Assembly (NCBI GenBank): GCA_004843345.1 | Contig: CP039460.1 | Location: 1,042,921-1,106,920, forward strand | Length of the DNA: 64,000 nt | DNA from: Acetobacteraceae bacterium | GTDB lineage: Bacteria; Pseudomonadota; Alphaproteobacteria; Acetobacterales; Acetobacteraceae | Reading direction: 5' to 3' | Shown: positions 1 to 64,000 of the stretch, one piece after another | Layout: each line of letters starts with the position of its first letter | How positions within the stretch are numbered: position 1 is the first letter of the stretch | Made by a program: the position numbers and the translations under genes | The notes under the pieces: generated by a model | The model's database searches: none | The model's input: only the letters and a program-made list of their open reading frames with translations | Told to the model about the DNA's origin: nothing

Positions 1-168
1 GAGGTCAAAGAGCTTCATGAAAATGAAGGAATTTATATCCCAAGAGAAACCGTTCACCGTTTGGAAAATCGGGGAACAGAGAATTTGATTCTGATTGAAA
101 CACAATATGGTGCGCCTTTGCTCGAGACAGATATTGTCCGCCTTGAGGATGATTACCGCAGGGCATAG
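1..168 (+). CDS. Mannose-1-phosphate guanylyltransferase / mannose-6-phosphate isomerase, C-terminal end (partial)
   Basis: Frame 1 is open from the first base to a TAG at 166-168, so only the last 55 residues are present. The residues fit the cupin end of type II phosphomannose isomerases (ManC/AlgA/XanB family): a Y-I-P segment followed by V-H-R-L-E-N, then L-I-L-I-E-T-Q-Y-G and a final D-I-V-R-L-E-D-D-Y-R. In this family the cupin domain isomerises fructose-6-phosphate to mannose-6-phosphate and the missing N-terminal domain makes GDP-mannose for surface polysaccharide. The single-domain isomerase cannot be excluded because the N-terminus lies outside the window. Confidence 0.8.
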   Translation, partial: EVKELHENEGIYIPRETVHRLENRGTENLILIETQYGAPLLETDIVRLEDDYRRA

Positions 169-224
169 GCAGGGGTGTGTTTAAGGTTTAATTTTTGCTT
201 TAACCCATTTTAGGTCTGTAGCTG

Positions 225-1280
225 ATGGCATTTTCAAAACTTTCTTTTCTGGTCGTTCTAGGGGGGATGTTGAGTGCCTCTTCTGCGTTTGCGACGCCTG
301 TCTCTGGAGATTTGATGGGGGCAGGTTCAAGTTTTGCAGCCCCTGTCTATATGGGCTGGGCGGAAAAAGTAAAAACATTGGGGCTAAAGCTTAATTATCA
401 GGCCATTGGCTCAAGCGCAGGAGTGGATCAGGCAAAAAATGCGCTGGTTGACTTTGGCAGCACCGATATTCCGTTGCGCCGTGAGGAGCTTGAGAAAAGC
501 CAGCTTTATCAATTTCCTGTGATGATGAGTGGTGCGGTGGTGATTGTAAATCTTCCACACGTGCCTAAAGGGACGCTTCGTCTAACAGGGCCGCTTTTAG
601 CGGATATTTACGCTGGAAAATTAACGATGTGGAATGATCCTAAGATTCAGACGCTGAATCCGGGGCTTAAACTTCCTGCGATTGAAATTGGTGCCGTGCA
701 TCGGGGCGATGGTTCTGGCACGACCTATGTCTTTACCTCTTATCTTTCTGAGGTTTCTCCTGATTGGCAGAGAGATTACGGGGCAGGTGCTTTGGTGGCA
801 TGGGAAGGTGGGGCTGGCGCTCGTGGCAATGATGGGATTGCGGCGCTGGTTCGGCAAACGCCAGGGGCGATTGGCTATGTTGAATATACTTATGCGTCTG
901 AAAATGGCTTGTCGATGGTACAGCTTCGCAATCGGGACGGCGCTTATGTTACGCCGAGCATGGAGAGTTTCGCCTCTGCCGCAGAGCATGCAGTTTGGGA
1001 AGCGCCTTATGATCATTTGAGTGTTTTAAACAAAGAGGGTGGGAATTCTTGGCCGATTACGGCTGCCAATTTCTCTTTAATTGCGTGTAAAGGTTCTGGC
1101 AATTCCACAGAAGAAGGCCGCCGTGAGCAAGCCTTTTTTAATTGGAGTTTAAAAGAAGGGGGTGAGGTAGCGCATAAGCTTGGCTACCTTCTGCCGCCTA
1201 TTTCGGTGGGTTCTGAGATTTTGGCGCATTGGCCGCAAGGAGCTTGTGCTCCTTATGGGCCGCCCAAAGTTTCAGAATAA
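225..1280 (+). CDS. pstS: Phosphate ABC transporter substrate-binding protein PstS
   Basis: A 351-residue exported protein with a clear signal peptide (hydrophobic run about residues 8-20, A-F-A cleavage before T-P-V). The mature start carries the PstS signature G-A-G-S-S-F-A-A-P-V-Y followed by W. The phosphate-binding loops G-S-S-A-G (about residue 63) and G-D-G-S-G-T-T (about residue 163) are intact. PstS captures inorganic phosphate in the periplasm for the PstCAB importer. No pstC, pstA, pstB or phoU follows here, so this is an orphan copy relying on an importer encoded elsewhere. Its last 83 bases overlap the 3' end of the opposite-strand DUF2721 gene. I saw no convincing Pho box in the short upstream gap. 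Confidence 0.9.
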   Translation: MAFSKLSFLVVLGGMLSASSAFATPVSGDLMGAGSSFAAPVYMGWAEKVKTLGLKLNYQAIGSSAGVDQAKNALVDFGSTDIPLRREELEKSQLYQFPVMMSGAVVIVNLPHVPKGTLRLTGPLLADIYAGKLTMWNDPKIQTLNPGLKLPAIEIGAVHRGDGSGTTYVFTSYLSEVSPDWQRDYGAGALVAWEGGAGARGNDGIAALVRQTPGAIGYVEYTYASENGLSMVQLRNRDGAYVTPSMESFASAAEHAVWEAPYDHLSVLNKEGGNSWPITAANFSLIACKGSGNSTEEGRREQAFFNWSLKEGGEVAHKLGYLLPPISVGSEILAHWPQGACAPYGPPKVSE

Positions 1281-1806
1281 TTTCACGCTTACGTTTGAGG
1301 CCATGCCAGCTCAGTAACGTGTCGGCGAGGAAAGCCATCAGTCCAAGAATGGTAAAAGTCAGAGCCGCGGCAAAAAGAATCAACAGCCATGTCGCTGTCC
1401 GTGTTTCGTGGATAGATCCAAAAAAGAGTGCAACGGCGGAGGCGCAGGTGAAAGCGCCGCTAAGCGCCAGCAGAATAATGCCAATATCCAGAACTAAAAC
1501 ACGCAGTTGCAGCCGTGTTTGGCGGAATAAGAGATGTTCTGCATTTTCAAGCATTTCCCTTTTATTTGCTTCGTTTTCCTCTGGAGATTCGGCCTCTTTT
1601 TCAGAGGCCAAGACTTTGGAATCAATTTCACTGAGACAGTCTGAAACTTTTTGCAGACGTGTATTAAAAATATTGATGAGCGTGCCAATACCTGAAAGCA
1701 TAAAAACAGGCGTTAAAGCGAGCTGAATAAGGTGAGCCGCTATCACAACAGCATTGTTGCTGACGGAATCTGGGGCGAGGAAAGCAGCGATACCAGTGGC
1801 AGGCAT
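1198..1806 (-). CDS. DUF2721 family membrane protein
   Basis: A 202-residue membrane protein of unknown function. An N-terminal hydrophobic segment (about residues 19-45, with L-I-N-I-F-N-T-R-L) is followed by a charged, probably coiled-coil stretch rich in E and K (about 50-90). A C-terminal pair of transmembrane helices follows (about 100-170), separated by R-T-A-T-W. This layout matches DUF2721. The final 20 or so residues (K and N rich, ending N-P-P-K) are encoded antisense to the end of pstS, which suggests a C-terminal extension created by loss of an earlier stop. No biochemical role is known to me for the family. Confidence 0.75.
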   Translation of the reverse strand: MPATGIAAFLAPDSVSNNAVVIAAHLIQLALTPVFMLSGIGTLINIFNTRLQKVSDCLSEIDSKVLASEKEAESPEENEANKREMLENAEHLLFRQTRLQLRVLVLDIGIILLALSGAFTCASAVALFFGSIHETRTATWLLILFAAALTFTILGLMAFLADTLLSWHGLKRKREIILKLWAAHKEHKLLAANAPKSQNPPK

Positions 1807-1940
1807 GATAGAAAAAGTTCCGCTCTAGAAAGATTAATGTATAAAGTTTGGAAAGGGTCTCTTTCCAAGTTATGATAGACGATACAGAAAATTAAAGAAG
1901 TCTAAAACTTTATGAAAAAGCGTCAGTGTAGGGTAAAAAA

Positions 1941-4301
1941 ATGAGAAGGTTGTTTCTAAGTGTTTTACGTCTTCTTTGTCTGGAGAGAAAGAGGGAAACA
2001 GGAAAAGTAAGTTCAGCAGATTTTGCGCTTTTTCAATTAGGCTTATTGGCCAGTGCACTTTTTACCTTTTTTTCTGCTTCTCTTCCTGCCAAGGCGCTTG
2101 AAAGCGTTCCCCAAGTAACACCCCAAAGCCATGCTACTTTGATGACGCTTGAGGAGAATGCGCTCAAAGGCTCGGATGGGAAAAAACAGATTCTGCATGC
2201 GGGGCTTTTCCTTTCCTTTGCACCTCAATGGCATACTTATTGGCGCAATCCTGGGGATGCTGGTGAAACGCCAGAACTTACGCTTGAATTGCATAGTGTT
2301 GCGCAGCAGGGGAAAAAAGAGCTTTTAGGGGTTTCCAATGAGATTACCGCTTGGGAAACGCCTGTTCGTTTTAGCGAGGCAGGTCTAACAACATTTGGGT
2401 ATGAAAATCAGGTTTTTTTACCGCTGGAAATTCCTTTTACGCTGCCGAAAAATTTTTCAGGAAGTTTGAAAGTGACGCTTCAGGCGCGTTGGCTGGTTTG
2501 TGAAAAATTATGTATTCCTGAAAAAGCGCATTTTGATCTGGACCTGCCCCTTGGAACAGAAACGGTTATCGGGCCTCAGAAGAAATTTTTTGACCGTTCC
2601 CAGTCGCTTGCGCCAAAAAAAGCCCCTTTTGAAACAATTTTAGATAAGGATAACCGCCTTCATTTGAGAGGGCAGGCACAGGGTAAGAAACAGGCTGCAG
2701 GCAACACAAAGCAAGCCTATTTTTATCCCTATGAGGCAGGGATTTTAAAAGCCAGTGCGTTACCTGCCATGAGTGAAAATGGTTCGGATCTGATTGTAGC
2801 TCTCGTGCCTGAAAAAACGGATTCTGGAGAGGTAAATCTTGCCAAACTGGTGGAGGAAAAAACCCTTCAGGGCGTCATTGAGATGGTGCGTAATAATGGG
2901 CAGAATATTTATTACGAAGTTACCCCTGTGAGTGCCTCTGCGGTGGCAAAAACAACGTCCTCGTCGGATTCAGCTGTGGAAAAGGGCACACTTTCCCAAG
3001 ATGAGGCGTTTCCGTCTGTTGCAAAAGAGTCTTTATCGGGTTTTAGGCTTTTGATTTTGGCCTTTATTGGAGGATTTTTTCTTAATTTGATGCCGTGTGT
3101 TTTTCCAGTTTTGGCAATGAAAGTGTTTTCTTTAGCCAGGCTGAATGCAAAGGAACATCATGAGACAGTCATGTCTGCAGTTTTTTACGCATTGGGGACG
3201 GTAAGTACGTTTTTAGTGCTTGGTATGGTGGTTTTGGCCTTGCAGCATGCAGGTCATTTGGTCGGCTGGGGATTTCAGTTTCAATCGCCTGTTTTTGTGA
3301 CGCTGATGTGCTGGCTTTTGCTTTTGCTAGGGTTAAATTTAGCAGGCTTGTTTGAGATTATGCCGCCAGCCTCCGCAGGTAAATATCATAGAGTTTCTGG
3401 GCATTTAGGTGATTTCGTCACAGGTGTTTTGGCTGTTGTGGTTGCAAGTCCCTGCACAGCCCCTTTTATGGGGGTTGCTTTGGCAGGAGCATTGATGCTT
3501 TCGGGGGGATGGGCTTTCGGAATTTTTGTGATGTTAGGGGGTGGCTTAGCTTTTCCTTATTTGTTGATTGCATGCTGGCCTGCAATGGGGCGTTTCCTGC
3601 CAAAACCTGGCGCATGGATGGAAATTTTCAAACAAGCGCTTTCCTTTCCGCTTTTTGCGGCCTGTATTTGGTTAATTTGGGTGATTGCCCGTCAAGGAGG
3701 CGGTAATTTTGCGGCTGTTGTGCTTGCTGGAGGTTTGGTTTTGGCGTTTGGCGGATGGCTTTTCGGCCTTACGCAGAAACGGGCTATGCTTGGAAAGCAA
3801 AATTCTGTCTTTTCATTTTTTTGCTATCTGAGTGTCATTTTTTCCTTGATTGCCAGCCTGCTGCTTTTGTGGATTTTTGCGCCAAGTGTGCGCCAGCAGC
3901 TTATGGCAGAGGATGCGCCTCAACAAAATCTCCATATAGATGAAGAAGCGCATCAGCGCATGGTTTTTACCCCAGAGGCATTAGAGAAGCTTAGAAAAGA
4001 GGGAAAGCCTGTTTTCGTTGATATTGGCGCTTCATGGTGTATTACCTGTATTGTGAATGAGCATACGACCCTCAATACACAGGCAGGGGAAGGGGTGCTG
4101 AAAGAGGCTGGTGCGGTTTTCATGCGGGGGGATTGGACAAAGAAAACCCGTGAGATTACGCAATTTCTCCAGTTCTACCGCCATAGTGGCGTTCCGCTTT
4201 ATGTCTGGTTTCCAAAGGATTGGCCATTGGAAAAAGAAGGGATTGTTTTACCGCAGGTGCTGACCCCTTCTGTCTTAAAGAAAACGCTTCAGAAAGATTA
4301 A
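1941..4301 (+). CDS. dsbD: Thiol:disulfide interchange protein of the DsbD/ScsB family
   Basis: A 786-residue protein with the three-part DsbD layout. An exported N-terminal beta domain (about residues 55-330) contains W-H-T-Y-W-R-N-P-G-D-A-G and a Cys pair in W-L-V-C-E-K-L-C. The transmembrane domain (about 365-640) carries conserved cysteines in N-L-M-P-C-V-F-P-V-L and S-P-C-T-A-P-F-M-G. The C-terminal thioredoxin-like domain has W-C-I-T-C. Such proteins move electrons from cytoplasmic thioredoxin to periplasmic partners. An AGGG ribosome-binding site sits 7 bases before the ATG. The long N-terminal domain resembles ScsB more than enterobacterial DsbD. A possible periplasmic partner is the CGYC protein at 52563-53363, though it is not adjacent. 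Confidence 0.85.
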   Translation: MRRLFLSVLRLLCLERKRETGKVSSADFALFQLGLLASALFTFFSASLPAKALESVPQVTPQSHATLMTLEENALKGSDGKKQILHAGLFLSFAPQWHTYWRNPGDAGETPELTLELHSVAQQGKKELLGVSNEITAWETPVRFSEAGLTTFGYENQVFLPLEIPFTLPKNFSGSLKVTLQARWLVCEKLCIPEKAHFDLDLPLGTETVIGPQKKFFDRSQSLAPKKAPFETILDKDNRLHLRGQAQGKKQAAGNTKQAYFYPYEAGILKASALPAMSENGSDLIVALVPEKTDSGEVNLAKLVEEKTLQGVIEMVRNNGQNIYYEVTPVSASAVAKTTSSSDSAVEKGTLSQDEAFPSVAKESLSGFRLLILAFIGGFFLNLMPCVFPVLAMKVFSLARLNAKEHHETVMSAVFYALGTVSTFLVLGMVVLALQHAGHLVGWGFQFQSPVFVTLMCWLLLLLGLNLAGLFEIMPPASAGKYHRVSGHLGDFVTGVLAVVVASPCTAPFMGVALAGALMLSGGWAFGIFVMLGGGLAFPYLLIACWPAMGRFLPKPGAWMEIFKQALSFPLFAACIWLIWVIARQGGGNFAAVVLAGGLVLAFGGWLFGLTQKRAMLGKQNSVFSFFCYLSVIFSLIASLLLLWIFAPSVRQQLMAEDAPQQNLHIDEEAHQRMVFTPEALEKLRKEGKPVFVDIGASWCITCIVNEHTTLNTQAGEGVLKEAGAVFMRGDWTKKTREITQFLQFYRHSGVPLYVWFPKDWPLEKEGIVLPQVLTPSVLKKTLQKD

Positions 4302-5227
4302 AAATGAAGGCCTGTAAGCTTTTCTGCTTCTTCCCATAGCCAGCGTGCATCACCGTTTTTCTCAACCCAGCGTTCAGAATAAGGCAGGCTTACTTTTTTT
4401 GCAGGGCCATTGGTAATGAAAAGCGGGCCGTAATAGCTGCCAGCCTTGGCTCTTGGATCTGTTGAGGCTTGGAGGAGGGGTTTTGCCCCTGCTTCAACAC
4501 TCATGGCAAAGAGCCACATTAGCTTGAATTTTAGGGGCTCTTTTGTCTCTTCTTTGCCAATATTTGCGCCTGCCTTGGTTAAATTTGTATGGGTAACGCC
4601 AGGATGGGCTGCATTAGAGAGAAGCTTCCAGCCTTTTTCACGGGAAACTCTGGCAAGTTCACGGGAAAGAACAAGATCGGCTAATTTAGAACGTGCATAG
4701 ACAGGAAAAGGGACATAACGTTTTTCTGCCTGCAAATCAGGTCTGAATTTTGTCAGCCCAAACGGAGGAGCTGCGAGTGCACCGCAACTCGACATGGTGG
4801 TTACACGGGGTGCATTTGCTTTTAAGAGGATTGGTAGAAGGTGGTGCGTAAGTGCGAAAGCACCAATAAAATTTGTGCCGATTTGAAGCTCAAATCCGTC
4901 TTTTGTCTCTTCTCTTCCGGGAGGTGCCATCACGCCGGCATTATTGATAAGAACATCAATTTTCTGTCCTGCGGATTTTAGGTTTTCTGCAAAATTTTCA
5001 ATAGAGGCTAAAGAGGCGACGTCTAATTCTTTGACGATGAGCTTTGCCCGTGGATTTTGGCGTAAAATTTCATTCTTTGCAGCCTCTCCTTTCGCAAGGG
5101 TGCGTACCGCCATGATGATTTCTGCCCCTGAGTGTGCGAGACATTTGGTGGCTTCTTTGCCAATACCGCTATTGGCGCCGCTGATGACAAAGGTTTTTCC
5201 GCTTTGGTTTGGGAGTTGGTATGCCAT
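4298..5227 (-). CDS. Short-chain dehydrogenase/reductase
   Basis: A 309-residue SDR enzyme. The nucleotide-binding motif appears as S-G-A-N-S-G-I-G near residue 17, followed by the N-N-A-G motif. The catalytic Y-x-x-x-K is Y-A-R-S-K near residue 178, with a Ser-rich strand (T-M-S-S-C-G) before it. An Arg after the second beta strand (A-V-R-T) favours NADP(H). The length and extended C-terminus resemble retinol-dehydrogenase or WWOX-like SDRs, but the substrate cannot be read from sequence. The ATG has an AGGAAAATAGG region just upstream. Its stop overlaps the convergent dsbD stop by four bases. Confidence 0.8.
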   Translation of the reverse strand: MAYQLPNQSGKTFVISGANSGIGKEATKCLAHSGAEIIMAVRTLAKGEAAKNEILRQNPRAKLIVKELDVASLASIENFAENLKSAGQKIDVLINNAGVMAPPGREETKDGFELQIGTNFIGAFALTHHLLPILLKANAPRVTTMSSCGALAAPPFGLTKFRPDLQAEKRYVPFPVYARSKLADLVLSRELARVSREKGWKLLSNAAHPGVTHTNLTKAGANIGKEETKEPLKFKLMWLFAMSVEAGAKPLLQASTDPRAKAGSYYGPLFITNGPAKKVSLPYSERWVEKNGDARWLWEEAEKLTGLHF

Positions 5228-5348
5228 CCTATTTTCCTTTTAAGAAGCACTTGTTTGAGGCTGTAAAATTTTCACTCAAGAGTGGCGTATAAATTAGGGT
5301 CGTGTAAAGATTGACGCAAGAGAAGGGATAAAAAATCCTAAAACTTAC

Positions 5349-6008
5349 TTATGATTTTTTTGCCGTTAAGGGAGTTAGCGGTGGAAGATCTGCAATTTTC
5401 GTTTCGGCGAGGCATTTCTGAAAATTTTCAAGTACAGATTTATTATGTCCAAATTTCAAATCCATTGAATCCCCCGAAGAGAGGACGATTTCTACATTGT
5501 TATTTTGGTAAAAGGATTGGAGCATTTTTCTTAAATCTTCTTTTTCAATCGGAGCAATCCAAGTGTTTGGAGCCTCTGCCTGCATTTGGAATTTTTTAGA
5601 ATAGTCTCTAGATCGGAGGGTCATTTCACTTTTTTCGCCTAAGGCAACTTGCCATGCTGGGTTGATTGTTGAAATTTCTAAGCCACTTGCTGGATGGATA
5701 GAATCTCCTAGGAGATAGCTTGTTAAGCTTAAAGCAATTTTAATTTTTGTACGGTCAAAAGCGTAGCTTGAGAAAAAAGCTGGAAGTTCAAAATGAACCA
5801 GTCCGCACCCATTGGTGAGAGGGGATTTTTCGTTTTTTATTGGTGGCGCATAATGACGGTTGCTTGACCAGCCTGTTTTTAAACTGGTGAGGCTGGTTTT
5901 AACATGATGCCACTCTTCTGGCGGTGCCGCGCAAGAAGAGATGCTAGAAAAAAAGGTGAAAACACAAAAAAGAGAGAACAAAAAACAGGTGCGAAAAATT
6001 TTTCTCAT
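5349..6008 (-). CDS. Secreted or lipid-anchored protein of unknown function
   Basis: I do not recognise this family. I start it at the ATG giving M-R-K-I-F-R-T because AGGAG lies just upstream; the open frame continues 16 codons further. The 219-residue product begins with a signal peptide (hydrophobic run F-L-F-S-L-F-C-V-F-T-F-F) ending in I-S-S-C-A-A, which fits either a lipobox or ordinary cleavage. The mature part has no transmembrane helix and few cysteines, and is probably mostly beta. The gene stands alone, 52 bases from the divergent HAD phosphatase frame. Confidence 0.6.
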   Translation of the reverse strand: MRKIFRTCFLFSLFCVFTFFSSISSCAAPPEEWHHVKTSLTSLKTGWSSNRHYAPPIKNEKSPLTNGCGLVHFELPAFFSSYAFDRTKIKIALSLTSYLLGDSIHPASGLEISTINPAWQVALGEKSEMTLRSRDYSKKFQMQAEAPNTWIAPIEKEDLRKMLQSFYQNNNVEIVLSSGDSMDLKFGHNKSVLENFQKCLAETKIADLPPLTPLTAKKS

Positions 6009-6121
6009 TTCTTCTCCTGCGTGCTTTTTTCTAGAGAAAAGCATTATAGTCCTCAATGGGAATAATTTAAATCACCTTTATCTTAGGATAAGGCTTATTC
6101 GTGCAAAAAGAGGTTAATCAT

Positions 6122-6790
6122 ATGATTTTATATTTTGATTTTGACGGCACAATCGCTGAAACATCTGGCGGAATTTCCCGTGCAATTCAGATGGCTTTTC
6201 AGGCGCACCATCTTCCGCAGCCGACGTTGGAAGCTGTAAAAAGCAAGATGGGCTTTCCACTTTCTCAGATTTTGGCTTCTTTGGCGGAAGGCAAGTCTTT
6301 TTCTTCGGAAGAAATGGCACAGCTGATTCAGACATACCGAAAATTTTATGCAAAAATTGCCGCCGATTATATCCATCTTTATGAAGGAATGGGCGAGGTT
6401 ATTAAAAGCTGTGCACAGCATGGCGATAAAATGGCGATTGTCACGAATAAAGTAACAAAAGGCGCACAAGCAGATGCTCAAAATGTTGGCTTGTCCGATT
6501 ATTTTGAGGTGATTGTCGGTTCAGATATGGTCGAGATGGAAAAACCTTCTGCGCATCCTTTGATGAAAGCGAGAGAATTTTTAAAAGTGCCTGACTCAGA
6601 AAAAGGTCTTGTGATTGGTGATAGTTCTGCCGATATTCTAATGGCAAAAAATGATGGGTTGCCTTCTGTTGGTGTAACATGGGGGTCAAAATCGGAAGCC
6701 GTTTTGAAAGAGGCAGGTGCAGCTTATATTGCACATACGCCACAGGAATTGCTGGAAATTATTCAGAACTTTAGGGTAGAAAAAAGGTAA
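6122..6790 (+). CDS. HAD-IA hydrolase, phosphoglycolate-phosphatase-like
   Basis: A 222-residue haloacid-dehalogenase phosphatase. Motif I is D-F-D-G-T-I-A-E-T at residues 6-14 (first Asp the nucleophile), motif II is V-T-N-K, and motif IV is V-I-G-D-S-S-A-D-I. A helical cap lies between motifs I and II, as in subfamily IA. The ATG at 6122 is chosen over the upstream GTG at 6101 because AGAGG lies 8 bases before it and the HAD core then starts at once. Gph/YfdR-like small phosphate-ester hydrolysis is likely, but the substrate is not shown. A perfect hairpin overlaps the stop codon. Confidence 0.8.
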   Translation: MILYFDFDGTIAETSGGISRAIQMAFQAHHLPQPTLEAVKSKMGFPLSQILASLAEGKSFSSEEMAQLIQTYRKFYAKIAADYIHLYEGMGEVIKSCAQHGDKMAIVTNKVTKGAQADAQNVGLSDYFEVIVGSDMVEMEKPSAHPLMKAREFLKVPDSEKGLVIGDSSADILMAKNDGLPSVGVTWGSKSEAVLKEAGAAYIAHTPQELLEIIQNFRVEKR

Positions 6791-6812
6791 AAGGGGAGAG
6801 CCCCTTTTACCT
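6785..6812. terminator. Bidirectional hairpin between HAD phosphatase and dut
   Basis: A perfect 12-bp inverted repeat (AGGTAAAAGGGG, loop AGAG, CCCCTTTTACCT) lies between two convergent genes and covers the TAA of the HAD gene. The A/T outer part of the stem gives short T runs on both strands, so it can end transcription from both sides. Confidence 0.75.
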
Positions 6813-6822
6813 AAATTAAAGT

Positions 6823-7311
6823 CTAGAGTCCTGAATCGCCAAAGTCATTCCCACCACGTTCTTTATTTAAGGTGACGGCTTGAGGAAGATCAACTTCTGC
6901 GAGTTGGTTAAAAACCATTTGTGCAATGCGGTCACCGACTTTGATATGAAAATCCTCATCGCTGTAATTGGTGAGGGGGATATCAAGTTCGCTCGTATAG
7001 TCACGGTCGATCGTTCCAGGAGAGTTTGTGACGGCCACACGTCTTTTAACAGAAAGGCCAGAACGGCTTCTCACTTGAAAATCAATTGGCGCTTTGTCTG
7101 GAATTTTAAATTTTAGTCCCGTTGGGACGATGGCATGTTTTCCTGCTGGGATCGTAATATCTACAGCAGAATGAATATCATAGCCTGTACTATATTTGGT
7201 TGCCTTTGTTGGAAACTGAATATTGTTGGAGTAAGGTTTCCCCTCGGCTTTAATGAAAATAATTTTGACAGGACCCGCTTTGATAACAGGATGGGCTTGT
7301 GATTCAGACAT
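6823..7311 (-). CDS. dut: Deoxyuridine 5'-triphosphate nucleotidohydrolase
   Basis: A 162-residue trimeric-type dUTPase, which hydrolyses dUTP to dUMP and pyrophosphate. Four of the five family motifs read clearly: S-T-G-Y-D-I, R-S-R-S-G-L, N-S-P-G-T-I-D-R-D-Y and G-D-R-I-A-Q-M-V. The C-terminal P-loop-like motif is R-G-G-N-D-F-G-D-S-G-L, somewhat different from the usual R-G-x-G-G-F-G-S-T-G. I start at the ATG with AAGGA 7 bases upstream; the longer frame adds ten non-conserved residues. The motif III and V variants look like a known divergent lineage rather than damage, since the catalytic Asp and Tyr of motif III are kept. Confidence 0.88.
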   Translation of the reverse strand: MSESQAHPVIKAGPVKIIFIKAEGKPYSNNIQFPTKATKYSTGYDIHSAVDITIPAGKHAIVPTGLKFKIPDKAPIDFQVRSRSGLSVKRRVAVTNSPGTIDRDYTSELDIPLTNYSDEDFHIKVGDRIAQMVFNQLAEVDLPQAVTLNKERGGNDFGDSGL

Positions 7312-7376
7312 ATGCTTTTCCTTTAACACAAAAGATTTCATTTATAAGCTTTGCTCAAAAGGAAAAGAAAAAGCAA

Positions 7377-7422
7377 ATAAAACCCCACTTAATTTTTTAA
7401 AGAATAAATGGGGGTTTATTTA
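7377..7422 (-). terminator. Probable terminator after the aldehyde dehydrogenase genes
   Basis: On the minus strand an A-rich arm with CCCCC pairs with a GGGG arm followed by TTTTATTT, with a loop of about 20 bases. It sits 17 bases beyond the stop of the cytochrome c gene and would end that transcript before dut. Pairing is imperfect near the base of the loop. Confidence 0.55.
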
Positions 7423-7438
7423 GATAGCAGAGTCAAAT

Positions 7439-8803
7439 TTATTTGACTTGAAGCACTGTAATGCTTGGGCTGGCGGAACTGGTTTCTTTACGAAGTGCTG
7501 CAACCTCCTTCGCCGTGACTTTCTCAGAATGGTTGCCCCAGCTGGAACGGATATAGGAAAGAATATCAGCAATATCCTCATTAGAAAGCTGTCTGCGGAA
7601 AGAGGGCATCCGGTACGCATCGGGCATAGAGTTGGCAATCACACGGGGGGAGCCGTTCAGGGTGATATCAATGGAGGATAGATTTTCTCTCAATAAAGAG
7701 GAGACAGGGCCAGCTAAAGGCGCAATCCAAGGAGATTTTCCTTTTCCATCCATACCATGGCAGAAGCCACAGCGCTGGGCATAAAGCTTTGAGCCTTTTG
7801 CGTTGTCTTGATTTGTCTGGGCATCATATGTCCAAATCTCCTTGTCTTCTTTGGGATCTGCTGGCAAGAATTTGAGGTAATGGGCAATCGCGTAAAGGTC
7901 TTCATCACTCATAAATTGCGTTGAATTATTGAAAACATCTGCCATAGAGCCAAAGACAACCCCGTGCGCATTCCGGCCTTCTTTTAAAAAGTGGTAAATG
8001 TCAGCTTCAGACCATTTTCCTAGGCCTTTATTGATGCCATTTCTTAAGCTTGGCGCATACCAATTATCGACGGCAGCTCCTGCCAGGAAGGTTTTGCTAG
8101 AGGCATCTAGCCCCTTTTCACTCATTGTCACGCTGTTTCGAGGCGTATGACAAGCGCCACAATGTCCAGCGCCTTCCACTAAATAAGCGCCACGATTCCA
8201 AGTTTTATCCTGGCTTTTGACTTCTGCGTAAGGTTTTTTAGGCACAAACATGAGATTCCAAAAGGCAAGCGGCCAGCGGATATTGAGAATAATGGGAATT
8301 TCGTTTTTCTTATTTGGAACGTGCGCAGGTTTCAGACCATAGCGGAAAAAGGCATAAAGCGCTGTGACATCCTCATTTGAAAGTTTGGAATAAGAAGGAT
8401 AAGGCATGGCTGGGTAGAGGCGATGGCCATCATGCCCAACGCCCATGCGCACGGCACGGTCAAAATCGCCAAGGCTATACATTCCGATACCAAGTTCTGG
8501 GTCGGGCGTAATATTTGTGCTGAAAATCGCCCCAAGAGGCGTTACCATTTTTAAACCGCCAGCAAAAGTTTGCTGTTCGCTCACACTGTGGCAGGCAGCG
8601 CAATCGCTGAGGCGGGCAATATATTCTCCCTTTGAGATCAGTTTCGCATCCGAGGTGGGAATGCTGACTTTGTCAAGCGGAGAGGCGGGCAGACGGCACA
8701 CAAACCAAACTATTCCGACAAAGCAGACCAAACAGGTTGCAAAAAAAGCGCAAACGTAAGGAAGGTATTTACGGTGTAAGAGGGTTGTGAGAAATTTTTT
8801 CAT
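7439..8803 (-). CDS. Tri-haem cytochrome c subunit of membrane-bound aldehyde dehydrogenase
   Basis: A 454-residue membrane-anchored cytochrome c with three haem-binding motifs: C-A-A-C-H (about residue 70), C-G-A-C-H (about 217) and C-G-F-C-H (about 347). One N-terminal transmembrane segment (about 14-34) tethers it to the periplasmic face. It is the last gene of a three-gene set with the molybdopterin and [2Fe-2S] subunits. In acetic acid bacteria this arrangement is the aldehyde dehydrogenase (AldFGH-type) that passes electrons from aldehyde to ubiquinone. The tri-haem subunit of gluconate or alcohol dehydrogenase is similar, but the gene context decides. It begins 15 bases after the preceding gene ends. 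Confidence 0.85.
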   Translation of the reverse strand: MKKFLTTLLHRKYLPYVCAFFATCLVCFVGIVWFVCRLPASPLDKVSIPTSDAKLISKGEYIARLSDCAACHSVSEQQTFAGGLKMVTPLGAIFSTNITPDPELGIGMYSLGDFDRAVRMGVGHDGHRLYPAMPYPSYSKLSNEDVTALYAFFRYGLKPAHVPNKKNEIPIILNIRWPLAFWNLMFVPKKPYAEVKSQDKTWNRGAYLVEGAGHCGACHTPRNSVTMSEKGLDASSKTFLAGAAVDNWYAPSLRNGINKGLGKWSEADIYHFLKEGRNAHGVVFGSMADVFNNSTQFMSDEDLYAIAHYLKFLPADPKEDKEIWTYDAQTNQDNAKGSKLYAQRCGFCHGMDGKGKSPWIAPLAGPVSSLLRENLSSIDITLNGSPRVIANSMPDAYRMPSFRRQLSNEDIADILSYIRSSWGNHSEKVTAKEVAALRKETSSASPSITVLQVK

Positions 8804-8818
8804 CTTACCAAGCTCTCT

Positions 8819-11041
8819 TTAAAAACGGTATTGGGAAAGCGGCATGGATCGTATCCGCTTACCCACTAAGGTGGAAACAGCATTGGCAACCGCTGGTGGG
8901 ACAGCTGGAAGGGGGGGTTCGCCAATGCCGCCAATGGGGGCACCGCTTTCAATAATTTTGACGTGGACTTTTGGCATTTGGGAGGGCGGTAAAATGGGAT
9001 AGAGATCATAATTTCGGGCAACAGGCATGCCGTTCTTATAAGCCATTTCTTCCATTAAAACTTGTGAAAGTCCTAAAGCGGTGCCACTATTGACTTGTGC
9101 CTCGACAATGGCGGGATTAACAACGCTTCCGGCATCAATCGCCTGCCAAATGTGATGGACACGCACTTGGCCTTCTTCAATGGAGACTTCGGCGATGACG
9201 GCCGCTTCTGAACCAAAAGATGAGGCCATACCAATGCCTCTGGCCCGTTTAGAGCCATCAGAGGCCGTGAAAATCCCTGCTTTCCAACCACCAGAGAGTT
9301 CTGCAACGCTTTTGAGCAGAGTGGTCAAGCGCTCATTGCCTTCTAAAAGGCGCAAGCGCAACTGGTAAGGGTCTTGCCTGCCTTTTTCTGCCAGCTCATC
9401 TAAGAATGTTTCATAAAAGAAATCATTCATAGAATGGCCAACAGAGCGCCAATAGCTTAAAACCATCGGCGTTTTGACATAAAGCTGGGCAATGCGGCGG
9501 TTGGGGATATTGTAGGATTTTCCTGTTAAGCCCTCGACAGCGGCTTCATCCGGCGGAAAAGATTGCTTTCCAGCAATGCCTTCCGCAGGGCCTTCGGTAA
9601 CAGAAACCGCCTCAATCGCTGTTGGGATTCCTTTAGAATCCAGTGCGCCTTTAAAATGGACGACTGCCATAGGACGTGCAGAATCCCGAAGGAATTCTTC
9701 TTCACGGCTCCAAATGACTTTAACGGGTTTTCCTGTTGCCTGTGCCAGTTTAATGGCTTGTGGAAAGGCAATGGTGGTATCAAGTAAAAAGTGACGGCCG
9801 AAAAATCCCCCCACGAGAGGCGAATGCACTTTTACCTTTTCTATGGGAAGGCCAGCGATTTCCGCAGCTTCTGCTTGAAAAAGTTCTGGCTGCTGGTTTG
9901 GCATCCAAAGCTCGAGCGATCCATCTTCATTAAAACGGGCAAGGGCAGAAGGCGGTTCTAATTGGGCATGGCGGAGATATTGGCTGGAGCCGGTAGCTTC
10001 GACAATCGTTGCGGATTCATCAAAGGCTTTTTGCAGGTCGCCAGCTTCTTCAGAAGCCTCGCCAGAGAGTTTCTGACTGGCTAAAAACTCACGGAATTTA
10101 TGCGTTGAAAAGTCCGTTGGCATATAACGCATTTTGGACGCAGGCCCTGGTTCTTGCCAATCTACTTGCAGGGCTTCAACGGCCAATTTCGCTTCCCACC
10201 AATGAGGGGCAACAACAGCAACCGCCCCCTCTAGGCGGTGGACAGAATGCACGCCCCGCATTTGTTTGACCTGATCTTCATTATAAAAATCACCGGGGGT
10301 CAGCCCTAGTCTTGGGGCGTGTTGAACCGCCGCATGCAGCATGCCATCGATAGAAATGTCAATGGAATACATGGCTTTTCCTGTGGCCTTATCCCGAATA
10401 TCAAGACGGGGAAGTGATTTGCCAATCCAGCGGAATTGTTTTTTGTCTTTTAACGTAATGCTTTCTGGATCGGGCACAGGAAGCTTGAGCGCAATTGGCG
10501 CAAGATCACCATAGGAAAGTTTTTGATTCGTTGCACTGTGAATAACGGTGCCGTTATCTGTGGTTAGGTCTGAAATAGGCACATTGAGTTTTTGGGAAGC
10601 TGCTTGAAGGAGCATGGCACGGGTGAGCGCGCCAAGACGGCGCATGGTGAGATGCCCTGTGCGCACGGCCATGCTGCCACCAGTCCAACGGCCGGGAGGG
10701 CAGAGATCTTTTGGAATAATACGGTATTGATCGCCAGGCGGTGCGGTCTCCACGATAAAGCTTTCGGGGTCGGCATCCAGCTCCTCTCCAACCAGTTGCG
10801 CAAGGCCTGTGAAAATTCCCTGACCGCCTTCAATAAAAGGGGAGAGGAATTTGATGTGATTATCAGGTGTGATTTCTAAAAAGAAGCGGACATCCGTTCC
10901 GGGAGCCATTATTTTTTCTGCGGCGTTGGCCTGCGGAAAGGCGACCCCCATGACAAAAGCGCCAACAGAAGTCCCTAAAAAGCCACGGCGAGAAAGATTT
11001 AAAAGTTTTGTTTTCGGAGAGGAAAAGGCATTTTTGGACAT
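8819..11041 (-). CDS. Molybdopterin-binding large subunit of membrane-bound aldehyde dehydrogenase
   Basis: A 740-residue member of the xanthine dehydrogenase superfamily, IorB/AldH type. A Tat signal is visible (L-S-R-R-G-F-L-G-T about residues 17-25, then a hydrophobic run), so it folds with cofactor before export. Later features typical of the family include G-G-F-F-G-R-H (about 408), Y-W-R-S-V-G-H-S-M-N (about 530) and the final G-x-G-E-P-P-L-P-A-V active-site segment near residue 705, where the Glu is the expected base. Substrate could be acetaldehyde or another aldehyde. Only 3 bases separate it from the [2Fe-2S] gene upstream. Confidence 0.87.
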   Translation of the reverse strand: MSKNAFSSPKTKLLNLSRRGFLGTSVGAFVMGVAFPQANAAEKIMAPGTDVRFFLEITPDNHIKFLSPFIEGGQGIFTGLAQLVGEELDADPESFIVETAPPGDQYRIIPKDLCPPGRWTGGSMAVRTGHLTMRRLGALTRAMLLQAASQKLNVPISDLTTDNGTVIHSATNQKLSYGDLAPIALKLPVPDPESITLKDKKQFRWIGKSLPRLDIRDKATGKAMYSIDISIDGMLHAAVQHAPRLGLTPGDFYNEDQVKQMRGVHSVHRLEGAVAVVAPHWWEAKLAVEALQVDWQEPGPASKMRYMPTDFSTHKFREFLASQKLSGEASEEAGDLQKAFDESATIVEATGSSQYLRHAQLEPPSALARFNEDGSLELWMPNQQPELFQAEAAEIAGLPIEKVKVHSPLVGGFFGRHFLLDTTIAFPQAIKLAQATGKPVKVIWSREEEFLRDSARPMAVVHFKGALDSKGIPTAIEAVSVTEGPAEGIAGKQSFPPDEAAVEGLTGKSYNIPNRRIAQLYVKTPMVLSYWRSVGHSMNDFFYETFLDELAEKGRQDPYQLRLRLLEGNERLTTLLKSVAELSGGWKAGIFTASDGSKRARGIGMASSFGSEAAVIAEVSIEEGQVRVHHIWQAIDAGSVVNPAIVEAQVNSGTALGLSQVLMEEMAYKNGMPVARNYDLYPILPPSQMPKVHVKIIESGAPIGGIGEPPLPAVPPAVANAVSTLVGKRIRSMPLSQYRF

Positions 11042-11044
11042 GGT

Positions 11045-11518
11045 TCAGCCTTTCTTTGTGGTCTCATCGGCAATGCCGGCAACATCACGAATAGCAGCCT
11101 TGATGGCATTATAAGTTCCACAGCGGCAAAGATTGGTCATTGCCTCATCAATGTCTTTTTCTGTGGGGCGTGAATTGTTTTTCAGGAGTGCTGCTGCGGC
11201 CATGACTTGTCCAGATTGGCAATAGCCACATTGGGGCGTTTGATGTTTTACCCAAGCTTCAACAAGTTTTTTACCAATCTCGTCTTCTTCAATTGTTTCA
11301 ATCGTGGTGATGTTTTTTCCAGCGAGTGTTCCAACAGGCGTGACGCAGGAACGCATGGATTGCCCATCGACAAAAACAGTGCAGGCACCGCATTGCGCTA
11401 AGCCACACCCATATTTTGTGCCTGTGAGCTGAAGATTATCACGCAAAACCCACAGCAAGGGAGTGTCAGGCGTCACGTCGAGCTGATGTTTAATGCCATT
11501 AACAATGAGTTCAATCAT
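11045..11518 (-). CDS. [2Fe-2S] small subunit of membrane-bound aldehyde dehydrogenase
   Basis: A 157-residue protein with two [2Fe-2S] clusters. The plant-ferredoxin-type cluster uses Y-G-C-G-L-A-Q-C-G-A-C (about residues 37-47) plus a later Cys in M-R-S-C-V-T. The helical-domain cluster uses C-G-Y-C-Q-S-G-Q (about 98-105) and C-R-C-G-T-Y (about 131-136). It passes electrons from the molybdenum site to the cytochrome. It has no export signal of its own, so it probably rides out with the Tat-targeted large subunit. AAGGAG precedes the ATG. It is the first gene of the set; the 168 bases upstream hold no gene and must carry the promoter. Confidence 0.88.
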   Translation of the reverse strand: MIELIVNGIKHQLDVTPDTPLLWVLRDNLQLTGTKYGCGLAQCGACTVFVDGQSMRSCVTPVGTLAGKNITTIETIEEDEIGKKLVEAWVKHQTPQCGYCQSGQVMAAAALLKNNSRPTEKDIDEAMTNLCRCGTYNAIKAAIRDVAGIADETTKKG

Positions 11519-11686
11519 AGGGGCTCCTTAATAAAAACTTATGGCTGGCATAGGGTAGAAATTAATAAAACAATTTTCTTACTTAGAATTGATTTTGTCT
11601 TGCTTAAAGCTTTTGACGCTAAAGACCAACTTTTTTTCACTACCGTCGTAAAAAAACTCTTTTTTTAACGCAGACTGAAGGGTGCT

Positions 11687-12256
11687 TTAAAGATCATTTT
11701 TTAGATCAATATCTTTAAGTTCAGAAACAGGGCAGGGAATAAAAAGTGCTTCTTTTAAAAGAGGACGTGCTCCTCCTTCGCCACGATCAGGCAGGGTGTT
11801 TAAATCGTTAAGGGCGAAAATAGCTGGCGGGCCTTTGTAGGGATCTGTTTTTGAATCGGACTGCGTAGCAAGAGGAATTTCTCCTTTTGTTTCCTCGAAT
11901 TTTTGCAGAAGCTTTTGCAAGTGGGTGCTGGAAATAAAAGGCATATCCGCAAGGCAGATAAAAAGATGTGTTATGTTGGGGGAGGCCGAAAGAACGGCCT
12001 TTCGTAGAGAGCTTAACATTCCCCCTTCAGGATTGTTGTTTTGGATCAGCTCAAAGCCAGCCTGTGCATAAGGAGCAGTCCAGAGAGAATTTTCCCGACA
12101 AAGGAGTATTTTTTGCGTAAAGGAGAAATTTTCTAATGCGCCTAAAAGATGCTGTCCAACAGGCTTGCCATGAAGGGACGCCAAGAGTTTATCCTCCTTT
12201 CCAAACCGCCGGCTATATCCTGCACCTAATACGGCGAGAGCAAGTTTCGCTTTCAT
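11687..12256 (-). CDS. MocA-like molybdenum cofactor nucleotidyltransferase
   Basis: A 189-residue NTP-transferase-fold protein with L-G-A-G-Y-S-R-R-F-G-K-E-D-K-L-L at its N-terminus, the nucleotide-binding loop of MobA/MocA proteins. A L-A-D-M-P-F segment near residue 93 supplies the metal-binding Asp. MocA adds CMP to molybdopterin for xanthine-dehydrogenase-type enzymes, whereas MobA adds GMP. Its ATGA overlap with the XdhC gene and its position next to the aldehyde dehydrogenase favour the CMP (MocA) role, by inference. Confidence 0.78.
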   Translation of the reverse strand: MKAKLALAVLGAGYSRRFGKEDKLLASLHGKPVGQHLLGALENFSFTQKILLCRENSLWTAPYAQAGFELIQNNNPEGGMLSSLRKAVLSASPNITHLFICLADMPFISSTHLQKLLQKFEETKGEIPLATQSDSKTDPYKGPPAIFALNDLNTLPDRGEGGARPLLKEALFIPCPVSELKDIDLKNDL

Positions 12257-13200
12257 AAAATACGTCCATTCGTGGCTTTTTTTAGGATTTCGGCAATGAT
12301 GGAGGCCGCAAGGGTTCGGGCATTTCTCGTAGGGCCGAAAAGACCAATAGGGGCATGAAGACGTTGTATTTCTCTTATGGGGACTCCTTCTTCTAGCAAT
12401 CTGGCTTTACGTTTTTCATGGGTGTTGAGGCTGCCGAGAGCGCCAATATAAAAAGCGTTGGTTTTTAGGGCTTGGCATAAGATTAGAAATTCCCGTTCGG
12501 GATCATGATGCAAAAGCGCAATAGCGGTATTTTCATCTGTCCATTTTTGCATTTCCAATAGCATGGCATTTTGCGTTTTGTGAGGTGCAAAAAAAACTTC
12601 TAGCCCAGCGGTTTCGGCCATTTCAGCCAAAACACCTCCTTCATAAGCCCCACCTGATAAAAAGAGTCTGAGGGCAGGGCGGTAGGCAATCGCGAAATGC
12701 GTTTCTTTCCAGCCTGTCTCGATTTTGCCCTTAGAGGCCGTAAGCGTTTCTGTCTTTGGGGAGTAGGTTAAAAAGCTTGCTTGGCGGTTTTCAAAAAAAG
12801 AGAGGATTTTTTGAATTTCTGTTTTGTTTTTTAAAAGATGAATGGCGAGTTTAATGCCACCACCACAGGGCAGAAGAATATCAAAATGGGGAGAGCCTTT
12901 TCCAAAATGGCAAAAACGGTCTTTGCCTTCTTTGAGCGCTTCAAGCGCTTCTTGTGCAACCGCCCCTTCGACACATCCGCCAGAAACAAAACCGCAATAG
13001 AGCCCGTCTTCCCGTACTGCCATATGAGCGCCTAACGCTCGGGAAGAGCCTTGGATAATTTCAACGAGGGTAATAAGGGCGCATTTTTGGCCTTGTTTGA
13101 AGGCTTCTAAGATGAAAGTGAAAATCTCTTTCGGCCGATCCGTTAAACGCCCTGCTTGTGGGGAGATGGTTATGAGGCTTTCGGATGGCATTTTTTCCAT
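12253..13200 (-). CDS. XdhC/CoxI family molybdoenzyme maturation factor
   Basis: A 315-residue protein with the XdhC pattern: G-S-S-R-A-L-G-A-H-M-A-V near residue 52, C-G-F-V-S-G-G-C-V-E-G near 69, L-P-C-G-G-G-I near 110, and a C-terminal Rossmann-like half with I-G-A-L-G-S and A-P-I-G-L-F-G. Family members bind the sulfurated cofactor and insert it into xanthine-dehydrogenase-like apoenzymes. The neighbour at 8819-11041 is the obvious client. An alternative ATG lies three codons in. The start overlaps the end of xerC by 31 bases, so the chain xerC-xdhC-mocA may be one transcript. Confidence 0.82.
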   Translation of the reverse strand: MEKMPSESLITISPQAGRLTDRPKEIFTFILEAFKQGQKCALITLVEIIQGSSRALGAHMAVREDGLYCGFVSGGCVEGAVAQEALEALKEGKDRFCHFGKGSPHFDILLPCGGGIKLAIHLLKNKTEIQKILSFFENRQASFLTYSPKTETLTASKGKIETGWKETHFAIAYRPALRLFLSGGAYEGGVLAEMAETAGLEVFFAPHKTQNAMLLEMQKWTDENTAIALLHHDPEREFLILCQALKTNAFYIGALGSLNTHEKRKARLLEEGVPIREIQRLHAPIGLFGPTRNARTLAASIIAEILKKATNGRIL

Positions 13201-14153
13201 GTCTCCAGCAGGCTTTTTTCATCGACCAGTGTATAAATTTGGGTAGAGGCAAGGCTTGCATGTCCTAGCAATTCTTGAATCACACGCAAATCTGCCCCAT
13301 TTGATAATAAATGGGTCGCAAAAGAATGGCGCAGGGCATGGGGTGTTGCCGATTCAGGCAATCCGGCCTCTCTGCGCCATTCCCGCATGGCCTTTTGAGC
13401 AATGGCAGGCTGTAACCTTCCGCCTCTTGCACCAACAAAAAAGGCAGAATCTTTGTCTAAACCATTCAATGGGTCTCGGACTTTTAAATATTCTTCAAGC
13501 GGTTTTATGACTTCTGGCAAGAGAGGAACAAGACGTTCTTTATTGCCTTTTCCGATAATTCTGAGCGTGTTTTTTAAAGTTCGGATTTGGCCAATATTAA
13601 GATTGATCGCTTCGCTAATACGCAATCCTGCGCCATAAAGGAGAGAGAAAAGCGCAATATCACGCAACACCAGCTCGGGATTTTTTTCACGGCAGGCGAT
13701 TTCTGTAGGAGCGCTGAGAGCTTCTTTTTCCGACAGAGGGCGTGGGAGGCTTCGGTTGAGACGTGGCCCTCTGAGTCTGAAAATAGCACTGTTTGACAGT
13801 TTTTTTTCGTGTTCGAACCATTTAAAAAAGGAGCGGAGAGAGGAAAGCCGTCTTGCTTGACTGCGCTTAATACTCTCTTTGCTGGTTTTGGGGTTCTTTG
13901 CAAAGGTTTGATTCATCTCCCATGCCAACCAACGGCTGAAAATAGGTTTTTCAAGGGTTGAAAGCCGTTCAGTATCGAGTGTGCCGGGCAGGGCAGAAAG
14001 AAAAAAACGCATCGCACGCTCTACATCTTGCTGGTAAGCCTCTAAAGTAAGGGGAGAGAGCTTTTTTTCCAAACCAAGCCATAGTCCCCATTTTTGCCAT
14101 AATTGACGAAGTTCAGGCGTTAAAAGCGGCAGGGGAGAGGATGTTATAGTCAT
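13170..14153 (-). CDS. xerC: Tyrosine recombinase XerC
   Basis: A 327-residue tyrosine recombinase. The N-terminal SAM-like core-binding domain is followed by a catalytic domain with all expected residues: Arg in G-L-R-I-S-E-A, Lys in G-K-G-N-K-E-R, H-x-x-R in H-A-L-R-H-S, His in L-G-H-A-S-L and the nucleophile Tyr in T-Q-I-Y-T. XerC with XerD resolves chromosome dimers at dif. Its place beside priA agrees with a housekeeping XerC rather than a phage integrase, and no att repeats or mobile genes are nearby. Its ATG overlaps the ATG of priA on the other strand. Confidence 0.88.
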   Translation of the reverse strand: MTITSSPLPLLTPELRQLWQKWGLWLGLEKKLSPLTLEAYQQDVERAMRFFLSALPGTLDTERLSTLEKPIFSRWLAWEMNQTFAKNPKTSKESIKRSQARRLSSLRSFFKWFEHEKKLSNSAIFRLRGPRLNRSLPRPLSEKEALSAPTEIACREKNPELVLRDIALFSLLYGAGLRISEAINLNIGQIRTLKNTLRIIGKGNKERLVPLLPEVIKPLEEYLKVRDPLNGLDKDSAFFVGARGGRLQPAIAQKAMREWRREAGLPESATPHALRHSFATHLLSNGADLRVIQELLGHASLASTQIYTLVDEKSLLETWKKCHPKAS

Positions 14154-16401
14154 GAGAAAAGATACTGCCTCATCTTTGGGGGAAAAAGAAGAAGATTTGG
14201 GGTATCGTCTGCCTGTTTTATTGCGACGTCCATTTGAAAGCGCTTTAGAGTACCGTTTTTCGGAGCCTTTACCTGCAGGGAGCTTTGTGCGTGTGCCGTT
14301 GGGTAAAAAATATGCTGTTGGCTGCGTCTGGGATCAGGATTCCGATGTGCCAAAAGAGCTTGCGCCTTTTTTAGCAGAATCATGGCCGATGAAAAAGCTT
14401 CGTTTTATTGATGCGCCGTTAGATTTTCCAGCTCTGCCGCTTTCGCTGCGCCGTTTTGTAAATTGGGCTGCCGCTTATTATCTTATGTCCCCTGGCATGA
14501 TGCTCGGCCCTGTTATCCGCATGGTGGAGTTTCTGCTGCAAAATGGCTGGGGTACGCAAAAAGAAGGCTGGCAGCTAACCCACAAAGAAGTCCCATCTGA
14601 TTTTAAAATGACGAAGCAGCGCCAGCATGTTTTGCGTATTTTAGAAGGCGGAGAGATTCTTGCCAGTGAGATTTTGCTCGAAAAATCGGGGGTTGGTATT
14701 TCTGTTGTGAAAAAATTGGAGCAGGCAGGGCTTTTGGAAAAAGTGTCCATGCCAGAGAGATTGGATTTCGCGCTGAATCCTTTTTTTGAAATGCCTGTTT
14801 TGTCGCCCGAACAGCAGGAGGCGGCTGACTTTTTACGGAATTTGGTTAAAAAATCTGCGTTTCAGACGAATCTTTTACAAGGCATTACAGGGTCTGGAAA
14901 AACAGAGATTTATTTTGAGGCGATTGCGCAGGCGCTTGAAGAGGGCAAGCAGGTTCTTGTTCTGTTGCCTGAAATTGCCTTGACAGCTCAATGGAAAAAG
15001 CGGGTTGAAGGGCGTTTTGGAGGAGCGCCCTTAATTTGGCATTCAGAATTAACGCCAAGGGCACGTTCAAAAGTCTTTGAAAAGGCGTTTTCAAAAGAGC
15101 CTGTTTTAATTGTGGGGGCAAGGTCTGCTTTGTTTCTTCCATTTTCCCATTTGGGTCTGATTGTTGTGGACGAGGAGCATGAATCCACGTTTAAGCAGGA
15201 AGAGGGGGTTATTTATAACGGGCGTGATATGGCGATTTTGCGAGGAAATCTTGAGAAGTGTCCTGTCATTTTGGCATCGGCAACTCCGTCTTTGGAAAGT
15301 CTTATGAATGCGCAGGCAGGGCGCTATTCTTGGCAGAAAATTACAAAGCGCTACGGGCAGGCTGTTCCGCCTGTGATTGAAATGATTGATCTTAGAAATG
15401 ATCCGCCTGAAAAGGGAGATTTCCTTTCGCCGAAACTCATTACAGAAATCCGTCAAACGCTGGAACGGGGAGAGCAGGCGCTTTTATTTTTGAATCGGCG
15501 AGGCTATGCGCCACTGACACTTTGCCGAAAATGCGGTTTTCGTTTTCGTTGTGATCAATGTTCGGCGTGGCTGGTCCAGCATTTTAAGCGTCCTCGGATG
15601 CAGTGTCACCATTGTGATCATGTCATTCCTGTACCGAAAGCCTGCCCTGAATGTGGATCAGAGGAAGATTTGGCAATGATTGGCCCGGGGGTCGAGCGTA
15701 TTGCGGAAGAGGTGGAGCGGCATTTTCCAGAAGCCAGATCTTTATGTGTGACTTCAGATTTAACCTCTTCGCAGACGCAGATGCAGGCGCTTGTTTCTAA
15801 GATTGAAAAGGGAGAAATTAATTTATTGATTGGCACGCAGTTGGTGGCAAAAGGCTGGCATTTCCCAAAATTAACCTTGGTCGGCGCTGTTGATGCCGAT
15901 TTAGGCTTGGGGGGAGGTGATTTGAGGGCTGGAGAGCGTACGATGCAGCTTTTAAATCAGGTTGCTGGACGTGCAGGGCGTGCGGAAAAGCCCGGCAAAG
16001 TGTTCTTGCAAACTTATTTGCCAGAACATCCTGTGATGCAGGCTTTGCAGGCAGGGGATTTTGAGAATTTTATGAAGCTCGAAGAGGCCGTCAGGCGTCC
16101 GAGTTTCTGGCCGCCTTATGGGCGTTTAGCTGCCATTATTGTAACGTCTGAAAATCCGAAAGCCGCAGAGGATTGCGCTTGGCAATTAGGAGCGTTAGCT
16201 CCACAGGGAGAAGGGATTGCGGTCTTAGGACCTGCGCCAGCACCATTGAGTTTTTTGCGAGGTCAGCATCGTTTTCGGCTCTTACTGCGAGGAAAGAGGG
16301 GAATTGCGTTACAGCCTTTATTACGGGAATGGCTTGCGCAAGTGAAAATTTCTAAAAATGTACGGATAGGGATTGATATGGATCCTGTTTCTTTTTTGTA
16401 G
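14152..16401 (+). CDS. priA: Primosomal protein N' (replication restart helicase PriA)
   Basis: A 749-residue PriA. The N-terminal DNA-binding part includes L-P-A-G-S-F-V-R-V-P-L-G near residue 41. The helicase has Walker A G-I-T-G-S-G-K-T-E near 246, the D-E-E-H box near 340 and the last helicase motif with Q-V-A-G-R-A-G-R-A. Between the helicase lobes is the zinc-binding insert with eight cysteines, from C-R-K-C-G-F to C-P-E-C-G-S. PriA reloads the replisome at stalled forks. The ATG at 14152 is the first Met; a TTG a little downstream, just before the conserved start, is a possible alternative that would remove the overlap with xerC. Confidence 0.93.
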   Translation: MRKDTASSLGEKEEDLGYRLPVLLRRPFESALEYRFSEPLPAGSFVRVPLGKKYAVGCVWDQDSDVPKELAPFLAESWPMKKLRFIDAPLDFPALPLSLRRFVNWAAAYYLMSPGMMLGPVIRMVEFLLQNGWGTQKEGWQLTHKEVPSDFKMTKQRQHVLRILEGGEILASEILLEKSGVGISVVKKLEQAGLLEKVSMPERLDFALNPFFEMPVLSPEQQEAADFLRNLVKKSAFQTNLLQGITGSGKTEIYFEAIAQALEEGKQVLVLLPEIALTAQWKKRVEGRFGGAPLIWHSELTPRARSKVFEKAFSKEPVLIVGARSALFLPFSHLGLIVVDEEHESTFKQEEGVIYNGRDMAILRGNLEKCPVILASATPSLESLMNAQAGRYSWQKITKRYGQAVPPVIEMIDLRNDPPEKGDFLSPKLITEIRQTLERGEQALLFLNRRGYAPLTLCRKCGFRFRCDQCSAWLVQHFKRPRMQCHHCDHVIPVPKACPECGSEEDLAMIGPGVERIAEEVERHFPEARSLCVTSDLTSSQTQMQALVSKIEKGEINLLIGTQLVAKGWHFPKLTLVGAVDADLGLGGGDLRAGERTMQLLNQVAGRAGRAEKPGKVFLQTYLPEHPVMQALQAGDFENFMKLEEAVRRPSFWPPYGRLAAIIVTSENPKAAEDCAWQLGALAPQGEGIAVLGPAPAPLSFLRGQHRFRLLLRGKRGIALQPLLREWLAQVKISKNVRIGIDMDPVSFL

Positions 16402-16449
16402 AAATAGGAAAAGAAATGCTAGAAGAAGAGAAGATCGTTTAGAATAAAG

Positions 16450-16470
16450 GGGAGATTTTTTTAATCTCCC
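16450..16470 (+). other. Hairpin in the priA-ssb gap
   Basis: GGGAGATT and AATCTCCC form an 8-bp stem around a run of five T, 27 bases before the ssb ATG. It could weakly end priA transcription or be part of the ssb leader; there is no T tract after it, so I do not call it a terminator. Confidence 0.5.
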
Positions 16471-16497
16471 AATGGAAGCACTGAAGAGAAGAAACGA

Positions 16498-16986
16498 ATG
16501 GCAGGATTAAACAAAGCATGTATTCTGGGAAACCTTGGCACTGACCCAGAATCCCGAATGATGCAAAATGGCAAGAAGGTCGTAAATCTACGGATTGCAA
16601 CCTCTCAAAGCTGGACAGACCGCAGCAGCGGTGAGCGTAAAGAGCGTACAGAATGGCATCGTGTTGTGATTTTTAACGAGCGTCTCGGAGAAATTGCAGA
16701 AAAATATTTGCAAAAAGGCCGTTCCGTTTATGTTGAAGGGGAACTGCGTACCCGTTCCTGGACAGATCAAAGTGGACAGGAAAAATATACAACAGAAATC
16801 GTTTTAGACGCTTTTAGGGGCGAGCTGGTTCTTGTTGGTGGAAGCGGTGGCGGGGAATCTCGCTCCTCTTACAATAGTGATTTTGGAGGGACACCACGCC
16901 AGAGTGCGCCTGCACGGAAGCCGCAACAGGAATCCTCTTGGGACGTGCCTTCTGACAGTCATTTGGATGACGATATTCCGTTCTAG
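16498..16986 (+). CDS. ssb: Single-stranded DNA-binding protein
   Basis: A 162-residue SSB. The OB fold starts M-A-G-L-N-K-A-C-I-L-G-N-L-G with T-E-W-H-R-V following near residue 56. A Gly/Ser-rich linker leads to the acidic tail D-D-D-I-P-F that binds partner proteins such as PriA. It coats single-stranded DNA during replication and repair, and the placement next to priA suits that. GAAGAGAAG lies before the ATG. A lipoprotein gene follows 10 bases after the stop. Confidence 0.95.
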   Translation: MAGLNKACILGNLGTDPESRMMQNGKKVVNLRIATSQSWTDRSSGERKERTEWHRVVIFNERLGEIAEKYLQKGRSVYVEGELRTRSWTDQSGQEKYTTEIVLDAFRGELVLVGGSGGGESRSSYNSDFGGTPRQSAPARKPQQESSWDVPSDSHLDDDIPF

Positions 16987-16996
16987 GGGATGGCTT

Positions 16997-17662
16997 ATGA
17001 GGAAAGCTTTCGCTTGCAGGCGTTGGCTTTCTCTCCTCATTTTGGGAGGGGCTTCCTTTCCCATTCAGGGATGTACGCCTCCGCCCCCTCGTTATCCTGA
17101 AAATATTTGCGCTATTTTTAATGAAAGGCGGGCTTGGTATCGTGCGGCCGAAGAAAGCGCACAGAAATGGGAAATTCCTGTTTCTGTAACCATGTCTATT
17201 ATTTATCAGGAATCTGGTTTTCGAGGGCAGGTCGGTACACGGCGTAACCGTTTATTTGGTGTGATTCCAATCCCAACATCGCATATCACGAGCGCCTATG
17301 GATATGCGCAGGCAGAAAATGGGGTTTGGGATGAATATCAGAAAGCGCAGGGCGAATGGCTTCGGCGTCATCGTTTTCGAGATTCCTTTGATTTTGTTGA
17401 CTGGTATATAACGGGCGCTTCAAAAAGACTCTCTCTTGAAAAGACAGATGCCTATAACCAGTATCTTGCTTATCACGAAGGTATCTCAGGCTATCGGCGC
17501 AAGCTCTATGAAAATAAGCCTGAAATTAAAAAAGTGGCGGAAATCGTTCAGGCACGGGCGGATCAGTATGAAATCCAATATCATGCCTGTGCCCCACAGC
17601 TTAGAAACAGAAGTTTTGTTCGCTGGATTTTTGAGGCGGTTCTCGCGCATCTTGTGGGATAA
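16997..17662 (+). CDS. Lytic transglycosylase-like (SLT domain) lipoprotein
   Basis: A 221-residue lipoprotein. The signal peptide ends in a lipobox I-Q-G-C, giving an acylated Cys near residue 24. The body has the SLT pattern: a catalytic-type Glu in I-I-Y-Q-E-S-G-F near residue 74, then S-A-Y-G-Y-A-Q, with aromatic segments after it. Such enzymes cleave peptidoglycan glycan strands. I reject the longer open frame (from 16832) because it lies inside ssb and lacks a signal peptide; AGGGGA just before the ATG at 16997 supports the shorter form. Substrate cleavage is inferred only from the fold motifs. Confidence 0.8.
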   Translation: MRKAFACRRWLSLLILGGASFPIQGCTPPPPRYPENICAIFNERRAWYRAAEESAQKWEIPVSVTMSIIYQESGFRGQVGTRRNRLFGVIPIPTSHITSAYGYAQAENGVWDEYQKAQGEWLRRHRFRDSFDFVDWYITGASKRLSLEKTDAYNQYLAYHEGISGYRRKLYENKPEIKKVAEIVQARADQYEIQYHACAPQLRNRSFVRWIFEAVLAHLVG

Positions 17663-17665
17663 GAT

Positions 17666-18217
17666 TTAAAAATCTGAAATAGAATTATCCGCTCTTTCCC
17701 ACCAGTAACCTTTTTCTTTTTTGGGAAGGTTGGGGAGAAAATCTTGAGGATTTCCTTCAAAGCGCACCGCATTGGTTGGCGTTTCTTGAATATGGATTGA
17801 TTTTGCGCTGAGTAATCCGCCCGCTTCTTTTAAAAAAGCATTGAGTTTGGAGAGGAGCAGGGTTGCAAGCATTTCTGTTGTTGGGTCGCCCGGTGTTACC
17901 ATAATGCGTTGAAGGCGCTCAGGCTCTTCTTTTTGAAAGAAATTCAGGAGCGGATCCTTGTCAGAAAGCTGAAAGACATGATCTACATGCGCATCGATAA
18001 AATGATGCCAGCGTGATTTGGCCTCGGCAAAAGCAAGGAGCATATTTTCATGCCCATCAAGCTTTTCCCCTTTATGATTTGGCCCTTTGGCCAAGAAAAC
18101 AGTGACATATTCATTATGTCCATGTGGAATGGCGCAGCAAGGGCTTGAGCCTGAAATCAGGCGATGAGCCATTGCAAAGCGGCGTGTAAATTCCAGTGTA
18201 AAATGAGAATTTGTCAT
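17666..18217 (-). CDS. queD: 6-carboxy-5,6,7,8-tetrahydropterin synthase QueD
   Basis: A 183-residue QueD/PTPS-fold enzyme of queuosine biosynthesis, converting 7,8-dihydroneopterin triphosphate to carboxytetrahydropterin. Zinc-ligand histidines appear in F-A-M-A-H-R-L and G-H-N-E, with a catalytic-type Cys pair in S-P-C-C-A-I-P. Later come D-A-H-V-D-H and the pterin-anchoring Glu in Q-E-T-P-T-N. It starts 2 bases after the queC stop, with AGGAG inside the end of queC, so the two are translated from one mRNA. folE, which makes its substrate, lies at 50204-50812. Confidence 0.9.
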   Translation of the reverse strand: MTNSHFTLEFTRRFAMAHRLISGSSPCCAIPHGHNEYVTVFLAKGPNHKGEKLDGHENMLLAFAEAKSRWHHFIDAHVDHVFQLSDKDPLLNFFQKEEPERLQRIMVTPGDPTTEMLATLLLSKLNAFLKEAGGLLSAKSIHIQETPTNAVRFEGNPQDFLPNLPKKEKGYWWERADNSISDF

Positions 18218-18219
18218 GT

Positions 18220-18930
18220 TTAAGTCTCCTGATATTCTTTCCAGCCTTGCGCCCTAAGGGTACAGGCAGGGCATGTGCCGCAGCCATAGCCCCATTCGTG
18301 GCGTTTGCCACGTTCTCCGAGGTAACAGCTATGGCTTTCTTCATTGATGAAATCAACGAGCGCTTTGCCACCTGTTTTTTCTGCAAGTTGCCAGCTTTGC
18401 GCTTTGTTAATCCACATTAAAGGGGCATGGAGGCGGAAATGTTCTTCCATACCCAGATTAAGCGTTACTTGCATGGATTTAAAGAAATCATCCCGGCAGT
18501 CAGGGTAGCCTGAATAATCCGTTTGGCAAATCCCTGCAATGATGTTTGAGATATTACGCCGTGTGGCGAGGGCGGCAGCAAAAGAAAGAAAAATAATGTT
18601 GCGACCAGGGACAAAACTGCTCGGAAGGCCATTTTTATTGAGCTTAACTTCGCTCTCCCGTGTGAGGGAAGTCTCGGAAATTTCGCCTAAGGCTGTCAGG
18701 TCTAAAAGATGGTCTTCGCCAAGGCGTTTTTGCCATTGAGGTTTGAGTTTTGGCAGTGTGTTTCGAATTTCTTTTCGGCATTCCAATTCAATTTCATGGC
18801 GCTGGCCATAATAAAAACCTATCGTTTCAACACGGGAAAATTTTGCCAGCGCATCGGCGAGACAAATAGCGGAATCCTGTCCTCCAGAAAAGAGAACTAA
18901 AGCGGCATCGTGGGAAGAGTCAGAAGGCAT
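18220..18930 (-). CDS. queC: 7-cyano-7-deazaguanine synthase QueC
   Basis: A 236-residue QueC that turns 7-carboxy-7-deazaguanine into preQ0 using ATP and ammonia. The PP-loop S-G-G-Q-D-S-A is near residue 16 and the zinc site G-Y-G-C-G-T-C-P-A-C with an earlier Cys in S-C-Y-L-G is near the C-terminus. I chose the ATG ten codons into the open frame, because the upstream start is TTG; neither has a good ribosome-binding site. I looked for a preQ1 riboswitch in the upstream gap and did not see one. Confidence 0.9.
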   Translation of the reverse strand: MPSDSSHDAALVLFSGGQDSAICLADALAKFSRVETIGFYYGQRHEIELECRKEIRNTLPKLKPQWQKRLGEDHLLDLTALGEISETSLTRESEVKLNKNGLPSSFVPGRNIIFLSFAAALATRRNISNIIAGICQTDYSGYPDCRDDFFKSMQVTLNLGMEEHFRLHAPLMWINKAQSWQLAEKTGGKALVDFINEESHSCYLGERGKRHEWGYGCGTCPACTLRAQGWKEYQET

Positions 18931-19076
18931 AAAAGAGCGTATCAATTCTATCGCAGGCAAAGTGAAATGAAATAAGATGATTTAACACAAAAGGCACATA
19001 GGATGGCAAGAAGAGAAAAAAGATAAAAAGAAGCCTTTCATTTTAAAATGTTGGAGCAGAAGTCTCCTTTTTAATA

Positions 19077-19092
19077 TCGAGTTGTAACTCAA
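19077..19092. promoter_or_regulatory. Palindrome upstream of the reductase pseudogene
   Basis: TCGAGTTGTAACTCAA has 7-base arms with one mismatch around GT, followed 20 bases later by a second CTCAAT/ATTGAG repeat. It lies in the 250-base gap between divergent queC and the reductase. It could be an operator, but it does not match a site I know. Confidence 0.3.
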
Positions 19093-19209
19093 TATTTATT
19101 TTTAGAAATTGAGCAAATAAACAAAAATGCGCATTGATTTATTTTTTTGATGGGTAGAGGGTTTTAGCTGAGTGGAGACAACTGAATAAATATTGGAGGA
19201 GGATCGTTT

Positions 19210-20002
19210 ATGAGTGATCTTTCGGGTCAATTAGAATGTGGGTGTCAGGAAAGAGAAGCGGATTATCGTATTCCGTATGGAAGATGGCGGCGGTTTTACG
19301 TTAAATCCTTAAAGCAAGAGAGTGCGGATATTACCTCTCTTTATTTATATCCAGTAGATAAAAAAAACATTCCGCTTGCAAAAGCAGGCCAGTTTATCTG
19401 TATTGAAGTTGAGGTGCCAGGCGTTGGCCCGAGACGGCGTAATTATTCGCTTTCTTCTACGCCAAGCGACGAATATTTCCGGATTAGTGTTAAAGAAGTG
19501 CCAGACGGCCTTGTTTCCCCTCTTTTGACCAGAAAGGTAAAAGCGGGAGATGAGTTTGAGGTCAGTGGCCCTTATGGAGAGTTTTTTTCCAGCCCCGTAA
19601 TAAGCCTATTGCTCTTATCAGCGGTGGATGTGGCATTGCCCCGATTGTTTCCTTGGCGGAAGAAATTGCCAAAATAGGGTATGAGCAGGAGGTGCGTTAT
19701 ATCCATACAACGCAAAAGGCTGAAAATGAGGCTTTTGCCGAAGAAATTAAAAAATTTGCCGAAGAAGGGCATTTGAAAGCGGATATTTTTTATACCCGTG
19801 TCAATGAACTTCCTCCAAATTTGAAGAATGTTACCTATCATAAAGGGCATATTTCTCCAGAATTTTTTAAGCAAATTATTACACAAGATATGGACTGTTA
19901 TATTGCGGCCCTCAAGGGGTGATGTTTGGCTCAATCAATGCGTTGAAAGCTATGGGGATTCCAGAGAGCCAGCTTTTCTATGAGTTGAACGCTTGTATTT
20001 AG
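19210..20002 (+). pseudogene. Frameshifted Hmp-like FAD/NAD(P)H reductase without a globin domain
   Basis: The start is intact: ATG with GGAGGAGG upstream, then a ferredoxin-reductase FAD domain with A-G-Q-F-I-C-I-E-V and R-R-N-Y-S-L-S-S-T (FAD-binding R-x-Y-S), closest to the reductase half of flavohaemoglobins. The frame breaks at a run of seven T near 19586; restoring one T gives P-I-A-L-I-S-G-G-C-G-I-A-P-I, the NAD-binding start. It breaks again near 19902, where restoring one T gives C-G-P-Q-G-V-M-F-G and a normal end at 20002. Two single-base losses remove the function unless they are sequencing errors. No globin remnant was seen upstream. The gene once probably reduced a flavin, globin or ferredoxin partner. 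Confidence 0.8.
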
Positions 20003-20078
20003 ACTGGTCTTAAGTGTTTGTTTTTAGAGATGGGACATGCTTTTGCTATTCTTTCCAGAGGCTTGGAAAGCATGTTTC

Positions 20079-20729
20079 TTATTCAATTCTAAGAATTTTG
20101 TGAACTTGCAGCCCAAGCTTCCAGTTTGGGTGCTTTAGGCAGTAAGAGAGCGCTTCCTGTGTGTTTTTAGCCTGATTTTCGTTATCCATAGGCTGAAGGA
20201 CGAAATGCCGAAAGGCTAAATTTTCAAAATGTTCTGGTTTAAGGGTTTGCTGTGGATAGATGAATTTCAATTCATCGCCTTGTGTTAGGAGAAGTTTCTC
20301 TTCTTTAGGGCTGACACAAATCCAATCCAGTAGGTCTAAAACATTTTTTGGAGGACGGATTGATCCATTTGTTTCTAAGGATGTCCGAAAGCCTCTGTTT
20401 TTGACTTCTTCTAAAATTTCAGAATCTAGCTGTAAAAGAGGTTCTCCACCGGTGAAGATAATATGTTTATCCGTGGTCGTTCCGGTTTCTTTGATCCAGA
20501 TTTCATCAATTTTATCTGCAAGCTTCTGAGCAGAAGAGTATTTCCCCCCGTTTTGGCCTTTTGTGCCGATAAAATCTGTATCGCAAAAGCGGCAAGCGGA
20601 AGTTTTACGGTCTTTTTCGAGGCCGTTCCAAAGATTACAGCCAGAGAATCGGCAAAAAATACTGACTTTTCCGCATTGAAGCCCTTCGCCCTGAAGCGAT
20701 AGAAAAATTTCTTTAATAGCGTAAGTCAC
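20079..20729 (-). CDS. queE: 7-carboxy-7-deazaguanine synthase QueE
   Basis: A 216-residue radical SAM enzyme that contracts carboxytetrahydropterin to carboxydeazaguanine. The cluster motif is the QueE-specific C-x14-C-x2-C, from S-G-C-N-L-W to A-C-R-F-C-D-T-D-F, and S-L-Q-G-E-G lies near residue 12. G-G-E-P-L-L-Q near 94 is the SAM-binding GGE motif. The start is GTG with no visible ribosome-binding site. It lies 67 bases downstream of tRNA-Asp(GUC) on the same strand, with a long hairpin between them, so it may be read from the tRNA promoter. Confidence 0.92.
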   Translation of the reverse strand: MTYAIKEIFLSLQGEGLQCGKVSIFCRFSGCNLWNGLEKDRKTSACRFCDTDFIGTKGQNGGKYSSAQKLADKIDEIWIKETGTTTDKHIIFTGGEPLLQLDSEILEEVKNRGFRTSLETNGSIRPPKNVLDLLDWICVSPKEEKLLLTQGDELKFIYPQQTLKPEHFENLAFRHFVLQPMDNENQAKNTQEALSYCLKHPNWKLGLQVHKILRIE

Positions 20730-20770
20730 AGAAAAACTTTTATGATTTAATTTTTAAGAAGGGGGAGTTC

Positions 20771-20796
20771 TCGCACCATTTTAAAAATCTTTAAAA

Positions 20797-20804
<8 letters not shown>
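20771..20804 (-). other. 15-bp hairpin overlapping the 3' end of tRNA-Asp
   Basis: On the minus strand the last four acceptor-stem bases, the discriminator and CCA of the tRNA, plus following TTTTAAA, pair over 15 positions with a downstream arm (one G-U pair, 4-base loop). No T tract follows, so it is not a classical terminator. In the precursor it would compete with the tRNA acceptor stem. Confidence 0.65.
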
Positions 20805-20873
<69 letters not shown>

Positions 20874-21256
20874 TTATTCTGCTTGTGCTTTGGGATCAAA
20901 GACAAACAAGCTGTGTTGCAACAGGATTTAGCAGTGCTTCAGAAGAAAGACAAGTTGAAAAATGATATTATTTGAAAATAATTGGATTTTCCTCTCAATT
21001 TTGGGTTCTGAAAGAGAAATCTCAAAGCAACAATATCTTTCCCTACCCGAATTTTTGCGATTTATCCCCTTTAACCGTTCATTCTCTCTTGAAGTTTGTT
21101 GCAAAAGAGGGTTTTCTGAAAGGAAGAAGGGAAGAATGACACCTAAAATTTCCCATGCTATTAAAGTTATGTAAAAGGCTGGGTGGCGGGACCACTCACT
21201 GGCGCTGAAACTGAAGAGCGTCAACGATTTTATCAATTTCCCGGAGATTTTTTTTG
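20874..21256. other. Intergenic region between tRNA-Asp and the catalase gene
   Basis: About 380 AT-rich bases with no credible gene. It must contain the divergent promoters for the tRNA and the catalase. A palindrome ATTATTT-GA-AAATAAT lies at 20967-20982; it could bind a regulator but matches no site I can name. Confidence 0.5.
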
Positions 21257-22897
21257 ATGACGAAAAAATTTGCAACTTGCTTAGGTCTCGCGGCCTTTCT
21301 TATGGCAGGCACAGCCTTTGCAGCGGAAATCACTGCAGAGAAAACGTACACAGGCACGAGTAAAATGCCTCCCAAAATTACAGATAATTCTGGGCATATT
21401 ATTGCCGATAATCAGAATATCAAAACGGCGGGGCAGGATGGGCCAGCTTTGGTCGAAGATGCGCATTTTTTTGAGAAGCTGGCGCATTTTGATCGTGAGC
21501 GTATTCCAGAGCGTGTTGTGCATGCCCGTGGGGTAGGCGCACAGGGTGTGTTTATTTCCGATGTTGATTTTAGCGATTATTCACAGGCCTCTCTTTTTAA
21601 AAAAGGAAAAAAAACACCTGTTGTGATGCGTTTTTCAACGGTTTTGAATCGCCCAGGATCACCAGAATGGCTGAGAGATCCCCGTGGTTTTGCCGTGAAA
21701 TTTAAAACAGATACCGGAAACTGGGATCTTGTTGGGATTGATTTTCCAGTCTTCTTCATTCGGGATGCCATTAAATTCCCAGATCTTATTCATTCCAACC
21801 GCCCAGACCCTGTTACAGAAGTTCAGGATTTCGTAGGACGTTTCGATTATTTTGCAAACACGCCCGAAAGCACTTCAGCGCTGACATATCTCTATTCTCA
21901 GAAATATGGTGTGCCAAAAGATTTACGTCATATTGATGGGTTCGGTGTGCATGCCTTCCGTACGGTTAACCGTGACGGCAAACAGTATTTTGTTAAGTTT
22001 CACTTTAAATCCCAGCAGGGGGTTGAAGGTTTGAATGCTGAGGAGATTGCCCATACCGATTGGAATTATGCGACAAAAGACCTTTATGGAAGCATCCAGA
22101 AAGGGAATTTCCCGCAATGGGATTTGTACGCGCAGGTTTTAACACCAGACGAAGCAAAATCCCTGCCATATGATGCCTTTGACGATACCAAAGATTGGGT
22201 CGGCGTGAAGGAAATTCGTTTGGGATCGATGATTTTAAATAAAATCCCGGATAATTTCTTCCAATGGACAGAAGAGGCCGCTTATAGTCCAAGCAATATG
22301 ATTCCAGGCATTTATGCCTCCCCAGATAAAATGCTTCAGGGACGTATTTTCTCGTATCCTGATGCGCAGCGTTACCGTTTGGGTGTAAATTATCAGGATC
22401 TTCCTGTAAATGCGTCAGCGGTTGCGATTCATAATGACCAGCAGGATGGCACAATGAGTTCCAAAACTCAAAAGGGTCATGCGAATTATCAGCCAACCAG
22501 CCTCTGGACAGATGAGGCGGCAACAGTTGATCAGGTGAATACAGGCGATGGTGCGATTGGCACCTCAGCGCCAAAAGACAGTCCTTATGCAACGGCTGTT
22601 TACAGTATTTCTGGCAGAGCCCAGCAGGCTGCGATTGCACCGATGGATGATTTCGAGCAGGCTGGACGTTTGTACCGTTCTTTCTCTGAGCAGGAGAAGC
22701 AGGCGCTGATTACCAACCTTGTGAATGATATGAAGGGTTCTTCCTACCGTCAGGCTTCCCGTGCGACGTTGGTCAGGGATTGTGCCTATTTCTATAAGGC
22801 AGACCCAGATTACGGGACACGTTTGGCCGATCAGCTGGGGCTTCCTGCAAAAGATGTTAAAGAAGTTGCAAAAAGTCTCTCCTCAACGCTTGGCTGA
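21257..22897 (+). CDS. Exported clade-3-like haem catalase
   Basis: A 546-residue catalase that converts hydrogen peroxide to water and oxygen. It carries a signal peptide (M-T-K-K-F, hydrophobic run, A-F-A-A cleavage near residue 22), so it should act in the periplasm, which is unusual for KatA types. Catalytic His is in R-V-V-H-A-R-G near residue 89, the distal Asn region in F-F-I-R-D-A-I-K-F-P, and the haem-ligand Tyr in I-F-S-Y-P-D-A-Q-R-Y-R. The ATG at 21257 follows GGAGA by about 10 bases. A strong terminator follows. Export route (Sec or Tat) cannot be settled: no twin Arg is visible. Confidence 0.9.
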   Translation: MTKKFATCLGLAAFLMAGTAFAAEITAEKTYTGTSKMPPKITDNSGHIIADNQNIKTAGQDGPALVEDAHFFEKLAHFDRERIPERVVHARGVGAQGVFISDVDFSDYSQASLFKKGKKTPVVMRFSTVLNRPGSPEWLRDPRGFAVKFKTDTGNWDLVGIDFPVFFIRDAIKFPDLIHSNRPDPVTEVQDFVGRFDYFANTPESTSALTYLYSQKYGVPKDLRHIDGFGVHAFRTVNRDGKQYFVKFHFKSQQGVEGLNAEEIAHTDWNYATKDLYGSIQKGNFPQWDLYAQVLTPDEAKSLPYDAFDDTKDWVGVKEIRLGSMILNKIPDNFFQWTEEAAYSPSNMIPGIYASPDKMLQGRIFSYPDAQRYRLGVNYQDLPVNASAVAIHNDQQDGTMSSKTQKGHANYQPTSLWTDEAATVDQVNTGDGAIGTSAPKDSPYATAVYSISGRAQQAAIAPMDDFEQAGRLYRSFSEQEKQALITNLVNDMKGSSYRQASRATLVRDCAYFYKADPDYGTRLADQLGLPAKDVKEVAKSLSSTLG

Positions 22898-22927
22898 AGA
22901 GAAAGGCTTTCTGTAAGCTTTTTAAGG

Positions 22928-22958
22928 AAAGGCGCTTGGTTTTACCGAGCGCCTTTTT
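22928..22958 (+). terminator. Intrinsic terminator of the catalase gene
   Basis: GGCGCT-T-GGT pairs with ACC-G-AGCGCC around a TTT loop, followed by five T, 31 bases after the catalase stop. Confidence 0.85.
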
Positions 22959-23076
22959 ACGTTTCTCATTGTTCTTCTGCTTCATTCCAGCTTATATTAG
23001 AAGGGACTAGAAGGCGCTTTTGAGGCTTTTGAATCTCTGGCTGGAATTGTCAAATGAGGACTTGGAAAAGATAAAC

Positions 23077-24492
23077 ATGAAACTGGTTGTTGTCGGGGGC
23101 GGTTATGTTGGCTTGGTTTCAGCGGTTTGCTTTGCAAAATCACACGTTGAAACGCTTGTTTTGGAAAAAAATGAAGCACGTCTTGCCCTTTTGAAGAAAG
23201 GGCAGTCTCCCATCTATGAACCAGGTTTATCCGAGGCTTTGAGAGAGGAAATATTGGCTGGACATCTTTCTTTTTCTGCCTCGTATAAGGCGGCAATGAA
23301 AGGGGCAGAGGCTGTTTTTATTGCTGTTGGGACGCCTGCGCTTGAGGAGGATTCTGCCTCTCAGCAAAAGAATGATTTGGATTTATCTCAAATAGATGCA
23401 GCTCTTAATTCCATTGCGGAAAATTGCGCCTCTTCAGAGCTTTTAGTCGTTGTAAAATCGACTGTGCCAACGGGGACATGTCAAAAAACACAAGAATTTC
23501 TTCAAAAAAAGCGTCCAGAGGTGGCTTTTACTGTTCTTTGCAATCCTGAGTTTTTAAGGGAAGGGACTGCTTTAAAAGATTTTATGAATCCGGATCGGAT
23601 TTTAATCGGCCTTCCTGTTTTAGCACCCAAAGAAAAGACGCAGATAAAAGCATTTTTTAAACAGCTTTACCGAGAGATTGATCCAGCACAACAGAAAACT
23701 TTGTTTGTCTCTTTAGAAAGTGCGGAGCTGGCAAAAAGCGCTTCAAATGTTTTTTTGGCAATGAAAGCCAGCTTTATCAATGAAATGGCAGATGTGTGTG
23801 AAGCAACAGGTGCGGATATTTTAGAGGTTGCGCAGGCAATGGGGCAAGATGTGCGGATTGGGCCGCATTTTTTAAAGCCAGGGCCAGGGATTGGTGGGGC
23901 GTGCTTTCCAAAAGATTCGAGGGCTTTGGTAGCCACAGCACAGGCAAACGATCTAAGGACAGATCTATTGCAAGCGGTGATGAGCAGTAATAAATGGCGT
24001 CAACAACGTCTTGCAGAGCGTATCTCTGAGCGCCTCGGAGGCGTGTTGAAGGGAAAATGGATAGGGGTTTTAGGGGTTGCTTTTAAAGCCGGAACAGATG
24101 ATGTTCGGGATGCGCCAGCGCTTTCTATTTTGCCTTATTTGCTTCAAGCGGGGGCTTTGTTACAAATTTATGATCCACAAGCGATGGAAAATGCGAAGAA
24201 AACTTTTGAAAAAATGCAGATTTTGAAGGGCAAGGAGTCTTTGCTGCGTTGGATGAAAGCGCCAGAAGATGTCGCAGAACAGGCAGATCTCATATTGCTT
24301 TTGACAGAGTGGGGAGATTTTGAAAAACTGTCTCCATCTCTTTTGGCTCAAAAAATGCGTGGAAAAAAGATATTAGATTATCGTAACTGTTTAGAGAGAG
24401 CAGCTTTTGAACAAGCGGGCCTGGACGTTGAGGGGCTTGGGCGAGGCAATGCAGCAAGGGAAGATGAGAAACATGCCCAAGATAGACGTTAA
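23077..24492 (+). CDS. ugd: UDP-glucose 6-dehydrogenase
   Basis: A 471-residue UDP-glucose/GDP-mannose dehydrogenase family enzyme that oxidises UDP-glucose to UDP-glucuronate with NAD+. The NAD fold starts G-G-G-Y-V-G-L-V-S-A near residue 8. N-P-E-F-L-R-E-G and the catalytic Cys in G-I-G-G-A-C-F-P-K-D near residue 270 are present, as is the C-terminal G-V-A-F-K-A-G-T-D-D-V-R. The start was moved 19 codons into the open frame so that the Rossmann strand is at the N-terminus. It overlaps the next gene by 20 bases. A GDP-mannose dehydrogenase is less likely but possible. Confidence 0.88.
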   Translation: MKLVVVGGGYVGLVSAVCFAKSHVETLVLEKNEARLALLKKGQSPIYEPGLSEALREEILAGHLSFSASYKAAMKGAEAVFIAVGTPALEEDSASQQKNDLDLSQIDAALNSIAENCASSELLVVVKSTVPTGTCQKTQEFLQKKRPEVAFTVLCNPEFLREGTALKDFMNPDRILIGLPVLAPKEKTQIKAFFKQLYREIDPAQQKTLFVSLESAELAKSASNVFLAMKASFINEMADVCEATGADILEVAQAMGQDVRIGPHFLKPGPGIGGACFPKDSRALVATAQANDLRTDLLQAVMSSNKWRQQRLAERISERLGGVLKGKWIGVLGVAFKAGTDDVRDAPALSILPYLLQAGALLQIYDPQAMENAKKTFEKMQILKGKESLLRWMKAPEDVAEQADLILLLTEWGDFEKLSPSLLAQKMRGKKILDYRNCLERAAFEQAGLDVEGLGRGNAAREDEKHAQDRR

Positions 24493-25618
24493 TTTTAGAA
24501 ATTGCGGTGTTTTTTCCTTTTTGGCAGGGACTTTGTTAACGCTTTTGCCTTTTCACGCTGCGTGGGCAGAAGAGCCCAGAACTTTGTATCAAGGGGAGGA
24601 GGTTGATATTCAAGCTCCCTGTACAGACCTTAAAATTGAGGTGGATGCCTCCTTAACGAATGGGGTGATGGCCGAGAAGATTCCAAAAACGGTTTCGATA
24701 AGTGTGGCGAAAGATGAGGCGCAAAAACGTATTTTAGTGCGTGCCAATGGGAATGAATGTACGGTAGGAAAGGGACGTTTGTCTCTCTCAGTACCTCCAA
24801 ATTTCAGTGTGATTTATCATGATTCGCCTAAGGCTTCAGTGACCTCTTTTGGAAGTTTGGCCTCTTTTGAAGGGGCTGTTTTAGAGGGGGACGTTCTCAA
24901 TTTGGGACATGTGGATTCGTTAGATCTTAAAATGTCTGGAAATTCCAAAGTTTCTATTGAAAAGTTAAAACGGGCGGCACAGCTGGTCGCTGGTGATAGT
25001 GCTTCCTTTTCTGTTCAAGATGCCCAACTGTCTGTTTTCTCTGTTTTTGGTTCGGAAACCGCTCAAATTTTGGTTTCTTCAGGGCATATTGGTGCGGCTC
25101 ATTTTACAATGGCAGACCGTTCACAGGCACAGATTTTCGCCGCTGTTGGAACATCGGATGTTCGGACGAAAGATGATGGTTTTGTTCGATTAGGGGCGGC
25201 AGCGCAAGCGCCCGAAATTACAGATGGCGGCGTATTGCAAAAAGAAGAAACGCCTTTAGGCAGTGTGGTTGTGTCTCAGCCAGATGCTAAAATTGCCCCT
25301 CTGCCTGCTGAGATTTTGTCTGCTTTGCCAAAAGAAGCGTTACCTTCCGAAGAGGCGGCAGAGGCGGATCTTTCACAAACAGATGAAAAATCAGAGAAAC
25401 AGCCTTCTTTAACGCCTTCTGCGGCAGAGTTACAGCCAGCGCCAGGAACGGAAGATTCTGACGAAGTGCCCACAGAGACAAAACTGATTACAACAGCTTC
25501 GATAGACCCTATTCAGGCCGAAAAATCCTCTTTGGAGGTTCGAGAGAAAAAGCCGTCTCAAGAGGAGATGGAATTGAGAGAGCATTCCGCCAGTGAGAAA
25601 GTTTCAAAGGGTGAGTGA
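24473..25618 (+). CDS. Exported protein with GIN/DUF2807-like repeats and an acidic tail
   Basis: A 381-residue exported protein. The signal peptide (hydrophobic run near residues 13-28) ends A-W-A-E-E. Residues about 35-230 look like a short-strand beta-helix of the DUF2807 (GIN) type, with repeated V/L-D/S-G/N-S units. The last 150 residues are rich in E, S, P and K, low-complexity and probably disordered. The start with AAGGGAAG upstream is preferred over earlier Met codons inside ugd. The gene overlaps ugd and mlaE, so it is translated from the same mRNA, suggesting a cell-envelope role. The domain call rests on pattern only. Confidence 0.5.
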   Translation: MPKIDVNFRNCGVFSFLAGTLLTLLPFHAAWAEEPRTLYQGEEVDIQAPCTDLKIEVDASLTNGVMAEKIPKTVSISVAKDEAQKRILVRANGNECTVGKGRLSLSVPPNFSVIYHDSPKASVTSFGSLASFEGAVLEGDVLNLGHVDSLDLKMSGNSKVSIEKLKRAAQLVAGDSASFSVQDAQLSVFSVFGSETAQILVSSGHIGAAHFTMADRSQAQIFAAVGTSDVRTKDDGFVRLGAAAQAPEITDGGVLQKEETPLGSVVVSQPDAKIAPLPAEILSALPKEALPSEEAAEADLSQTDEKSEKQPSLTPSAAELQPAPGTEDSDEVPTETKLITTASIDPIQAEKSSLEVREKKPSQEEMELREHSASEKVSKGE

Positions 25619-26423
25619 AAAACAAAGAAAAAATTTTGGACTTATTGTGTTAGAGCCTGTTCAGCATCTTGGCCGCTCTTTTTTGGGGTGTTGCCAAGGA
25701 ACAGGGAAGCTGACTTTTTTTGCACTTGAGGCCATTTTTGGACTTTTTCATCTGCCATTTTACGGTAAAATTTTTTTTGCGACTTTATTGGAAATTGCCT
25801 TTCTGTCTTTGCCAGTGATTGCATTGACCTCTATTTTTGCAGGGGGCGTGATTGCCTTGCAAAGCTGGATCGGGTTTCATCAATATCATGCTGAAAATGC
25901 TTTGGCTGGCACGGTGATGATTGCGGTTACACGAGAGCTTGGCCCTGTTTTGACGGGTCTGATGGTGGCGGGACGTGTGGGGGCGGCTTTGGCTGCAAAT
26001 ATTGGGGCAATGCGGGTGACGGATCAGATCAGCGCTTTGCGCTCGTTGGCCATTGACCCTATTCGAATGCAGGTGAGTCCACGCCTTTTGGCAGGGCTTG
26101 TGGCATTGCCTATTTTGGTTATGTTATCGGATATTCTGGGGATTTTTGGGGGCTTTGCTGTTTGTGTCGGAAAATTGGGTTTTTCGGCGGTTCCCTATAT
26201 TCATTCCAGCTTAGAGTCCTTGAAGGTGAATGATATTTCGGTCGGTCTGGCAAAAGCGGCTGTTTTTGGATTTATGGTAACGTTGTTTGCCTGTTACTAT
26301 GGTTATAAATGCAGGGGGGGCGCAGAAGGCGTTGCCAGAGCGGCAACAGCAACGGTAGTGGCTTCCTCCATTATGATTTTAATTACAGATTATTTCTTAA
26401 CAGATTTGCTTTTTGCAGGATAA
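25593..26423 (+). CDS. mlaE: MlaE-family ABC transporter permease
   Basis: A 276-residue permease of the lipid-asymmetry (Mla) family, with an amphipathic N-terminal helix and about five transmembrane helices. The family signature is clear in T-R-E-L-G-P-V-L-T-G-L-M-V-A-G-R-V-G and A-E-N-A-L. MlaFEDB moves phospholipids between the inner membrane and the periplasmic carrier. GTG at 25593 or GTG at 25611 could start it; both overlap the preceding gene. mlaF follows after 11 bases, but mlaD, mlaB and mlaC are absent here. Confidence 0.85.
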   Translation: MRKFQRVSEKQRKNFGLIVLEPVQHLGRSFLGCCQGTGKLTFFALEAIFGLFHLPFYGKIFFATLLEIAFLSLPVIALTSIFAGGVIALQSWIGFHQYHAENALAGTVMIAVTRELGPVLTGLMVAGRVGAALAANIGAMRVTDQISALRSLAIDPIRMQVSPRLLAGLVALPILVMLSDILGIFGGFAVCVGKLGFSAVPYIHSSLESLKVNDISVGLAKAAVFGFMVTLFACYYGYKCRGGAEGVARAATATVVASSIMILITDYFLTDLLFAG

Positions 26424-26434
26424 GAGGGGGAGAT

Positions 26435-27310
26435 ATGTCGAGCCTTAAAAGAGCGCCCTCTCTGCGTATCAGGGGGCTTCGGAAATCTTTTGGCGGAAGG
26501 GAAGTTTTAAAGGGCGTTGATTTAGATGTTCCGTCTGGGACATCGATGGTGATTATTGGCGGATCAGGTACAGGCAAATCGGTTCTTTTGCGCTGTCTGT
26601 TGGGACTTGAAGAGCCAGATGCCGGCAGCATTGAAATTGATGGGGTGGATGTTCTTTCCTGCCGGCCTTCTTTGGCAGAAGCCTTACGGGCTGAAATAGG
26701 GATGCTGTTTCAAAATTCGGCTTTGTTTGATTCAATTTCGATTTTAGAAAATATCATTTTTGCGTTGAAGGCTTTGCCCCGTATGCAATTTTTGCGTGAA
26801 AAAGCCCGTTACGAAATCCGTGGAGGCGAAAAGCCTAAATTTACAAAAAATCCTAGCCATCAAGAGCTTGTTTCAAGGGCGAGCGATCTTTTGCACCGTG
26901 TTGGACTAAAAGTGCATCAGGTTGGGGATCTTTACCCGGCCTCTGCTTCGGGGGGCATGCAGCGCCGTATTGGGATTGCGAGAGCGATGGCATTAAAGCC
27001 AGGCATTTTGTTGCTGGATGAGCCAACAGCAGGCCTTGACCCTGTTATGGTTGCGGTGATTGATGCGTTGATTAAAGAAGCTGGCGGCGATAAACGAACC
27101 ACCTCTTTGACCATTACGCACGATATGATTTCGGCTTGCAGGGTCGGTAATCGGGCGGCGATGCTTTATGAAGGGCAGATTATTTGGAATGGTCCAATTG
27201 ATCAGCTCATGTCTTCTGGAAATCCAGTGGTGGAGCAGTTTACCCATGGGCTTTTGAAAGGCCCTATTGAGACGAATTTCGTTCCGCCAGCCACCGCAAA
27301 AAGGCTTTAA
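26435..27310 (+). CDS. mlaF: MlaF-family ABC transporter ATP-binding protein
   Basis: A 291-residue ATPase partner of MlaE. Walker A is G-G-S-G-T-G-K-S near residue 40, the signature region is A-S-G-G-M-Q-R-R-I-G (one S of the usual L-S-G-G replaced by A-S-G-G) and Walker B is L-L-L-D-E-P. The start at 26435 has GAGGGGGA in front; the longer frame lies inside mlaE. An insertion of roughly 25 residues (R-G-G-E-K-P-K-F-T-K-N and neighbours) sits before the signature motif. radA begins one base after its stop. Confidence 0.85.
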   Translation: MSSLKRAPSLRIRGLRKSFGGREVLKGVDLDVPSGTSMVIIGGSGTGKSVLLRCLLGLEEPDAGSIEIDGVDVLSCRPSLAEALRAEIGMLFQNSALFDSISILENIIFALKALPRMQFLREKARYEIRGGEKPKFTKNPSHQELVSRASDLLHRVGLKVHQVGDLYPASASGGMQRRIGIARAMALKPGILLLDEPTAGLDPVMVAVIDALIKEAGGDKRTTSLTITHDMISACRVGNRAAMLYEGQIIWNGPIDQLMSSGNPVVEQFTHGLLKGPIETNFVPPATAKRL

Positions 27311-27311
27311 A

Positions 27312-28739
27312 ATGGCAAAAGCTTTGAAATCGTCTAAAAATCCACAATATCAGTGCCGTGAATGTGGTGAGTTTCACTTAAAATGGAACGGAAGATGTGA
27401 TAAATGTGGTGCATGGAATAGTTTAGAGGAGCAGAAAGCACCGACGGCGACGATTTTGCCAAATGTTTCACGTGGAACAGCTCCTAAACTAGAAATTTGC
27501 CGTCTAGACGGTGAAACGCATCCGCCCCCCCGTATCAATTCAGGCATGAATGAATTTAACCGTGTCTTAGGGGGCGGTTTTGTTTCGGGTTCTGCGTTGC
27601 TGATTGGGGGAGACCCAGGGATTGGTAAATCTACCCTGATGTTGCAGGCAGCACATGCTTTGGCCTTTGCAGGAACAAAGGTTCTGTACGTTTCGGGTGA
27701 AGAAGCACCAGATCAAATCCGTCTAAGGGCAAGGCGTCTTGGACTGGATAAGCAAAAGAAGGCATTGGATTTGCTGGATTTGGCTTCGTCTATTCAGGTG
27801 GCTTCGGTGGTGCAGGCCATTGAAAGTGCCTCTGAAAAAGAAGCACCACAGGCTGTGATTATTGATTCTATTCAGACAATGTGGTCAGAGAATGCAAGTG
27901 GCGTTCCGGGTTCTGTTAGTCAGGTGCGAGAATGTGCTTTTGAGCTGATTCGATTGGCGAAAGAACGTGGTTTTGCCTTGATTTTGATTGGGCATGTGAC
28001 CAAAGAGGGGGCTTTGGCAGGCCCAAGAGTTTTAGAGCATATGGTGGATGCCGTTCTTTATTTTGAGGGAGAGCGTGGCCACCAATTTAGAATTTTGAGG
28101 GCTGCAAAAAACCGTTTTGGGGCAACTGATGAAATCGGTGTTTTTTCGATGGAGGAGAAGGGGCTTATGGAAGTGCCTAATCCTTCGGCCCTTTTTTTGG
28201 CAGAACGCCGTGGCAATATTGCAGGCTCGGCTGTGTTTGCCGGTTTAGAAGGAACACGCCCTGTTTTACTTGAGATTCAGGCACTTTTAGCGCCAAAAGC
28301 AGGCGATGGATCAGCAAGGCGATCTGTTTTAGGGTGGGAAAATGGGCGGTTAAATATGCTCCTTGCTGTTCTGGAGGCACGTTGTGGTGTTTCTTTTGCA
28401 GGGAAAGATATTTTTTTAAATGTGGCTGGCGGTTTAAATGTGAAAGAAGCAGGAGCAGATTTGGCGGTTGCAGCCGCTTTGCTTTCGGCCTCAACCAGTG
28501 TACCTGCGCCACCAGATGCGGTTTTCTTTGGAGAAGTTGGCTTGTCAGGTGAATTGCGTCAAGCGCCACAAACATCTTTGCGCCTGAAAGAAAGTGCGAA
28601 AATGGGCTTTCATAAAGCCTTCATGCCCCGACAGCACGGCAAAGGAAAAAAGGATAAGGTGGACGAGACAATGACTCTCTATCCGATTGGACATTTAAGC
28701 GATTTGGTGAAAGAATTCCAGCAAAACGAGAAAAACTAA
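27312..28739 (+). CDS. radA: DNA repair protein RadA
   Basis: A 475-residue RadA (Sms). It opens with a C4 zinc finger (C-R-E-C-G and C-D-K-C-G-A-W). The RecA-like core has Walker A G-D-P-G-I-G-K-S-T near residue 95 and the RadA-specific K-N-R-F-G near 257. The Lon-protease-like C-terminal domain includes G-G-L-N-V-K-E-A-G-A-D. RadA drives branch migration in recombinational repair. The start is set at 27312, directly after the mlaF TAA. A parS-like site lies within the coding sequence at 27464. A terminator begins at the stop codon. Confidence 0.93.
   Translation: MAKALKSSKNPQYQCRECGEFHLKWNGRCDKCGAWNSLEEQKAPTATILPNVSRGTAPKLEICRLDGETHPPPRINSGMNEFNRVLGGGFVSGSALLIGGDPGIGKSTLMLQAAHALAFAGTKVLYVSGEEAPDQIRLRARRLGLDKQKKALDLLDLASSIQVASVVQAIESASEKEAPQAVIIDSIQTMWSENASGVPGSVSQVRECAFELIRLAKERGFALILIGHVTKEGALAGPRVLEHMVDAVLYFEGERGHQFRILRAAKNRFGATDEIGVFSMEEKGLMEVPNPSALFLAERRGNIAGSAVFAGLEGTRPVLLEIQALLAPKAGDGSARRSVLGWENGRLNMLLAVLEARCGVSFAGKDIFLNVAGGLNVKEAGADLAVAAALLSASTSVPAPPDAVFFGEVGLSGELRQAPQTSLRLKESAKMGFHKAFMPRQHGKGKKDKVDETMTLYPIGHLSDLVKEFQQNEKN
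27464..27479. other. parS site (ParB-binding centromere) inside radA
   Basis: TGTTTCACGTGGAACA matches the chromosomal parS consensus TGTTnCACGTGnAACA. It encodes V-S-R-G-T in RadA. The same 16 bases occur at 59319-59334. ParB is known to load at such sites, which cluster near the origin. Confidence 0.8.
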
Positions 28740-28767
28740 AAAGGATTAGAAAAATCCAATCCTTTTT
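28738..28767. terminator. Bidirectional terminator between radA and the SPFH gene
   Basis: AAAAAGGATT pairs perfectly with AATCCTTTTT around a 10-base loop, giving a T run on each strand between two convergent genes. Confidence 0.85.
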
Positions 28768-28775
28768 AGAAAGCT

Positions 28776-29681
28776 TTATTTTTTAACGATATTTGCGGTG
28801 ACAGGCAGGGTTGAAATGCTGGCTGGGTCTTGCGCGTAATTATAAGGAACGACCATAAGGGTGGCGTTCCCATTAAGCGCAGAGGTTGTCACCATATCGG
28901 CATCGATGGTTTTCATGAGAAGATCCACGATTTCTTTTTGGCTTAGCCCTGAATCTAAGCGCATCGTCTCAATACTTTCTTTTAATCCGACAGCAATGGC
29001 ATTTCGCTGTTCGGCAATTCCTTCCCCTTGAAGGCGTTTACTTTCTTTCTGGGCTTCGGCAACGCCGATGAGTTTAATTTTTTGAGCATCGGCAAGATTT
29101 TGCGCCGCATCTTTTTCGGCTCTTGCGGCAGTAACGGCATTGAGGGCTTTTTCGACGGCATCTGGCGGAATAGGCTGTTCGACTAATACCGTATCTAAGA
29201 CCATGCCGCTATTTTGCGCAACATTGGACATGTCGTGCTGAACACCTTGCGCAATCGTGTTTTTATCGCTGTAAAGCTCTTCAAAATTTTTGGTGGAAGC
29301 GATTTGGCGCAGGTCATTTTCAATTTGCCAAAGCAGATTTTCAATAGGGTTGTCATTGTTATAGACGAAGGCAAAACTGTCAACGACATGAAAACGTGCG
29401 ACCCATTTGATTTCAACAAAGACATTATCTTTTGTTTTGCATTTGGAGCTTCGCTCTATTTGCTGTTGACGTAAATCTATAATGGCACGGATTTTCATAA
29501 AAAAGGGAATAAGGAAATGGAATCCCGATTGCCAGACATTTCGGCTCGGTGTCCCTAAAAATTCAATTACAGCCGATTTTTGGCCATTGAGAACAATGAA
29601 GCTTTTCCAAAGAATGAAGAGCGTGAAAAAGATGAGAAGGAAGAAAAAAATGGCGGATAAACCAATTAAGTCTGCTGGCAT
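28776..29681 (-). CDS. SPFH/band 7 (stomatin-prohibitin) membrane protein
   Basis: A 301-residue SPFH protein. One N-terminal transmembrane segment (about residues 6-28) leads into the band 7 domain (V-I-E-F-L-G, G-F-H-F-L-I-P-F, D-L-R-Q-Q). A charged, coiled-coil Ala/Glu-rich region follows (about 185-240, A-A-R-A-E-K-D-A-A-Q). Such proteins form large ring scaffolds in membranes, often with NfeD or FtsH partners. No NfeD gene is adjacent, so the partner is unknown. It is convergent with radA. Confidence 0.85.
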   Translation of the reverse strand: MPADLIGLSAIFFFLLIFFTLFILWKSFIVLNGQKSAVIEFLGTPSRNVWQSGFHFLIPFFMKIRAIIDLRQQQIERSSKCKTKDNVFVEIKWVARFHVVDSFAFVYNNDNPIENLLWQIENDLRQIASTKNFEELYSDKNTIAQGVQHDMSNVAQNSGMVLDTVLVEQPIPPDAVEKALNAVTAARAEKDAAQNLADAQKIKLIGVAEAQKESKRLQGEGIAEQRNAIAVGLKESIETMRLDSGLSQKEIVDLLMKTIDADMVTTSALNGNATLMVVPYNYAQDPASISTLPVTANIVKK

Positions 29682-29839
29682 TTGAGGCCTTTAAAATCTG
29701 CTTTGAGGGAAGAAAACGCTTAGAGGATGATTTTAAATATAGGCAAAAGAAAATCTTCTGTCTTCTTTAAAAAGGCTGGCTTTTTATTTTTGGCAGAGAA
29801 GACACAATTCTGGGCTAAAAGCATTTTTCTTTAAAAATA

Positions 29840-29867
29840 GTATGATTTTTATTAAAAAATATCATAC
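29840..29867. promoter_or_regulatory. NikR operator upstream of the TonB-dependent receptor
   Basis: GTATGA at 29840-29845, then exactly 16 bases, then TCATAC at 29862-29867. This equals the known Escherichia coli NikR operator GTATGA-N16-TCATAC. The spacer is almost entirely A/T. The site ends 42 bases before the receptor start codon, and nikR is 2.4 kb away. Nickel-loaded NikR is expected to block transcription here. Confidence 0.9.
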
Positions 29868-29909
29868 ATATATTTTAGGTAATGCTTCACTGTTTTTAGA
29901 ATGTTTTGA

Positions 29910-32246
29910 ATGGCTTCTTTTCACGCTCTTTATGAAAAATGCTTTGGCAGGAAATGCTCTTGTTCAAAGGCACATGCGCATCGGGCAGAGGTTTCTTTTG
30001 CTGCGGATGCGGTGATTAGCCGTAAGAAAAGGATTTTAGGCGTTGTGGCTTGTTTGCTTTCGCTGCCTTTGGGAGCAAATGCGGAAGAGGTAGAGAAAGA
30101 AAGTCGCCCTCCTATGGAACGGGTTCGGGTAAAAGGGGTTGCCAGTAAGGTTGCCGATGAGGTGAGTGGCACAAAGGTTAATTATCTCAACAAAGAGTCT
30201 AATTTTGGCCCTTTAGGTAAAGTTGAGCTTAAAAAAGTACCTTTTTCTGTGATGCAGACGGGGCATGATGTGCTTGAAAATGAGCAGGTTCGAACGATGG
30301 ATGAGGCATTTGAATATATGCCTTCTGTTCAGCTTCAGAAATATGCAACGCCAAGCCCCCAGATGGTCAATAGAGGGTATCAAGCTGATATTGTCGCCAA
30401 TTCCCGTATTGACGGCTTTAACGTGCGCCTTGGTTCGCCTTATACGAGTGAACAATTTCAGTCTATGACGGTTTTGAACGGTGCTGCTGGCTCAATGTAT
30501 GGGCCGGAAAGTCCTTCGGGTGTTGTTGATATGGTTTTGAAGCGTCCAACAAAAAGTCCATTTTTTAATTTTAATTTTGGGTATGATTCGAATGGTGCGC
30601 CGCTTGAATCTTTGGATACGTCTTTGGGAAAAGGCCCTGTTAAGCTTCGTTTTAACTATTTGAATCAGACAGGGCAGTCTTATGTTTCAACATCGGACAT
30701 GTGGCGTAATTTATACAGCGCAGATATTGATATTCAACTGACAAAGCGGATTAAATTTGAGCTAGATGCAGGGCAGTATAATGTCGGCTATTACGGTATG
30801 CCAGCTGGTTTTGCTTATAGTGGGGATACGGCCTTGCCAGATGCGCCCGATCCAACCAAAGCAGGCTATGGACAGAATCAAGGCGGATATACGGCCTCCA
30901 GCACGTATGGCATGGAAAAACTCTTTATTGATATTAGCCCGCACTGGAAATTAAAGCTTGGTGGCTCTTATGATAGCAGCACCCGTCATCTTCATACGAT
31001 TACGAATACACTTTATAATGCGGGATCTAGTGGTTGTTTGGGCGCAGGCGTGGTTGGAGAGGCTTGTTATTCGCAGGTGATGGCGGCTTCAAAATCCAAT
31101 AATTATGATGGGGTTTGGAGTAATTATGCTTATCTAAATGGTGATTTCCATATAGGCCCTATCACACATCATATCAATCTTGGGACAAATGGCTATAACT
31201 CAACCTTGACCCAGCCTAATTTCGCACAGGCGAGCAGAGATTACGGCATAACCGGGTTAAATAATCCGATTGTTCAGCCTTTGGGTTATGTGCCGAAACA
31301 ATATGGGGGAAACCATGAAGGGAGCATGACTCAGCAGCAGGCCTTTATTTTCGGCGACAGCATGGATATTGGCAAGCAATTCACTATTATGGGACAATTT
31401 TCGGAAAGCTGGATTACAGAAGCGAACTATGCCAAGGCAGCGCCTTATGGGAAATCGGGTGGTACATCGGCCAATGGTGTTTTTTCGCCTTCTGTTGGTT
31501 TTACCTTTCACCCGAGAACGAATTTGAATTTTTATTTTAACTGGGGAAATTCTATTCAGCCTGGCCCAGAAGCCCCTGGCAATACGGCCAATGAAAATGC
31601 TATTTTAAGCCCGGTACGCTCTTGGCAATATGAGGGCGGCGTGAAATATACATGGCGGAAGCGCTTGCAAATCAATTTGGATGGATTTTCGATGTCCCGT
31701 CCTTATGCATTTTCCAATCCAGATAATATGGTGGATGGTCTTCCTGTTTACGGTTATTACGGTGCGCAGAATGATTACGGTATTGAATATCAAATGTCAG
31801 GCGCTTTAACGAAAGATATTTCGATTTATGGCGGATTTACATGGGATCATGCACGTCTTACCGATACGGGTAATCCGCTTTCTTCAGATAAGAAAGTTAC
31901 AGGCGTGCCAGAATGGGCTTCGGATTTCTCATTAGATTGGCATCCTGTTTTTTTGCATGGTGTAGCCTTTAACTCGAATATTCATTATGTGGGCACCCGT
32001 CAGGCCAATGTGTACAACACCACGCAGGCAGGGGAATATGTGACGCTTAATTTAGGGGTGCGTTATGCAACGCAAATTAGCGGACATAAGCTCGTTGTGC
32101 GTGGCAATGTGGATAATGTCACAGGGCAGAATTACTGGGATTCCGCCTTTGCCGATTCAACAGATGGGGCGGCAAAGGGCGCAACCTACAGCGCTGTTCT
32201 TGGAACGCCAAGAACATGGCGCATCACCGCCTCCGTCTATTTTTAA
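29910..32246 (+). CDS. TonB-dependent outer-membrane receptor, probably for a nickel complex
   Basis: A 778-residue TonB-dependent receptor. The plug domain (about residues 85-210) shows N-R-G-Y, Y-G-P-E-S-P-S-G-V-V-D and L-K-R-P-T, and the barrel ends with an aromatic Y-F. Such receptors take up metal chelates through the outer membrane with TonB-ExbBD energy. Its promoter carries a perfect NikR operator and it converges on nikR-nikABCDE, so a nickel complex is the best guess; the ligand is inferred. The first 40 residues are odd: a Cys/His-rich stretch (K-C-F-G-R-K-C-S-C-S-K-A-H-A-H) precedes the apparent signal peptide. A later GTG at about 30011 could be the true start; neither has a good ribosome-binding site. 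Confidence 0.85.
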   Translation: MASFHALYEKCFGRKCSCSKAHAHRAEVSFAADAVISRKKRILGVVACLLSLPLGANAEEVEKESRPPMERVRVKGVASKVADEVSGTKVNYLNKESNFGPLGKVELKKVPFSVMQTGHDVLENEQVRTMDEAFEYMPSVQLQKYATPSPQMVNRGYQADIVANSRIDGFNVRLGSPYTSEQFQSMTVLNGAAGSMYGPESPSGVVDMVLKRPTKSPFFNFNFGYDSNGAPLESLDTSLGKGPVKLRFNYLNQTGQSYVSTSDMWRNLYSADIDIQLTKRIKFELDAGQYNVGYYGMPAGFAYSGDTALPDAPDPTKAGYGQNQGGYTASSTYGMEKLFIDISPHWKLKLGGSYDSSTRHLHTITNTLYNAGSSGCLGAGVVGEACYSQVMAASKSNNYDGVWSNYAYLNGDFHIGPITHHINLGTNGYNSTLTQPNFAQASRDYGITGLNNPIVQPLGYVPKQYGGNHEGSMTQQQAFIFGDSMDIGKQFTIMGQFSESWITEANYAKAAPYGKSGGTSANGVFSPSVGFTFHPRTNLNFYFNWGNSIQPGPEAPGNTANENAILSPVRSWQYEGGVKYTWRKRLQINLDGFSMSRPYAFSNPDNMVDGLPVYGYYGAQNDYGIEYQMSGALTKDISIYGGFTWDHARLTDTGNPLSSDKKVTGVPEWASDFSLDWHPVFLHGVAFNSNIHYVGTRQANVYNTTQAGEYVTLNLGVRYATQISGHKLVVRGNVDNVTGQNYWDSAFADSTDGAAKGATYSAVLGTPRTWRITASVYF

Positions 32247-32264
32247 AAAAGGATTTCTTACGCT

Positions 32265-32666
32265 TTAGTCGGGTAAGATTGTCAGGTTGCCGTGCGTGAT
32301 ATGGCGCTCGGAACGTATATGGTCTGCAAGATGGCAGACTTCTTTTGTTTTGCCTTTAAGAATACTGACCTCAAGGCAGCGTTCATGTTTAAGATGAACA
32401 TGAATTGAGGCGACCGAAATATTATGGTGCGCATGATGGCTTTCGGTAATTTTCTTCGAAATTTCGCGGGCATTATGGTTGTAGGTATAGCTCAGGACAC
32501 CAACGCAATCATTGATAACATCGCCTTCTTTGATGGCTGCCTGCTGTAATCCTGCACGGGCGAGGTCTCGCAGAGCTTCGGATCGGTTTTGATAGCCTCT
32601 ACGTTCGATCATTCCGTCCAGCTCCGCCATAAGATCATCGTCAATGGTAATTGTAATGCGCTGCAT
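32265..32666 (-). CDS. nikR: Nickel-responsive regulator NikR
   Basis: A 133-residue NikR. The ribbon-helix-helix domain opens [12 protein letters not shown] with [13 protein letters not shown]. The ACT-like domain has all four nickel ligands: a His in the H-H-A-H-H cluster, both His of I-H-V-H, and Cys in H-E-R-C-L-E-V. Nickel binding allows NikR to occupy operators at nik promoters. It lies 53 bases after nikE on the same strand, as in the E. coli nikABCDER order, so it is probably cotranscribed and autoregulated. It converges with the receptor gene, whose stop is 18 bases away. Confidence 0.95.
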
Positions 32667-32719
32667 GGAAATTCTCTTTAAATTAAATAAGTTCTTGGGG
32701 AGTCTTAGGATAAGCTGGA

Positions 32720-33487
32720 TTATTTTATAGGAAAAGGGGGCAAAACGGCTTGCGAGAGTAAAAGACTGACAGGATGCGTCATTTTCGCTTGAAAATCTGT
32801 AATTTCTTCAACAATTTCGCCCTTTTCCATGATGAGCGCCCGATCGGAAAATTTTCGAACAAGACGTATATCATGTGTTACGAAAAGATAACTCATTTTT
32901 TGTTTTTTTTGAAGTTTTTTGAGGAGGTGGAGCGTTTCTACTTGTAAATGAAGATCTAAATTGGAAACAGCTTCATCTAAAAGGAGGATTTTTGGATTTA
33001 GAGCCAGCGCTCTTGCAATACAAATTCGCTGAAGCTGGCCGCCGCTGATTTCAGAAGGGTGTCTGTTAAGGAAGTCTTCTGGCAGTTTTACAAGCACAAG
33101 CAGCTCTTTGACACGGGCGGTTCGTTCTTCTTTGGTTAGGTTTGAGAGATAGAGAAGCGGTTCTTCTATAATGGATTTGAGGGAGAAACGCGCATTTACA
33201 GCGGAAAGAGAATCCTGAAAAATAAGCTGGGTATTCTGATAAAAATCTTTTTCGGTTTGGCGGTTCATGTTTGCAAGATTTTGACCTTCAAAAAAGATTT
33301 CGCCAGTGCTGGGCTTTTCCAGCCTCATCAGCAGGCGCATTAAAGTGCTTTTGCCACAGCCGCTTTGCCCTAAAAGCGCAAGTGTTTCCCCTGCATGAAG
33401 TGAAAAAGAAATATTTTTCAAAACGTTTTTGAGGCCGTTTTTCTGGGGATAGGTTTTTGAGAGATTGGAAACTGTAAGCAGGGTCAA
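32720..33487 (-). CDS. nikE: Nickel import ATP-binding protein NikE
   Basis: A 255-residue oligopeptide-type ABC ATPase. Walker A is G-Q-S-G-C-G-K-S-T near residue 39, the signature is I-S-G-G-Q-L-Q-R, and Walker B is I-L-L-L-D-E-A with S-N-L-D-L, the L-D-E-A-V-S-N-L-D form shared with NikE. With NikD it powers nickel import through NikBC. Its start overlaps the nikD stop by four bases, indicating translational coupling. Confidence 0.9.
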
Positions 33488-34284
33488 GGCGTTTTCTCGT
33501 CATCTAAGGTTAGGCCGTAAAGGGAGAGATGCGCTTTTAGTAAATGTTTTGTGACCTTGGCTTGAGGCTGTTTAAAAAGGGTTAAAACATCGGTTTGTTC
33601 AACAATTTTACCTTTTTCTAAGATAACAACGTCATCGGCGAGGGCTGCGACAACGGATAGATCATGGGTAATGAGTAAAATGCCAAGCCCGTGTTTTTCA
33701 GTGAGTTTTTTAAGGGTTTGCAGGATTTGAGACTGTATAATCAGATCAAGTTCGCTGGTAGGCTCATCTGCGATTAAAAAGGATGTTTCACTCAAAAGGG
33801 CGAGCGCAATCATTATGCGCTGTAACTGTCCACCGCTTAATTCAAAAGCGTAGGACGTTAAAATTTCTTCTGCATTTTCAAGACCTGCGGCATACAGGGC
33901 TTTGCAGATTTTAATTTCGGCTGTTTCGTCCCATTTATCAAGTGCTTTTAAGGTTTCAATGGCGTGATAGTGCATGTTCCGTAAAGGATTAAAGGCGCTG
34001 CGGGGATTTTGCAGAATACTGGCGACAATTTTTCCTCGTAAGTTCTCGGGGTGTATTGGGTTTCCATTAAAGGAAAGATTTGTGTAGCTGGCACTGAGGT
34101 TCGAGGGAAGTGTTCCTAAAATGCCTAGGCTTGCCATTGTTTTCCCAGAGCCACTCGCACCGACCAAGGCCGTCACTTTACCAGCGTGGAGGGTAAGCGA
34201 GAAATCTTCAACGATGTTTTGTTTTTTGCTAAGTGTGTTGAGAGAAATGTTAAGATTTTTGATGGACAAGGTGTTGGAGGTCAA
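33484..34284 (-). CDS. nikD: Nickel import ATP-binding protein NikD
   Basis: A 266-residue ABC ATPase, paired with NikE. Walker A is G-A-S-G-S-G-K-T, the signature L-S-G-G-Q-L-Q-R-I and Walker B F-L-I-A-D-E-P-T-S-E-L-D are all intact. The G-K-T-M rather than G-K-S-T form at Walker A resembles NikD/DppD members. It overlaps nikC by four bases. Assignment between NikD and DppD rests on the neighbouring NikA and NikR. Confidence 0.9.
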   Translation of the reverse strand: MTSNTLSIKNLNISLNTLSKKQNIVEDFSLTLHAGKVTALVGASGSGKTMASLGILGTLPSNLSASYTNLSFNGNPIHPENLRGKIVASILQNPRSAFNPLRNMHYHAIETLKALDKWDETAEIKICKALYAAGLENAEEILTSYAFELSGGQLQRIMIALALLSETSFLIADEPTSELDLIIQSQILQTLKKLTEKHGLGILLITHDLSVVAALADDVVILEKGKIVEQTDVLTLFKQPQAKVTKHLLKAHLSLYGLTLDDEKTP

Positions 34285-35123
34285 TGGCTTTCCCCTTTTT
34301 TTGTGAAATGGGGATCAAGCTGATCCCGCAGGGCATCTCCTAAAAGATTAAACCCCATAATGCTGAGAAAAAGACAAAGACCAGGCCAGAAAATGAGCAA
34401 GGGCGCTGTTCGGATATAGGGAAAGGCTTCGCTAATCATGACACCCCATTCAGCGGTTGGAGGTTTTACGCCTAGTCCCAAAAAAGAAAGACCTGCAACA
34501 TGTAAAAGAATATGTCCAATATCCAGCGAAGCGAGGACGGTAATTTGTGAAAAAATCATTGGCAGAAGATGCTTCACAAAAATTTGAAAAGGGTTAGCGC
34601 CACTGATTTTGGCAGCGAGGAGGAATTCCTTGTAGCGTGCAGAAAGCACAAAACTGCGGATAAGACGTGCGTACCAAGGCCAATGGGAAAGGGCAATCGC
34701 TAAAATCACATTTTCGATGCCTGTTCCCAGAGCACCAATTAAAAATAAAGAAAGGATAAAGGTCGGAAAAATCATGCAAATATCGGTTAAGCGCATGAAA
34801 ATTTGATCGAGGATACCGCCAAAGAATCCAGCAATGCCTCCAATGAGAAATCCGAGCAGCAGAATAAGACTTAAGGCAGCTAAAACGGCGCTGAGAGAAA
34901 GCCGGGTTGCCGCAATAAGGCGAGAAAGAATATCTCTTCCTAAAGGATCTGTTCCGAGAAAATGCGTGCTGCTTGGCGGAGCAAGGCGCAGGTGCAGATC
35001 GATTGTGTCAGGCGAATAGGGCGTGATCCAGTTGCCAAAAAGGGCGGCTAAAGCAAAAGGAAGCAAGAGAAGGCAGGCGCAGAGAATGGAAAGATTTTTT
35101 CCTTTGCAAGAAAGCGGAATCAT
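34281..35123 (-). CDS. nikC: Nickel transport permease NikC
   Basis: A 280-residue inner-membrane permease of the oligopeptide/nickel type, with about six transmembrane helices. The N-terminal [15 protein letters not shown] motif and the cytoplasmic EAA-like loop A-A-K-I-S-G-A-N-P are clear. It pairs with NikB to form the membrane channel. It overlaps nikB and nikD by four bases each. Confidence 0.9.
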
Positions 35124-36064
35124 TTTTTGACCTCTTGGGCGGTCTGCTCACGGGGATCAATCCAAGCGCAGAAAAGATCAACGCATAAATTGCAGAGGAT
35201 AAAAATCAAAACCATAAAAAGCGTGAAACATTGGATAACAGGATAATCCCGATTTAAAATGGCAGAGACGGCAAAACGTCCAAGCCCAGGCCAAGAAAAG
35301 ATGCTTTCAATAATGAGCGTTCCAGCGATAAGTTCAGCGATATACATGCCAAGCGCATTGATCATTGGAAGGGAGGCATTAAAGAAAATATGATTTTTTT
35401 CTATTTTGTTTTTCGAAAGTCCCCTCAGGCGTGCATAGAGGACATGGCGCTGTCCTGAGACTTCTAACATGCTTCCTCGAAGAAGGCGTGCATTGATGGC
35501 TAAAGACATAAAGGCAACAGTAAAAGAGGGCATGATTAGGCTAGAAATCCCCGTCTTTCCCATAGGTGGAAGTAAATGCAAAGAGAGTGGAAACAGCCAG
35601 ATAAGTAAAAGGGCTAACCAAAAATTAGGGATGGAAACGCCCAGCAGGGAAATAAAGCGGATAAGGTGGTCTGGCCATTGATTGGGGTATCTGGCGGAAA
35701 GAATACCAAGGGGGATAGAAAAAAGAAGGGTTAAGAGGAGGGCAACGCCCGCAAGCTCCAAGGTGGCAGGCAGAAAATAAAGCAAATCCTTAAAAACAGG
35801 TCTGCCTGTTGCAAAAGAAAGGCCAAAATCCCCTTGAACAGCATGGCCGAGCCAATGAAGATATTGGGTGAGTAAAGGGCGATTCAGCCCAAGCATTTGA
35901 CGTGTTGTTTCCAGCGCCTCGTTTGTTGGCGGAATATTAGAGAGGCGTAAATAATCCATCGCAGGATCACTGGGGCCTAAATGAATAAGTAAAAAAATGA
36001 ATAAAGAGGCGAGAAAAAGCATGAAGGGCGCAAGAGCAAGGCGCTTTAAGGTGAAGTAAAGCAT
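35120..36064 (-). CDS. nikB: Nickel transport permease NikB
   Basis: A 314-residue permease, the same length as I recall for E. coli NikB and very similar along its length: [31 protein letters not shown] and [12 protein letters not shown]. The start at 36064 is the ATG just beyond the nikA stop; a TTG ten codons upstream, inside nikA, is less likely. About six transmembrane helices are visible. Confidence 0.93.
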
Positions 36065-36065
36065 C

Positions 36066-37634
36066 TTAATTTTTGCTCTCTTGGAGCTTTTCAAAGGGAA
36101 TTTCCATCATGGTCGCACCAAAATCAATTTTTTGGATTTTGTGATTGGCAACGGCCATTGCCCGAACATAGCTGATAGGCAGGTAAATGGCATCTTGATG
36201 CAGGCGTGTGAGAATGTCTGTATAAAGCCGCTGACGCTCGGTTTCATTTTGGGAAACCAGCACTTCTTGGATTTCTTTATCAATTTCTTTTTTGTCAGGC
36301 AGGCCAAGTTGCGCCTGATAATCTGCGTGAGAGGGAGCGCGCATAGAGCTTAATAAGGCTGCGGGGGCAAAGGGCGCTCCCAAAATCTCTTCAAAAATGA
36401 GTCCAAAATTGCCTTCCCGCTGGCGTGCAAAAACACTGCTTTCCTCTTCGCCAATCAACTGGAGATCGATACCAATTTCTCTGCAGTTCCCTTGGATAAT
36501 CTCCGCCATAGATTTCATAATGGCATCTGTGCCGACAAAAGAGAGTTCTAAGATAAGTTTTTGACCGTTTTTTTGACGGATTTCGCCTTTTTTAGTTTGC
36601 TTCCAGCCTGCTTCATCCAAAAGCGCCGCAGCTTGATTAGGATCATAAAGATAGGGTTTTAAATCAATATTGGCATAAGGGATTTCTTTTGAAAAAAGCG
36701 TATCGGCTCTGCTTTGCGTTTGGTAAAGAACCGCAGATAGCAGGGTGTCTTTATCCACGGCATGGTTGAGCGCTTCGCGCACTTTTTGCTCAGCAGTTGG
36801 TCCTTTTTGACTGTTTAAAACAATCATTAACGTGCCCAAAGGAGGGGAAAGTTCTGTTTGATATTGGTTTGAGTGTTTTAACTGCTCAAACATATCTGGC
36901 GTTAAAGGGCCATTTGTCCCTTGAACCAGATCCACTTGTCCCGTTTCTAAAGCGATTGAACGGCTATTAGGATCAGGAATGACCTTTACATTGATTTCTT
37001 TGAAATCTGCTTTCTTTCCCCAATAAGTTTCGTTCCGGCGGAAAAGATCATTTTCGCCTAATTTTGTTTGGGAAAGAATCCATGGGCCAGTGCCAATAGG
37101 TTGAAGAATGCCGTCTTTTGTTCCGCCATTTTTAAACTGGGAGAGGGCAATGAATTTAAAAGGACGGGGAAAGGATAAATCTTCTAAAAAGGGGTAATAG
37201 CTGTCTTTGAGCTTTATTTGAATTTGAAAGGGGGAGAGGATTTTTACCGATTCAATTTGATTGATCGCTTCGAGCCAGTTATGGCGTATTCTATTGGCTA
37301 AAATGGCATCAAAATTGGCTTTAGCCGCCTTTGCATCAAAAATTTCACCATTGGAGAATTTAACATCGTCCCTCAGGTTAAAAAGATAGGTTTTTCGATC
37401 TGGAGAGATGTTCCAGCTTTTTGTAAGCCAGGGGTGGATTTTGCCGTCTTTCCCAAATTTCACAAGCGGTTCATAAACCATATCTTGGGCAAACATTTGG
37501 TTGGGCGTGTAAAGGTGGGGATTAAGCGGGCCGACATTGACAGGCCAAGAAAAATTTAGCGTTTGCGCCTGTGCATTTGAAAACACACTCCAAAAAAGTG
37601 CGATAGCGCAGAGAGTAAAAATCTTACGGTTCAT
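36066..37634 (-). CDS. nikA: Nickel-binding periplasmic protein NikA
   Basis: A 522-residue exported solute-binding protein with a signal peptide ending A-Q-A. It shares long identical stretches with E. coli Nik[15 protein letters not shown], then V-Y-E-P-L-V-K, A-Y/D-Y-P-F-L-type segments, P-I-G-T-G-P-W-I-L, and [13 protein letters not shown]. This separates it from dipeptide-binding relatives. NikA delivers nickel, in E. coli as a histidine complex, to NikBC. The ATG at 37634 is preferred over a GTG three codons upstream. A degenerate NikR operator lies 25 bases before it. Confidence 0.95.
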
Positions 37635-37658
37635 TTTAGGCACGCTTAATAAAAGAAA

Positions 37659-37690
37659 AGATATGCTATTTATAAAAAAACAACATATCT
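37659..37690. promoter_or_regulatory. Degenerate NikR operator upstream of nikA
   Basis: AGATATG and CATATCT form a 7-base inverted repeat. The core TATG-N18-CATA has the same spacing as GTATGA-N16-TCATAC, but both outer bases of each half-site differ. The A/T-rich spacer resembles that of the site at 29840. It is expected to bind NikR more weakly. Confidence 0.7.
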
Positions 37691-37738
37691 ATCTCTTTTT
37701 AAACGTCAAAACAAATTATGGATTTTACAGAATTTTCT

Positions 37739-37968
37739 TTAGAGCTGTTTTCCTAAAAGCTCTGTTTTCTTTTGATTGAATTCTTCTTCTGTAATAATGC
37801 CTTGTTTTTTCATGCTGGCCAATTTTTCCAGCATTTCAAGATGTTATTATTTAGAGACTCTTTAGGGGCAGAGGCTGGAAAAGGTGCAGCGCCAAAACGG
37901 TTTTCGCCTTCTTGGCTTGGCATACACCAAAAAACGATATTGACAATCGGAAGCAGCCATCACCATCC
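37739..37968 (-). pseudogene. Remnant of a DUF805 / SHOCT-domain membrane protein
   Basis: On the minus strand one frame reads W-L-L-P-I-V-N-I-V-F-W-C-M and then E-G-E-N-R-F-G, typical of the C-terminal end of DUF805 proteins. About 40 bases later the next frame reads E-M-L-E-K-L-A-S-M-K-K-Q-G-I-I-T-E-E-E-F, a classic SHOCT tail with a normal stop. The two are offset by one missing base near 37840. A stop lies just before the W-L-L segment, and no N-terminal part was found. Either a true remnant or part of a short gene with errors. Confidence 0.65.
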
Positions 37969-38131
37969 AGAATGATTTATGTCGTGTAAACGTCATTTTT
38001 AGAGGCATCAATTATAAAGTAATCTCTTTATAAGTTCATGCGATAGAGACGGTTTTTAGCAATAGTTTAGTTTAATGTGGTGCTAGCTCTTTTTTAGAAG
38101 GCAATGATGTTTTCATTTTGAGTAATCCAAT

Positions 38132-38168
38132 AAAAAGGCATGTTATTAAAAAATAACATGCCTTTTTT
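38132..38168 (-). terminator. Intrinsic terminator after the HAD hydrolase
   Basis: GGCATGTTATT pairs perfectly with AATAACATGCC, flanked by five A on one side and six T on the other, so it can work in both directions. It serves the minus-strand gene ending at 38210. Confidence 0.85.
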
Positions 38169-38209
38169 ATCGCTTAAAAACACCTTTAGAAGAGATGCGT
38201 TTGACGTCT

Positions 38210-38923
38210 TTAGTCTTCAAGTGTTTTGAAGATGACATCCCCAACTTGTTTCAGGCTATGCGCAATAACGCCGACACCTTTTTTAAAGGCAGGAGGCTCG
38301 TCTTGATCTGCTGGACGCAAAACGATGCAACGCATGCCGGCACGGATTGCTGCCAGTGCACCAGGGTCACTGTCTTCAATCACGATACATTCGTTAGGTG
38401 GCACGCCTTCCTCTTCCGCCGCAAGGAGATAAACGTCTGGTTGTGGTTTTGGTGCGCCAATATCTGCGGCAGAGTGAATATTGTCGTCTTCAATATGGTC
38501 TTCTAAACCAGAGGCTCTGAATTTAACGGCCATTTCTTTCGCAGAAGAGTTGGAGCCAATTCTGAAGGGAATATTAGCGTCATTTAGGCGTTTGAGAAGC
38601 GCATTTGCACCTGTGACAGGTTCGGCATATTTCTCTGCAAGCTGAATGAACATTTTTCTAAGGCGAGGGACGGAATCAGCAGGAAATTCTTTGCCGGCCA
38701 GCTTTGAAAGGTTTTTGACAACCTGTGGCAATGCAAGACCCAAGGCATGCTTTTCAGCCATTTCTTCTGTCAGATCCAGACCCTGCTCTTTTGCAAAATC
38801 AATAATGGCATTCATAGCGAGGGTTTCACCGTCAACGAGAACGCCATCGCAATCAAAAATGATCAGCTTAGGTGTTGGTAAATCAAGAAATTCTTTGAAA
38901 TTTTCATCTTCAGGTAAAGGCAT
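38210..38923 (-). CDS. HAD-IA hydrolase of the beta-phosphoglucomutase/YieH type
   Basis: A 237-residue HAD protein. Motif I is F-D-C-D-G-V-L-V-D near residue 22, motif II is G-S-N-S-S near 123, Lys is in A-P-K-P-Q-P-D-V-Y, and motif IV is V-I-E-D-S-D-P-G. The helical cap is of IA type. AAGGAGAG sits just before the ATG at 38923; the 17 extra upstream codons are rejected. The D-C-D-G-V-L-V-D form is common in phosphatases of sugar phosphates, but the true substrate is unknown. Confidence 0.82.
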   Translation of the reverse strand: MPLPEDENFKEFLDLPTPKLIIFDCDGVLVDGETLAMNAIIDFAKEQGLDLTEEMAEKHALGLALPQVVKNLSKLAGKEFPADSVPRLRKMFIQLAEKYAEPVTGANALLKRLNDANIPFRIGSNSSAKEMAVKFRASGLEDHIEDDNIHSAADIGAPKPQPDVYLLAAEEEGVPPNECIVIEDSDPGALAAIRAGMRCIVLRPADQDEPPAFKKGVGVIAHSLKQVGDVIFKTLED

Positions 38924-39107
38924 TCGTTCTCTCCTTAGTCTCCGTGCCCGAATAAGCGACTTTAGCACGAGCATAGAGAATATATAATCTATTTTTTAGC
39001 CTTCAAGCATATCTTTTTAGTGGCAAAAAAACAAGGAGAATAGAAAATTTAGCCCAGAATACAGGGAGAAAATATTTAAAAATAGGCTTTTGAGGAAGAA
39101 AAAGCCT

Positions 39108-41018
39108 TTAGCTGAAGGGCTGATAGCGAACTGTAAAGAAGACCATATTGTTGGTTGTATGAGGCGCACCACCTTGTCCCGCAAATGCTTTGAGATAGTC
39201 GAAGGCGTATTGCGTACCAACAAGCACAGAACCATAGTCGCCTTTTGTTGCTGTGTACCAGAAACCGCCTGTGACTTCGCCGAGCATTTGAAGATTACTG
39301 GCCGCCTGACAGGTTGAGGCTGACGCACCAGGAATGGAACAGCCTCTCATATTATAGTTCGGGTTTCCATAACCATAATAGTAGTTTTGGCCATTGACAC
39401 TTGTGTTGAAAGAGCTGCTATCGAGAACTGTATCCATACCAGCATAGGCAAAAAGGCGGAGTTTCGGCGTGACATTGCCATACATGCCGAGCATTAAATT
39501 CGCTTCTTGAAGCGGTTTTGGTGATCCCTGCGCATTAAGCGTATAATCAGGAAGCTGTGTAGAACCATATCGCCCAAGTCCATAACCCCACATTCCACTG
39601 GTTTGGAAAAACAGGCGGTTTGGAATAAGGGGTAAAAGGAAAGCGCCCCCGATGCCGCCGCCCATGGCCGTATGGTTTTGGCCATTGCCGACTTGACTGG
39701 TCCGGTCATGGAAAAAGCGCATCATTCCGTCAAATTCAAAATGTCCCCAGCCCGGATCTGCTGTAATTTTAGCAATCACATCTGGCGCAATATCTGTGGC
39801 ATAGTAGGTGCTTGGGTTATTTGTGCCTGTTCCCGGATGGCTCATTGTGGCCGTTCCCCATGGTGCGTTTTCGGTGCAGCCCGAACTCGAACCATTTTCA
39901 TCGGAGCAGAAACTGCCAGGAACAACGGCGGAAGGGCTTTCGGCGGAGAGACCAACACCGAATTTATTATGGGCGAACATTTTGACAATACGGAGCTGTG
40001 CGTTACGTGTCCATGTAAAACCGGGCACAAGGTTAAGGTCAATCACCAGCGGAATTTGTTCATCTCTCGCCCACATACCTTTTGCAGACATGGTTGCCAA
40101 GGACCAGTTCTGCCCAGCCAAAATGTACCAGCCGTTTTTCATATCTTTAAGTTCGCCATAGGCGTTGCGGATACGGGGGCTGTAAGAGCTGCTTTGGCGT
40201 GAGTTTGCAGCCGAACCTGCACCGCCAAAATCCATTTCTAAATAGCCGTCAACTTCAAGATTTTTAGTCATCATCCCTTCAGCTAAGACGGCAAGACGGG
40301 TGGCACGTGCCGTTTGTTGATAGGTACTTGTCTGGGCATAGGGTGAGTTTCCCCAGGGCGTCGCACTGAAGGCTGTTAAGTTCGCAGACCCTGTATCACG
40401 TTCACGCCAGATACCTTCTTCGGCGAAGAATCCACCGAGTGTTAAACGGATACCGCCAATTTGTAACTGCCCTCGGCGTAAAGGGCCGTAAAGGTCAGGA
40501 TGCGCATTTGGCGTTGCGCTGACTTCAGCAAATGCAGTGCTTGGTGTAAGCGGTTTTGCCAATTCTGCAATTTCAAGGCCAAGAGAGTCTGTTTGGTCGC
40601 CTGCCAGAATTTTATTGCTGGAGTTATTGAGGCCTGGCGGTTTGCTGATACTGAAAGGATCTGTATCAACATTGCCACTTCCGCTACCGCTGTAAGGATT
40701 GCTTTCTGTAATGGCACGCTGACGTTCGAGATCAGCTCGGATTTTTTGACTTTCAAGCGCTTGTTTCTTTTTTAACAGGCCAATTTCATTCTCCATTTTT
40801 TTCATCTGTTTTTCCATAAACAGAATTTGATTGGCTGTTTCGCTAGCATGTGTCTGCCCGTAAGAAAAGCTGAAAAAACTTAAGAGAAGTACGGAGTATT
40901 TAAGGATTTTTCTGTTTTTATTTGCTTTTTTTACCTTTTTTTGAATGCAGATTTGCACATTCGAAGAAGCAGTGCTTTTCGAGGAAATCTGATCAGAAAA
41001 GGAAGAAAAAAGCGTCAA
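39108..41018 (-). CDS. Large outer-membrane porin, DcaP-like (copy 1)
   Basis: An approximately 636-residue outer-membrane protein. After a signal peptide (hydrophobic run S-V-L-L-L-S-F-F, H-A-S cleavage) there is a short coiled coil (E-K-Q-M-K-K-M-E-N-E-I-G-L-L), suited to trimer formation, and a linker rich in S, G and N. The barrel region starts at P-L-R-R-G-Q-L-Q-I-G-G and ends with an aromatic F (Y-Q-P-F-S). This layout resembles DcaP-type trimeric porins. The next gene is a paralogue with the same P-L-R-R-G-Q-L-Q-I-G-G. The start is unsettled: TTG at 41018 has AAGGG upstream, and GTG at 40958 also gives a signal peptide. Confidence 0.65.
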   Translation of the reverse strand: MTLFSSFSDQISSKSTASSNVQICIQKKVKKANKNRKILKYSVLLLSFFSFSYGQTHASETANQILFMEKQMKKMENEIGLLKKKQALESQKIRADLERQRAITESNPYSGSGSGNVDTDPFSISKPPGLNNSSNKILAGDQTDSLGLEIAELAKPLTPSTAFAEVSATPNAHPDLYGPLRRGQLQIGGIRLTLGGFFAEEGIWRERDTGSANLTAFSATPWGNSPYAQTSTYQQTARATRLAVLAEGMMTKNLEVDGYLEMDFGGAGSAANSRQSSSYSPRIRNAYGELKDMKNGWYILAGQNWSLATMSAKGMWARDEQIPLVIDLNLVPGFTWTRNAQLRIVKMFAHNKFGVGLSAESPSAVVPGSFCSDENGSSSGCTENAPWGTATMSHPGTGTNNPSTYYATDIAPDVIAKITADPGWGHFEFDGMMRFFHDRTSQVGNGQNHTAMGGGIGGAFLLPLIPNRLFFQTSGMWGYGLGRYGSTQLPDYTLNAQGSPKPLQEANLMLGMYGNVTPKLRLFAYAGMDTVLDSSSFNTSVNGQNYYYGYGNPNYNMRGCSIPGASASTCQAASNLQMLGEVTGGFWYTATKGDYGSVLVGTQYAFDYLKAFAGQGGAPHTTNNMVFFTVRYQPFS

Positions 41019-41124
41019 AGTGAAGGGCCCTTTTAAACGAATGATAGGAGAATAATAAAAGACCTAAAAGAAATCAAAAGCATTTTACGTTGTACGGGTT
41101 GTCTGTGTCATCTTGTTTGCTTTT

Positions 41125-43059
41125 TTATCCAAAAGGAAGGTATCGCACGTCAAAAAAGACCGTATTCTCATCTGTGCGAGGCTTCCCGCCTGTACCGCCA
41201 TAGGCGGTTTCCCATGTGTAGGAATATTCGATTCCCGTTTTGACGGTGCCGTAATCACCAGAAATAGGGGTAAACCAGACACCACCCGTAGCAGATGAAA
41301 TATAATCAACATTTTGTTGCGCCATGCATTGACCTGTATTTTCTCCGAAGCAGCCTTCCATAGAGTAATGGGGGTTTCCATAGCCAAAAGGCATCCCGCT
41401 AGACTGAAAGGATTCTCGTTTCAGCACTTTTTCCATGCCCCAATAGCCGTAAAATTGTGCCCATTTAACAGGGTTGAAAATAAATCCTGTGAGAACATTT
41501 GCTTCAGGCAGAGGGCGAATGGATCCGTCAGGATTATAAGTATAGTCAGGCAGCTGGGCTGCGCCATAGCGCCCAATGCCAGCACCGACAAGCCCAGAAG
41601 CTTCAAGTGTTAATTTTTTGCCAAAGAAAGGCAAGAGGAATCCACCGCCACCACCACCGCCGATGGCCGTATTTCCCTTACTAGAGCCTACTTTCTGGGT
41701 TGTGTCATGGAAGTAGCGCATAACGCCTTCGGCTTCAAAATGTCCCCAGCCAGGATCCGCAGCGGCCTTGAGGATAAAATCAGGTGCATAGTTGCTGGCG
41801 TAATAAGTATCGGGGTTGTTTGTGCCTGTACCTGAGTGGCGATCTGTAATCGTTCCAACGCCAGGGATGTTTGGAACGACAGAGGGAGCTGTTGCAGAAG
41901 GGTCTTCCAAGGCGGCGCCAATCGAAAAGCGCTCATGTTTTCCGTGAATGCCAAACGCTTTGACGATACGAAGGCTCGGCGCTCTTGTATAGGTAAATCC
42001 AGGGAGATAATTTGCATCGACGGTCAAAGGTGCGGCTTCATCACGGGGAAGCATGCCTTTGGCATTGAGGGTCATGAGTGACCAGCTTTGGCCAGCCATT
42101 AAAAACCATCCAGAATGGGAGTTTTTAATTTCGGCATAAGCAACACGCATCCTTGGAATATAGGAGTTTGAAGTGCGGCTGTTTGACATAGAGCCAGAGC
42201 CTTCAAAGTCAATTTCCCCATAGCCGTCAACAGTTGTGTGTGGGGTTATTTGCCCTTCAACAAGGGCAGAAAGACGAGAGTGTCTCGCTGTTAATTGGAA
42301 TTCAGAAGTATCATGGTAGGGAGAGTTTCCCCAAGGAATGGCATTCCATGCAGAGTTTTGGTCGGCGGCCATTTTGCGGGAGCGCCAGAACATATCAAAA
42401 TCAATAAAACCGCCAAGAGTGACTCGGAGACCGCCAATTTGTAATTGACCTCTGCGCAAAGGACCTTTTGGATCTTCATGTGCCGCAGGTGTATCCGTTA
42501 AATGTCCATAAAAGGTATGTGCCATTTCAGGCTTTGCAAGCAGATCTGTTGTGACATCTTTAAGGGGGGCTGTACTGCTCCAGTCGCCTTTTTCGATTTG
42601 GACGCGCCTCTCTTCCATCTGGGTAAAGGTTGGGGGGGCAGCAAGGTCTGAGGTTTTATGTGGTGGATCAATATCTGCACCTTGATAAGGATCGCTTTCT
42701 GTTTCTTCACGTTCTTTTATGAGTTCTTCCCGAATTTGCTGATTTTCGACTTTTTGTTTTTCTTGGAGGAGAATGAGGTCCTGTTTTAAGCGGGACATTT
42801 TCTCTTCTAGTTTTTTGAGAGAATTGAGGTCAGAAGCTTCCTCTGCATGTCCACGGCAGGGGTACAGGCAACCGCAATAAAGGGCAAAACTCATCCCAAT
42901 CAAACGGTAGGAGGGGATAAAAGAAAAACGTATGGAGTAGGTACAAATATGTTTTTGGAAAGTTAAAACCTTCCGAAGGCTTGGGAGAAGTTTTTTAAAG
43001 AAACTTGACCGGTAACACCCTTTGGGCGTAGCATTACCCGCGCGCAAGGGCTTGCACAC
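41125..43059 (-). CDS. Large outer-membrane porin, DcaP-like (copy 2)
   Basis: A protein of about 640 residues, paralogous to the downstream neighbour. The two share the P-L-R-R-G-Q-L-Q-I-G-G start of the barrel, W-G-N-S-P-Y, A-D-P-G-W-G-H-F-E, L-P-D-Y-T and a T-G-T-N-N-P loop, and both end in an aromatic residue. A coiled coil (L-K-K-L-E-E-K-M-S-R-L-K-Q-D-L) precedes the barrel. The signal peptide seems to end near H-A-E-E-A, but the start is unclear: the GTG at 43059 lacks a ribosome-binding site and gives an N-terminus longer than usual. It is likely a solute channel; the substrate is unknown. Confidence 0.62.
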   Translation of the reverse strand: MCKPLRAGNATPKGCYRSSFFKKLLPSLRKVLTFQKHICTYSIRFSFIPSYRLIGMSFALYCGCLYPCRGHAEEASDLNSLKKLEEKMSRLKQDLILLQEKQKVENQQIREELIKEREETESDPYQGADIDPPHKTSDLAAPPTFTQMEERRVQIEKGDWSSTAPLKDVTTDLLAKPEMAHTFYGHLTDTPAAHEDPKGPLRRGQLQIGGLRVTLGGFIDFDMFWRSRKMAADQNSAWNAIPWGNSPYHDTSEFQLTARHSRLSALVEGQITPHTTVDGYGEIDFEGSGSMSNSRTSNSYIPRMRVAYAEIKNSHSGWFLMAGQSWSLMTLNAKGMLPRDEAAPLTVDANYLPGFTYTRAPSLRIVKAFGIHGKHERFSIGAALEDPSATAPSVVPNIPGVGTITDRHSGTGTNNPDTYYASNYAPDFILKAAADPGWGHFEAEGVMRYFHDTTQKVGSSKGNTAIGGGGGGGFLLPFFGKKLTLEASGLVGAGIGRYGAAQLPDYTYNPDGSIRPLPEANVLTGFIFNPVKWAQFYGYWGMEKVLKRESFQSSGMPFGYGNPHYSMEGCFGENTGQCMAQQNVDYISSATGGVWFTPISGDYGTVKTGIEYSYTWETAYGGTGGKPRTDENTVFFDVRYLPFG

Positions 43060-43338
43060 GATAGCGTAGCCTAAAAGTCTTTATAAAAAGACTGATGTAA
43101 TAGTGAGCGCCCTGTTCCAAAATAGCCTCTGTTATTTATAAAATCAGATAGGACTTTTCAGCTGGAATTCTATCTAAGCGTTCTTTTGTTTACAAGGATT
43201 TTTCTTATTGAATCTCAGCCTTAGGCGCGCGTGTCTGTGGAAAGACGTGAAATATTTGTTTTTACACTATTCGTTTTTAGCCATGGCGGAGGAGATTTTT
43301 TAAAAGGCCTTTTCCTTTTTGAAGGTCTCTCTGCTATG
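43060..43338. other. Gene-free stretch upstream of the cyd leader
   Basis: About 280 bases between divergent porin and cyd genes. A small stem AGTCTTT/AAAGACT lies at 43074-43091. Promoters for both directions must lie here or in the adjacent leader; I could not place them. Confidence 0.4.
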
Positions 43339-43405
43339 AAAGCTGGGATAGCTTGATTCAACCTGAGTTTGCGCTAAGCAATGTAAGGTAGCGGTGGAAA
43401 GCTAC
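43339..43405 (+). ncRNA. Structured 5' leader of the cyd operon (candidate)
   Basis: Three hairpins follow one another: AAGCT/AGCTT at 43340-43354; TTGC/GCAA inside CCT/AGG at 43362-43388; GTAGC/GCTAC at 43388-43405. They end 20 bases before the cydD ATG. The density of stems in 66 bases suggests an RNA element or a translational control structure. It does not match a riboswitch class I know. Confidence 0.4.
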
Positions 43406-43425
43406 GAAAGGGAAGTAGGAGCGGA

Positions 43426-45195
43426 ATGGATAAGGTTCTTAAAGAAACGTCAACAGAGCGTTCTTCTTCCATAAGTTCGGAAGAAAAGGCGTTAGAAACA
43501 ATTTCCTCGTTGGAGGATGTCACAAAGCCAGTTAAAAAATATCTTATTATTTCTGTTCTTTTAGGGGCTGTTGCGAGTATCTTTTTGGTCTTGCAGATGG
43601 GGATTATTGCTCATCTGGTAACAGATTTGGCTTTCAATCAAAAAACTATTTTTGAAGAAGAAAAATTGCTGCTTTTGCTGCTGTTTGCTGTGGGGGTGCG
43701 CTCTCTTTTACAGTCCCAAGCCGATACATTTGGGGACAAGGCGGCGATTAAGGCAATTTCTAATTTAAGAATGGAAGTTATGGCGCATTTGTTTTGCGCA
43801 GGCCCTGTGGCGCTGGATTTAGAGGCTACGGGTAAAACAGCAACGGCTCTATCAAGCGGGATTGAGGCGCTAGGTCCTTATATCGCCCGTTACATTCCAC
43901 GTCTTTCGGCGATGGTGATTTTACCTGTTATTCTTTTAGCTGTTGTTTTCTCTCTTGATAAAATTAGTTTTGCTGTTTTGATGATTACAGGGCCTTTAAT
44001 CCCTGTTTTTATGGCTCTGGTTGGCTATGCGGCACAGGCTGTTATGGATAGGCAATGGAATGAATTGCTGCGTTTAAGCGGTTCTTTTCTGGATTATTTA
44101 CAAGGTATGACAACGCTGAGGCTTTTTGGGCGGGCGCATCATGGCGCTAAATGGGTTGCAAAGATGGCCGAAGGGCACCGTAAAGAGACTTTTAAGGTGA
44201 TGCGGATCGCCTTTTTAAGTTCAGGCGTCTTAGAGTTTTTTGCTTCTATTTCAATTGCGATTGTGGCGGTGGTACTTGGCGGACGTCTTTTAGCGGGCAC
44301 ATTTGTTTTTCAGGACGCCTTTTTTATTTTGTTACTTGCGCCTGAATATTTTTTGCCTTTGCGTATTTTCTCTAATTCCTATCATGCACGTCAGAATGCC
44401 CAGAGTGCTTTTGAGCCTTTGTTAAATCTTTTGTCGCTTCCGCCTTTAGCAGAAGAGGCTCGAAAGCAATCCAGCAAAAGCCCAGAGCCATCGGTGGATC
44501 AGGTAAGTGCCGAGCAGCTGGAATCTCTTGTTTTTAAAGGAGTTTGCGCTGGCTACAGGGACGGCGAAAATGTGATTGATGATTTTTCAGCTGTTTTTCT
44601 AAAAAATAAATTAACGGTTATTTCAGGGCCAAGCGGCGCGGGGAAAACAACGATTTTCCGCCTTTTACTTGGGATGATTCCGATGCGGAAAGGTGAAATT
44701 TTTTTGAAGCTCGCAAACGGGAAATATAGTGCCCGTTCACATCTTAAAACAGGCTGGGTGCCTCAAAGCCCGTATTTTTTCGCAGGGACAATTACTGAAA
44801 ATCTTCGGCTGTCTGCGCCAAATGCGACATTAGAAGAAATGCGCAAAGCGGCCGAAGAAGCTGGCGCTTTGTCTTTTATTGAGAATTTCGAGGGGGGCTT
44901 TGCGTTTAAGCTGGGAGATCGGGGAGCGCCCCTTTCTGGGGGGCAGGTAAGGCGTCTTGCTTTGGCGAGGGCCTTGTTAAGTGGAGCGACTCTGTTGGCG
45001 CTAGATGAACCGACTGCAGATTTAGATCAGGAAAATGCCGAGTTGCTGGCTAAGGCGATAGAACGTTCTGCGGAAGGAAGGATTGTGGTTGTCATTTCGC
45101 ACCGTGAAGATGTTGGCGATTTAGCGGTTCAAAACCTCTATTTAGATCACGGAAAGATTGTTTCAAAAGAATCTTTGGGGGCGCATCAATCATGA
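43426..45195 (+). CDS. cydD: Cysteine/glutathione ABC exporter subunit CydD
   Basis: A 589-residue ABC half-transporter with six transmembrane helices in the first 330 residues and a C-terminal ATPase: Walker A G-P-S-G-A-G-K-T-T, signature L-S-G-G-Q-V-R-R and Walker B L-L-A-L-D-E-P-T-A-D-L-D. CydDC exports cysteine and glutathione and is needed to assemble cytochrome bd in the periplasm. AGGAG lies before the ATG. The gene overlaps cydC by four bases and is the first of a cydDCAB operon. Confidence 0.9.
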   Translation: MDKVLKETSTERSSSISSEEKALETISSLEDVTKPVKKYLIISVLLGAVASIFLVLQMGIIAHLVTDLAFNQKTIFEEEKLLLLLLFAVGVRSLLQSQADTFGDKAAIKAISNLRMEVMAHLFCAGPVALDLEATGKTATALSSGIEALGPYIARYIPRLSAMVILPVILLAVVFSLDKISFAVLMITGPLIPVFMALVGYAAQAVMDRQWNELLRLSGSFLDYLQGMTTLRLFGRAHHGAKWVAKMAEGHRKETFKVMRIAFLSSGVLEFFASISIAIVAVVLGGRLLAGTFVFQDAFFILLLAPEYFLPLRIFSNSYHARQNAQSAFEPLLNLLSLPPLAEEARKQSSKSPEPSVDQVSAEQLESLVFKGVCAGYRDGENVIDDFSAVFLKNKLTVISGPSGAGKTTIFRLLLGMIPMRKGEIFLKLANGKYSARSHLKTGWVPQSPYFFAGTITENLRLSAPNATLEEMRKAAEEAGALSFIENFEGGFAFKLGDRGAPLSGGQVRRLALARALLSGATLLALDEPTADLDQENAELLAKAIERSAEGRIVVVISHREDVGDLAVQNLYLDHGKIVSKESLGAHQS

Positions 45196-46964
45196 AAATC
45201 ATGCGCTATATCATGGGGCCTTATCGTTGGCTTTTATGGCTAGGTCTCCTGCTTTCCTGTCTTGCGGCAATGGCTAATTTTTGTTTGATGTTTCTTTCTG
45301 GCTGGTTGCTTGCAGCAGCAGCAGCGGCTGGAATAGGCGGTTTGGTGGCTCGGAATATGTTTAATATTGCGCTGCCAGCCACAGGGGTTCGTTTTTTAGC
45401 CATTTCAAGAATTGTTGCCCGCTATGGAGATCGTCTGCTCAACCATGATGCCGCTTTAAGATCAACGGGACGTTTGCGAGCTTGGTGTTTTCGGCAGCTT
45501 ATTCCGCATTCTGTACGCTTATCTCAAATGACCCGTGGAGGGGATTTTTTGGGGCGCTGCGTGACAGATACAGAAAAAATGGGTCAGGTCTATTTGGATG
45601 TTTGGCTTGTCGTTGGAACGGCGGTAATTTCCTCTATTCTCGCCTCTCTTTTGGTTTCCTGTTTTTCGTTGCCTTGCGGTGTTTTGCTCTGTTTTGCCCT
45701 CTTTTTGACGGGTCTGTTATTGCCTTCTTTGGCTGGTTTGTTCGTGGCGGATCATGTTTTGGAGAATGCGAAGCAGATGGAGTCCCTCCAAGGGGAGTTG
45801 GTCGAGGACATGCAGGGAATGTCTGATATTTTATTTTGTGGCGAAGCAGAAGAGCGCCTTAAAAAAGTTCAAACCATCCAGTCCAAGGTGAATGATTCAG
45901 CCTTAAAAGAGGTCTCCCGTGTAAATCTCTTACGTCATCTTGTGCCAGTTTTGGCGGTTGTGACATTGATTTTTACGGTCTTTTTAGCCGATCAAGCTTA
46001 TTTACAGAATCAACTCTCAGCCCCGCAAATAGCGATGCTAGCACTGGGGGCTTTGGCCGCCTTTGAGTTTGTTGCCCCTCTGGTGGATGCGAGGTTGGCA
46101 TGGCATCGTTTTAAGCGTGCGAATGAGAGGATCGTTGCCCTCTGTGGAGAGCCTGAAAAAGACAAGAATTTACCTGAAACACTGTCTTCATTGGGTGAAA
46201 AAAAAGATGATAAATCTGCCACAGTAGAGACACATATTGCAACAGAGATTGTTCTTCCGTCTGTAAATAGGCATATTTTGGTACTTAATGAGGTTATGTT
46301 GCTTTATCCTAAGCAGGATTATCCTGTTTTGGATAGAATCTCTTTGGTGTTAAATCAAGGGGAACGCGTAGCAATTATAGGCCCTTCGGGGGCTGGAAAG
46401 ACTAGTTTAGTCCGGCTTTTAGCAGGACTCGTGCTTCCAAGTTCAGGAAGTATTTCGATTAAAGGCTCTCTTTTAGGGGGAGCTAGCGAAGACAAGGCTC
46501 TCCAGTCAGTTGGGGTTATGGCGCAGGATTTCCATCTTTTTGCTGGAAGCGTGCGTGATAATCTCCTCCTTGCTTGTCCCGAAGCGAGCACGGAGGAAAT
46601 GTGGGATGTTCTTGCTTTGGCAGGGCTAGCAGATGAGGTCAAGCAGATGGAGAATGGCTTGGATACTCAAGTTGGGCAGCAGGGGATTCGTATTTCTGGG
46701 GGGCAGGGCCGTAGGCTTGCCGCTGCACAGGTACTTCTCCGTAAGCCCGAATTGCTTATTCTTGACGAACCGACTGAAAGCTTGCCTTCAGATGTTGGAA
46801 CGGCACTCATATCTTCGATTCTTAATGCTTTGCCTAAGGCGGCTGTCGTTTGTATTACGCATCGGCAGGAACCTTTGGTATTTATGGATCGTGTCTTACG
46901 GTTACAGGATGGAAAATTTTGTCCGGAGGAATTTTCAAAGCTCGGTTGCGCTTCTAAAGTATAA
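45192..46964 (+). CDS. cydC: Cysteine/glutathione ABC exporter subunit CydC
   Basis: A 590-residue partner of CydD with the same layout: six helices, then Walker A G-P-S-G-A-G-K-T-S, signature I-S-G-G-Q-G-R-R-L and Walker B L-L-I-L-D-E-P-T-E-S-L. The early C-terminal linker (about residues 315-350) is charged and probably flexible. It forms a heterodimer with CydD and overlaps it by four bases. cydA starts 49 bases after its stop, with its own ribosome-binding site. Confidence 0.9.
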   Translation: MKIMRYIMGPYRWLLWLGLLLSCLAAMANFCLMFLSGWLLAAAAAAGIGGLVARNMFNIALPATGVRFLAISRIVARYGDRLLNHDAALRSTGRLRAWCFRQLIPHSVRLSQMTRGGDFLGRCVTDTEKMGQVYLDVWLVVGTAVISSILASLLVSCFSLPCGVLLCFALFLTGLLLPSLAGLFVADHVLENAKQMESLQGELVEDMQGMSDILFCGEAEERLKKVQTIQSKVNDSALKEVSRVNLLRHLVPVLAVVTLIFTVFLADQAYLQNQLSAPQIAMLALGALAAFEFVAPLVDARLAWHRFKRANERIVALCGEPEKDKNLPETLSSLGEKKDDKSATVETHIATEIVLPSVNRHILVLNEVMLLYPKQDYPVLDRISLVLNQGERVAIIGPSGAGKTSLVRLLAGLVLPSSGSISIKGSLLGGASEDKALQSVGVMAQDFHLFAGSVRDNLLLACPEASTEEMWDVLALAGLADEVKQMENGLDTQVGQQGIRISGGQGRRLAAAQVLLRKPELLILDEPTESLPSDVGTALISSILNALPKAAVVCITHRQEPLVFMDRVLRLQDGKFCPEEFSKLGCASKV

Positions 46965-47013
46965 TCGTTCGATATAGGCGTATTTTCTTTTTCCTGAATT
47001 CAGGAGATTTATA

Positions 47014-48606
47014 GTGGATCTAATTAACCCGGTTGTAGTGGATCTTTCGCGATTTCAGTTCGCATTGACCGCTCTTTACCATTTTATGTTTGTCCCCCTA
47101 ACTTTAGGGCTGACATTCTTTTTAGCGGCATGTGAGACAGCTTATGTCATCACAGGTCGTGAACTTTACAAAGAGATCACCAAATTTTGGGGACTTCTCT
47201 TTGGTATTAACTTTGCTCTCGGTGTGTCCACCGGTATGACAATGGAGTTTGAATTCGGGACCAACTGGTCAATGTATTCACACTTCTTTGGTGATATTTT
47301 TGGAACACCATTGGCGGTCGAAGGGCTCGTTGCCTTCTTTATGGAAGGAACCTTCGTCGGCATCATGTTCTTTGGCTGGGATCGTCTAAGCCGTCCCGTT
47401 CATTTGGCAGTGACATGGATTGTTGCCCTTGGCTCCAACCTTTCTGCTTTGTGGATTCTTATTGCCAACGGGAATATGCAGGTGCCTCGTGGCGGATATT
47501 TTGATCCGCACACCATGCGTCTCCAAATGGACAGCCTAGAGCAAGTCGTCTTTAACATGGATGCGCAGGCGAAATTTGTGCATACTTCTATTGCTGGTTA
47601 TGTTTGCGCCGCAATGTTGGTGATGGGCATTAGTGCCTTTTACCTGCTCCGTGGTCAGTATCGTGACTTTTCCCTTCGTTCCCTTCGTATGGCTTCTGTT
47701 TTTGGTATTTTTGCCATTGTCGCATCCGTTGTTGCTGGGGATGCTCTTGGGGTTTCTGCTTACGAGGAACAGCCAACGAAACTTGATGCAATGGAAGGCA
47801 TTTGGGAAACAACCCAACCTCCTTTTGCGCCTTGGGCAGCTTTTGCTATTCCAGATCAGAAAGCACAGAAAAACCATTTTGAAATTGGGATTCCATATGT
47901 TTTGGGCCCATTGGTTACGCATAGTTTCAGCACGCCTGTTTTGGGGATGCGTGAACTTGAGGAACAGGCAGATCCAAAGATCCGTTCTGGTATCCTAGCG
48001 CTTACCGCTTTGCAGTCTTATGCAAAAACACAATCTCAGGATGATTTAGATCTTTTCCGTGCCCATGAGGGTGATCTTGGTTATGGCTTCTTGGCTATGC
48101 CACATGCGCCATTACAGGATGTTTCGCAAATTACAGCGGATGATCTTGATAATGTTGTTAAAGCAACTCAGCCAGACATTCTTCCAAATGTCTTTGTGAC
48201 TTTCTGGGCTTTCCGCTTCATGGTTTTCTTGGCAGGTTGGTTCTTGTTGCTTTTCGGTATTAGCGCATGGCTGAGCTTGAAACACCAAATCGAAAACTTC
48301 CCATTGGTGCTTAAAGCGCTTGTTTACTCCATTCCATTGCCTGTTCTTGCAACAGAATATGGTTGGATCGTTGCAGAGTGCGGACGTCAGCCTTGGACTG
48401 TTTTCGAGAAGCTAACAACATTTGTTTCTGCTTCTTCTCACAGTGTCAGCTACATGGTTTTCTCTTTGGCGGGATTTGCTTTTATTTATACAGCATTCAT
48501 CATCGTCGAAATGTATCTGATGTTCCGTGTTGCCCGTTTAGGCCCAACAAACCTGTTGGAACACTCCCCAAACGAACAGCACATCAGCCAGTATAGCGAG
48601 GTCTAA
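47014..48606 (+). CDS. cydA: Cytochrome bd ubiquinol oxidase subunit I
   Basis: A 530-residue haem-bearing subunit. The start is GTG, preceded by AGGAG at 8 bases. The proximal haem b595-type His region is near R-F-Q-F-A-L-T-A-L-Y-H-F (about residue 13-24), and W-G-L-L-F-G-I-N-F-A-L-G-V and E-F-E-F-G-T-N-W-S-M-Y are conserved. The Q-loop is long, as in the E. coli CydA type, and ends before G-R-Q-P-W-T. It oxidises ubiquinol and reduces oxygen without pumping protons. Alternative name CioA applies to the cyanide-insensitive form; the long Q-loop and gene order support CydA. Confidence 0.93.
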   Translation: MDLINPVVVDLSRFQFALTALYHFMFVPLTLGLTFFLAACETAYVITGRELYKEITKFWGLLFGINFALGVSTGMTMEFEFGTNWSMYSHFFGDIFGTPLAVEGLVAFFMEGTFVGIMFFGWDRLSRPVHLAVTWIVALGSNLSALWILIANGNMQVPRGGYFDPHTMRLQMDSLEQVVFNMDAQAKFVHTSIAGYVCAAMLVMGISAFYLLRGQYRDFSLRSLRMASVFGIFAIVASVVAGDALGVSAYEEQPTKLDAMEGIWETTQPPFAPWAAFAIPDQKAQKNHFEIGIPYVLGPLVTHSFSTPVLGMRELEEQADPKIRSGILALTALQSYAKTQSQDDLDLFRAHEGDLGYGFLAMPHAPLQDVSQITADDLDNVVKATQPDILPNVFVTFWAFRFMVFLAGWFLLLFGISAWLSLKHQIENFPLVLKALVYSIPLPVLATEYGWIVAECGRQPWTVFEKLTTFVSASSHSVSYMVFSLAGFAFIYTAFIIVEMYLMFRVARLGPTNLLEHSPNEQHISQYSEV

Positions 48607-48607
48607 T

Positions 48608-49759
48608 ATGATGATAGCGGGCTTTTCGGTCTATGTGGCCTGTAAATTAATCTGGGGCTTTTTGCTAGCTGTCCTTCTTACCATGATTGGCCTGATGGTC
48701 GGTATGGATATGGGCGTTGGCACAATGCTCAATTTTGTGGGGCGTGATAATGATGAACGCCGCACACTTTTGGCAATGATTGGTCCTCACTGGGAAGGGA
48801 ACCAAACTTGGTTCATTCTTGGTGGTGGTGCGATTTTTGCCGCTTTCCCTACTCTTTATGGGACTTCTTTCTCCGCATTATATGTGGTGATGATTCTTCT
48901 TCTTTTCTTGATGATCTTACGCCCTGTTGCGTTTGAATATCGTGGATTGGTTGAATCTAACTTTGGACGTACTTGCTGGGATTGGGCTTTCTTCCTTTCT
49001 GGTTTTGGTCCAATGATGATTTTCGGTATGGCAATCGGAAATATTTTGGAAGGTATTGGTTATCACTTCATTTGGGATGGTCAGTATATTCAAGATGAAT
49101 CCTTCTTTGCTTATATCTTTAATCCATTTGCACTTCTTTGCGGCTTGATGTCTGTTGCGATGAGCATTCAGCAAGGTGCTTCCATCATCATGGTTGATGG
49201 TGTTGGTATTCTTTACAAAAGAGCGCAGGCTTGGGGCGTGTTCGCAGGTCCTGTTGCTGCTGTTCTTTTCCTTGTTGGTGGTTTCTATGTCTCTAAAATG
49301 ACAGGCTTCAACATGGTGAGCGCTGATCCAGCGATGGCATCTTATCCTTTGATTGGTCAGCATGCTGAAATGGTCAGAGGCGCATGGCTTGGTAATTACA
49401 GTGCCCATCCAATTCTTTGGATTTTCCCAGCACTTGGATTGCTTGCAATCTTGGCACAATCTGCTTTGATTAAACTTGAAAAAGCAGGTTTGGCATGGTG
49501 GACAGGTCTTGTTGCTTGGGCAGGTGTTATCGGCACTGTCGGTTCTGCAATGTTCCCATTCTTAATGCCTTCTTACAAAAACCCTGACCAGAGTTTAACA
49601 CTTTGGAACTCGGTTGGCAGTGAGTATGGATTGACATGCATGGTTCTTTTGGCTGGTGTCTTTATTCCAGTGATCCTTGCTTATACGGCTTGGTGCTATT
49701 GGGCGATGCGTGGCAAAGTGACCATTAACGATGTCATTCAGAATGATCATGGCTACTAA
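48608..49759 (+). CDS. cydB: Cytochrome bd ubiquinol oxidase subunit II
   Basis: A 383-residue integral membrane subunit with about eight to nine helices. The N-terminal pattern W-G-F-L-L-A-V-L-L-T and D-M-G-V-G-T-M, then G-P-H-W-E-G-N-Q-T-W near residue 59, are diagnostic for CydB. R-P-V-A-F-E-Y-R follows near 100. It forms the core oxidase with CydA and starts one base after the cydA stop. The first Met may be 1 or 2. Confidence 0.93.
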   Translation: MMIAGFSVYVACKLIWGFLLAVLLTMIGLMVGMDMGVGTMLNFVGRDNDERRTLLAMIGPHWEGNQTWFILGGGAIFAAFPTLYGTSFSALYVVMILLLFLMILRPVAFEYRGLVESNFGRTCWDWAFFLSGFGPMMIFGMAIGNILEGIGYHFIWDGQYIQDESFFAYIFNPFALLCGLMSVAMSIQQGASIIMVDGVGILYKRAQAWGVFAGPVAAVLFLVGGFYVSKMTGFNMVSADPAMASYPLIGQHAEMVRGAWLGNYSAHPILWIFPALGLLAILAQSALIKLEKAGLAWWTGLVAWAGVIGTVGSAMFPFLMPSYKNPDQSLTLWNSVGSEYGLTCMVLLAGVFIPVILAYTAWCYWAMRGKVTINDVIQNDHGY

Positions 49760-49785
49760 GTCAAACAGGAAAGGAAGTATTCTTT

Positions 49786-50016
49786 ATGTATAAACAAAAC
49801 TTCAGTTTGGCGAAGCTTTTCCTTGAATTTTGCGGTTTAGCGGCAATTGTTCTTTTTGCTACTTTGGTGGCAATGGTGACTTCTCACTCCGGTCCTTGGT
49901 ATCTTGTTTGGCTTATTGGCACAACAATGACAGTGGTCATTGCTGCGGTCAGTGGTGAATATGTGGATATTCAAGAAAAGGAAAGAGTTGCAGAAGAAAG
50001 GAATAGCAATGTTTGA
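49786..50016 (+). CDS. Small two-helix membrane protein of the cyd operon
   Basis: A 76-residue protein with two transmembrane helices (about residues 12-34 and 37-59), followed by a charged tail (D-I-Q-E-K-E-R-V-A-E-E-R). GGAAAG precedes the ATG. It lies between cydB and a CydX-like gene and overlaps the latter by eight bases, so it is likely an accessory protein of the oxidase. I do not recognise its family; its position resembles that of YbgE in E. coli, but sequence support is not seen. Confidence 0.7.
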   Translation: MYKQNFSLAKLFLEFCGLAAIVLFATLVAMVTSHSGPWYLVWLIGTTMTVVIAAVSGEYVDIQEKERVAEERNSNV

Positions 50017-50098
50017 GTATATTGTTTTCTGTGTTCCCCTTCTCTTTTTGGGGATTTACGTCACAGCTGCACTCGTTATGAAGAAATTATATCCATGA
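50009..50098 (+). CDS. CydX/CydH-like small subunit of cytochrome bd
   Basis: A 29-residue protein: M-F-E-Y-I-V-F, then a hydrophobic core ending I-Y-V-T-A-A-L-V, and a short basic tail M-K-K-L-Y-P. AAAGGA lies 6 bases before the ATG, and it overlaps the previous gene by eight bases. CydX and CydH are single-helix subunits of 29-37 residues that stabilise the haems of cytochrome bd. Its position at the end of cydDCAB and its form fit; sequence is too short to separate the two. Confidence 0.72.
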   Translation: MFEYIVFCVPLLFLGIYVTAALVMKKLYP

Positions 50099-50108
50099 TT
50101 TCTCTGTA

Positions 50109-50176
50109 AGAGCCTCTTTTTAAAGGGAGGCTCTACGGGTGAAAAAAGCCTGCCTCAATTTGAGGCAGGCTTTTTT
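50109..50176. terminator. Tandem hairpins ending the cyd operon
   Basis: First, AGAGCCTC pairs with GAGGCTCT at 50109-50134. Second, AAAAAAGCCTGCCTCA pairs with TGAGGCAGGCTTTTTT at 50142-50176, perfect over 16 bases with a three-base loop. The latter is a strong bidirectional terminator, also serving folE on the minus strand. Confidence 0.92.
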
Positions 50177-50203
50177 ATTGGGATTTTTAGAGGAAACAGA
50201 GTC

Positions 50204-50812
50204 TTAAAAAGGCTGCTGTTTTAAAAGTGAAAAAATTTCCTGACGTTTTGTAAGATTCTCTTCCCATTCACCAGCAACTTCAAAGGTTAGCGTCTGGCTG
50301 TTTTGCGCTCTGATCCCTCGGAGGCTCATACAAGCATGTTCGGCTTCAATAAGAACAAGAGCTGCTTTGGCCTCAAGATCTGTCATCAGGGCTTCACAAA
50401 TTTGCCTTGTGAGGCGTTCTTGGAGTTGGGGACGGCGTGCATAGCCATTCACCATACGGGCCAGTTTGGAAAGTCCTGTAACCTCACGTCCGTTTGGGAG
50501 ATAGGCAAGGTGAACCTTTCCTGTAACGGGCAGGAGATGATGCTCACAGAAGGAGATAAAAGGAATATCTCTAACGATGACGGGTGTTTTACAATTTTCT
50601 GAAGAAAAACGGGTTTTTAAATGATCTCCTGGATTTTCATAAAGTCCGCTGAAAAATTCCAGCCATGCCTTGGCGACCCGTTTCGGGGTTTCCTGTAATC
50701 CTTCACGGTTTGGATTTTCGCCAAGAGCCAGTAGCATTTCTTTCACGGCTTTTTCCATCTGTTTTTGAGCATTATCTGGCAATGTAAGAGCGTTGTTAAG
50801 ATTTTCGGTCAT
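50204..50812 (-). CDS. folE: GTP cyclohydrolase I
   Basis: A 202-residue GTP cyclohydrolase I, converting GTP to dihydroneopterin triphosphate, which feeds folate and queuosine synthesis. N-P-N-R-E-G-L-Q-E-T-P-K-R-V lies near residue 33; zinc ligands are in F-C-E-H-H-L-L-P and H-A-C-M-S-L-R-G. It lies 44 bases after folBK on the same strand, in the order folP-folBK-folE. The queuosine genes that share its product are 30 kb away. Confidence 0.95.
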   Translation of the reverse strand: MTENLNNALTLPDNAQKQMEKAVKEMLLALGENPNREGLQETPKRVAKAWLEFFSGLYENPGDHLKTRFSSENCKTPVIVRDIPFISFCEHHLLPVTGKVHLAYLPNGREVTGLSKLARMVNGYARRPQLQERLTRQICEALMTDLEAKAALVLIEAEHACMSLRGIRAQNSQTLTFEVAGEWEENLTKRQEIFSLLKQQPF

Positions 50813-50856
50813 TGTTTACCTGTCTCTTGTTTTTGGGGCTTAATTTAAGCAGGAAT

Positions 50857-51708
50857 TTATGAAAGCGCTTCAAGCCATTCTTGAACGGTTTTTGCGCCAA
50901 TTTTTAGGTTTGGATTGATTTCGAGAAAGGGTTTGAGAACAAAATCCCGTTCATGGGCGTAAGGGTGGGGAAGGTTTAAGCTTTTATGGCTGATGTGAAA
51001 ATCAGCATAAAAAATCAGATCCAAATCAATCTGGCGAGGCCCCCATTTTTTAGAAGGTACGCGGCCGATTTCCCGTTCTAGTTTTTTAAGTTCTTTTAGA
51101 AGGCGGAAGGGGTCACGTGTCGTTTTGGCAAGAAGGCATTGATTTAAGAAATTTCCTTGATTGGTTTCTCCCCAAGGAAGTGTTTCTAAAATAGAAGAAG
51201 TTTGTAGAACTTCGACCCCTTCTAAAAGATCTAATCCCTCGATAGCAGCTTTTAAAAAATTTTCCCGTTCGCCAAGGTTACTTCCAAGGGCGATGCCAAT
51301 CGGATAGATTTTTGACGCATCATAAGTGACCTGCACATTTTTATGATTTTGCGCATTTTCAAAAGGGGAATTGATCGGTGCAAAAGGCTTTTTAACCGTT
51401 ACATGCACATGATTTAAATTTTTAAACGTTTGAAGGAGGGCATCGGCCAGTTTTTGGGAAAGGGTTTCAATCAAATCAAAACAGTGGTTCTGAACAAAAT
51501 TTTCACTGAATTCGCAGAGTGTGGCATAGCAAATTGTTTGAGAAAGCCTGTCTTCCCCAGTAGCATCGAGCCATTCACTCGGGGTAATAGAAAGATCAAG
51601 CGAAATGAGAAAAGGTTGCGCTTGATGTTTTTCATGGGGCAAAATACCGTGCTTGGCCATGATTTTCAAGTCTCTGATTTGAACAAGAGGTGGTTTTGAT
51701 AAAATCAT
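50857..51708 (-). CDS. Fused dihydroneopterin aldolase and HPPK (FolBK)
   Basis: A 283-residue bifunctional folate enzyme. Residues about 1-120 form dihydroneopterin aldolase (FolB) with K-H-G-I-L-P-H-E and C-Y-A-T-L. Residues about 130-283 form 6-hydroxymethyl-dihydropterin pyrophosphokinase (FolK) with I-A-L-G-S-N-L-G-E-R, G-P-R-Q-I-D-L-D-L-I-F-Y and L-P-H-P. They catalyse consecutive steps, so fusion is sensible. It overlaps folP by four bases (ATGA-type). Confidence 0.9.
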   Translation of the reverse strand: MILSKPPLVQIRDLKIMAKHGILPHEKHQAQPFLISLDLSITPSEWLDATGEDRLSQTICYATLCEFSENFVQNHCFDLIETLSQKLADALLQTFKNLNHVHVTVKKPFAPINSPFENAQNHKNVQVTYDASKIYPIGIALGSNLGERENFLKAAIEGLDLLEGVEVLQTSSILETLPWGETNQGNFLNQCLLAKTTRDPFRLLKELKKLEREIGRVPSKKWGPRQIDLDLIFYADFHISHKSLNLPHPYAHERDFVLKPFLEINPNLKIGAKTVQEWLEALS

Positions 51709-52553
51709 GGATGGGATTCCTCGAGAGAGAAAAGTGTTTTTAAAATTTGAAAGAAGCTTTTATGCGCCGAAATATCGTGCACTCTAAGGATATCTGCCCC
51801 CTTAAGAGCTGCAAAAAAATCAGCCCCTAAGGTTGTGGGCAGTCGTTCTGAGGCTTCGTGAGGCAAGGGATTAAATTGTCCTAAAAATCCTTTTTTAGAC
51901 AGGCCAATCAGGATAGGAAGCTGATAAGTTTCTTTTAAAAAAGGAATGAGAGAAAGGCATTCGATATTTTGTTCAGGCGTTTTTCCGAAGCCAATGCCAG
52001 GATCTAAAATAAGTTTATCTGTTGGAATACCTGCTTTTTCGGCAATTTTTAATGATTTCTCAAAAAAGATTTGAAACTGTTCTTTCAGCGGAAGATTGGG
52101 ATTTTTTTCGGAGAGGCTTTGCATCACGACAACAAGCGGATGTTTGCCTGTCTTTTGGGCGCTTTGCGCAATGATAGTGGCCATGTTCGGATCTTTTTGA
52201 AGGCCACCGATATCATTAATCATTTCAGCACCATAAGGCAGGGCAAAAGCAGCTGTTTGAGCTTTATAGCTATCGAGAGAAAAGGGGATTTTTGCGTCTT
52301 TTAACAAGGTTAAAATAGGCTTCAAACGTTGAATTTCTGTTTTTGCGGAAAGAGGTGTTGCATTCGGCCGAGTGGATTCTGCGCCAACGTCAAGAATATC
52401 TGCCCCTTCATCTAACAGGCGATTTGCTTGTTCGAGGGCTTTAGATGGAGAAAAAAAACGCCCTGCATCTGAAAAAGAATCAGGGGTAATATTGAGAATT
52501 CCCACCAATTTGGGCAGGTGAAAAACCTGCCCAGAAAGAAGCTGTTTAGTCAT
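51705..52553 (-). CDS. folP: Dihydropteroate synthase
   Basis: A 282-residue dihydropteroate synthase joining pterin pyrophosphate to p-aminobenzoate. Motifs: G-I-L-N-I-T-P-D-S-F-S-D-A-G near residue 18, D-V-G-A-E-S-T-R-P near 56, M-I-N-D-I-G-G near 115, L-D-P-G-I-G-F-G near 185 and V-H-D-I near the end. It is the first gene of the folate set and begins nine bases beyond the DsbA-like gene's stop, so the two may share a transcript. Confidence 0.93.
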   Translation of the reverse strand: MTKQLLSGQVFHLPKLVGILNITPDSFSDAGRFFSPSKALEQANRLLDEGADILDVGAESTRPNATPLSAKTEIQRLKPILTLLKDAKIPFSLDSYKAQTAAFALPYGAEMINDIGGLQKDPNMATIIAQSAQKTGKHPLVVVMQSLSEKNPNLPLKEQFQIFFEKSLKIAEKAGIPTDKLILDPGIGFGKTPEQNIECLSLIPFLKETYQLPILIGLSKKGFLGQFNPLPHEASERLPTTLGADFFAALKGADILRVHDISAHKSFFQILKTLFSLEESHP

Positions 52554-52562
52554 AAATTAAAT

Positions 52563-53363
52563 TCAGCTTGGGTCGTTAGGAAGCTCTTTGGTGAGTTGAT
52601 TCATTTCATCAAGGCTCAAACCGCCTGGAACAGGCAATTCGCCAAAGAGGAAGTAGGGTGTGCCTTCCATACGGGCTAAACGGGAGAGGTGAATATTTGC
52701 ATCCATTTCTGAGGTAACTTTTTTATCAGACAAATCTGCATGGAAGCGTTTCATGTCAAGTTTAAGCTCGGTTGCAAATTGATCAATTTTTGTTTTATCA
52801 ACCGCAGGCGCTTTCATAATGAGATCGCGCATTTCTTTATATTTATTCTGTTGCTCTGCTGCCAAGATCGCTTTGACGGCATATTGGCTTGTTTCCCCCA
52901 GCAAAGGCACTTGGCGTTCAATAATGCGGACATTTGGGTTGGCTTTGAGATAATCGGCTAAAACAGGCACCATACGCTTGCAGTAGCCGCAACGTGGATC
53001 AAGGAAGGCCGTGATGGTCTTGGAAGCCTCACTATTGCCCCAGATGGTTTGCGGATTGGCTTTCATGAAAGTTGCCCAGTTTTCATGAATGTTTTTTGTG
53101 ACAGCCGCATTATTTTCTTCATCTGCTTTGTCACGCAAGGACATCAACGCATCGGTCAGAATGGAAGGATCATTTTTCAATTCATTGCGTAGAATTTTGA
53201 TGATTTCTGCGCGTTGCTTTTGCGTGAAGGCAGAAGCAGAGACTTTTTCAGTCTTTGCACTGTCGGCAGCGTGCACAGGCGTAAAACTTGTAAAAGCGAC
53301 GCCTGCAAGCAATGTCAGACAACTTGCGGTTTTTAGAAGAGAAGATTTTGAAATAGGATTCAT
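52563..53363 (-). CDS. Periplasmic DsbA/ScsC-like thiol oxidoreductase
   Basis: A 266-residue exported thioredoxin-fold protein. Signal peptide with A-A-D cleavage near residue 33, then a helical N-terminal extension (about 40-110), then the DsbA-type domain with active site C-G-Y-C in D-P-R-C-G-Y-C-K-R and the cis-Pro in E-G-T-P-Y. The N-terminal extension is typical of ScsC and Com1-like proteins that oligomerise. Either oxidase or isomerase activity is possible. The DsbD-like protein at 1941-4301 could keep it reduced. Confidence 0.8.
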   Translation of the reverse strand: MNPISKSSLLKTASCLTLLAGVAFTSFTPVHAADSAKTEKVSASAFTQKQRAEIIKILRNELKNDPSILTDALMSLRDKADEENNAAVTKNIHENWATFMKANPQTIWGNSEASKTITAFLDPRCGYCKRMVPVLADYLKANPNVRIIERQVPLLGETSQYAVKAILAAEQQNKYKEMRDLIMKAPAVDKTKIDQFATELKLDMKRFHADLSDKKVTSEMDANIHLSRLARMEGTPYFLFGELPVPGGLSLDEMNQLTKELPNDPS

Positions 53364-53513
53364 TATAAAAACTTTTTGAAATGAATGGGTTAGGAAACTT
53401 CTTGTACTTATAGAAAAGCATAAAAGGGGTGGAAAAGGCTAGAAATTTCGAGTTGAAGAGCGCTCTGATTTTGACAGAAAGTATCTTGTAATCAAAAAGG
53501 CGAATAGAGGTGT

Positions 53514-53547
53514 CCTATTTTTTAAGGCAAAAACAGCCTATAAAATA
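53514..53547 (+). other. Hairpin upstream of the SMR gene
   Basis: CTATTTT pairs with AAAATAG and, inside it, AGGC pairs with GCCT around AAAAACA. It lies 38 bases before the start codon and could be a leader structure or a weak attenuator. No guanidine-riboswitch signature was seen. Confidence 0.4.
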
Positions 53548-53584
53548 GAGAAAAATGATTTTTGCGAAGGACAGAATTGAGTAT

Positions 53585-53902
53585 ATGGCGTGGGTCTATT
53601 TATTGCTGGCGGGAATGACAGAGCTTGGGTTTACAACCTCAATGCGTTTTATTCATGGCTTGCGGGATATTGGTTGGATTTTTTCCGTTTTTGTTTTCAG
53701 CGTCATTAGCTTAACGCTCATCCATATGGCCGCAAAAACGATCCCAATGGGGACGGCTTATGCGGTTTGGGTTGCGATTGGCGCTGTTGGAACCGTGATC
53801 ATAGGCATGGCTTTTTTCAACGAGCCCGTTTCGGTTTTCCGTTTTGTTTGCATCGCCGGCATTATTTTATGTGTGGCTGGCTTGGAATTAACAGGAAATT
53901 AA
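53585..53902 (+). CDS. SMR-family transporter, SugE/Gdx-like
   Basis: A 105-residue small multidrug-resistance-type exporter with four transmembrane helices. The essential Glu is in M-T-E-L-G near residue 13, and P-M-G-T-A-Y-A-V-W in helix 3 is the SMR signature. That segment and the following G-I/A-G-A-V-G resemble SugE (guanidinium exporter Gdx) more than EmrE. I use the second Met, ten codons into the open frame. The substrate is not established. Confidence 0.8.
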   Translation: MAWVYLLLAGMTELGFTTSMRFIHGLRDIGWIFSVFVFSVISLTLIHMAAKTIPMGTAYAVWVAIGAVGTVIIGMAFFNEPVSVFRFVCIAGIILCVAGLELTGN

Positions 53903-53967
53903 ACTTTAAAAGCGCTGATAAAGAGAAGAGCGCCAGCGAGTAGAAATTTAGAGGGGATCCATTTGTT

Positions 53968-56124
53968 ATGACAGAACTTCATGCGCCAAAAGCCCGTAAG
54001 GAAGAAAATAAAATCACCCAGCTGGGTCGGGTAAGAAATGATCCTTATGCCTGGATGAAAGATGAAAACTGGCAGTCGCTTTTAACCGATCCTTCAAAAG
54101 TTCGTCCTGATATTAAAAAACATCTTGAAGCAGAGAATGCTTATACAAAAGAAGTTTTGAAAGGAACTGATGATCTTCAAAAGGTGCTTTTTGAAGAGAT
54201 GAAAAAACGTTTGCCACCGAAAGAAAATGCGGTTCCCCGTCCAGATGGGGAAATGTACGCTTATAGTGCCCGTTTTGAAGAAGGGGCACAGCATCCCCTG
54301 CATGTCCGTTACCGTTTGGGGACGGGCAGTGATCCGCTTGAAAATTTGGGTGAGGAGGAAATTCTTCTTGATGAGGCAAAAGAGGCGGAGGGGAAAGCTT
54401 TCTACCATGCTGTGGGGTTTTGCCATTCAGAAGATCACCGCCTGTATGCATGGGCAGAAGATACACAGGGATCGGAAGTTTATCAGATTAAAGTAAGAGA
54501 GATCGCAACAGGCAATTTTATTGGAAAACCTGTGGCTGGAAGTACAGGGGATTTCCTTTTAACGCCTGATAATCAGTGGATTTTCTGGATTTGGCGAGAT
54601 GAAAATGGCCGTCCTCGGAAATTATTCCGCCGTAAGCTCGGTGAAGAAAAAGATATTTTAGTGTTTGAGGAAGAGGATCAGGGCTTTTTTCTTCATCTTT
54701 CCATTACGTCCTCTAAGCGTTTTATTAAATTAGGACGTGGTGACCATGAGAGTTCTGAAACGCTTTTGATTAAGGCAGATGCGCCAGAAAGTGAGCCATT
54801 TTCGGCAGCGCCATTGATTCGAAATGAGCGCTATGAGATTTTTGACTGGCAAAATCGTTTTCTGATTTTGACTAATCGGGATGAGGCGGTCGATTTTCAG
54901 ATTTTGCAGTCTAAAAACCACCAAACAGGCAGGGAATCTTGGGAAGAATTTTTACCGCATTGCGCTGGGCACTTTTTGTTGGGCTTGAATGTTGCGCAGG
55001 ACTGGATTGTCTGGGCAGAGCGTTTTCAGGGAAATCCAACCTTGCGCTTTATTTCGTTTGAGGATGCAAAATTAGGCAAAGATATTCGGGAAAAGTCCAA
55101 AGAAATTGCGATTAAAGACCCTGCATATGATTTAAGTTCTTTAGGATTCCTAGGCTTTAAATCTTCGATTATCCGCTATATCTGGCAGTCCCCTTCAACG
55201 CCTCCGCACTGGGTGGATGAAAATATTGCAACAGGGGAGAAGAAACTCCGTAAAATTTGGGAATCTCCTGTTAAATTTGACCCTGTTTTGTATGAGACGA
55301 AACGTCTTTATGTCAAAGCCAGCGATGGAGAAGAAGTGCCTGTGACGCTTTTGATGCGTCAGGGAACGAAACAAGACGGAAAAACACCGCTCCTCCTTTA
55401 TGGTTATGGTTCTTACGGCATTTCCATGGATGCGGATTTTGTGCCCAATATTTACAGCCTTATCAATCGAGGGTGGATTTTTGCGGTTGCTCATGTTCGG
55501 GGCGGTACAGAAAAGGGCTGGAATTGGTTTTTGGAAGGCCGTAAGGAAAAGAAAACCAATACATTTACCGATTTTGTCGCTGTCGCACGTTATTTGATTG
55601 CTGAAAAATACAGTTCTGCGGAGCGTATGGTTGCGCAGGGCGGTTCTGCTGGCGGTATGTTAATGGGGGCTGTGGCAAATCTTGCACCAGAGCTTTTTGC
55701 CGGTATTGTGGCGCAAGTGCCTTTTGTCGATGTGCTGAATACGATGTCAGATATTGATCTGCCTCTGACGCCTCCAGAATGGCCAGAATGGGGGAATCCG
55801 CTTAAAAATGAGGTGGATTATGATTTAATCGCTTCTTATTCGCCGTATGATAATATCCGCCCTGTGGATTATCCTGCAATTTTAGCGATGGGCGGACTGT
55901 CTGACCCGAGGGTGACATATTGGGAACCTGCAAAATGGATCGCTCGTTTGCGGGATGAAGCAAAATCGGGGGCATTTCTTTGCCGTATCAATATGGAATC
56001 AGGCCATAAAGGCTCTTCAGGCCGTTTTGACAGGTTGCACGAAGTGGCATTGGTTCAGGCCTTTGCCATTTGGGCCGTGGAGCAGAAAACAGGTGAAAAG
56101 CTCAATCTTGAGGCAATTGCTTAA
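53968..56124 (+). CDS. ptrB: Oligopeptidase B-like S9A serine peptidase
   Basis: A 718-residue prolyl-oligopeptidase-family enzyme. The N-terminal beta-propeller (about residues 70-420) shows D-P-Y-A-W-M at residue 25. The alpha/beta hydrolase domain carries the Ser nucleophile in G-G-S-A-G-G-M near 560, with Asp in G-L-S-D-P-R-V and the His in E-S-G-H-K-G-S-S-G-R-F near 677. Oligopeptidase B cuts short peptides after basic residues. There is no signal peptide, so it is cytoplasmic. The next gene starts nine bases after its stop. Confidence 0.85.
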   Translation: MTELHAPKARKEENKITQLGRVRNDPYAWMKDENWQSLLTDPSKVRPDIKKHLEAENAYTKEVLKGTDDLQKVLFEEMKKRLPPKENAVPRPDGEMYAYSARFEEGAQHPLHVRYRLGTGSDPLENLGEEEILLDEAKEAEGKAFYHAVGFCHSEDHRLYAWAEDTQGSEVYQIKVREIATGNFIGKPVAGSTGDFLLTPDNQWIFWIWRDENGRPRKLFRRKLGEEKDILVFEEEDQGFFLHLSITSSKRFIKLGRGDHESSETLLIKADAPESEPFSAAPLIRNERYEIFDWQNRFLILTNRDEAVDFQILQSKNHQTGRESWEEFLPHCAGHFLLGLNVAQDWIVWAERFQGNPTLRFISFEDAKLGKDIREKSKEIAIKDPAYDLSSLGFLGFKSSIIRYIWQSPSTPPHWVDENIATGEKKLRKIWESPVKFDPVLYETKRLYVKASDGEEVPVTLLMRQGTKQDGKTPLLLYGYGSYGISMDADFVPNIYSLINRGWIFAVAHVRGGTEKGWNWFLEGRKEKKTNTFTDFVAVARYLIAEKYSSAERMVAQGGSAGGMLMGAVANLAPELFAGIVAQVPFVDVLNTMSDIDLPLTPPEWPEWGNPLKNEVDYDLIASYSPYDNIRPVDYPAILAMGGLSDPRVTYWEPAKWIARLRDEAKSGAFLCRINMESGHKGSSGRFDRLHEVALVQAFAIWAVEQKTGEKLNLEAIA

Positions 56125-56133
56125 GGCTTAGGA

Positions 56134-56781
56134 ATGGCCAAAAAGCCAAAACATAAAGAAGAAGCTGAGACATTAGGGGCGGGGGAGAAATTTGTTCTTT
56201 CCGCCCCTTGTGAAGCTATTTTAGAGATAAAAAAAAGCCTTTTTCTCGCTTATGCCGCCCCTGTGGTGGATGAGGCTTTTGCGATGGCTTTTTTTGAAGC
56301 GCACGCCAAAGAAGATGCTTCTCATAATTGCTGGGCTTTTCGGGCTGGAGGCGCTGTGCGTGCTTTTGACGCTGGAGAGCCGGGCGGAACTGCGGGCAGA
56401 CCTATTCTTTCTGTGATTGAGGGAAGAGATTTAGAAGATATTGCGGTTCTGGTGATTCGCTATTTTGGGGGCATAAAGCTTGGGGCTGGCGGTCTGGTCA
56501 GGGCCTATTCAGGAGCAGCGGCAGCCTGTTTGAATGAGGGGGTGTATGAGATTTTCATTCCGATGCAAAAGGCCTCTTTGACTTGTCCCTTTGATCTGTT
56601 TGATTTCTTTTCTGCAAGTCTGGAAAAATGGGGCGGTAAAATTGAAAATAGAGAATTTGGCGGACAAGGGGTTCGCTTAGACGTGACCCTTCCCATAAAA
56701 ATTTTTGAAGAAGCGCAAGCTTGGCTTTCCGACCACTCACGGGGACAGGTGAGGTTTGAAACGGAAAAAGAAGAAATTTAG
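56134..56781 (+). CDS. YigZ/IMPACT family protein
   Basis: A 215-residue protein of the YigZ family. Diagnostic segments are A-S-H-N-C-W-A-F-R near residue 57, D-A-G-E-P-G-G-T-A-G-R-P near 73, and V-I-R-Y-F-G-G-I-K-L-G-A-G-G-L near 107. The C-terminal domain is of the DUF1949 type. The family is linked to ribosome function and translation control in eukaryotes; the bacterial role is unclear. It lies directly downstream of the peptidase gene. Confidence 0.88.
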   Translation: MAKKPKHKEEAETLGAGEKFVLSAPCEAILEIKKSLFLAYAAPVVDEAFAMAFFEAHAKEDASHNCWAFRAGGAVRAFDAGEPGGTAGRPILSVIEGRDLEDIAVLVIRYFGGIKLGAGGLVRAYSGAAAACLNEGVYEIFIPMQKASLTCPFDLFDFFSASLEKWGGKIENREFGGQGVRLDVTLPIKIFEEAQAWLSDHSRGQVRFETEKEEI

Positions 56782-56868
56782 GAATTGGGATTTTCTTTCT
56801 TTAAAAAATTAAGCGTATTTTTTTTGAATCTGTTATCATTGCAACACTTCTATCAGAGGGGATAATTT

Positions 56869-57471
56869 ATGCGGAATAAAAGCGTTAAACTCATTTCAGC
56901 ACTTTGCTCAGGATTTCTAGGCCTTTCTTTTTTATCGGTTTCGGCTGTTTCAGCACATGAAAAGAAGGACCCGGCTATTCAGCCTTCTGCGGATTGGATG
57001 CGCCAGGCAGAGGTGATGATTAGTGCAAATGCCGAAAATCCTGGCGCTTTAAACTTCACACCGATTGCTCCAGCGCAACGCCAATTTGCGATTGGGCGGA
57101 AATCATGGACAGGCTGGGTCGGCAATATTCAAGTTCAGCAAAAAGAATCTGTTTCAAAACCTGTTGTGAATTATGCCTGCCTGCTTTCGGTTGTTGAGAA
57201 ACCGCCTGCGAAGAAGATTTTTGCAAATTACCTCTCACCAGCCTCAAAGGATTCAATTTATACAATTGCTTCCAAGGCGTGGCTCAAACAGAAATATAAT
57301 AACGAAATCTGCGGCGATGATGGCAAGAAATGCATGTTTGACAACGACAAGCTGGCAGGGGCTATGAAGGCTGAAAATATGTCTGAAAACCCTGTGACTT
57401 TTGTTAAAGGAAAGACTCTTGCAGAGCCATTGACGTATGTTGCCTGCCAAGCTGGAACAATACGGCAATAG
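56869..57471 (+). CDS. Secreted protein of unknown function
   Basis: A 200-residue exported protein; I do not recognise the family. The signal peptide (hydrophobic run about residues 10-28) ends V-S-A-H. The mature part has four Cys (one in Y-A-C-L-L, two in E-I-C-G-D-D-G-K-K-C-M, one in Y-V-A-C-Q-A), possibly two disulfides. W-T-G-W-V-G-N-I-Q-V and K-P-V-V-N are distinctive. An AGAGGGG site precedes the ATG. Confidence 0.65.
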   Translation: MRNKSVKLISALCSGFLGLSFLSVSAVSAHEKKDPAIQPSADWMRQAEVMISANAENPGALNFTPIAPAQRQFAIGRKSWTGWVGNIQVQQKESVSKPVVNYACLLSVVEKPPAKKIFANYLSPASKDSIYTIASKAWLKQKYNNEICGDDGKKCMFDNDKLAGAMKAENMSENPVTFVKGKTLAEPLTYVACQAGTIRQ

Positions 57472-57527
57472 CTCCTGTATTTTAGGCTTTTATCTAGGGA
57501 AAAGTTTTTTAAAGAGAGACAGAAAGC

Positions 57528-58382
57528 ATGTTAGAAGAAAGACGGGTTGGCAGTGCCAGAGTGATCACTTTTTTAGATGGCATCAACCTCATTACCTCTG
57601 ATCTCATTCCGCAGGCAGATTGTGAGGCTGGGCATGAAATTTATGCGGAAAATGGTTTAAATCCTGAATTGCCGATTCCTTCTCCCATGCAGGCTTTTTT
57701 AATTGCAATGCCGAAAAAGGAAGGCGGAGATAGTTTCTATCTGGTGGATTCAGGCTGTGGGGGGCAGTTTGGTTCAGCCTTTGGAAAATCTTTTAAGAGT
57801 TTTATCCGAGCTGGCTATGATCCAAAATCTATCTCCCGTATTTTTTTGACGCATTTTCATCCTGATCATGTGGGGGGGCTGATTGATGACGAGGGAAGGG
57901 CACGTTATCCGAATGCTTTCTTGACGCTTTCACGCCTCGAATTTGCATTTTGGAATAATGAGTTTAACGCTTCGATGCATCCAGAGATGAAGCCTTATTT
58001 TAAACATGCGCAACGTGTTTTTAAGGCCTATGAAGACAAGGTTCAGCCAGCAGAATGGGGGGAGGAAGTCGTTAAAGGCATGACGCTTGTGAATTTGGAA
58101 GGGCACACGCCCGGCCATAGTGGGGTGCGCATCGAAAATGGCGGAGAAAGTCTTTTAATCTGGGGTGATATGGTTCATGCGGCGCAATTTCAATTGCCAC
58201 ATCCAGAGTGGTGCATCGGGTACGATATTGATCGGCAGGCTGCGTTAAAAACCCGTCTTTCAACGCTTAAATTTCTTTCAGAAAGCGAGACATTGGCAGC
58301 AGGTCCGCATGTTTTTGGGTCTGGAAAAATCCGGACAAATGGCAAGGGCGGCTATCAGATGGAAGAGGATTTGGACGTTTAA
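57528..58382 (+). CDS. Metallo-beta-lactamase-fold hydrolase
   Basis: A 284-residue MBL-fold protein. The metal-binding motif H-F-H-P-D-H near residue 112, the third His in E-G-H-T-P-G-H-S-G near 190, the Asp in W-G-D-M-V-H near 210, and a late His in G-P-H-V-F-G-S-G are all present, so two zinc ions are likely. No signal peptide is seen. Family members act on esters, lactones or thioesters; no more can be said. Its stop overlaps the convergent hydrolase by four bases. Confidence 0.82.
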   Translation: MLEERRVGSARVITFLDGINLITSDLIPQADCEAGHEIYAENGLNPELPIPSPMQAFLIAMPKKEGGDSFYLVDSGCGGQFGSAFGKSFKSFIRAGYDPKSISRIFLTHFHPDHVGGLIDDEGRARYPNAFLTLSRLEFAFWNNEFNASMHPEMKPYFKHAQRVFKAYEDKVQPAEWGEEVVKGMTLVNLEGHTPGHSGVRIENGGESLLIWGDMVHAAQFQLPHPEWCIGYDIDRQAALKTRLSTLKFLSESETLAAGPHVFGSGKIRTNGKGGYQMEEDLDV

Positions 58383-59185
58383 ATTTCTAAAAATTTTTCC
58401 ACTAAACGGACAAAGGCTTCAGGCTGTTCAGCATGAAGCCAGTGCCCAGATTCTTCGATAGTTTCAATGAGAAAATTTGGGAAAAGCCGAGAAATAACGG
58501 CCTCGCTGCTTGGGGTGAGATGATTCGATTTTCCACCACGCAAAAATAAAGTTGGTTTGTGAAAAGTTGAAAGGCTTTTGCCTGCGGGCCATTGTGTCAG
58601 ATTTTCAAAATCAAGCGCAATTTGCGCCATATTATTTTCCCAATAAGGGAAATTTCCCGGAACGAGATTTTGCGCCAACCACATGGAAATCATGGCGTTT
58701 TCGGCTTCGGAAACTTTTTCTAAAATAAAATCAGAGGCTGATTTGCGTGTCAGTAAGGCAGGAAATTCTAAGCGTGCCAATTTGACGGCCATTTGCTGAT
58801 AAGGAAGGCTAAAGGCAACAGGCGCAACGTCCGCAACAATCAGCGCTTTAAAAATCTGTTTCCATTCTGCCTGATGCCGGCTTTTTTCTAAAGCAGCGGA
58901 CATGGCAATTTTTCCACCCATAGAATGGCCTAACAGAATGATATTTTCTAATTTTAGGTGAAGGCAGGTTTCGATGACATCTTCCGCCATAGCCTGCATG
59001 TCCAAAGGGCCTGAATGCGCTTGCCCGTGATTGCGTAAATCAAAGGCTAAGCATTGGATTTTTTTAGAAAAAGCCCTGCCAATCTGTCCAAAATTTTTTC
59101 CCCTTCCAAAAACACCGTGCAGGAGAATGAGCGTTGGTTTTTGAGGGTTAATTTCAGTTTGAAAATCAATAATGGGCAGCAGCAT
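58379..59185 (-). CDS. Alpha/beta-fold hydrolase, YbfF-like
   Basis: A 268-residue alpha/beta hydrolase. The oxyanion-hole segment is L-L-H-G-V-F-G-R-G-K-N-F near residue 21, D-L-R-N-H-G near 49, the nucleophile elbow G-H-S-M-G-G near 87, an Asp/Glu-containing loop near 215 and the catalytic His in E-S-G-H-W-L-H-A-E-Q-P near 246. This pattern is that of YbfF-like thioesterases or esterases. The substrate is not known. Confidence 0.83.
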   Translation of the reverse strand: MLLPIIDFQTEINPQKPTLILLHGVFGRGKNFGQIGRAFSKKIQCLAFDLRNHGQAHSGPLDMQAMAEDVIETCLHLKLENIILLGHSMGGKIAMSAALEKSRHQAEWKQIFKALIVADVAPVAFSLPYQQMAVKLARLEFPALLTRKSASDFILEKVSEAENAMISMWLAQNLVPGNFPYWENNMAQIALDFENLTQWPAGKSLSTFHKPTLFLRGGKSNHLTPSSEAVISRLFPNFLIETIEESGHWLHAEQPEAFVRLVEKFLEI

Positions 59186-59315
59186 AGATTGGGAAGACTC
59201 TTCTTAAAAAGAATGAAGGGAGAATATTAGGTAAAAAGGATAAAGTGTAAAAGTTTGAGATGATTTTATACTTGTCCATATATATGAAATAAAGAAGATT
59301 GAAAAAAAGGAAAGA

Positions 59316-59337
59316 ACATGTTTCACGTGGAACATGT
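59316..59337. other. parS site (ParB-binding centromere), intergenic
   Basis: The 22-base near-palindrome ACATGTT-TCACGTGG-AACATGT contains the same 16-base TGTTTCACGTGGAACA core (59319-59334) as the site in radA. It lies in the 190-base gap between divergent genes, about 40 bases before the LysE-type gene. Confidence 0.85.
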
Positions 59338-59375
59338 CTTTTTGGAATAGGGAATTTGTAAAATAGGAGTTTGAT

Positions 59376-60020
59376 ATGTTTGCGTTGCTGGCAGGGTTAA
59401 TTCCTTTTACATTATTTAATTTTTTGGCCGTGGTCTCGCCAGGGTTAGATTTTATCTTTGTTTCCAGAACTGCTTTGATTTCTGGAAAGCGTGCAGGGGT
59501 GCAGGCGGCATTTGGTGTGTCTGTTGGCTGTATTTTCTGGGGATTGGCGGCTTTTTTTGGAATTCAGACCTTGTTTAAAATTTTGCCTGTTTTTTATGTG
59601 GCCTTGAAAGTCGTTGGCGGGCTGTATCTTGTTTATACGGGAATTCAAATGATACGGGGGAGCTTTAAAAAGCAGGAAGAAATTTTAGAGTTTGCGTTTC
59701 AGCCTGCCAAAAATCCCTTTATCCGTGCCTTGTTTTGTAACCTTGCCAATCCAAAAGTGCCTATTTTTGTGACGGCAATTTTTACAAGCTGTTTTCCGTC
59801 AAATACGCCTTTATGGGTAGGGTTATTGGCGGTACTGGTTATGTTTTTAACAGGCGTATTGTGGTTCTCAATTGTGTCTGTTTTTTTAAGCGCACCGAAA
59901 GTTGCAAAATGGTTTTTCCATAAACAAAGTTTGATTGATCGTATCGCAGGCAGTTTCTTTGCTGGCGTTGGCGGTTTCTTTATCTGGGAAGCGCTTCAAG
60001 AGGGCTTAAAGAAAAGCTAA
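59376..60020 (+). CDS. LysE/RhtB family translocator
   Basis: A 214-residue inner-membrane exporter with about six transmembrane helices. The family pattern appears in V-V-S-P-G-L-D-F-I-F-V near residue 19, G-V-S-V-G-C-I-F-W-G near 46 and N-L-A-N-P-K-V-P-I-F near 121. Proteins of this family export amino acids such as homoserine, threonine or lysine. TAGGAG lies before the ATG. The substrate is unknown. Confidence 0.85.
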   Translation: MFALLAGLIPFTLFNFLAVVSPGLDFIFVSRTALISGKRAGVQAAFGVSVGCIFWGLAAFFGIQTLFKILPVFYVALKVVGGLYLVYTGIQMIRGSFKKQEEILEFAFQPAKNPFIRALFCNLANPKVPIFVTAIFTSCFPSNTPLWVGLLAVLVMFLTGVLWFSIVSVFLSAPKVAKWFFHKQSLIDRIAGSFFAGVGGFFIWEALQEGLKKS

Positions 60021-60078
60021 GCAGGTGGTATAAGCAAGACGTTAGGTTTAATCTCTTTAAGACAGGATTTCATAAAAA

Positions 60079-60342
60079 ATGAGCGAGACAACACCGCCAG
60101 ACCGCCTTTCTATTTGGCCAGATTCCCCTTTTTTTGATGAGGGGACGTTAAATAAAAATCTTCGTCTGCGCTTTAATGGTAAAGAGCGTCATGACGCAGA
60201 AGAATATTGCATGTCCGAAGGCTGGATTCGTGTTTCAGCAGGCCGTAAATCCCTTGATCGTCGTGGCCGTCCCATGACGCTGAAGCTTACAGGAAAAGTC
60301 GAAGCTGTTTTTGATAAATTCCCAGATGAAGCGGAAGATTAG
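60079..60342 (+). CDS. DUF3297 family protein
   Basis: An 87-residue, soluble, acidic-ended protein. D-R-L-S-I, P-F-F-D and G-W-I-R-V-S-A-G-R-K-S-L-D-R-R-G are the conserved segments of DUF3297, found widely in Proteobacteria. Its function is unknown to me. It lies 58 bases after the LysE-type gene and ends before a clear terminator. Confidence 0.8.
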   Translation: MSETTPPDRLSIWPDSPFFDEGTLNKNLRLRFNGKERHDAEEYCMSEGWIRVSAGRKSLDRRGRPMTLKLTGKVEAVFDKFPDEAED

Positions 60343-60374
60343 GTTTAGAGACTTTTTATTTCGAAGTTTAGAAA

Positions 60375-60409
60375 GCGAGGTTCTTTTGACCTCGCCTTTG
60401 TTTTTTTTA
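60375..60409 (+). terminator. Intrinsic terminator after the DUF3297 gene
   Basis: GCGAGGT pairs with ACCTCGC around TCTTTTG, followed by CTTTG and eight T, 33 bases after the stop. Confidence 0.88.
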
Positions 60410-60474
60410 CTTAAAAATAAAAAGGTTTAGATATCTCTAATCTTGATGAATTGAGGTAGAGATACAGTACTTTT

Positions 60475-61620
60475 GATAAAATTAAGCAGCTTGTTGATGC
60501 GGGTGAGTCCGAAGATTTGTATATGGATTACAAGTCAATTACGACAAAAGACGAAGATGTTGTTTTCTCAAAAAGTGATGCTGAGATTTTGGGAAAAGCT
60601 CTCTCTGGATTTGCAAATACGATGGGCGGATTTATTCTTTGGGGAGTTCGGGAGGAAGGAAAGCCCAAAAAACCACAGTTTCAAAACGATATTTTTAAAA
60701 TAGAAGCGGCGGTAAAAAAATCAAAAAACTTTTGGACGAAAATACAGGGAGGGGCGTGCTGAGCCACCACCGATTAGTATAGAGCATTTTGTCCTTGATA
60801 ATGGGGATAAAAATTCTTATCAGGCTGTTGTTTTGACCTGTATTCCTAAGGGAAACTCTACTCCTCTTCGTTCTTTGAAGGATCAAAAATTTTATTTGCG
60901 ATCAGGTGAGTCTTTTATGAACGCACCTTAAATCCTGTTATTGCTGGAATGTTTGGAAAACGTCCTACGCCAGAAGTGGAGATAGATATTTGTTTTGATG
61001 GTTGGAGTTTAAAAAATCCGTTTTCTTCGGAGAGAGATTTTGGAGAGAGTTTTCAAAAATTCAAAGGTAGTGTTTTTATTAAAAATAGCGGTATTAGTAA
61101 ATTAAAAGAGCCTTATATTTCTGTTAACCTAATTAAATCTAATTGTTTACACTACGCACCGTTCGAAGAATATGCCTCAGAGTTTTATACATCTTCAAAT
61201 GGTATGATGGCTCCATTGCCGCCAGATTTGAAGTGGATTCCTAATGGTCGAACCGTCGAAAATTGGCGGATTTCTCCTGAGAAAGCTTATGATTCTGTTG
61301 TTCATATCGTGTCCCAAAATCCATGGGAGTCCGTTGTTTCTGGTGAAACGTTAGCTTGCACTTTTGGTTTGGAATTTGTGGATGAGAAAGTCAATGTGGA
61401 CGCTAAAGAAATAACTTTAAAAATTGTTGTTGGGGCAGATGATTTAGCTTCAATAGAATATGAAATTTGCTTTGATACCGTTTTTTTAAGAGAGTTTAAA
61501 AAAATTAGAAATGAGTTGTTAGATCTGAAAACAACTCTTTCTAATAGGACAGAGGAGATGTGTAACTTAAAAAGTAAACTGAGTGATTTAATCGCTTCTA
61601 AAAATCTCAAAAAGAATTAG
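60475..61620 (+). pseudogene. Decayed AlbA_2 (Schlafen-type) DNA-binding-domain protein
   Basis: Four frame segments combine into one protein. First F-D-K-I-K-Q-L-V-D-A-G-E-S-E-D-L and G-F-A-N-T-M-G-G-F-I-L-W-G-V, typical of AlbA_2 domains; next L-D-E-N-T-G-R-G-V-L-S; next P-P-P-I-S-I-E-H-F; finally S-F-Y-E-R-T-L-N-P and a 220-residue C-terminal region with a possible coiled coil. Each junction (near 60715, 60763 and 60915) is fixed by adding one base: A, C and T respectively. No start codon is visible for the first frame. The last segment is open from 60949 and could still be expressed. AlbA_2 proteins are putative regulators or defence-linked proteins; no partner gene is nearby. Confidence 0.75.
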
Positions 61621-61713
61621 TTTTTTGTCTTGAGGGTGTGGATATTGCAGAACGCCGATGCGCTTCTCATATAGGAGAGAGTAGCTTTATTAAGAAATCT
61701 TTAGGGGTCATGC

Positions 61714-64000
61714 GTGCGTAAAGAAAATCCGTCAAAAACAAGCAAAGATTTACTCAAAGGTCCTTGCATTCGGGTGCGTGGCGCACGGACTCATAATCTT
61801 AAAAACGTGAATGCGGATATTCCACGAAATACGCTGACGGTAATTACAGGGCTTTCTGGGTCTGGAAAGTCTTCTTTGGCGTTTGATACGATTTATGCCG
61901 AGGGACAGCGGCGCTATGTGGAAAGTCTTTCGGCCTATGCACGGCAATTTTTGGAATTGATGGGTAAACCAGATGTTGATTCTATTGAAGGGCTTTCGCC
62001 TGCGATTTCCATTGAGCAAAAAACAACCTCTAAAAATCCACGTTCTACCGTTGGGACGATTACAGAAATTCATGATTATATGCGCCTTTTATGGGCGAGA
62101 GCGGGGATTCCTTATTCGCCAGCAACAGGCCTTCCGATTGAGGCGCAATCTGTAAGCCAAATGGTGGATCGGGTGATGGCCTTGCCAGAGAAAACACGTC
62201 TGATGCTGATTGCGCCTGTGGTTCGGGGGCGTAAAGGGGACGGTGCCAAAGATTTAGCTGAGCTGGCGCAAAAAGGATTTTCCAGAGTTCGGGTCGATGG
62301 TGAAATTTATGAAATTTCAGAAGTTCCGAAATTAAACCGCAAAACACGTCATGATATTGAGGTCATTGTTGACCGTATTGTCGTGCGTTCTGAGATTGAG
62401 CGTCGCTTAGCAGATTCTCTTGAAACAGGTTTAGAGCTTTCTGATGGGTTGGTTTTTCTTGAAGAAGCGCCTTCTGCAAAAGCAGAAACGGAAAAAGAGG
62501 GCAAAGAGCTGATTAAATTAAGCTTTTCCTCCCGTTATTCCTGCCCTGTTTCCGGGTTTATGATTGAAACCATTGAACCGAGATTGTTTTCCTTTAATGC
62601 GCCCATGGGGGCCTGTCCAACCTGTGATGGTTTAGGATCAGAGACAAATTTTGATGCAAATCTGATTGTGCCAGATGAGGAATTGAGTCTCAAAGAAGGG
62701 GCGATTGCGCCTTGGCGTGATAATGGTTGGGACAAAGGGGATGTGTATGCTCAGACGCTTGAGGCTGTGGCGAAACATATGGAAGAGAAAACTTCTACGC
62801 CTTGGAAAAATCTCAAACCAGAAACGCAGGAATATATTTTAAGAGGTGGTCGGGATATTCTTGAAATTCCTTATGTGGAAGGGTCTCGGGTGCATCTTGT
62901 CCGCCGTATTTTTGATGGGGTGATCGGGCATTTGGAAAAGCGCTTTTCCCGCACCGAAAGCAACCATATTAAAGATTATCTTGGCCGTTATCAGTCTCAA
63001 TCACCTTGCCCTACCTGTCAGGGCGCACGTTTAAAGCCCGAAGCTTTATGCGTAAAGGTGAATGGGGAGGATATAGCCCATGTTTCTGAGATGACAATTT
63101 CGGATGCTTTGGAATGGTTTTCCCATGTGGAAGAGAAGCTTAGCCCTCAACGTGCCGAAATTGCGCATCGTATTTTGCGTGAAATTGTCGAACGCCTGCA
63201 TTTTTTAGAACGTGTTGGTTTGGATTATCTAACCCTTTCCCGTTGTTCGGCGACTTTATCAGGGGGAGAAAGCCAGCGTATTCGTCTAGCCTCTCAAATT
63301 GGATCAGGGCTGACAGGGGTTTTGTATGTGTTAGATGAACCCTCTATTGGGTTGCATCAGCGCGATAATGACCGTCTTTTGGAAATGCTGCGCCGTTTGC
63401 GGGATTTGGGAAATACGATTTTGGTAGTGGAGCATGATGAGGATGCCATTCGCCAAGCCGATTTTCTGATTGATATGGGGCCTCGGGCAGGGGCTCTTGG
63501 AGGGGAACTTATTGCGGCGGGTACGCCGAAAGAAGTTGCGGCGCACCCAACAAGTTTGACAGGATTGTGGCTGGCAGGAAAAAGAGGCATTCAAGTGCCT
63601 GAAAAGCGCCGTAAGCCAAAAGGCTGGCTGACGCTGAAAGGGGCTTGCGGCAATAATTTAAAAGATGTCACCGTTAAATTTCCTTTGGGCATTTTTACGG
63701 CAGTTACAGGGGTTTCCGGATCAGGAAAGTCCAGCCTTGTCATTGACACCTTGTTTAAAGCCGTCAGCAGAAGATTGATGCGAGGCTCAGCTGTGCCTTT
63801 AGAATATAAAAAATTAGACGGGCTGGATAAGCTGGACAAGGTTATCGAAATTGATCAGTCGCCTATTGGACGTACGCCACGTTCCAACCCTGCGACCTAT
63901 ACCGACCTTTTTACGCCTATCCGGGAGTGGTTTTCAGGTCTCCCAGAGGCAAAAGCCAGAGGGTATAAAGCAGGGCGTTTTTCGTTCAATGTGAAGGGGG
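61714..64000 (+). CDS. uvrA: Excinuclease ABC subunit A (3' truncated by the window)
   Basis: The first 762 residues of UvrA, the damage sensor of nucleotide excision repair. The start is GTG with AGGGG about 6 bases upstream; an ATG four bases earlier is out of frame. Visible: Walker [10 protein letters not shown] near residue 50, zinc-finger cysteines C-P-T-C-D-G and C-P-T-C-Q-G, signature L-S-G-G-E-S-Q-R-I, Walker [11 protein letters not shown], and the second Walker [10 protein letters not shown]. About 180-200 C-terminal residues lie outside the window. Confidence 0.95.

Follow-up and report, generated by a model that had tools for sequence, protein, structure and literature searches.

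A NikR-type operator sequence before a siderophore-type TonB-dependent receptor and a predicted NikR regulon in Acetobacteraceae

To our knowledge, the passage of nickel across the outer membrane has been established by experiment in only a few bacteria, mainly Helicobacter. The locus analysed here, a 64,000-nucleotide stretch of an Acetobacteraceae genome (the window), contains a palindrome in front of the gene for a TonB-dependent receptor (TBDT1) that faces a nikR gene. This raises the question of whether the palindrome is the operator of the adjacent NikR, and whether the receptor imports nickel; a reading made from the sequence alone (the sequence-only reading) had proposed both.

The palindrome, the receptor and the nik cluster

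The palindrome, GTATGATTTTTATTAAAAAATATCATAC, spans 28 bp with exact GTATGA and TCATAC half-sites, exactly 16 bp between them and 12 of its 14 pairs symmetric, and it leaves 42 nt between its last base and the ATG of the receptor gene (Table 1), in agreement with what the sequence-only reading had described. The identity with the E. coli NikR operator, which that reading had also claimed, is borne out by the published GTATGA-N16-TCATAC (PMC7055735). With this sequence in the promoter region of a putative nickel gene, the site falls within the E. coli type, and it also fits the longer form of the enterobacterial signal, GTATGAT-N13/14-ATCATAC (PMC545781), with a spacer of N14. In a motif search it was the sole match without mismatch both in the 64-kb window and in the 2.13-Mb genome. 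Based on half-site frequencies in ~130 kb of the window's genome, a whole genome is expected to contain ~0.056 perfect sites by chance, a 64-kb stretch 0.0017 and a 200-bp promoter 5e-6. Matches with up to three mismatches were at chance level in the window (16 found versus 13.6 expected); thus, only exact or near-exact, AT-spaced sites carry meaning, and the low-stringency counts in the window were discarded. On the + strand, a scan for promoters detected no full sigma-70 match at the operator, so that the repression geometry is a predicted one. A plausible TATATT hexamer, picked out by eye at 29869-29874 directly downstream of the operator, would place the operator over the core promoter.

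Table 1. Receptor, putative operators and nik genes in the window (strand "." for palindromes)
Feature	Coordinates	Strand	Evidence
Putative NikR-type operator, GTATGAT-N14-ATCATAC	29840..29867	.	Exact motif match; conserved in the sister species at L060:5896-5923
TBDT1, TonB-dependent receptor, 778 aa, siderophore-receptor type; proposed nickel-complex importer	29910..32246	+	Pfam PF00593, PF07715
nikR, nickel-responsive ribbon-helix-helix regulator, 133 aa	32265..32666	-	TIGR02793, 197.4 bits, above cut-off 175.45
nikE-like ATPase	32720..33487	-	Best matches NF007739, TIGR02769, slightly below cut-off
nikD-like ATPase	33484..34284	-	Best match TIGR02770, 295.2 bits versus cut-off 318.7
nikC permease	34281..35123	-	NF007738, 408.7 bits, above cut-off 335
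nikB permease	35120..36094	-	NF007677, 487.9 bits, above cut-off 433
nikA nickel-binding protein	36066..37643	-	TIGR02294, 681.8 bits, above cut-off 393
Weak putative NikR operator, ATATGC-N16-ACATAT, directly before nikA	37661..37688	.	TATG/CATA core kept, 4 mismatches

TBDT1 contains plug (PF07715) and beta-barrel (PF00593) domains, both above cut-off, and an N-terminus that is signal-peptide-like by eye only, and on these features it belongs to the TonB-dependent transporters. Its best family was TIGR01783, although the score (199.5 bits) is below the cut-off of 223.5, and the nearest PDB sequences were those of the siderophore receptors FemA and BauA.

Convergent with the receptor gene across an 18-bp gap, nikR closes a nikABCDE-R cluster, in which nikE, nikD, nikC, nikB and nikA lie upstream of it on the same strand. 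The encoded NikR, the only one in the window's genome, contains the RHH (PF01402) and NikR_C (PF08753) domains of the enterobacterial type above cut-off and can be aligned over its full length with E. coli NikR (1q5v). In the alignment, the nickel ligands H78/H89/H91/C97 correspond to H76/H87/H89/C95 of E. coli, and the MQRxTIT DNA-contact strand of the E. coli protein is kept (E. coli ligands and operator from PMC7055735). All five genes of the NikABCDE importer are found in the one cluster, with NikD and NikE slightly below their cut-offs; the true start of nikA is likely the ATG at 37634. The sequence-only reading had placed a nickel route across both membranes in this single locus. The NikABCDE assignments fit this, but the operator before nikA is much weaker than the one before the receptor, and no such site was found at the corresponding position in the sister species, where the nearest one precedes a HAD gene upstream of nikA. 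Urease is encoded in the window's genome, and neither a NiFe hydrogenase nor a NiCoT permease was found there. The urease regions of both species (L151, L152) have a G+C content of 29-31%, versus ~44% in the window, which suggests a foreign origin.

Conservation in the sister species and a predicted regulon

The comparison was made with G001, the one other species of the genus that was included. Its receptor orthologue, 79% identical to TBDT1, carries GTATGATTTTATTTTAAAAACATCATAT 44 nt before the ATG, and the operator is the best-conserved block in the pairwise alignment of the two receptor promoters, the remainder of which has diverged. The gene upstream of the site is stomatin-like in the window and an OprB porin gene in G001; because the upstream neighbour differs between the species while the site stays with the receptor, the receptor gene is the target to which the site belongs. 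This ruled out the divergent stomatin-like gene (28776-29681) as the main target. A search of relatives for the palindrome before orthologous receptors, which the sequence-only reading had called for, thus found it in G001 despite rearranged surroundings, and the locus has a NikR-type operator in a receptor promoter that is conserved in a relative, an arrangement of the FrpB4/NikH kind. Between the receptor gene and nikR, G001 also has a gene for a 2275-aa autotransporter-like protein with PATR repeats and a TetR-type regulator (L060:8653-15480), neither of which is at that place in the window.

A single-protein scan of the genome contigs gave no relatives of TBDT1. An alignment scan found only receptors with 32-38% identity in Gluconobacter, Asaia, Komagataeibacter, Novacetimonas and Acetobacter, with no NikR-type site before them within the flanks examined. 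Receptors more than 50% identical to TBDT1 were confined to this genus, so that the conservation of the site rests on two species. The window's genome encodes several TBDT1 paralogues (48-56% identical) without the site, and the other receptor paralogues examined had none in the 400 nt before their starts (best 3 to 5 mismatches). When the paralogues with predicted NikR control were compared column by column with the rest, three histidines beyond the N-terminal extension (H360, H362 and H469) were peculiar to TBDT1, too weak a signal for a metal site. This N-terminal extension, which lies before the signal peptide, is common to the TBDT1 proteins of the two species and the porin of G001 (29910-30050 in the window; L060:3896-4030 and 5968-6110 in G001) and has a CSC-x3-HxH pattern (FGKxCSCxxxHxH...SFAxDAV). 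The CSC-x3-HxH stretch is possibly a metal-binding leader, and the operator and leader in G001 look like a copied cassette.

A regulon search was carried out in both genomes with the pattern RTATGA-W16-TCATAY, using the reversed pattern as control. At up to three mismatches, 10 sites were found in the window's genome and 15 in G001, against 1 and 1 for the control, and every site at up to two mismatches in the two genomes (8/8) stands in front of genes linked to nickel or to uptake across the outer membrane. In the window's genome these are TBDT1, an OprB porin (952056) and an operon (401206) in which a second receptor (TBDT2, 56% identical to TBDT1) follows the gene for a periplasmic binding protein. 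In G001 they are TBDT1, the OprB orthologue, the orthologous binding protein (458489), a NiCoT nickel permease, the start of whose gene is overlapped by the site (770724), and the hypA/hydrogenase promoter. The last of these sites (748409; L134:7410) has exact E. coli half-sites and lies in the divergent promoter between hypABCDE, on its hypA side, and a hyc/hyf-like hydrogenase operon.

The OprB porin with a NikR-type site (L060:3896-5851 in G001, L006:3127-4980 in the window's genome) is encoded beside the receptor in G001 and ~120 kb away from it in the window's genome. The binding protein is BtuF/CeuE-like, with weak PF01497 similarity, and is an orphan without a permease of its own. A FecBCD operon was considered as its partner and dropped, because the sole FecBCD-type operon of each genome has no NikR-type site before it.

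Occurrence of the site in the family and class

Among 299 Acetobacteraceae genomes, 57 contained a NikR match and 18 a perfect site. The perfect sites were distributed over 14 of the 57 NikR carriers and 4 of the 242 other genomes (Fisher p = 3e-8, not corrected for relatedness), the latter four being close to what the reversed control pattern gives as background. The site lies within ~150 bp of nikR in eight genomes of the family, sometimes between nikR and a NiCoT gene, and in other genera of the family several perfect sites directly precede nikR or NiCoT genes. The class-wide search added only three perfect extended sites: the first between nikR and a HupE/UreJ gene (hupE), the second in a region that also contains a hypE-like gene, and the third within a gene cluster that has no relation to nickel, which was set aside as probably due to chance. 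By these associations in the family genera and the class, the link of the sequence with NikR and nickel genes extends far outside the genus.

Outer-membrane proteins are also found behind the site elsewhere in the family. It precedes an OprB porin gene in G257, and a DUF4198 gene followed by an OprB porin gene in G201. Two sites 25 bp apart, one exact and one with a single mismatch, stand before a TonB receptor gene in G239 (L138:6828-6908); the encoded receptor had no BLASTP match to TBDT1 at E 1e-5. This pair of sites suggests that NikR has recruited receptors more than once in the family. An exact and almost fully symmetric palindrome, GTATGACGAAATTTGAATTTCGTCATAC, lies upstream of the urease operon in G061 (L146:6128; C2:538127), a genome in which NikR was undetected.

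Proposed mechanism, alternatives and known systems

We consider it highly probable that the palindrome is the operator of the adjacent NikR, that nickel-bound NikR represses a receptor importing a nickel complex, and that both are part of a small NikR regulon. When cell nickel is sufficient, Ni-NikR tetramers would occupy both GTATGA half-sites, which are spaced by two turns of the helix immediately ahead of the receptor start, and so keep the receptor gene from being transcribed. When nickel is scarce, the repressor would leave and the receptor would be made; it would carry the nickel complex across the outer membrane to the periplasm, and NikA together with NikBCDE would take the periplasmic nickel inside for urease. 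The predicted regulon would comprise TBDT1, the second receptor with the orphan binding protein and the OprB-type porin, and in G001 additionally the NiCoT permease and the hyp/hydrogenase promoter. NikR control of the receptor, as put forward in the sequence-only reading, is supported by the adjacent nikR with all its ligands, by the conservation in G001 and by the motif before other nickel genes. Judged from these sequences, NikR probably binds the site and probably acts there as a repressor rather than an activator. Nickel as the predicted substrate is the weakest step, because the receptor groups by sequence with siderophore receptors. More tentatively, and with somewhat less than even confidence, the OprB-like porins could be channels for nickel or a nickel complex, forming with the siderophore-type receptor(s) an entry system under NikR that was recruited from iron-chelate and sugar parts. 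This reading draws on the operator staying with the porin gene at two places and on the OprB genes near sites in two other genera.

It could also be that NikR represses the receptor gene while the cargo is an iron-siderophore, a cobalt complex or a chelator that carries nickel incidentally. The closest families and structures, all siderophore receptors (FemA, BauA, pyochelin receptors), and the several site-less paralogues in the genome are in keeping with such a cargo, as is the H. pylori system NiuBDE, which carries cobalt and bismuth too (PMC5140060). However, the predicted co-regulation with nickel permeases, hyp/hydrogenase genes and a second receptor operon, seen over two species, fits nickel best, and the only FecBCD-type uptake system per genome has no site; on balance, a different cargo appears unlikely, though it deserves real weight.

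That some other regulator of outer-membrane proteins binds the palindrome, its match with the E. coli operator being coincidental, is very improbable. Such a regulator might account for the unusually AT-rich spacers in the sites of this genus and for the perfect site before the urease operon of G061, but it would leave unexplained the strong enrichment of perfect sites in NikR carriers, their position beside nikR and NiCoT genes outside this genus and the same sequence before a nikR-hupE pair elsewhere in the class, and the four sites in NikR-less genomes are at about the reversed-control background. The chance level of 3-mismatch matches in the window might further suggest a fortuitous palindrome in AT-rich promoter DNA. 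With ~0.06 perfect sites expected per genome, a site kept at the G001 orthologue while the flanking DNA diverged, and paralogues that have none, this explanation has a negligible probability.

On the favoured reading, that of NikR-controlled nickel import, the conserved predicted regulon of receptors, porin, binding protein and inner-membrane importers would provide, in an acetic-acid-type bacterium, a second system for outer-membrane nickel passage, and it points to clear candidates among the genes. A role in nickel transport may, it further suggests, be hidden among siderophore-type receptors and OprB porins, which annotation routinely assigns to iron or sugar transport.

Among the papers searched, none joined NikR and Acetobacteraceae, and no such receptor was found described in this family. 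The novelty claimed in the sequence-only reading is narrower than stated, since NikR-controlled TonB receptors, including one that accompanies NikABDE in H. hepaticus, are known (PMC3856676) and predicted nickel/cobalt receptors have been classified (PMC2771747): the bacterial group, the siderophore-type receptor and the OprB porin in a NikR regulon are new, and the arrangement itself is not. The first nickel transporter of the outer membrane to be described was FrpB4 of H. pylori; in H. mustelae this part is played by NikH, and in H. hepaticus homologues of NikABDE and NikH are regulated by NikR (PMC3856676). The present locus shares with FrpB4/FecA3 of H. pylori and NikH of H. mustelae the NikR control of a TonB-dependent receptor and the nickel supply for urease, both predicted here, and resembles H. 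hepaticus in pairing a Nik importer with such a receptor under putative NikR control. It differs in its operator, which is the enterobacterial GTATGA-N16-TCATAC rather than the TRTTA/TAWTA of Helicobacter, in its alphaproteobacterial host and in its receptor, which is of the siderophore type by family assignment. With E. coli NikR-nikABCDE it has in common the operator sequence, the NikR ligands, the contact strand and the nikABCDE-R order; however, the operator in E. coli governs nikABCDE, whereas here the nikA site is weak and the best operator stands before the gene for an outer-membrane receptor. Two porins, HopV and HopW, are also under NikR in H. pylori, and HopV has been linked to nickel (PMC5385501). 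Non-TonB outer-membrane beta-barrel proteins are thus common to that regulon and the one predicted here, although the present porin belongs to the OprB carbohydrate porins (PF04966), which are unrelated to the Hop proteins. Finally, H. pylori NikR controls a binding protein via ceuE/niuB (PMC5140060), and a BtuF/CeuE-like periplasmic binding protein under NikR-type control, predicted here, is shared with NiuBDE (CeuE/FecDE); the one described here is instead without a permease of its own and, in the window's genome, is followed by the gene for the second receptor.
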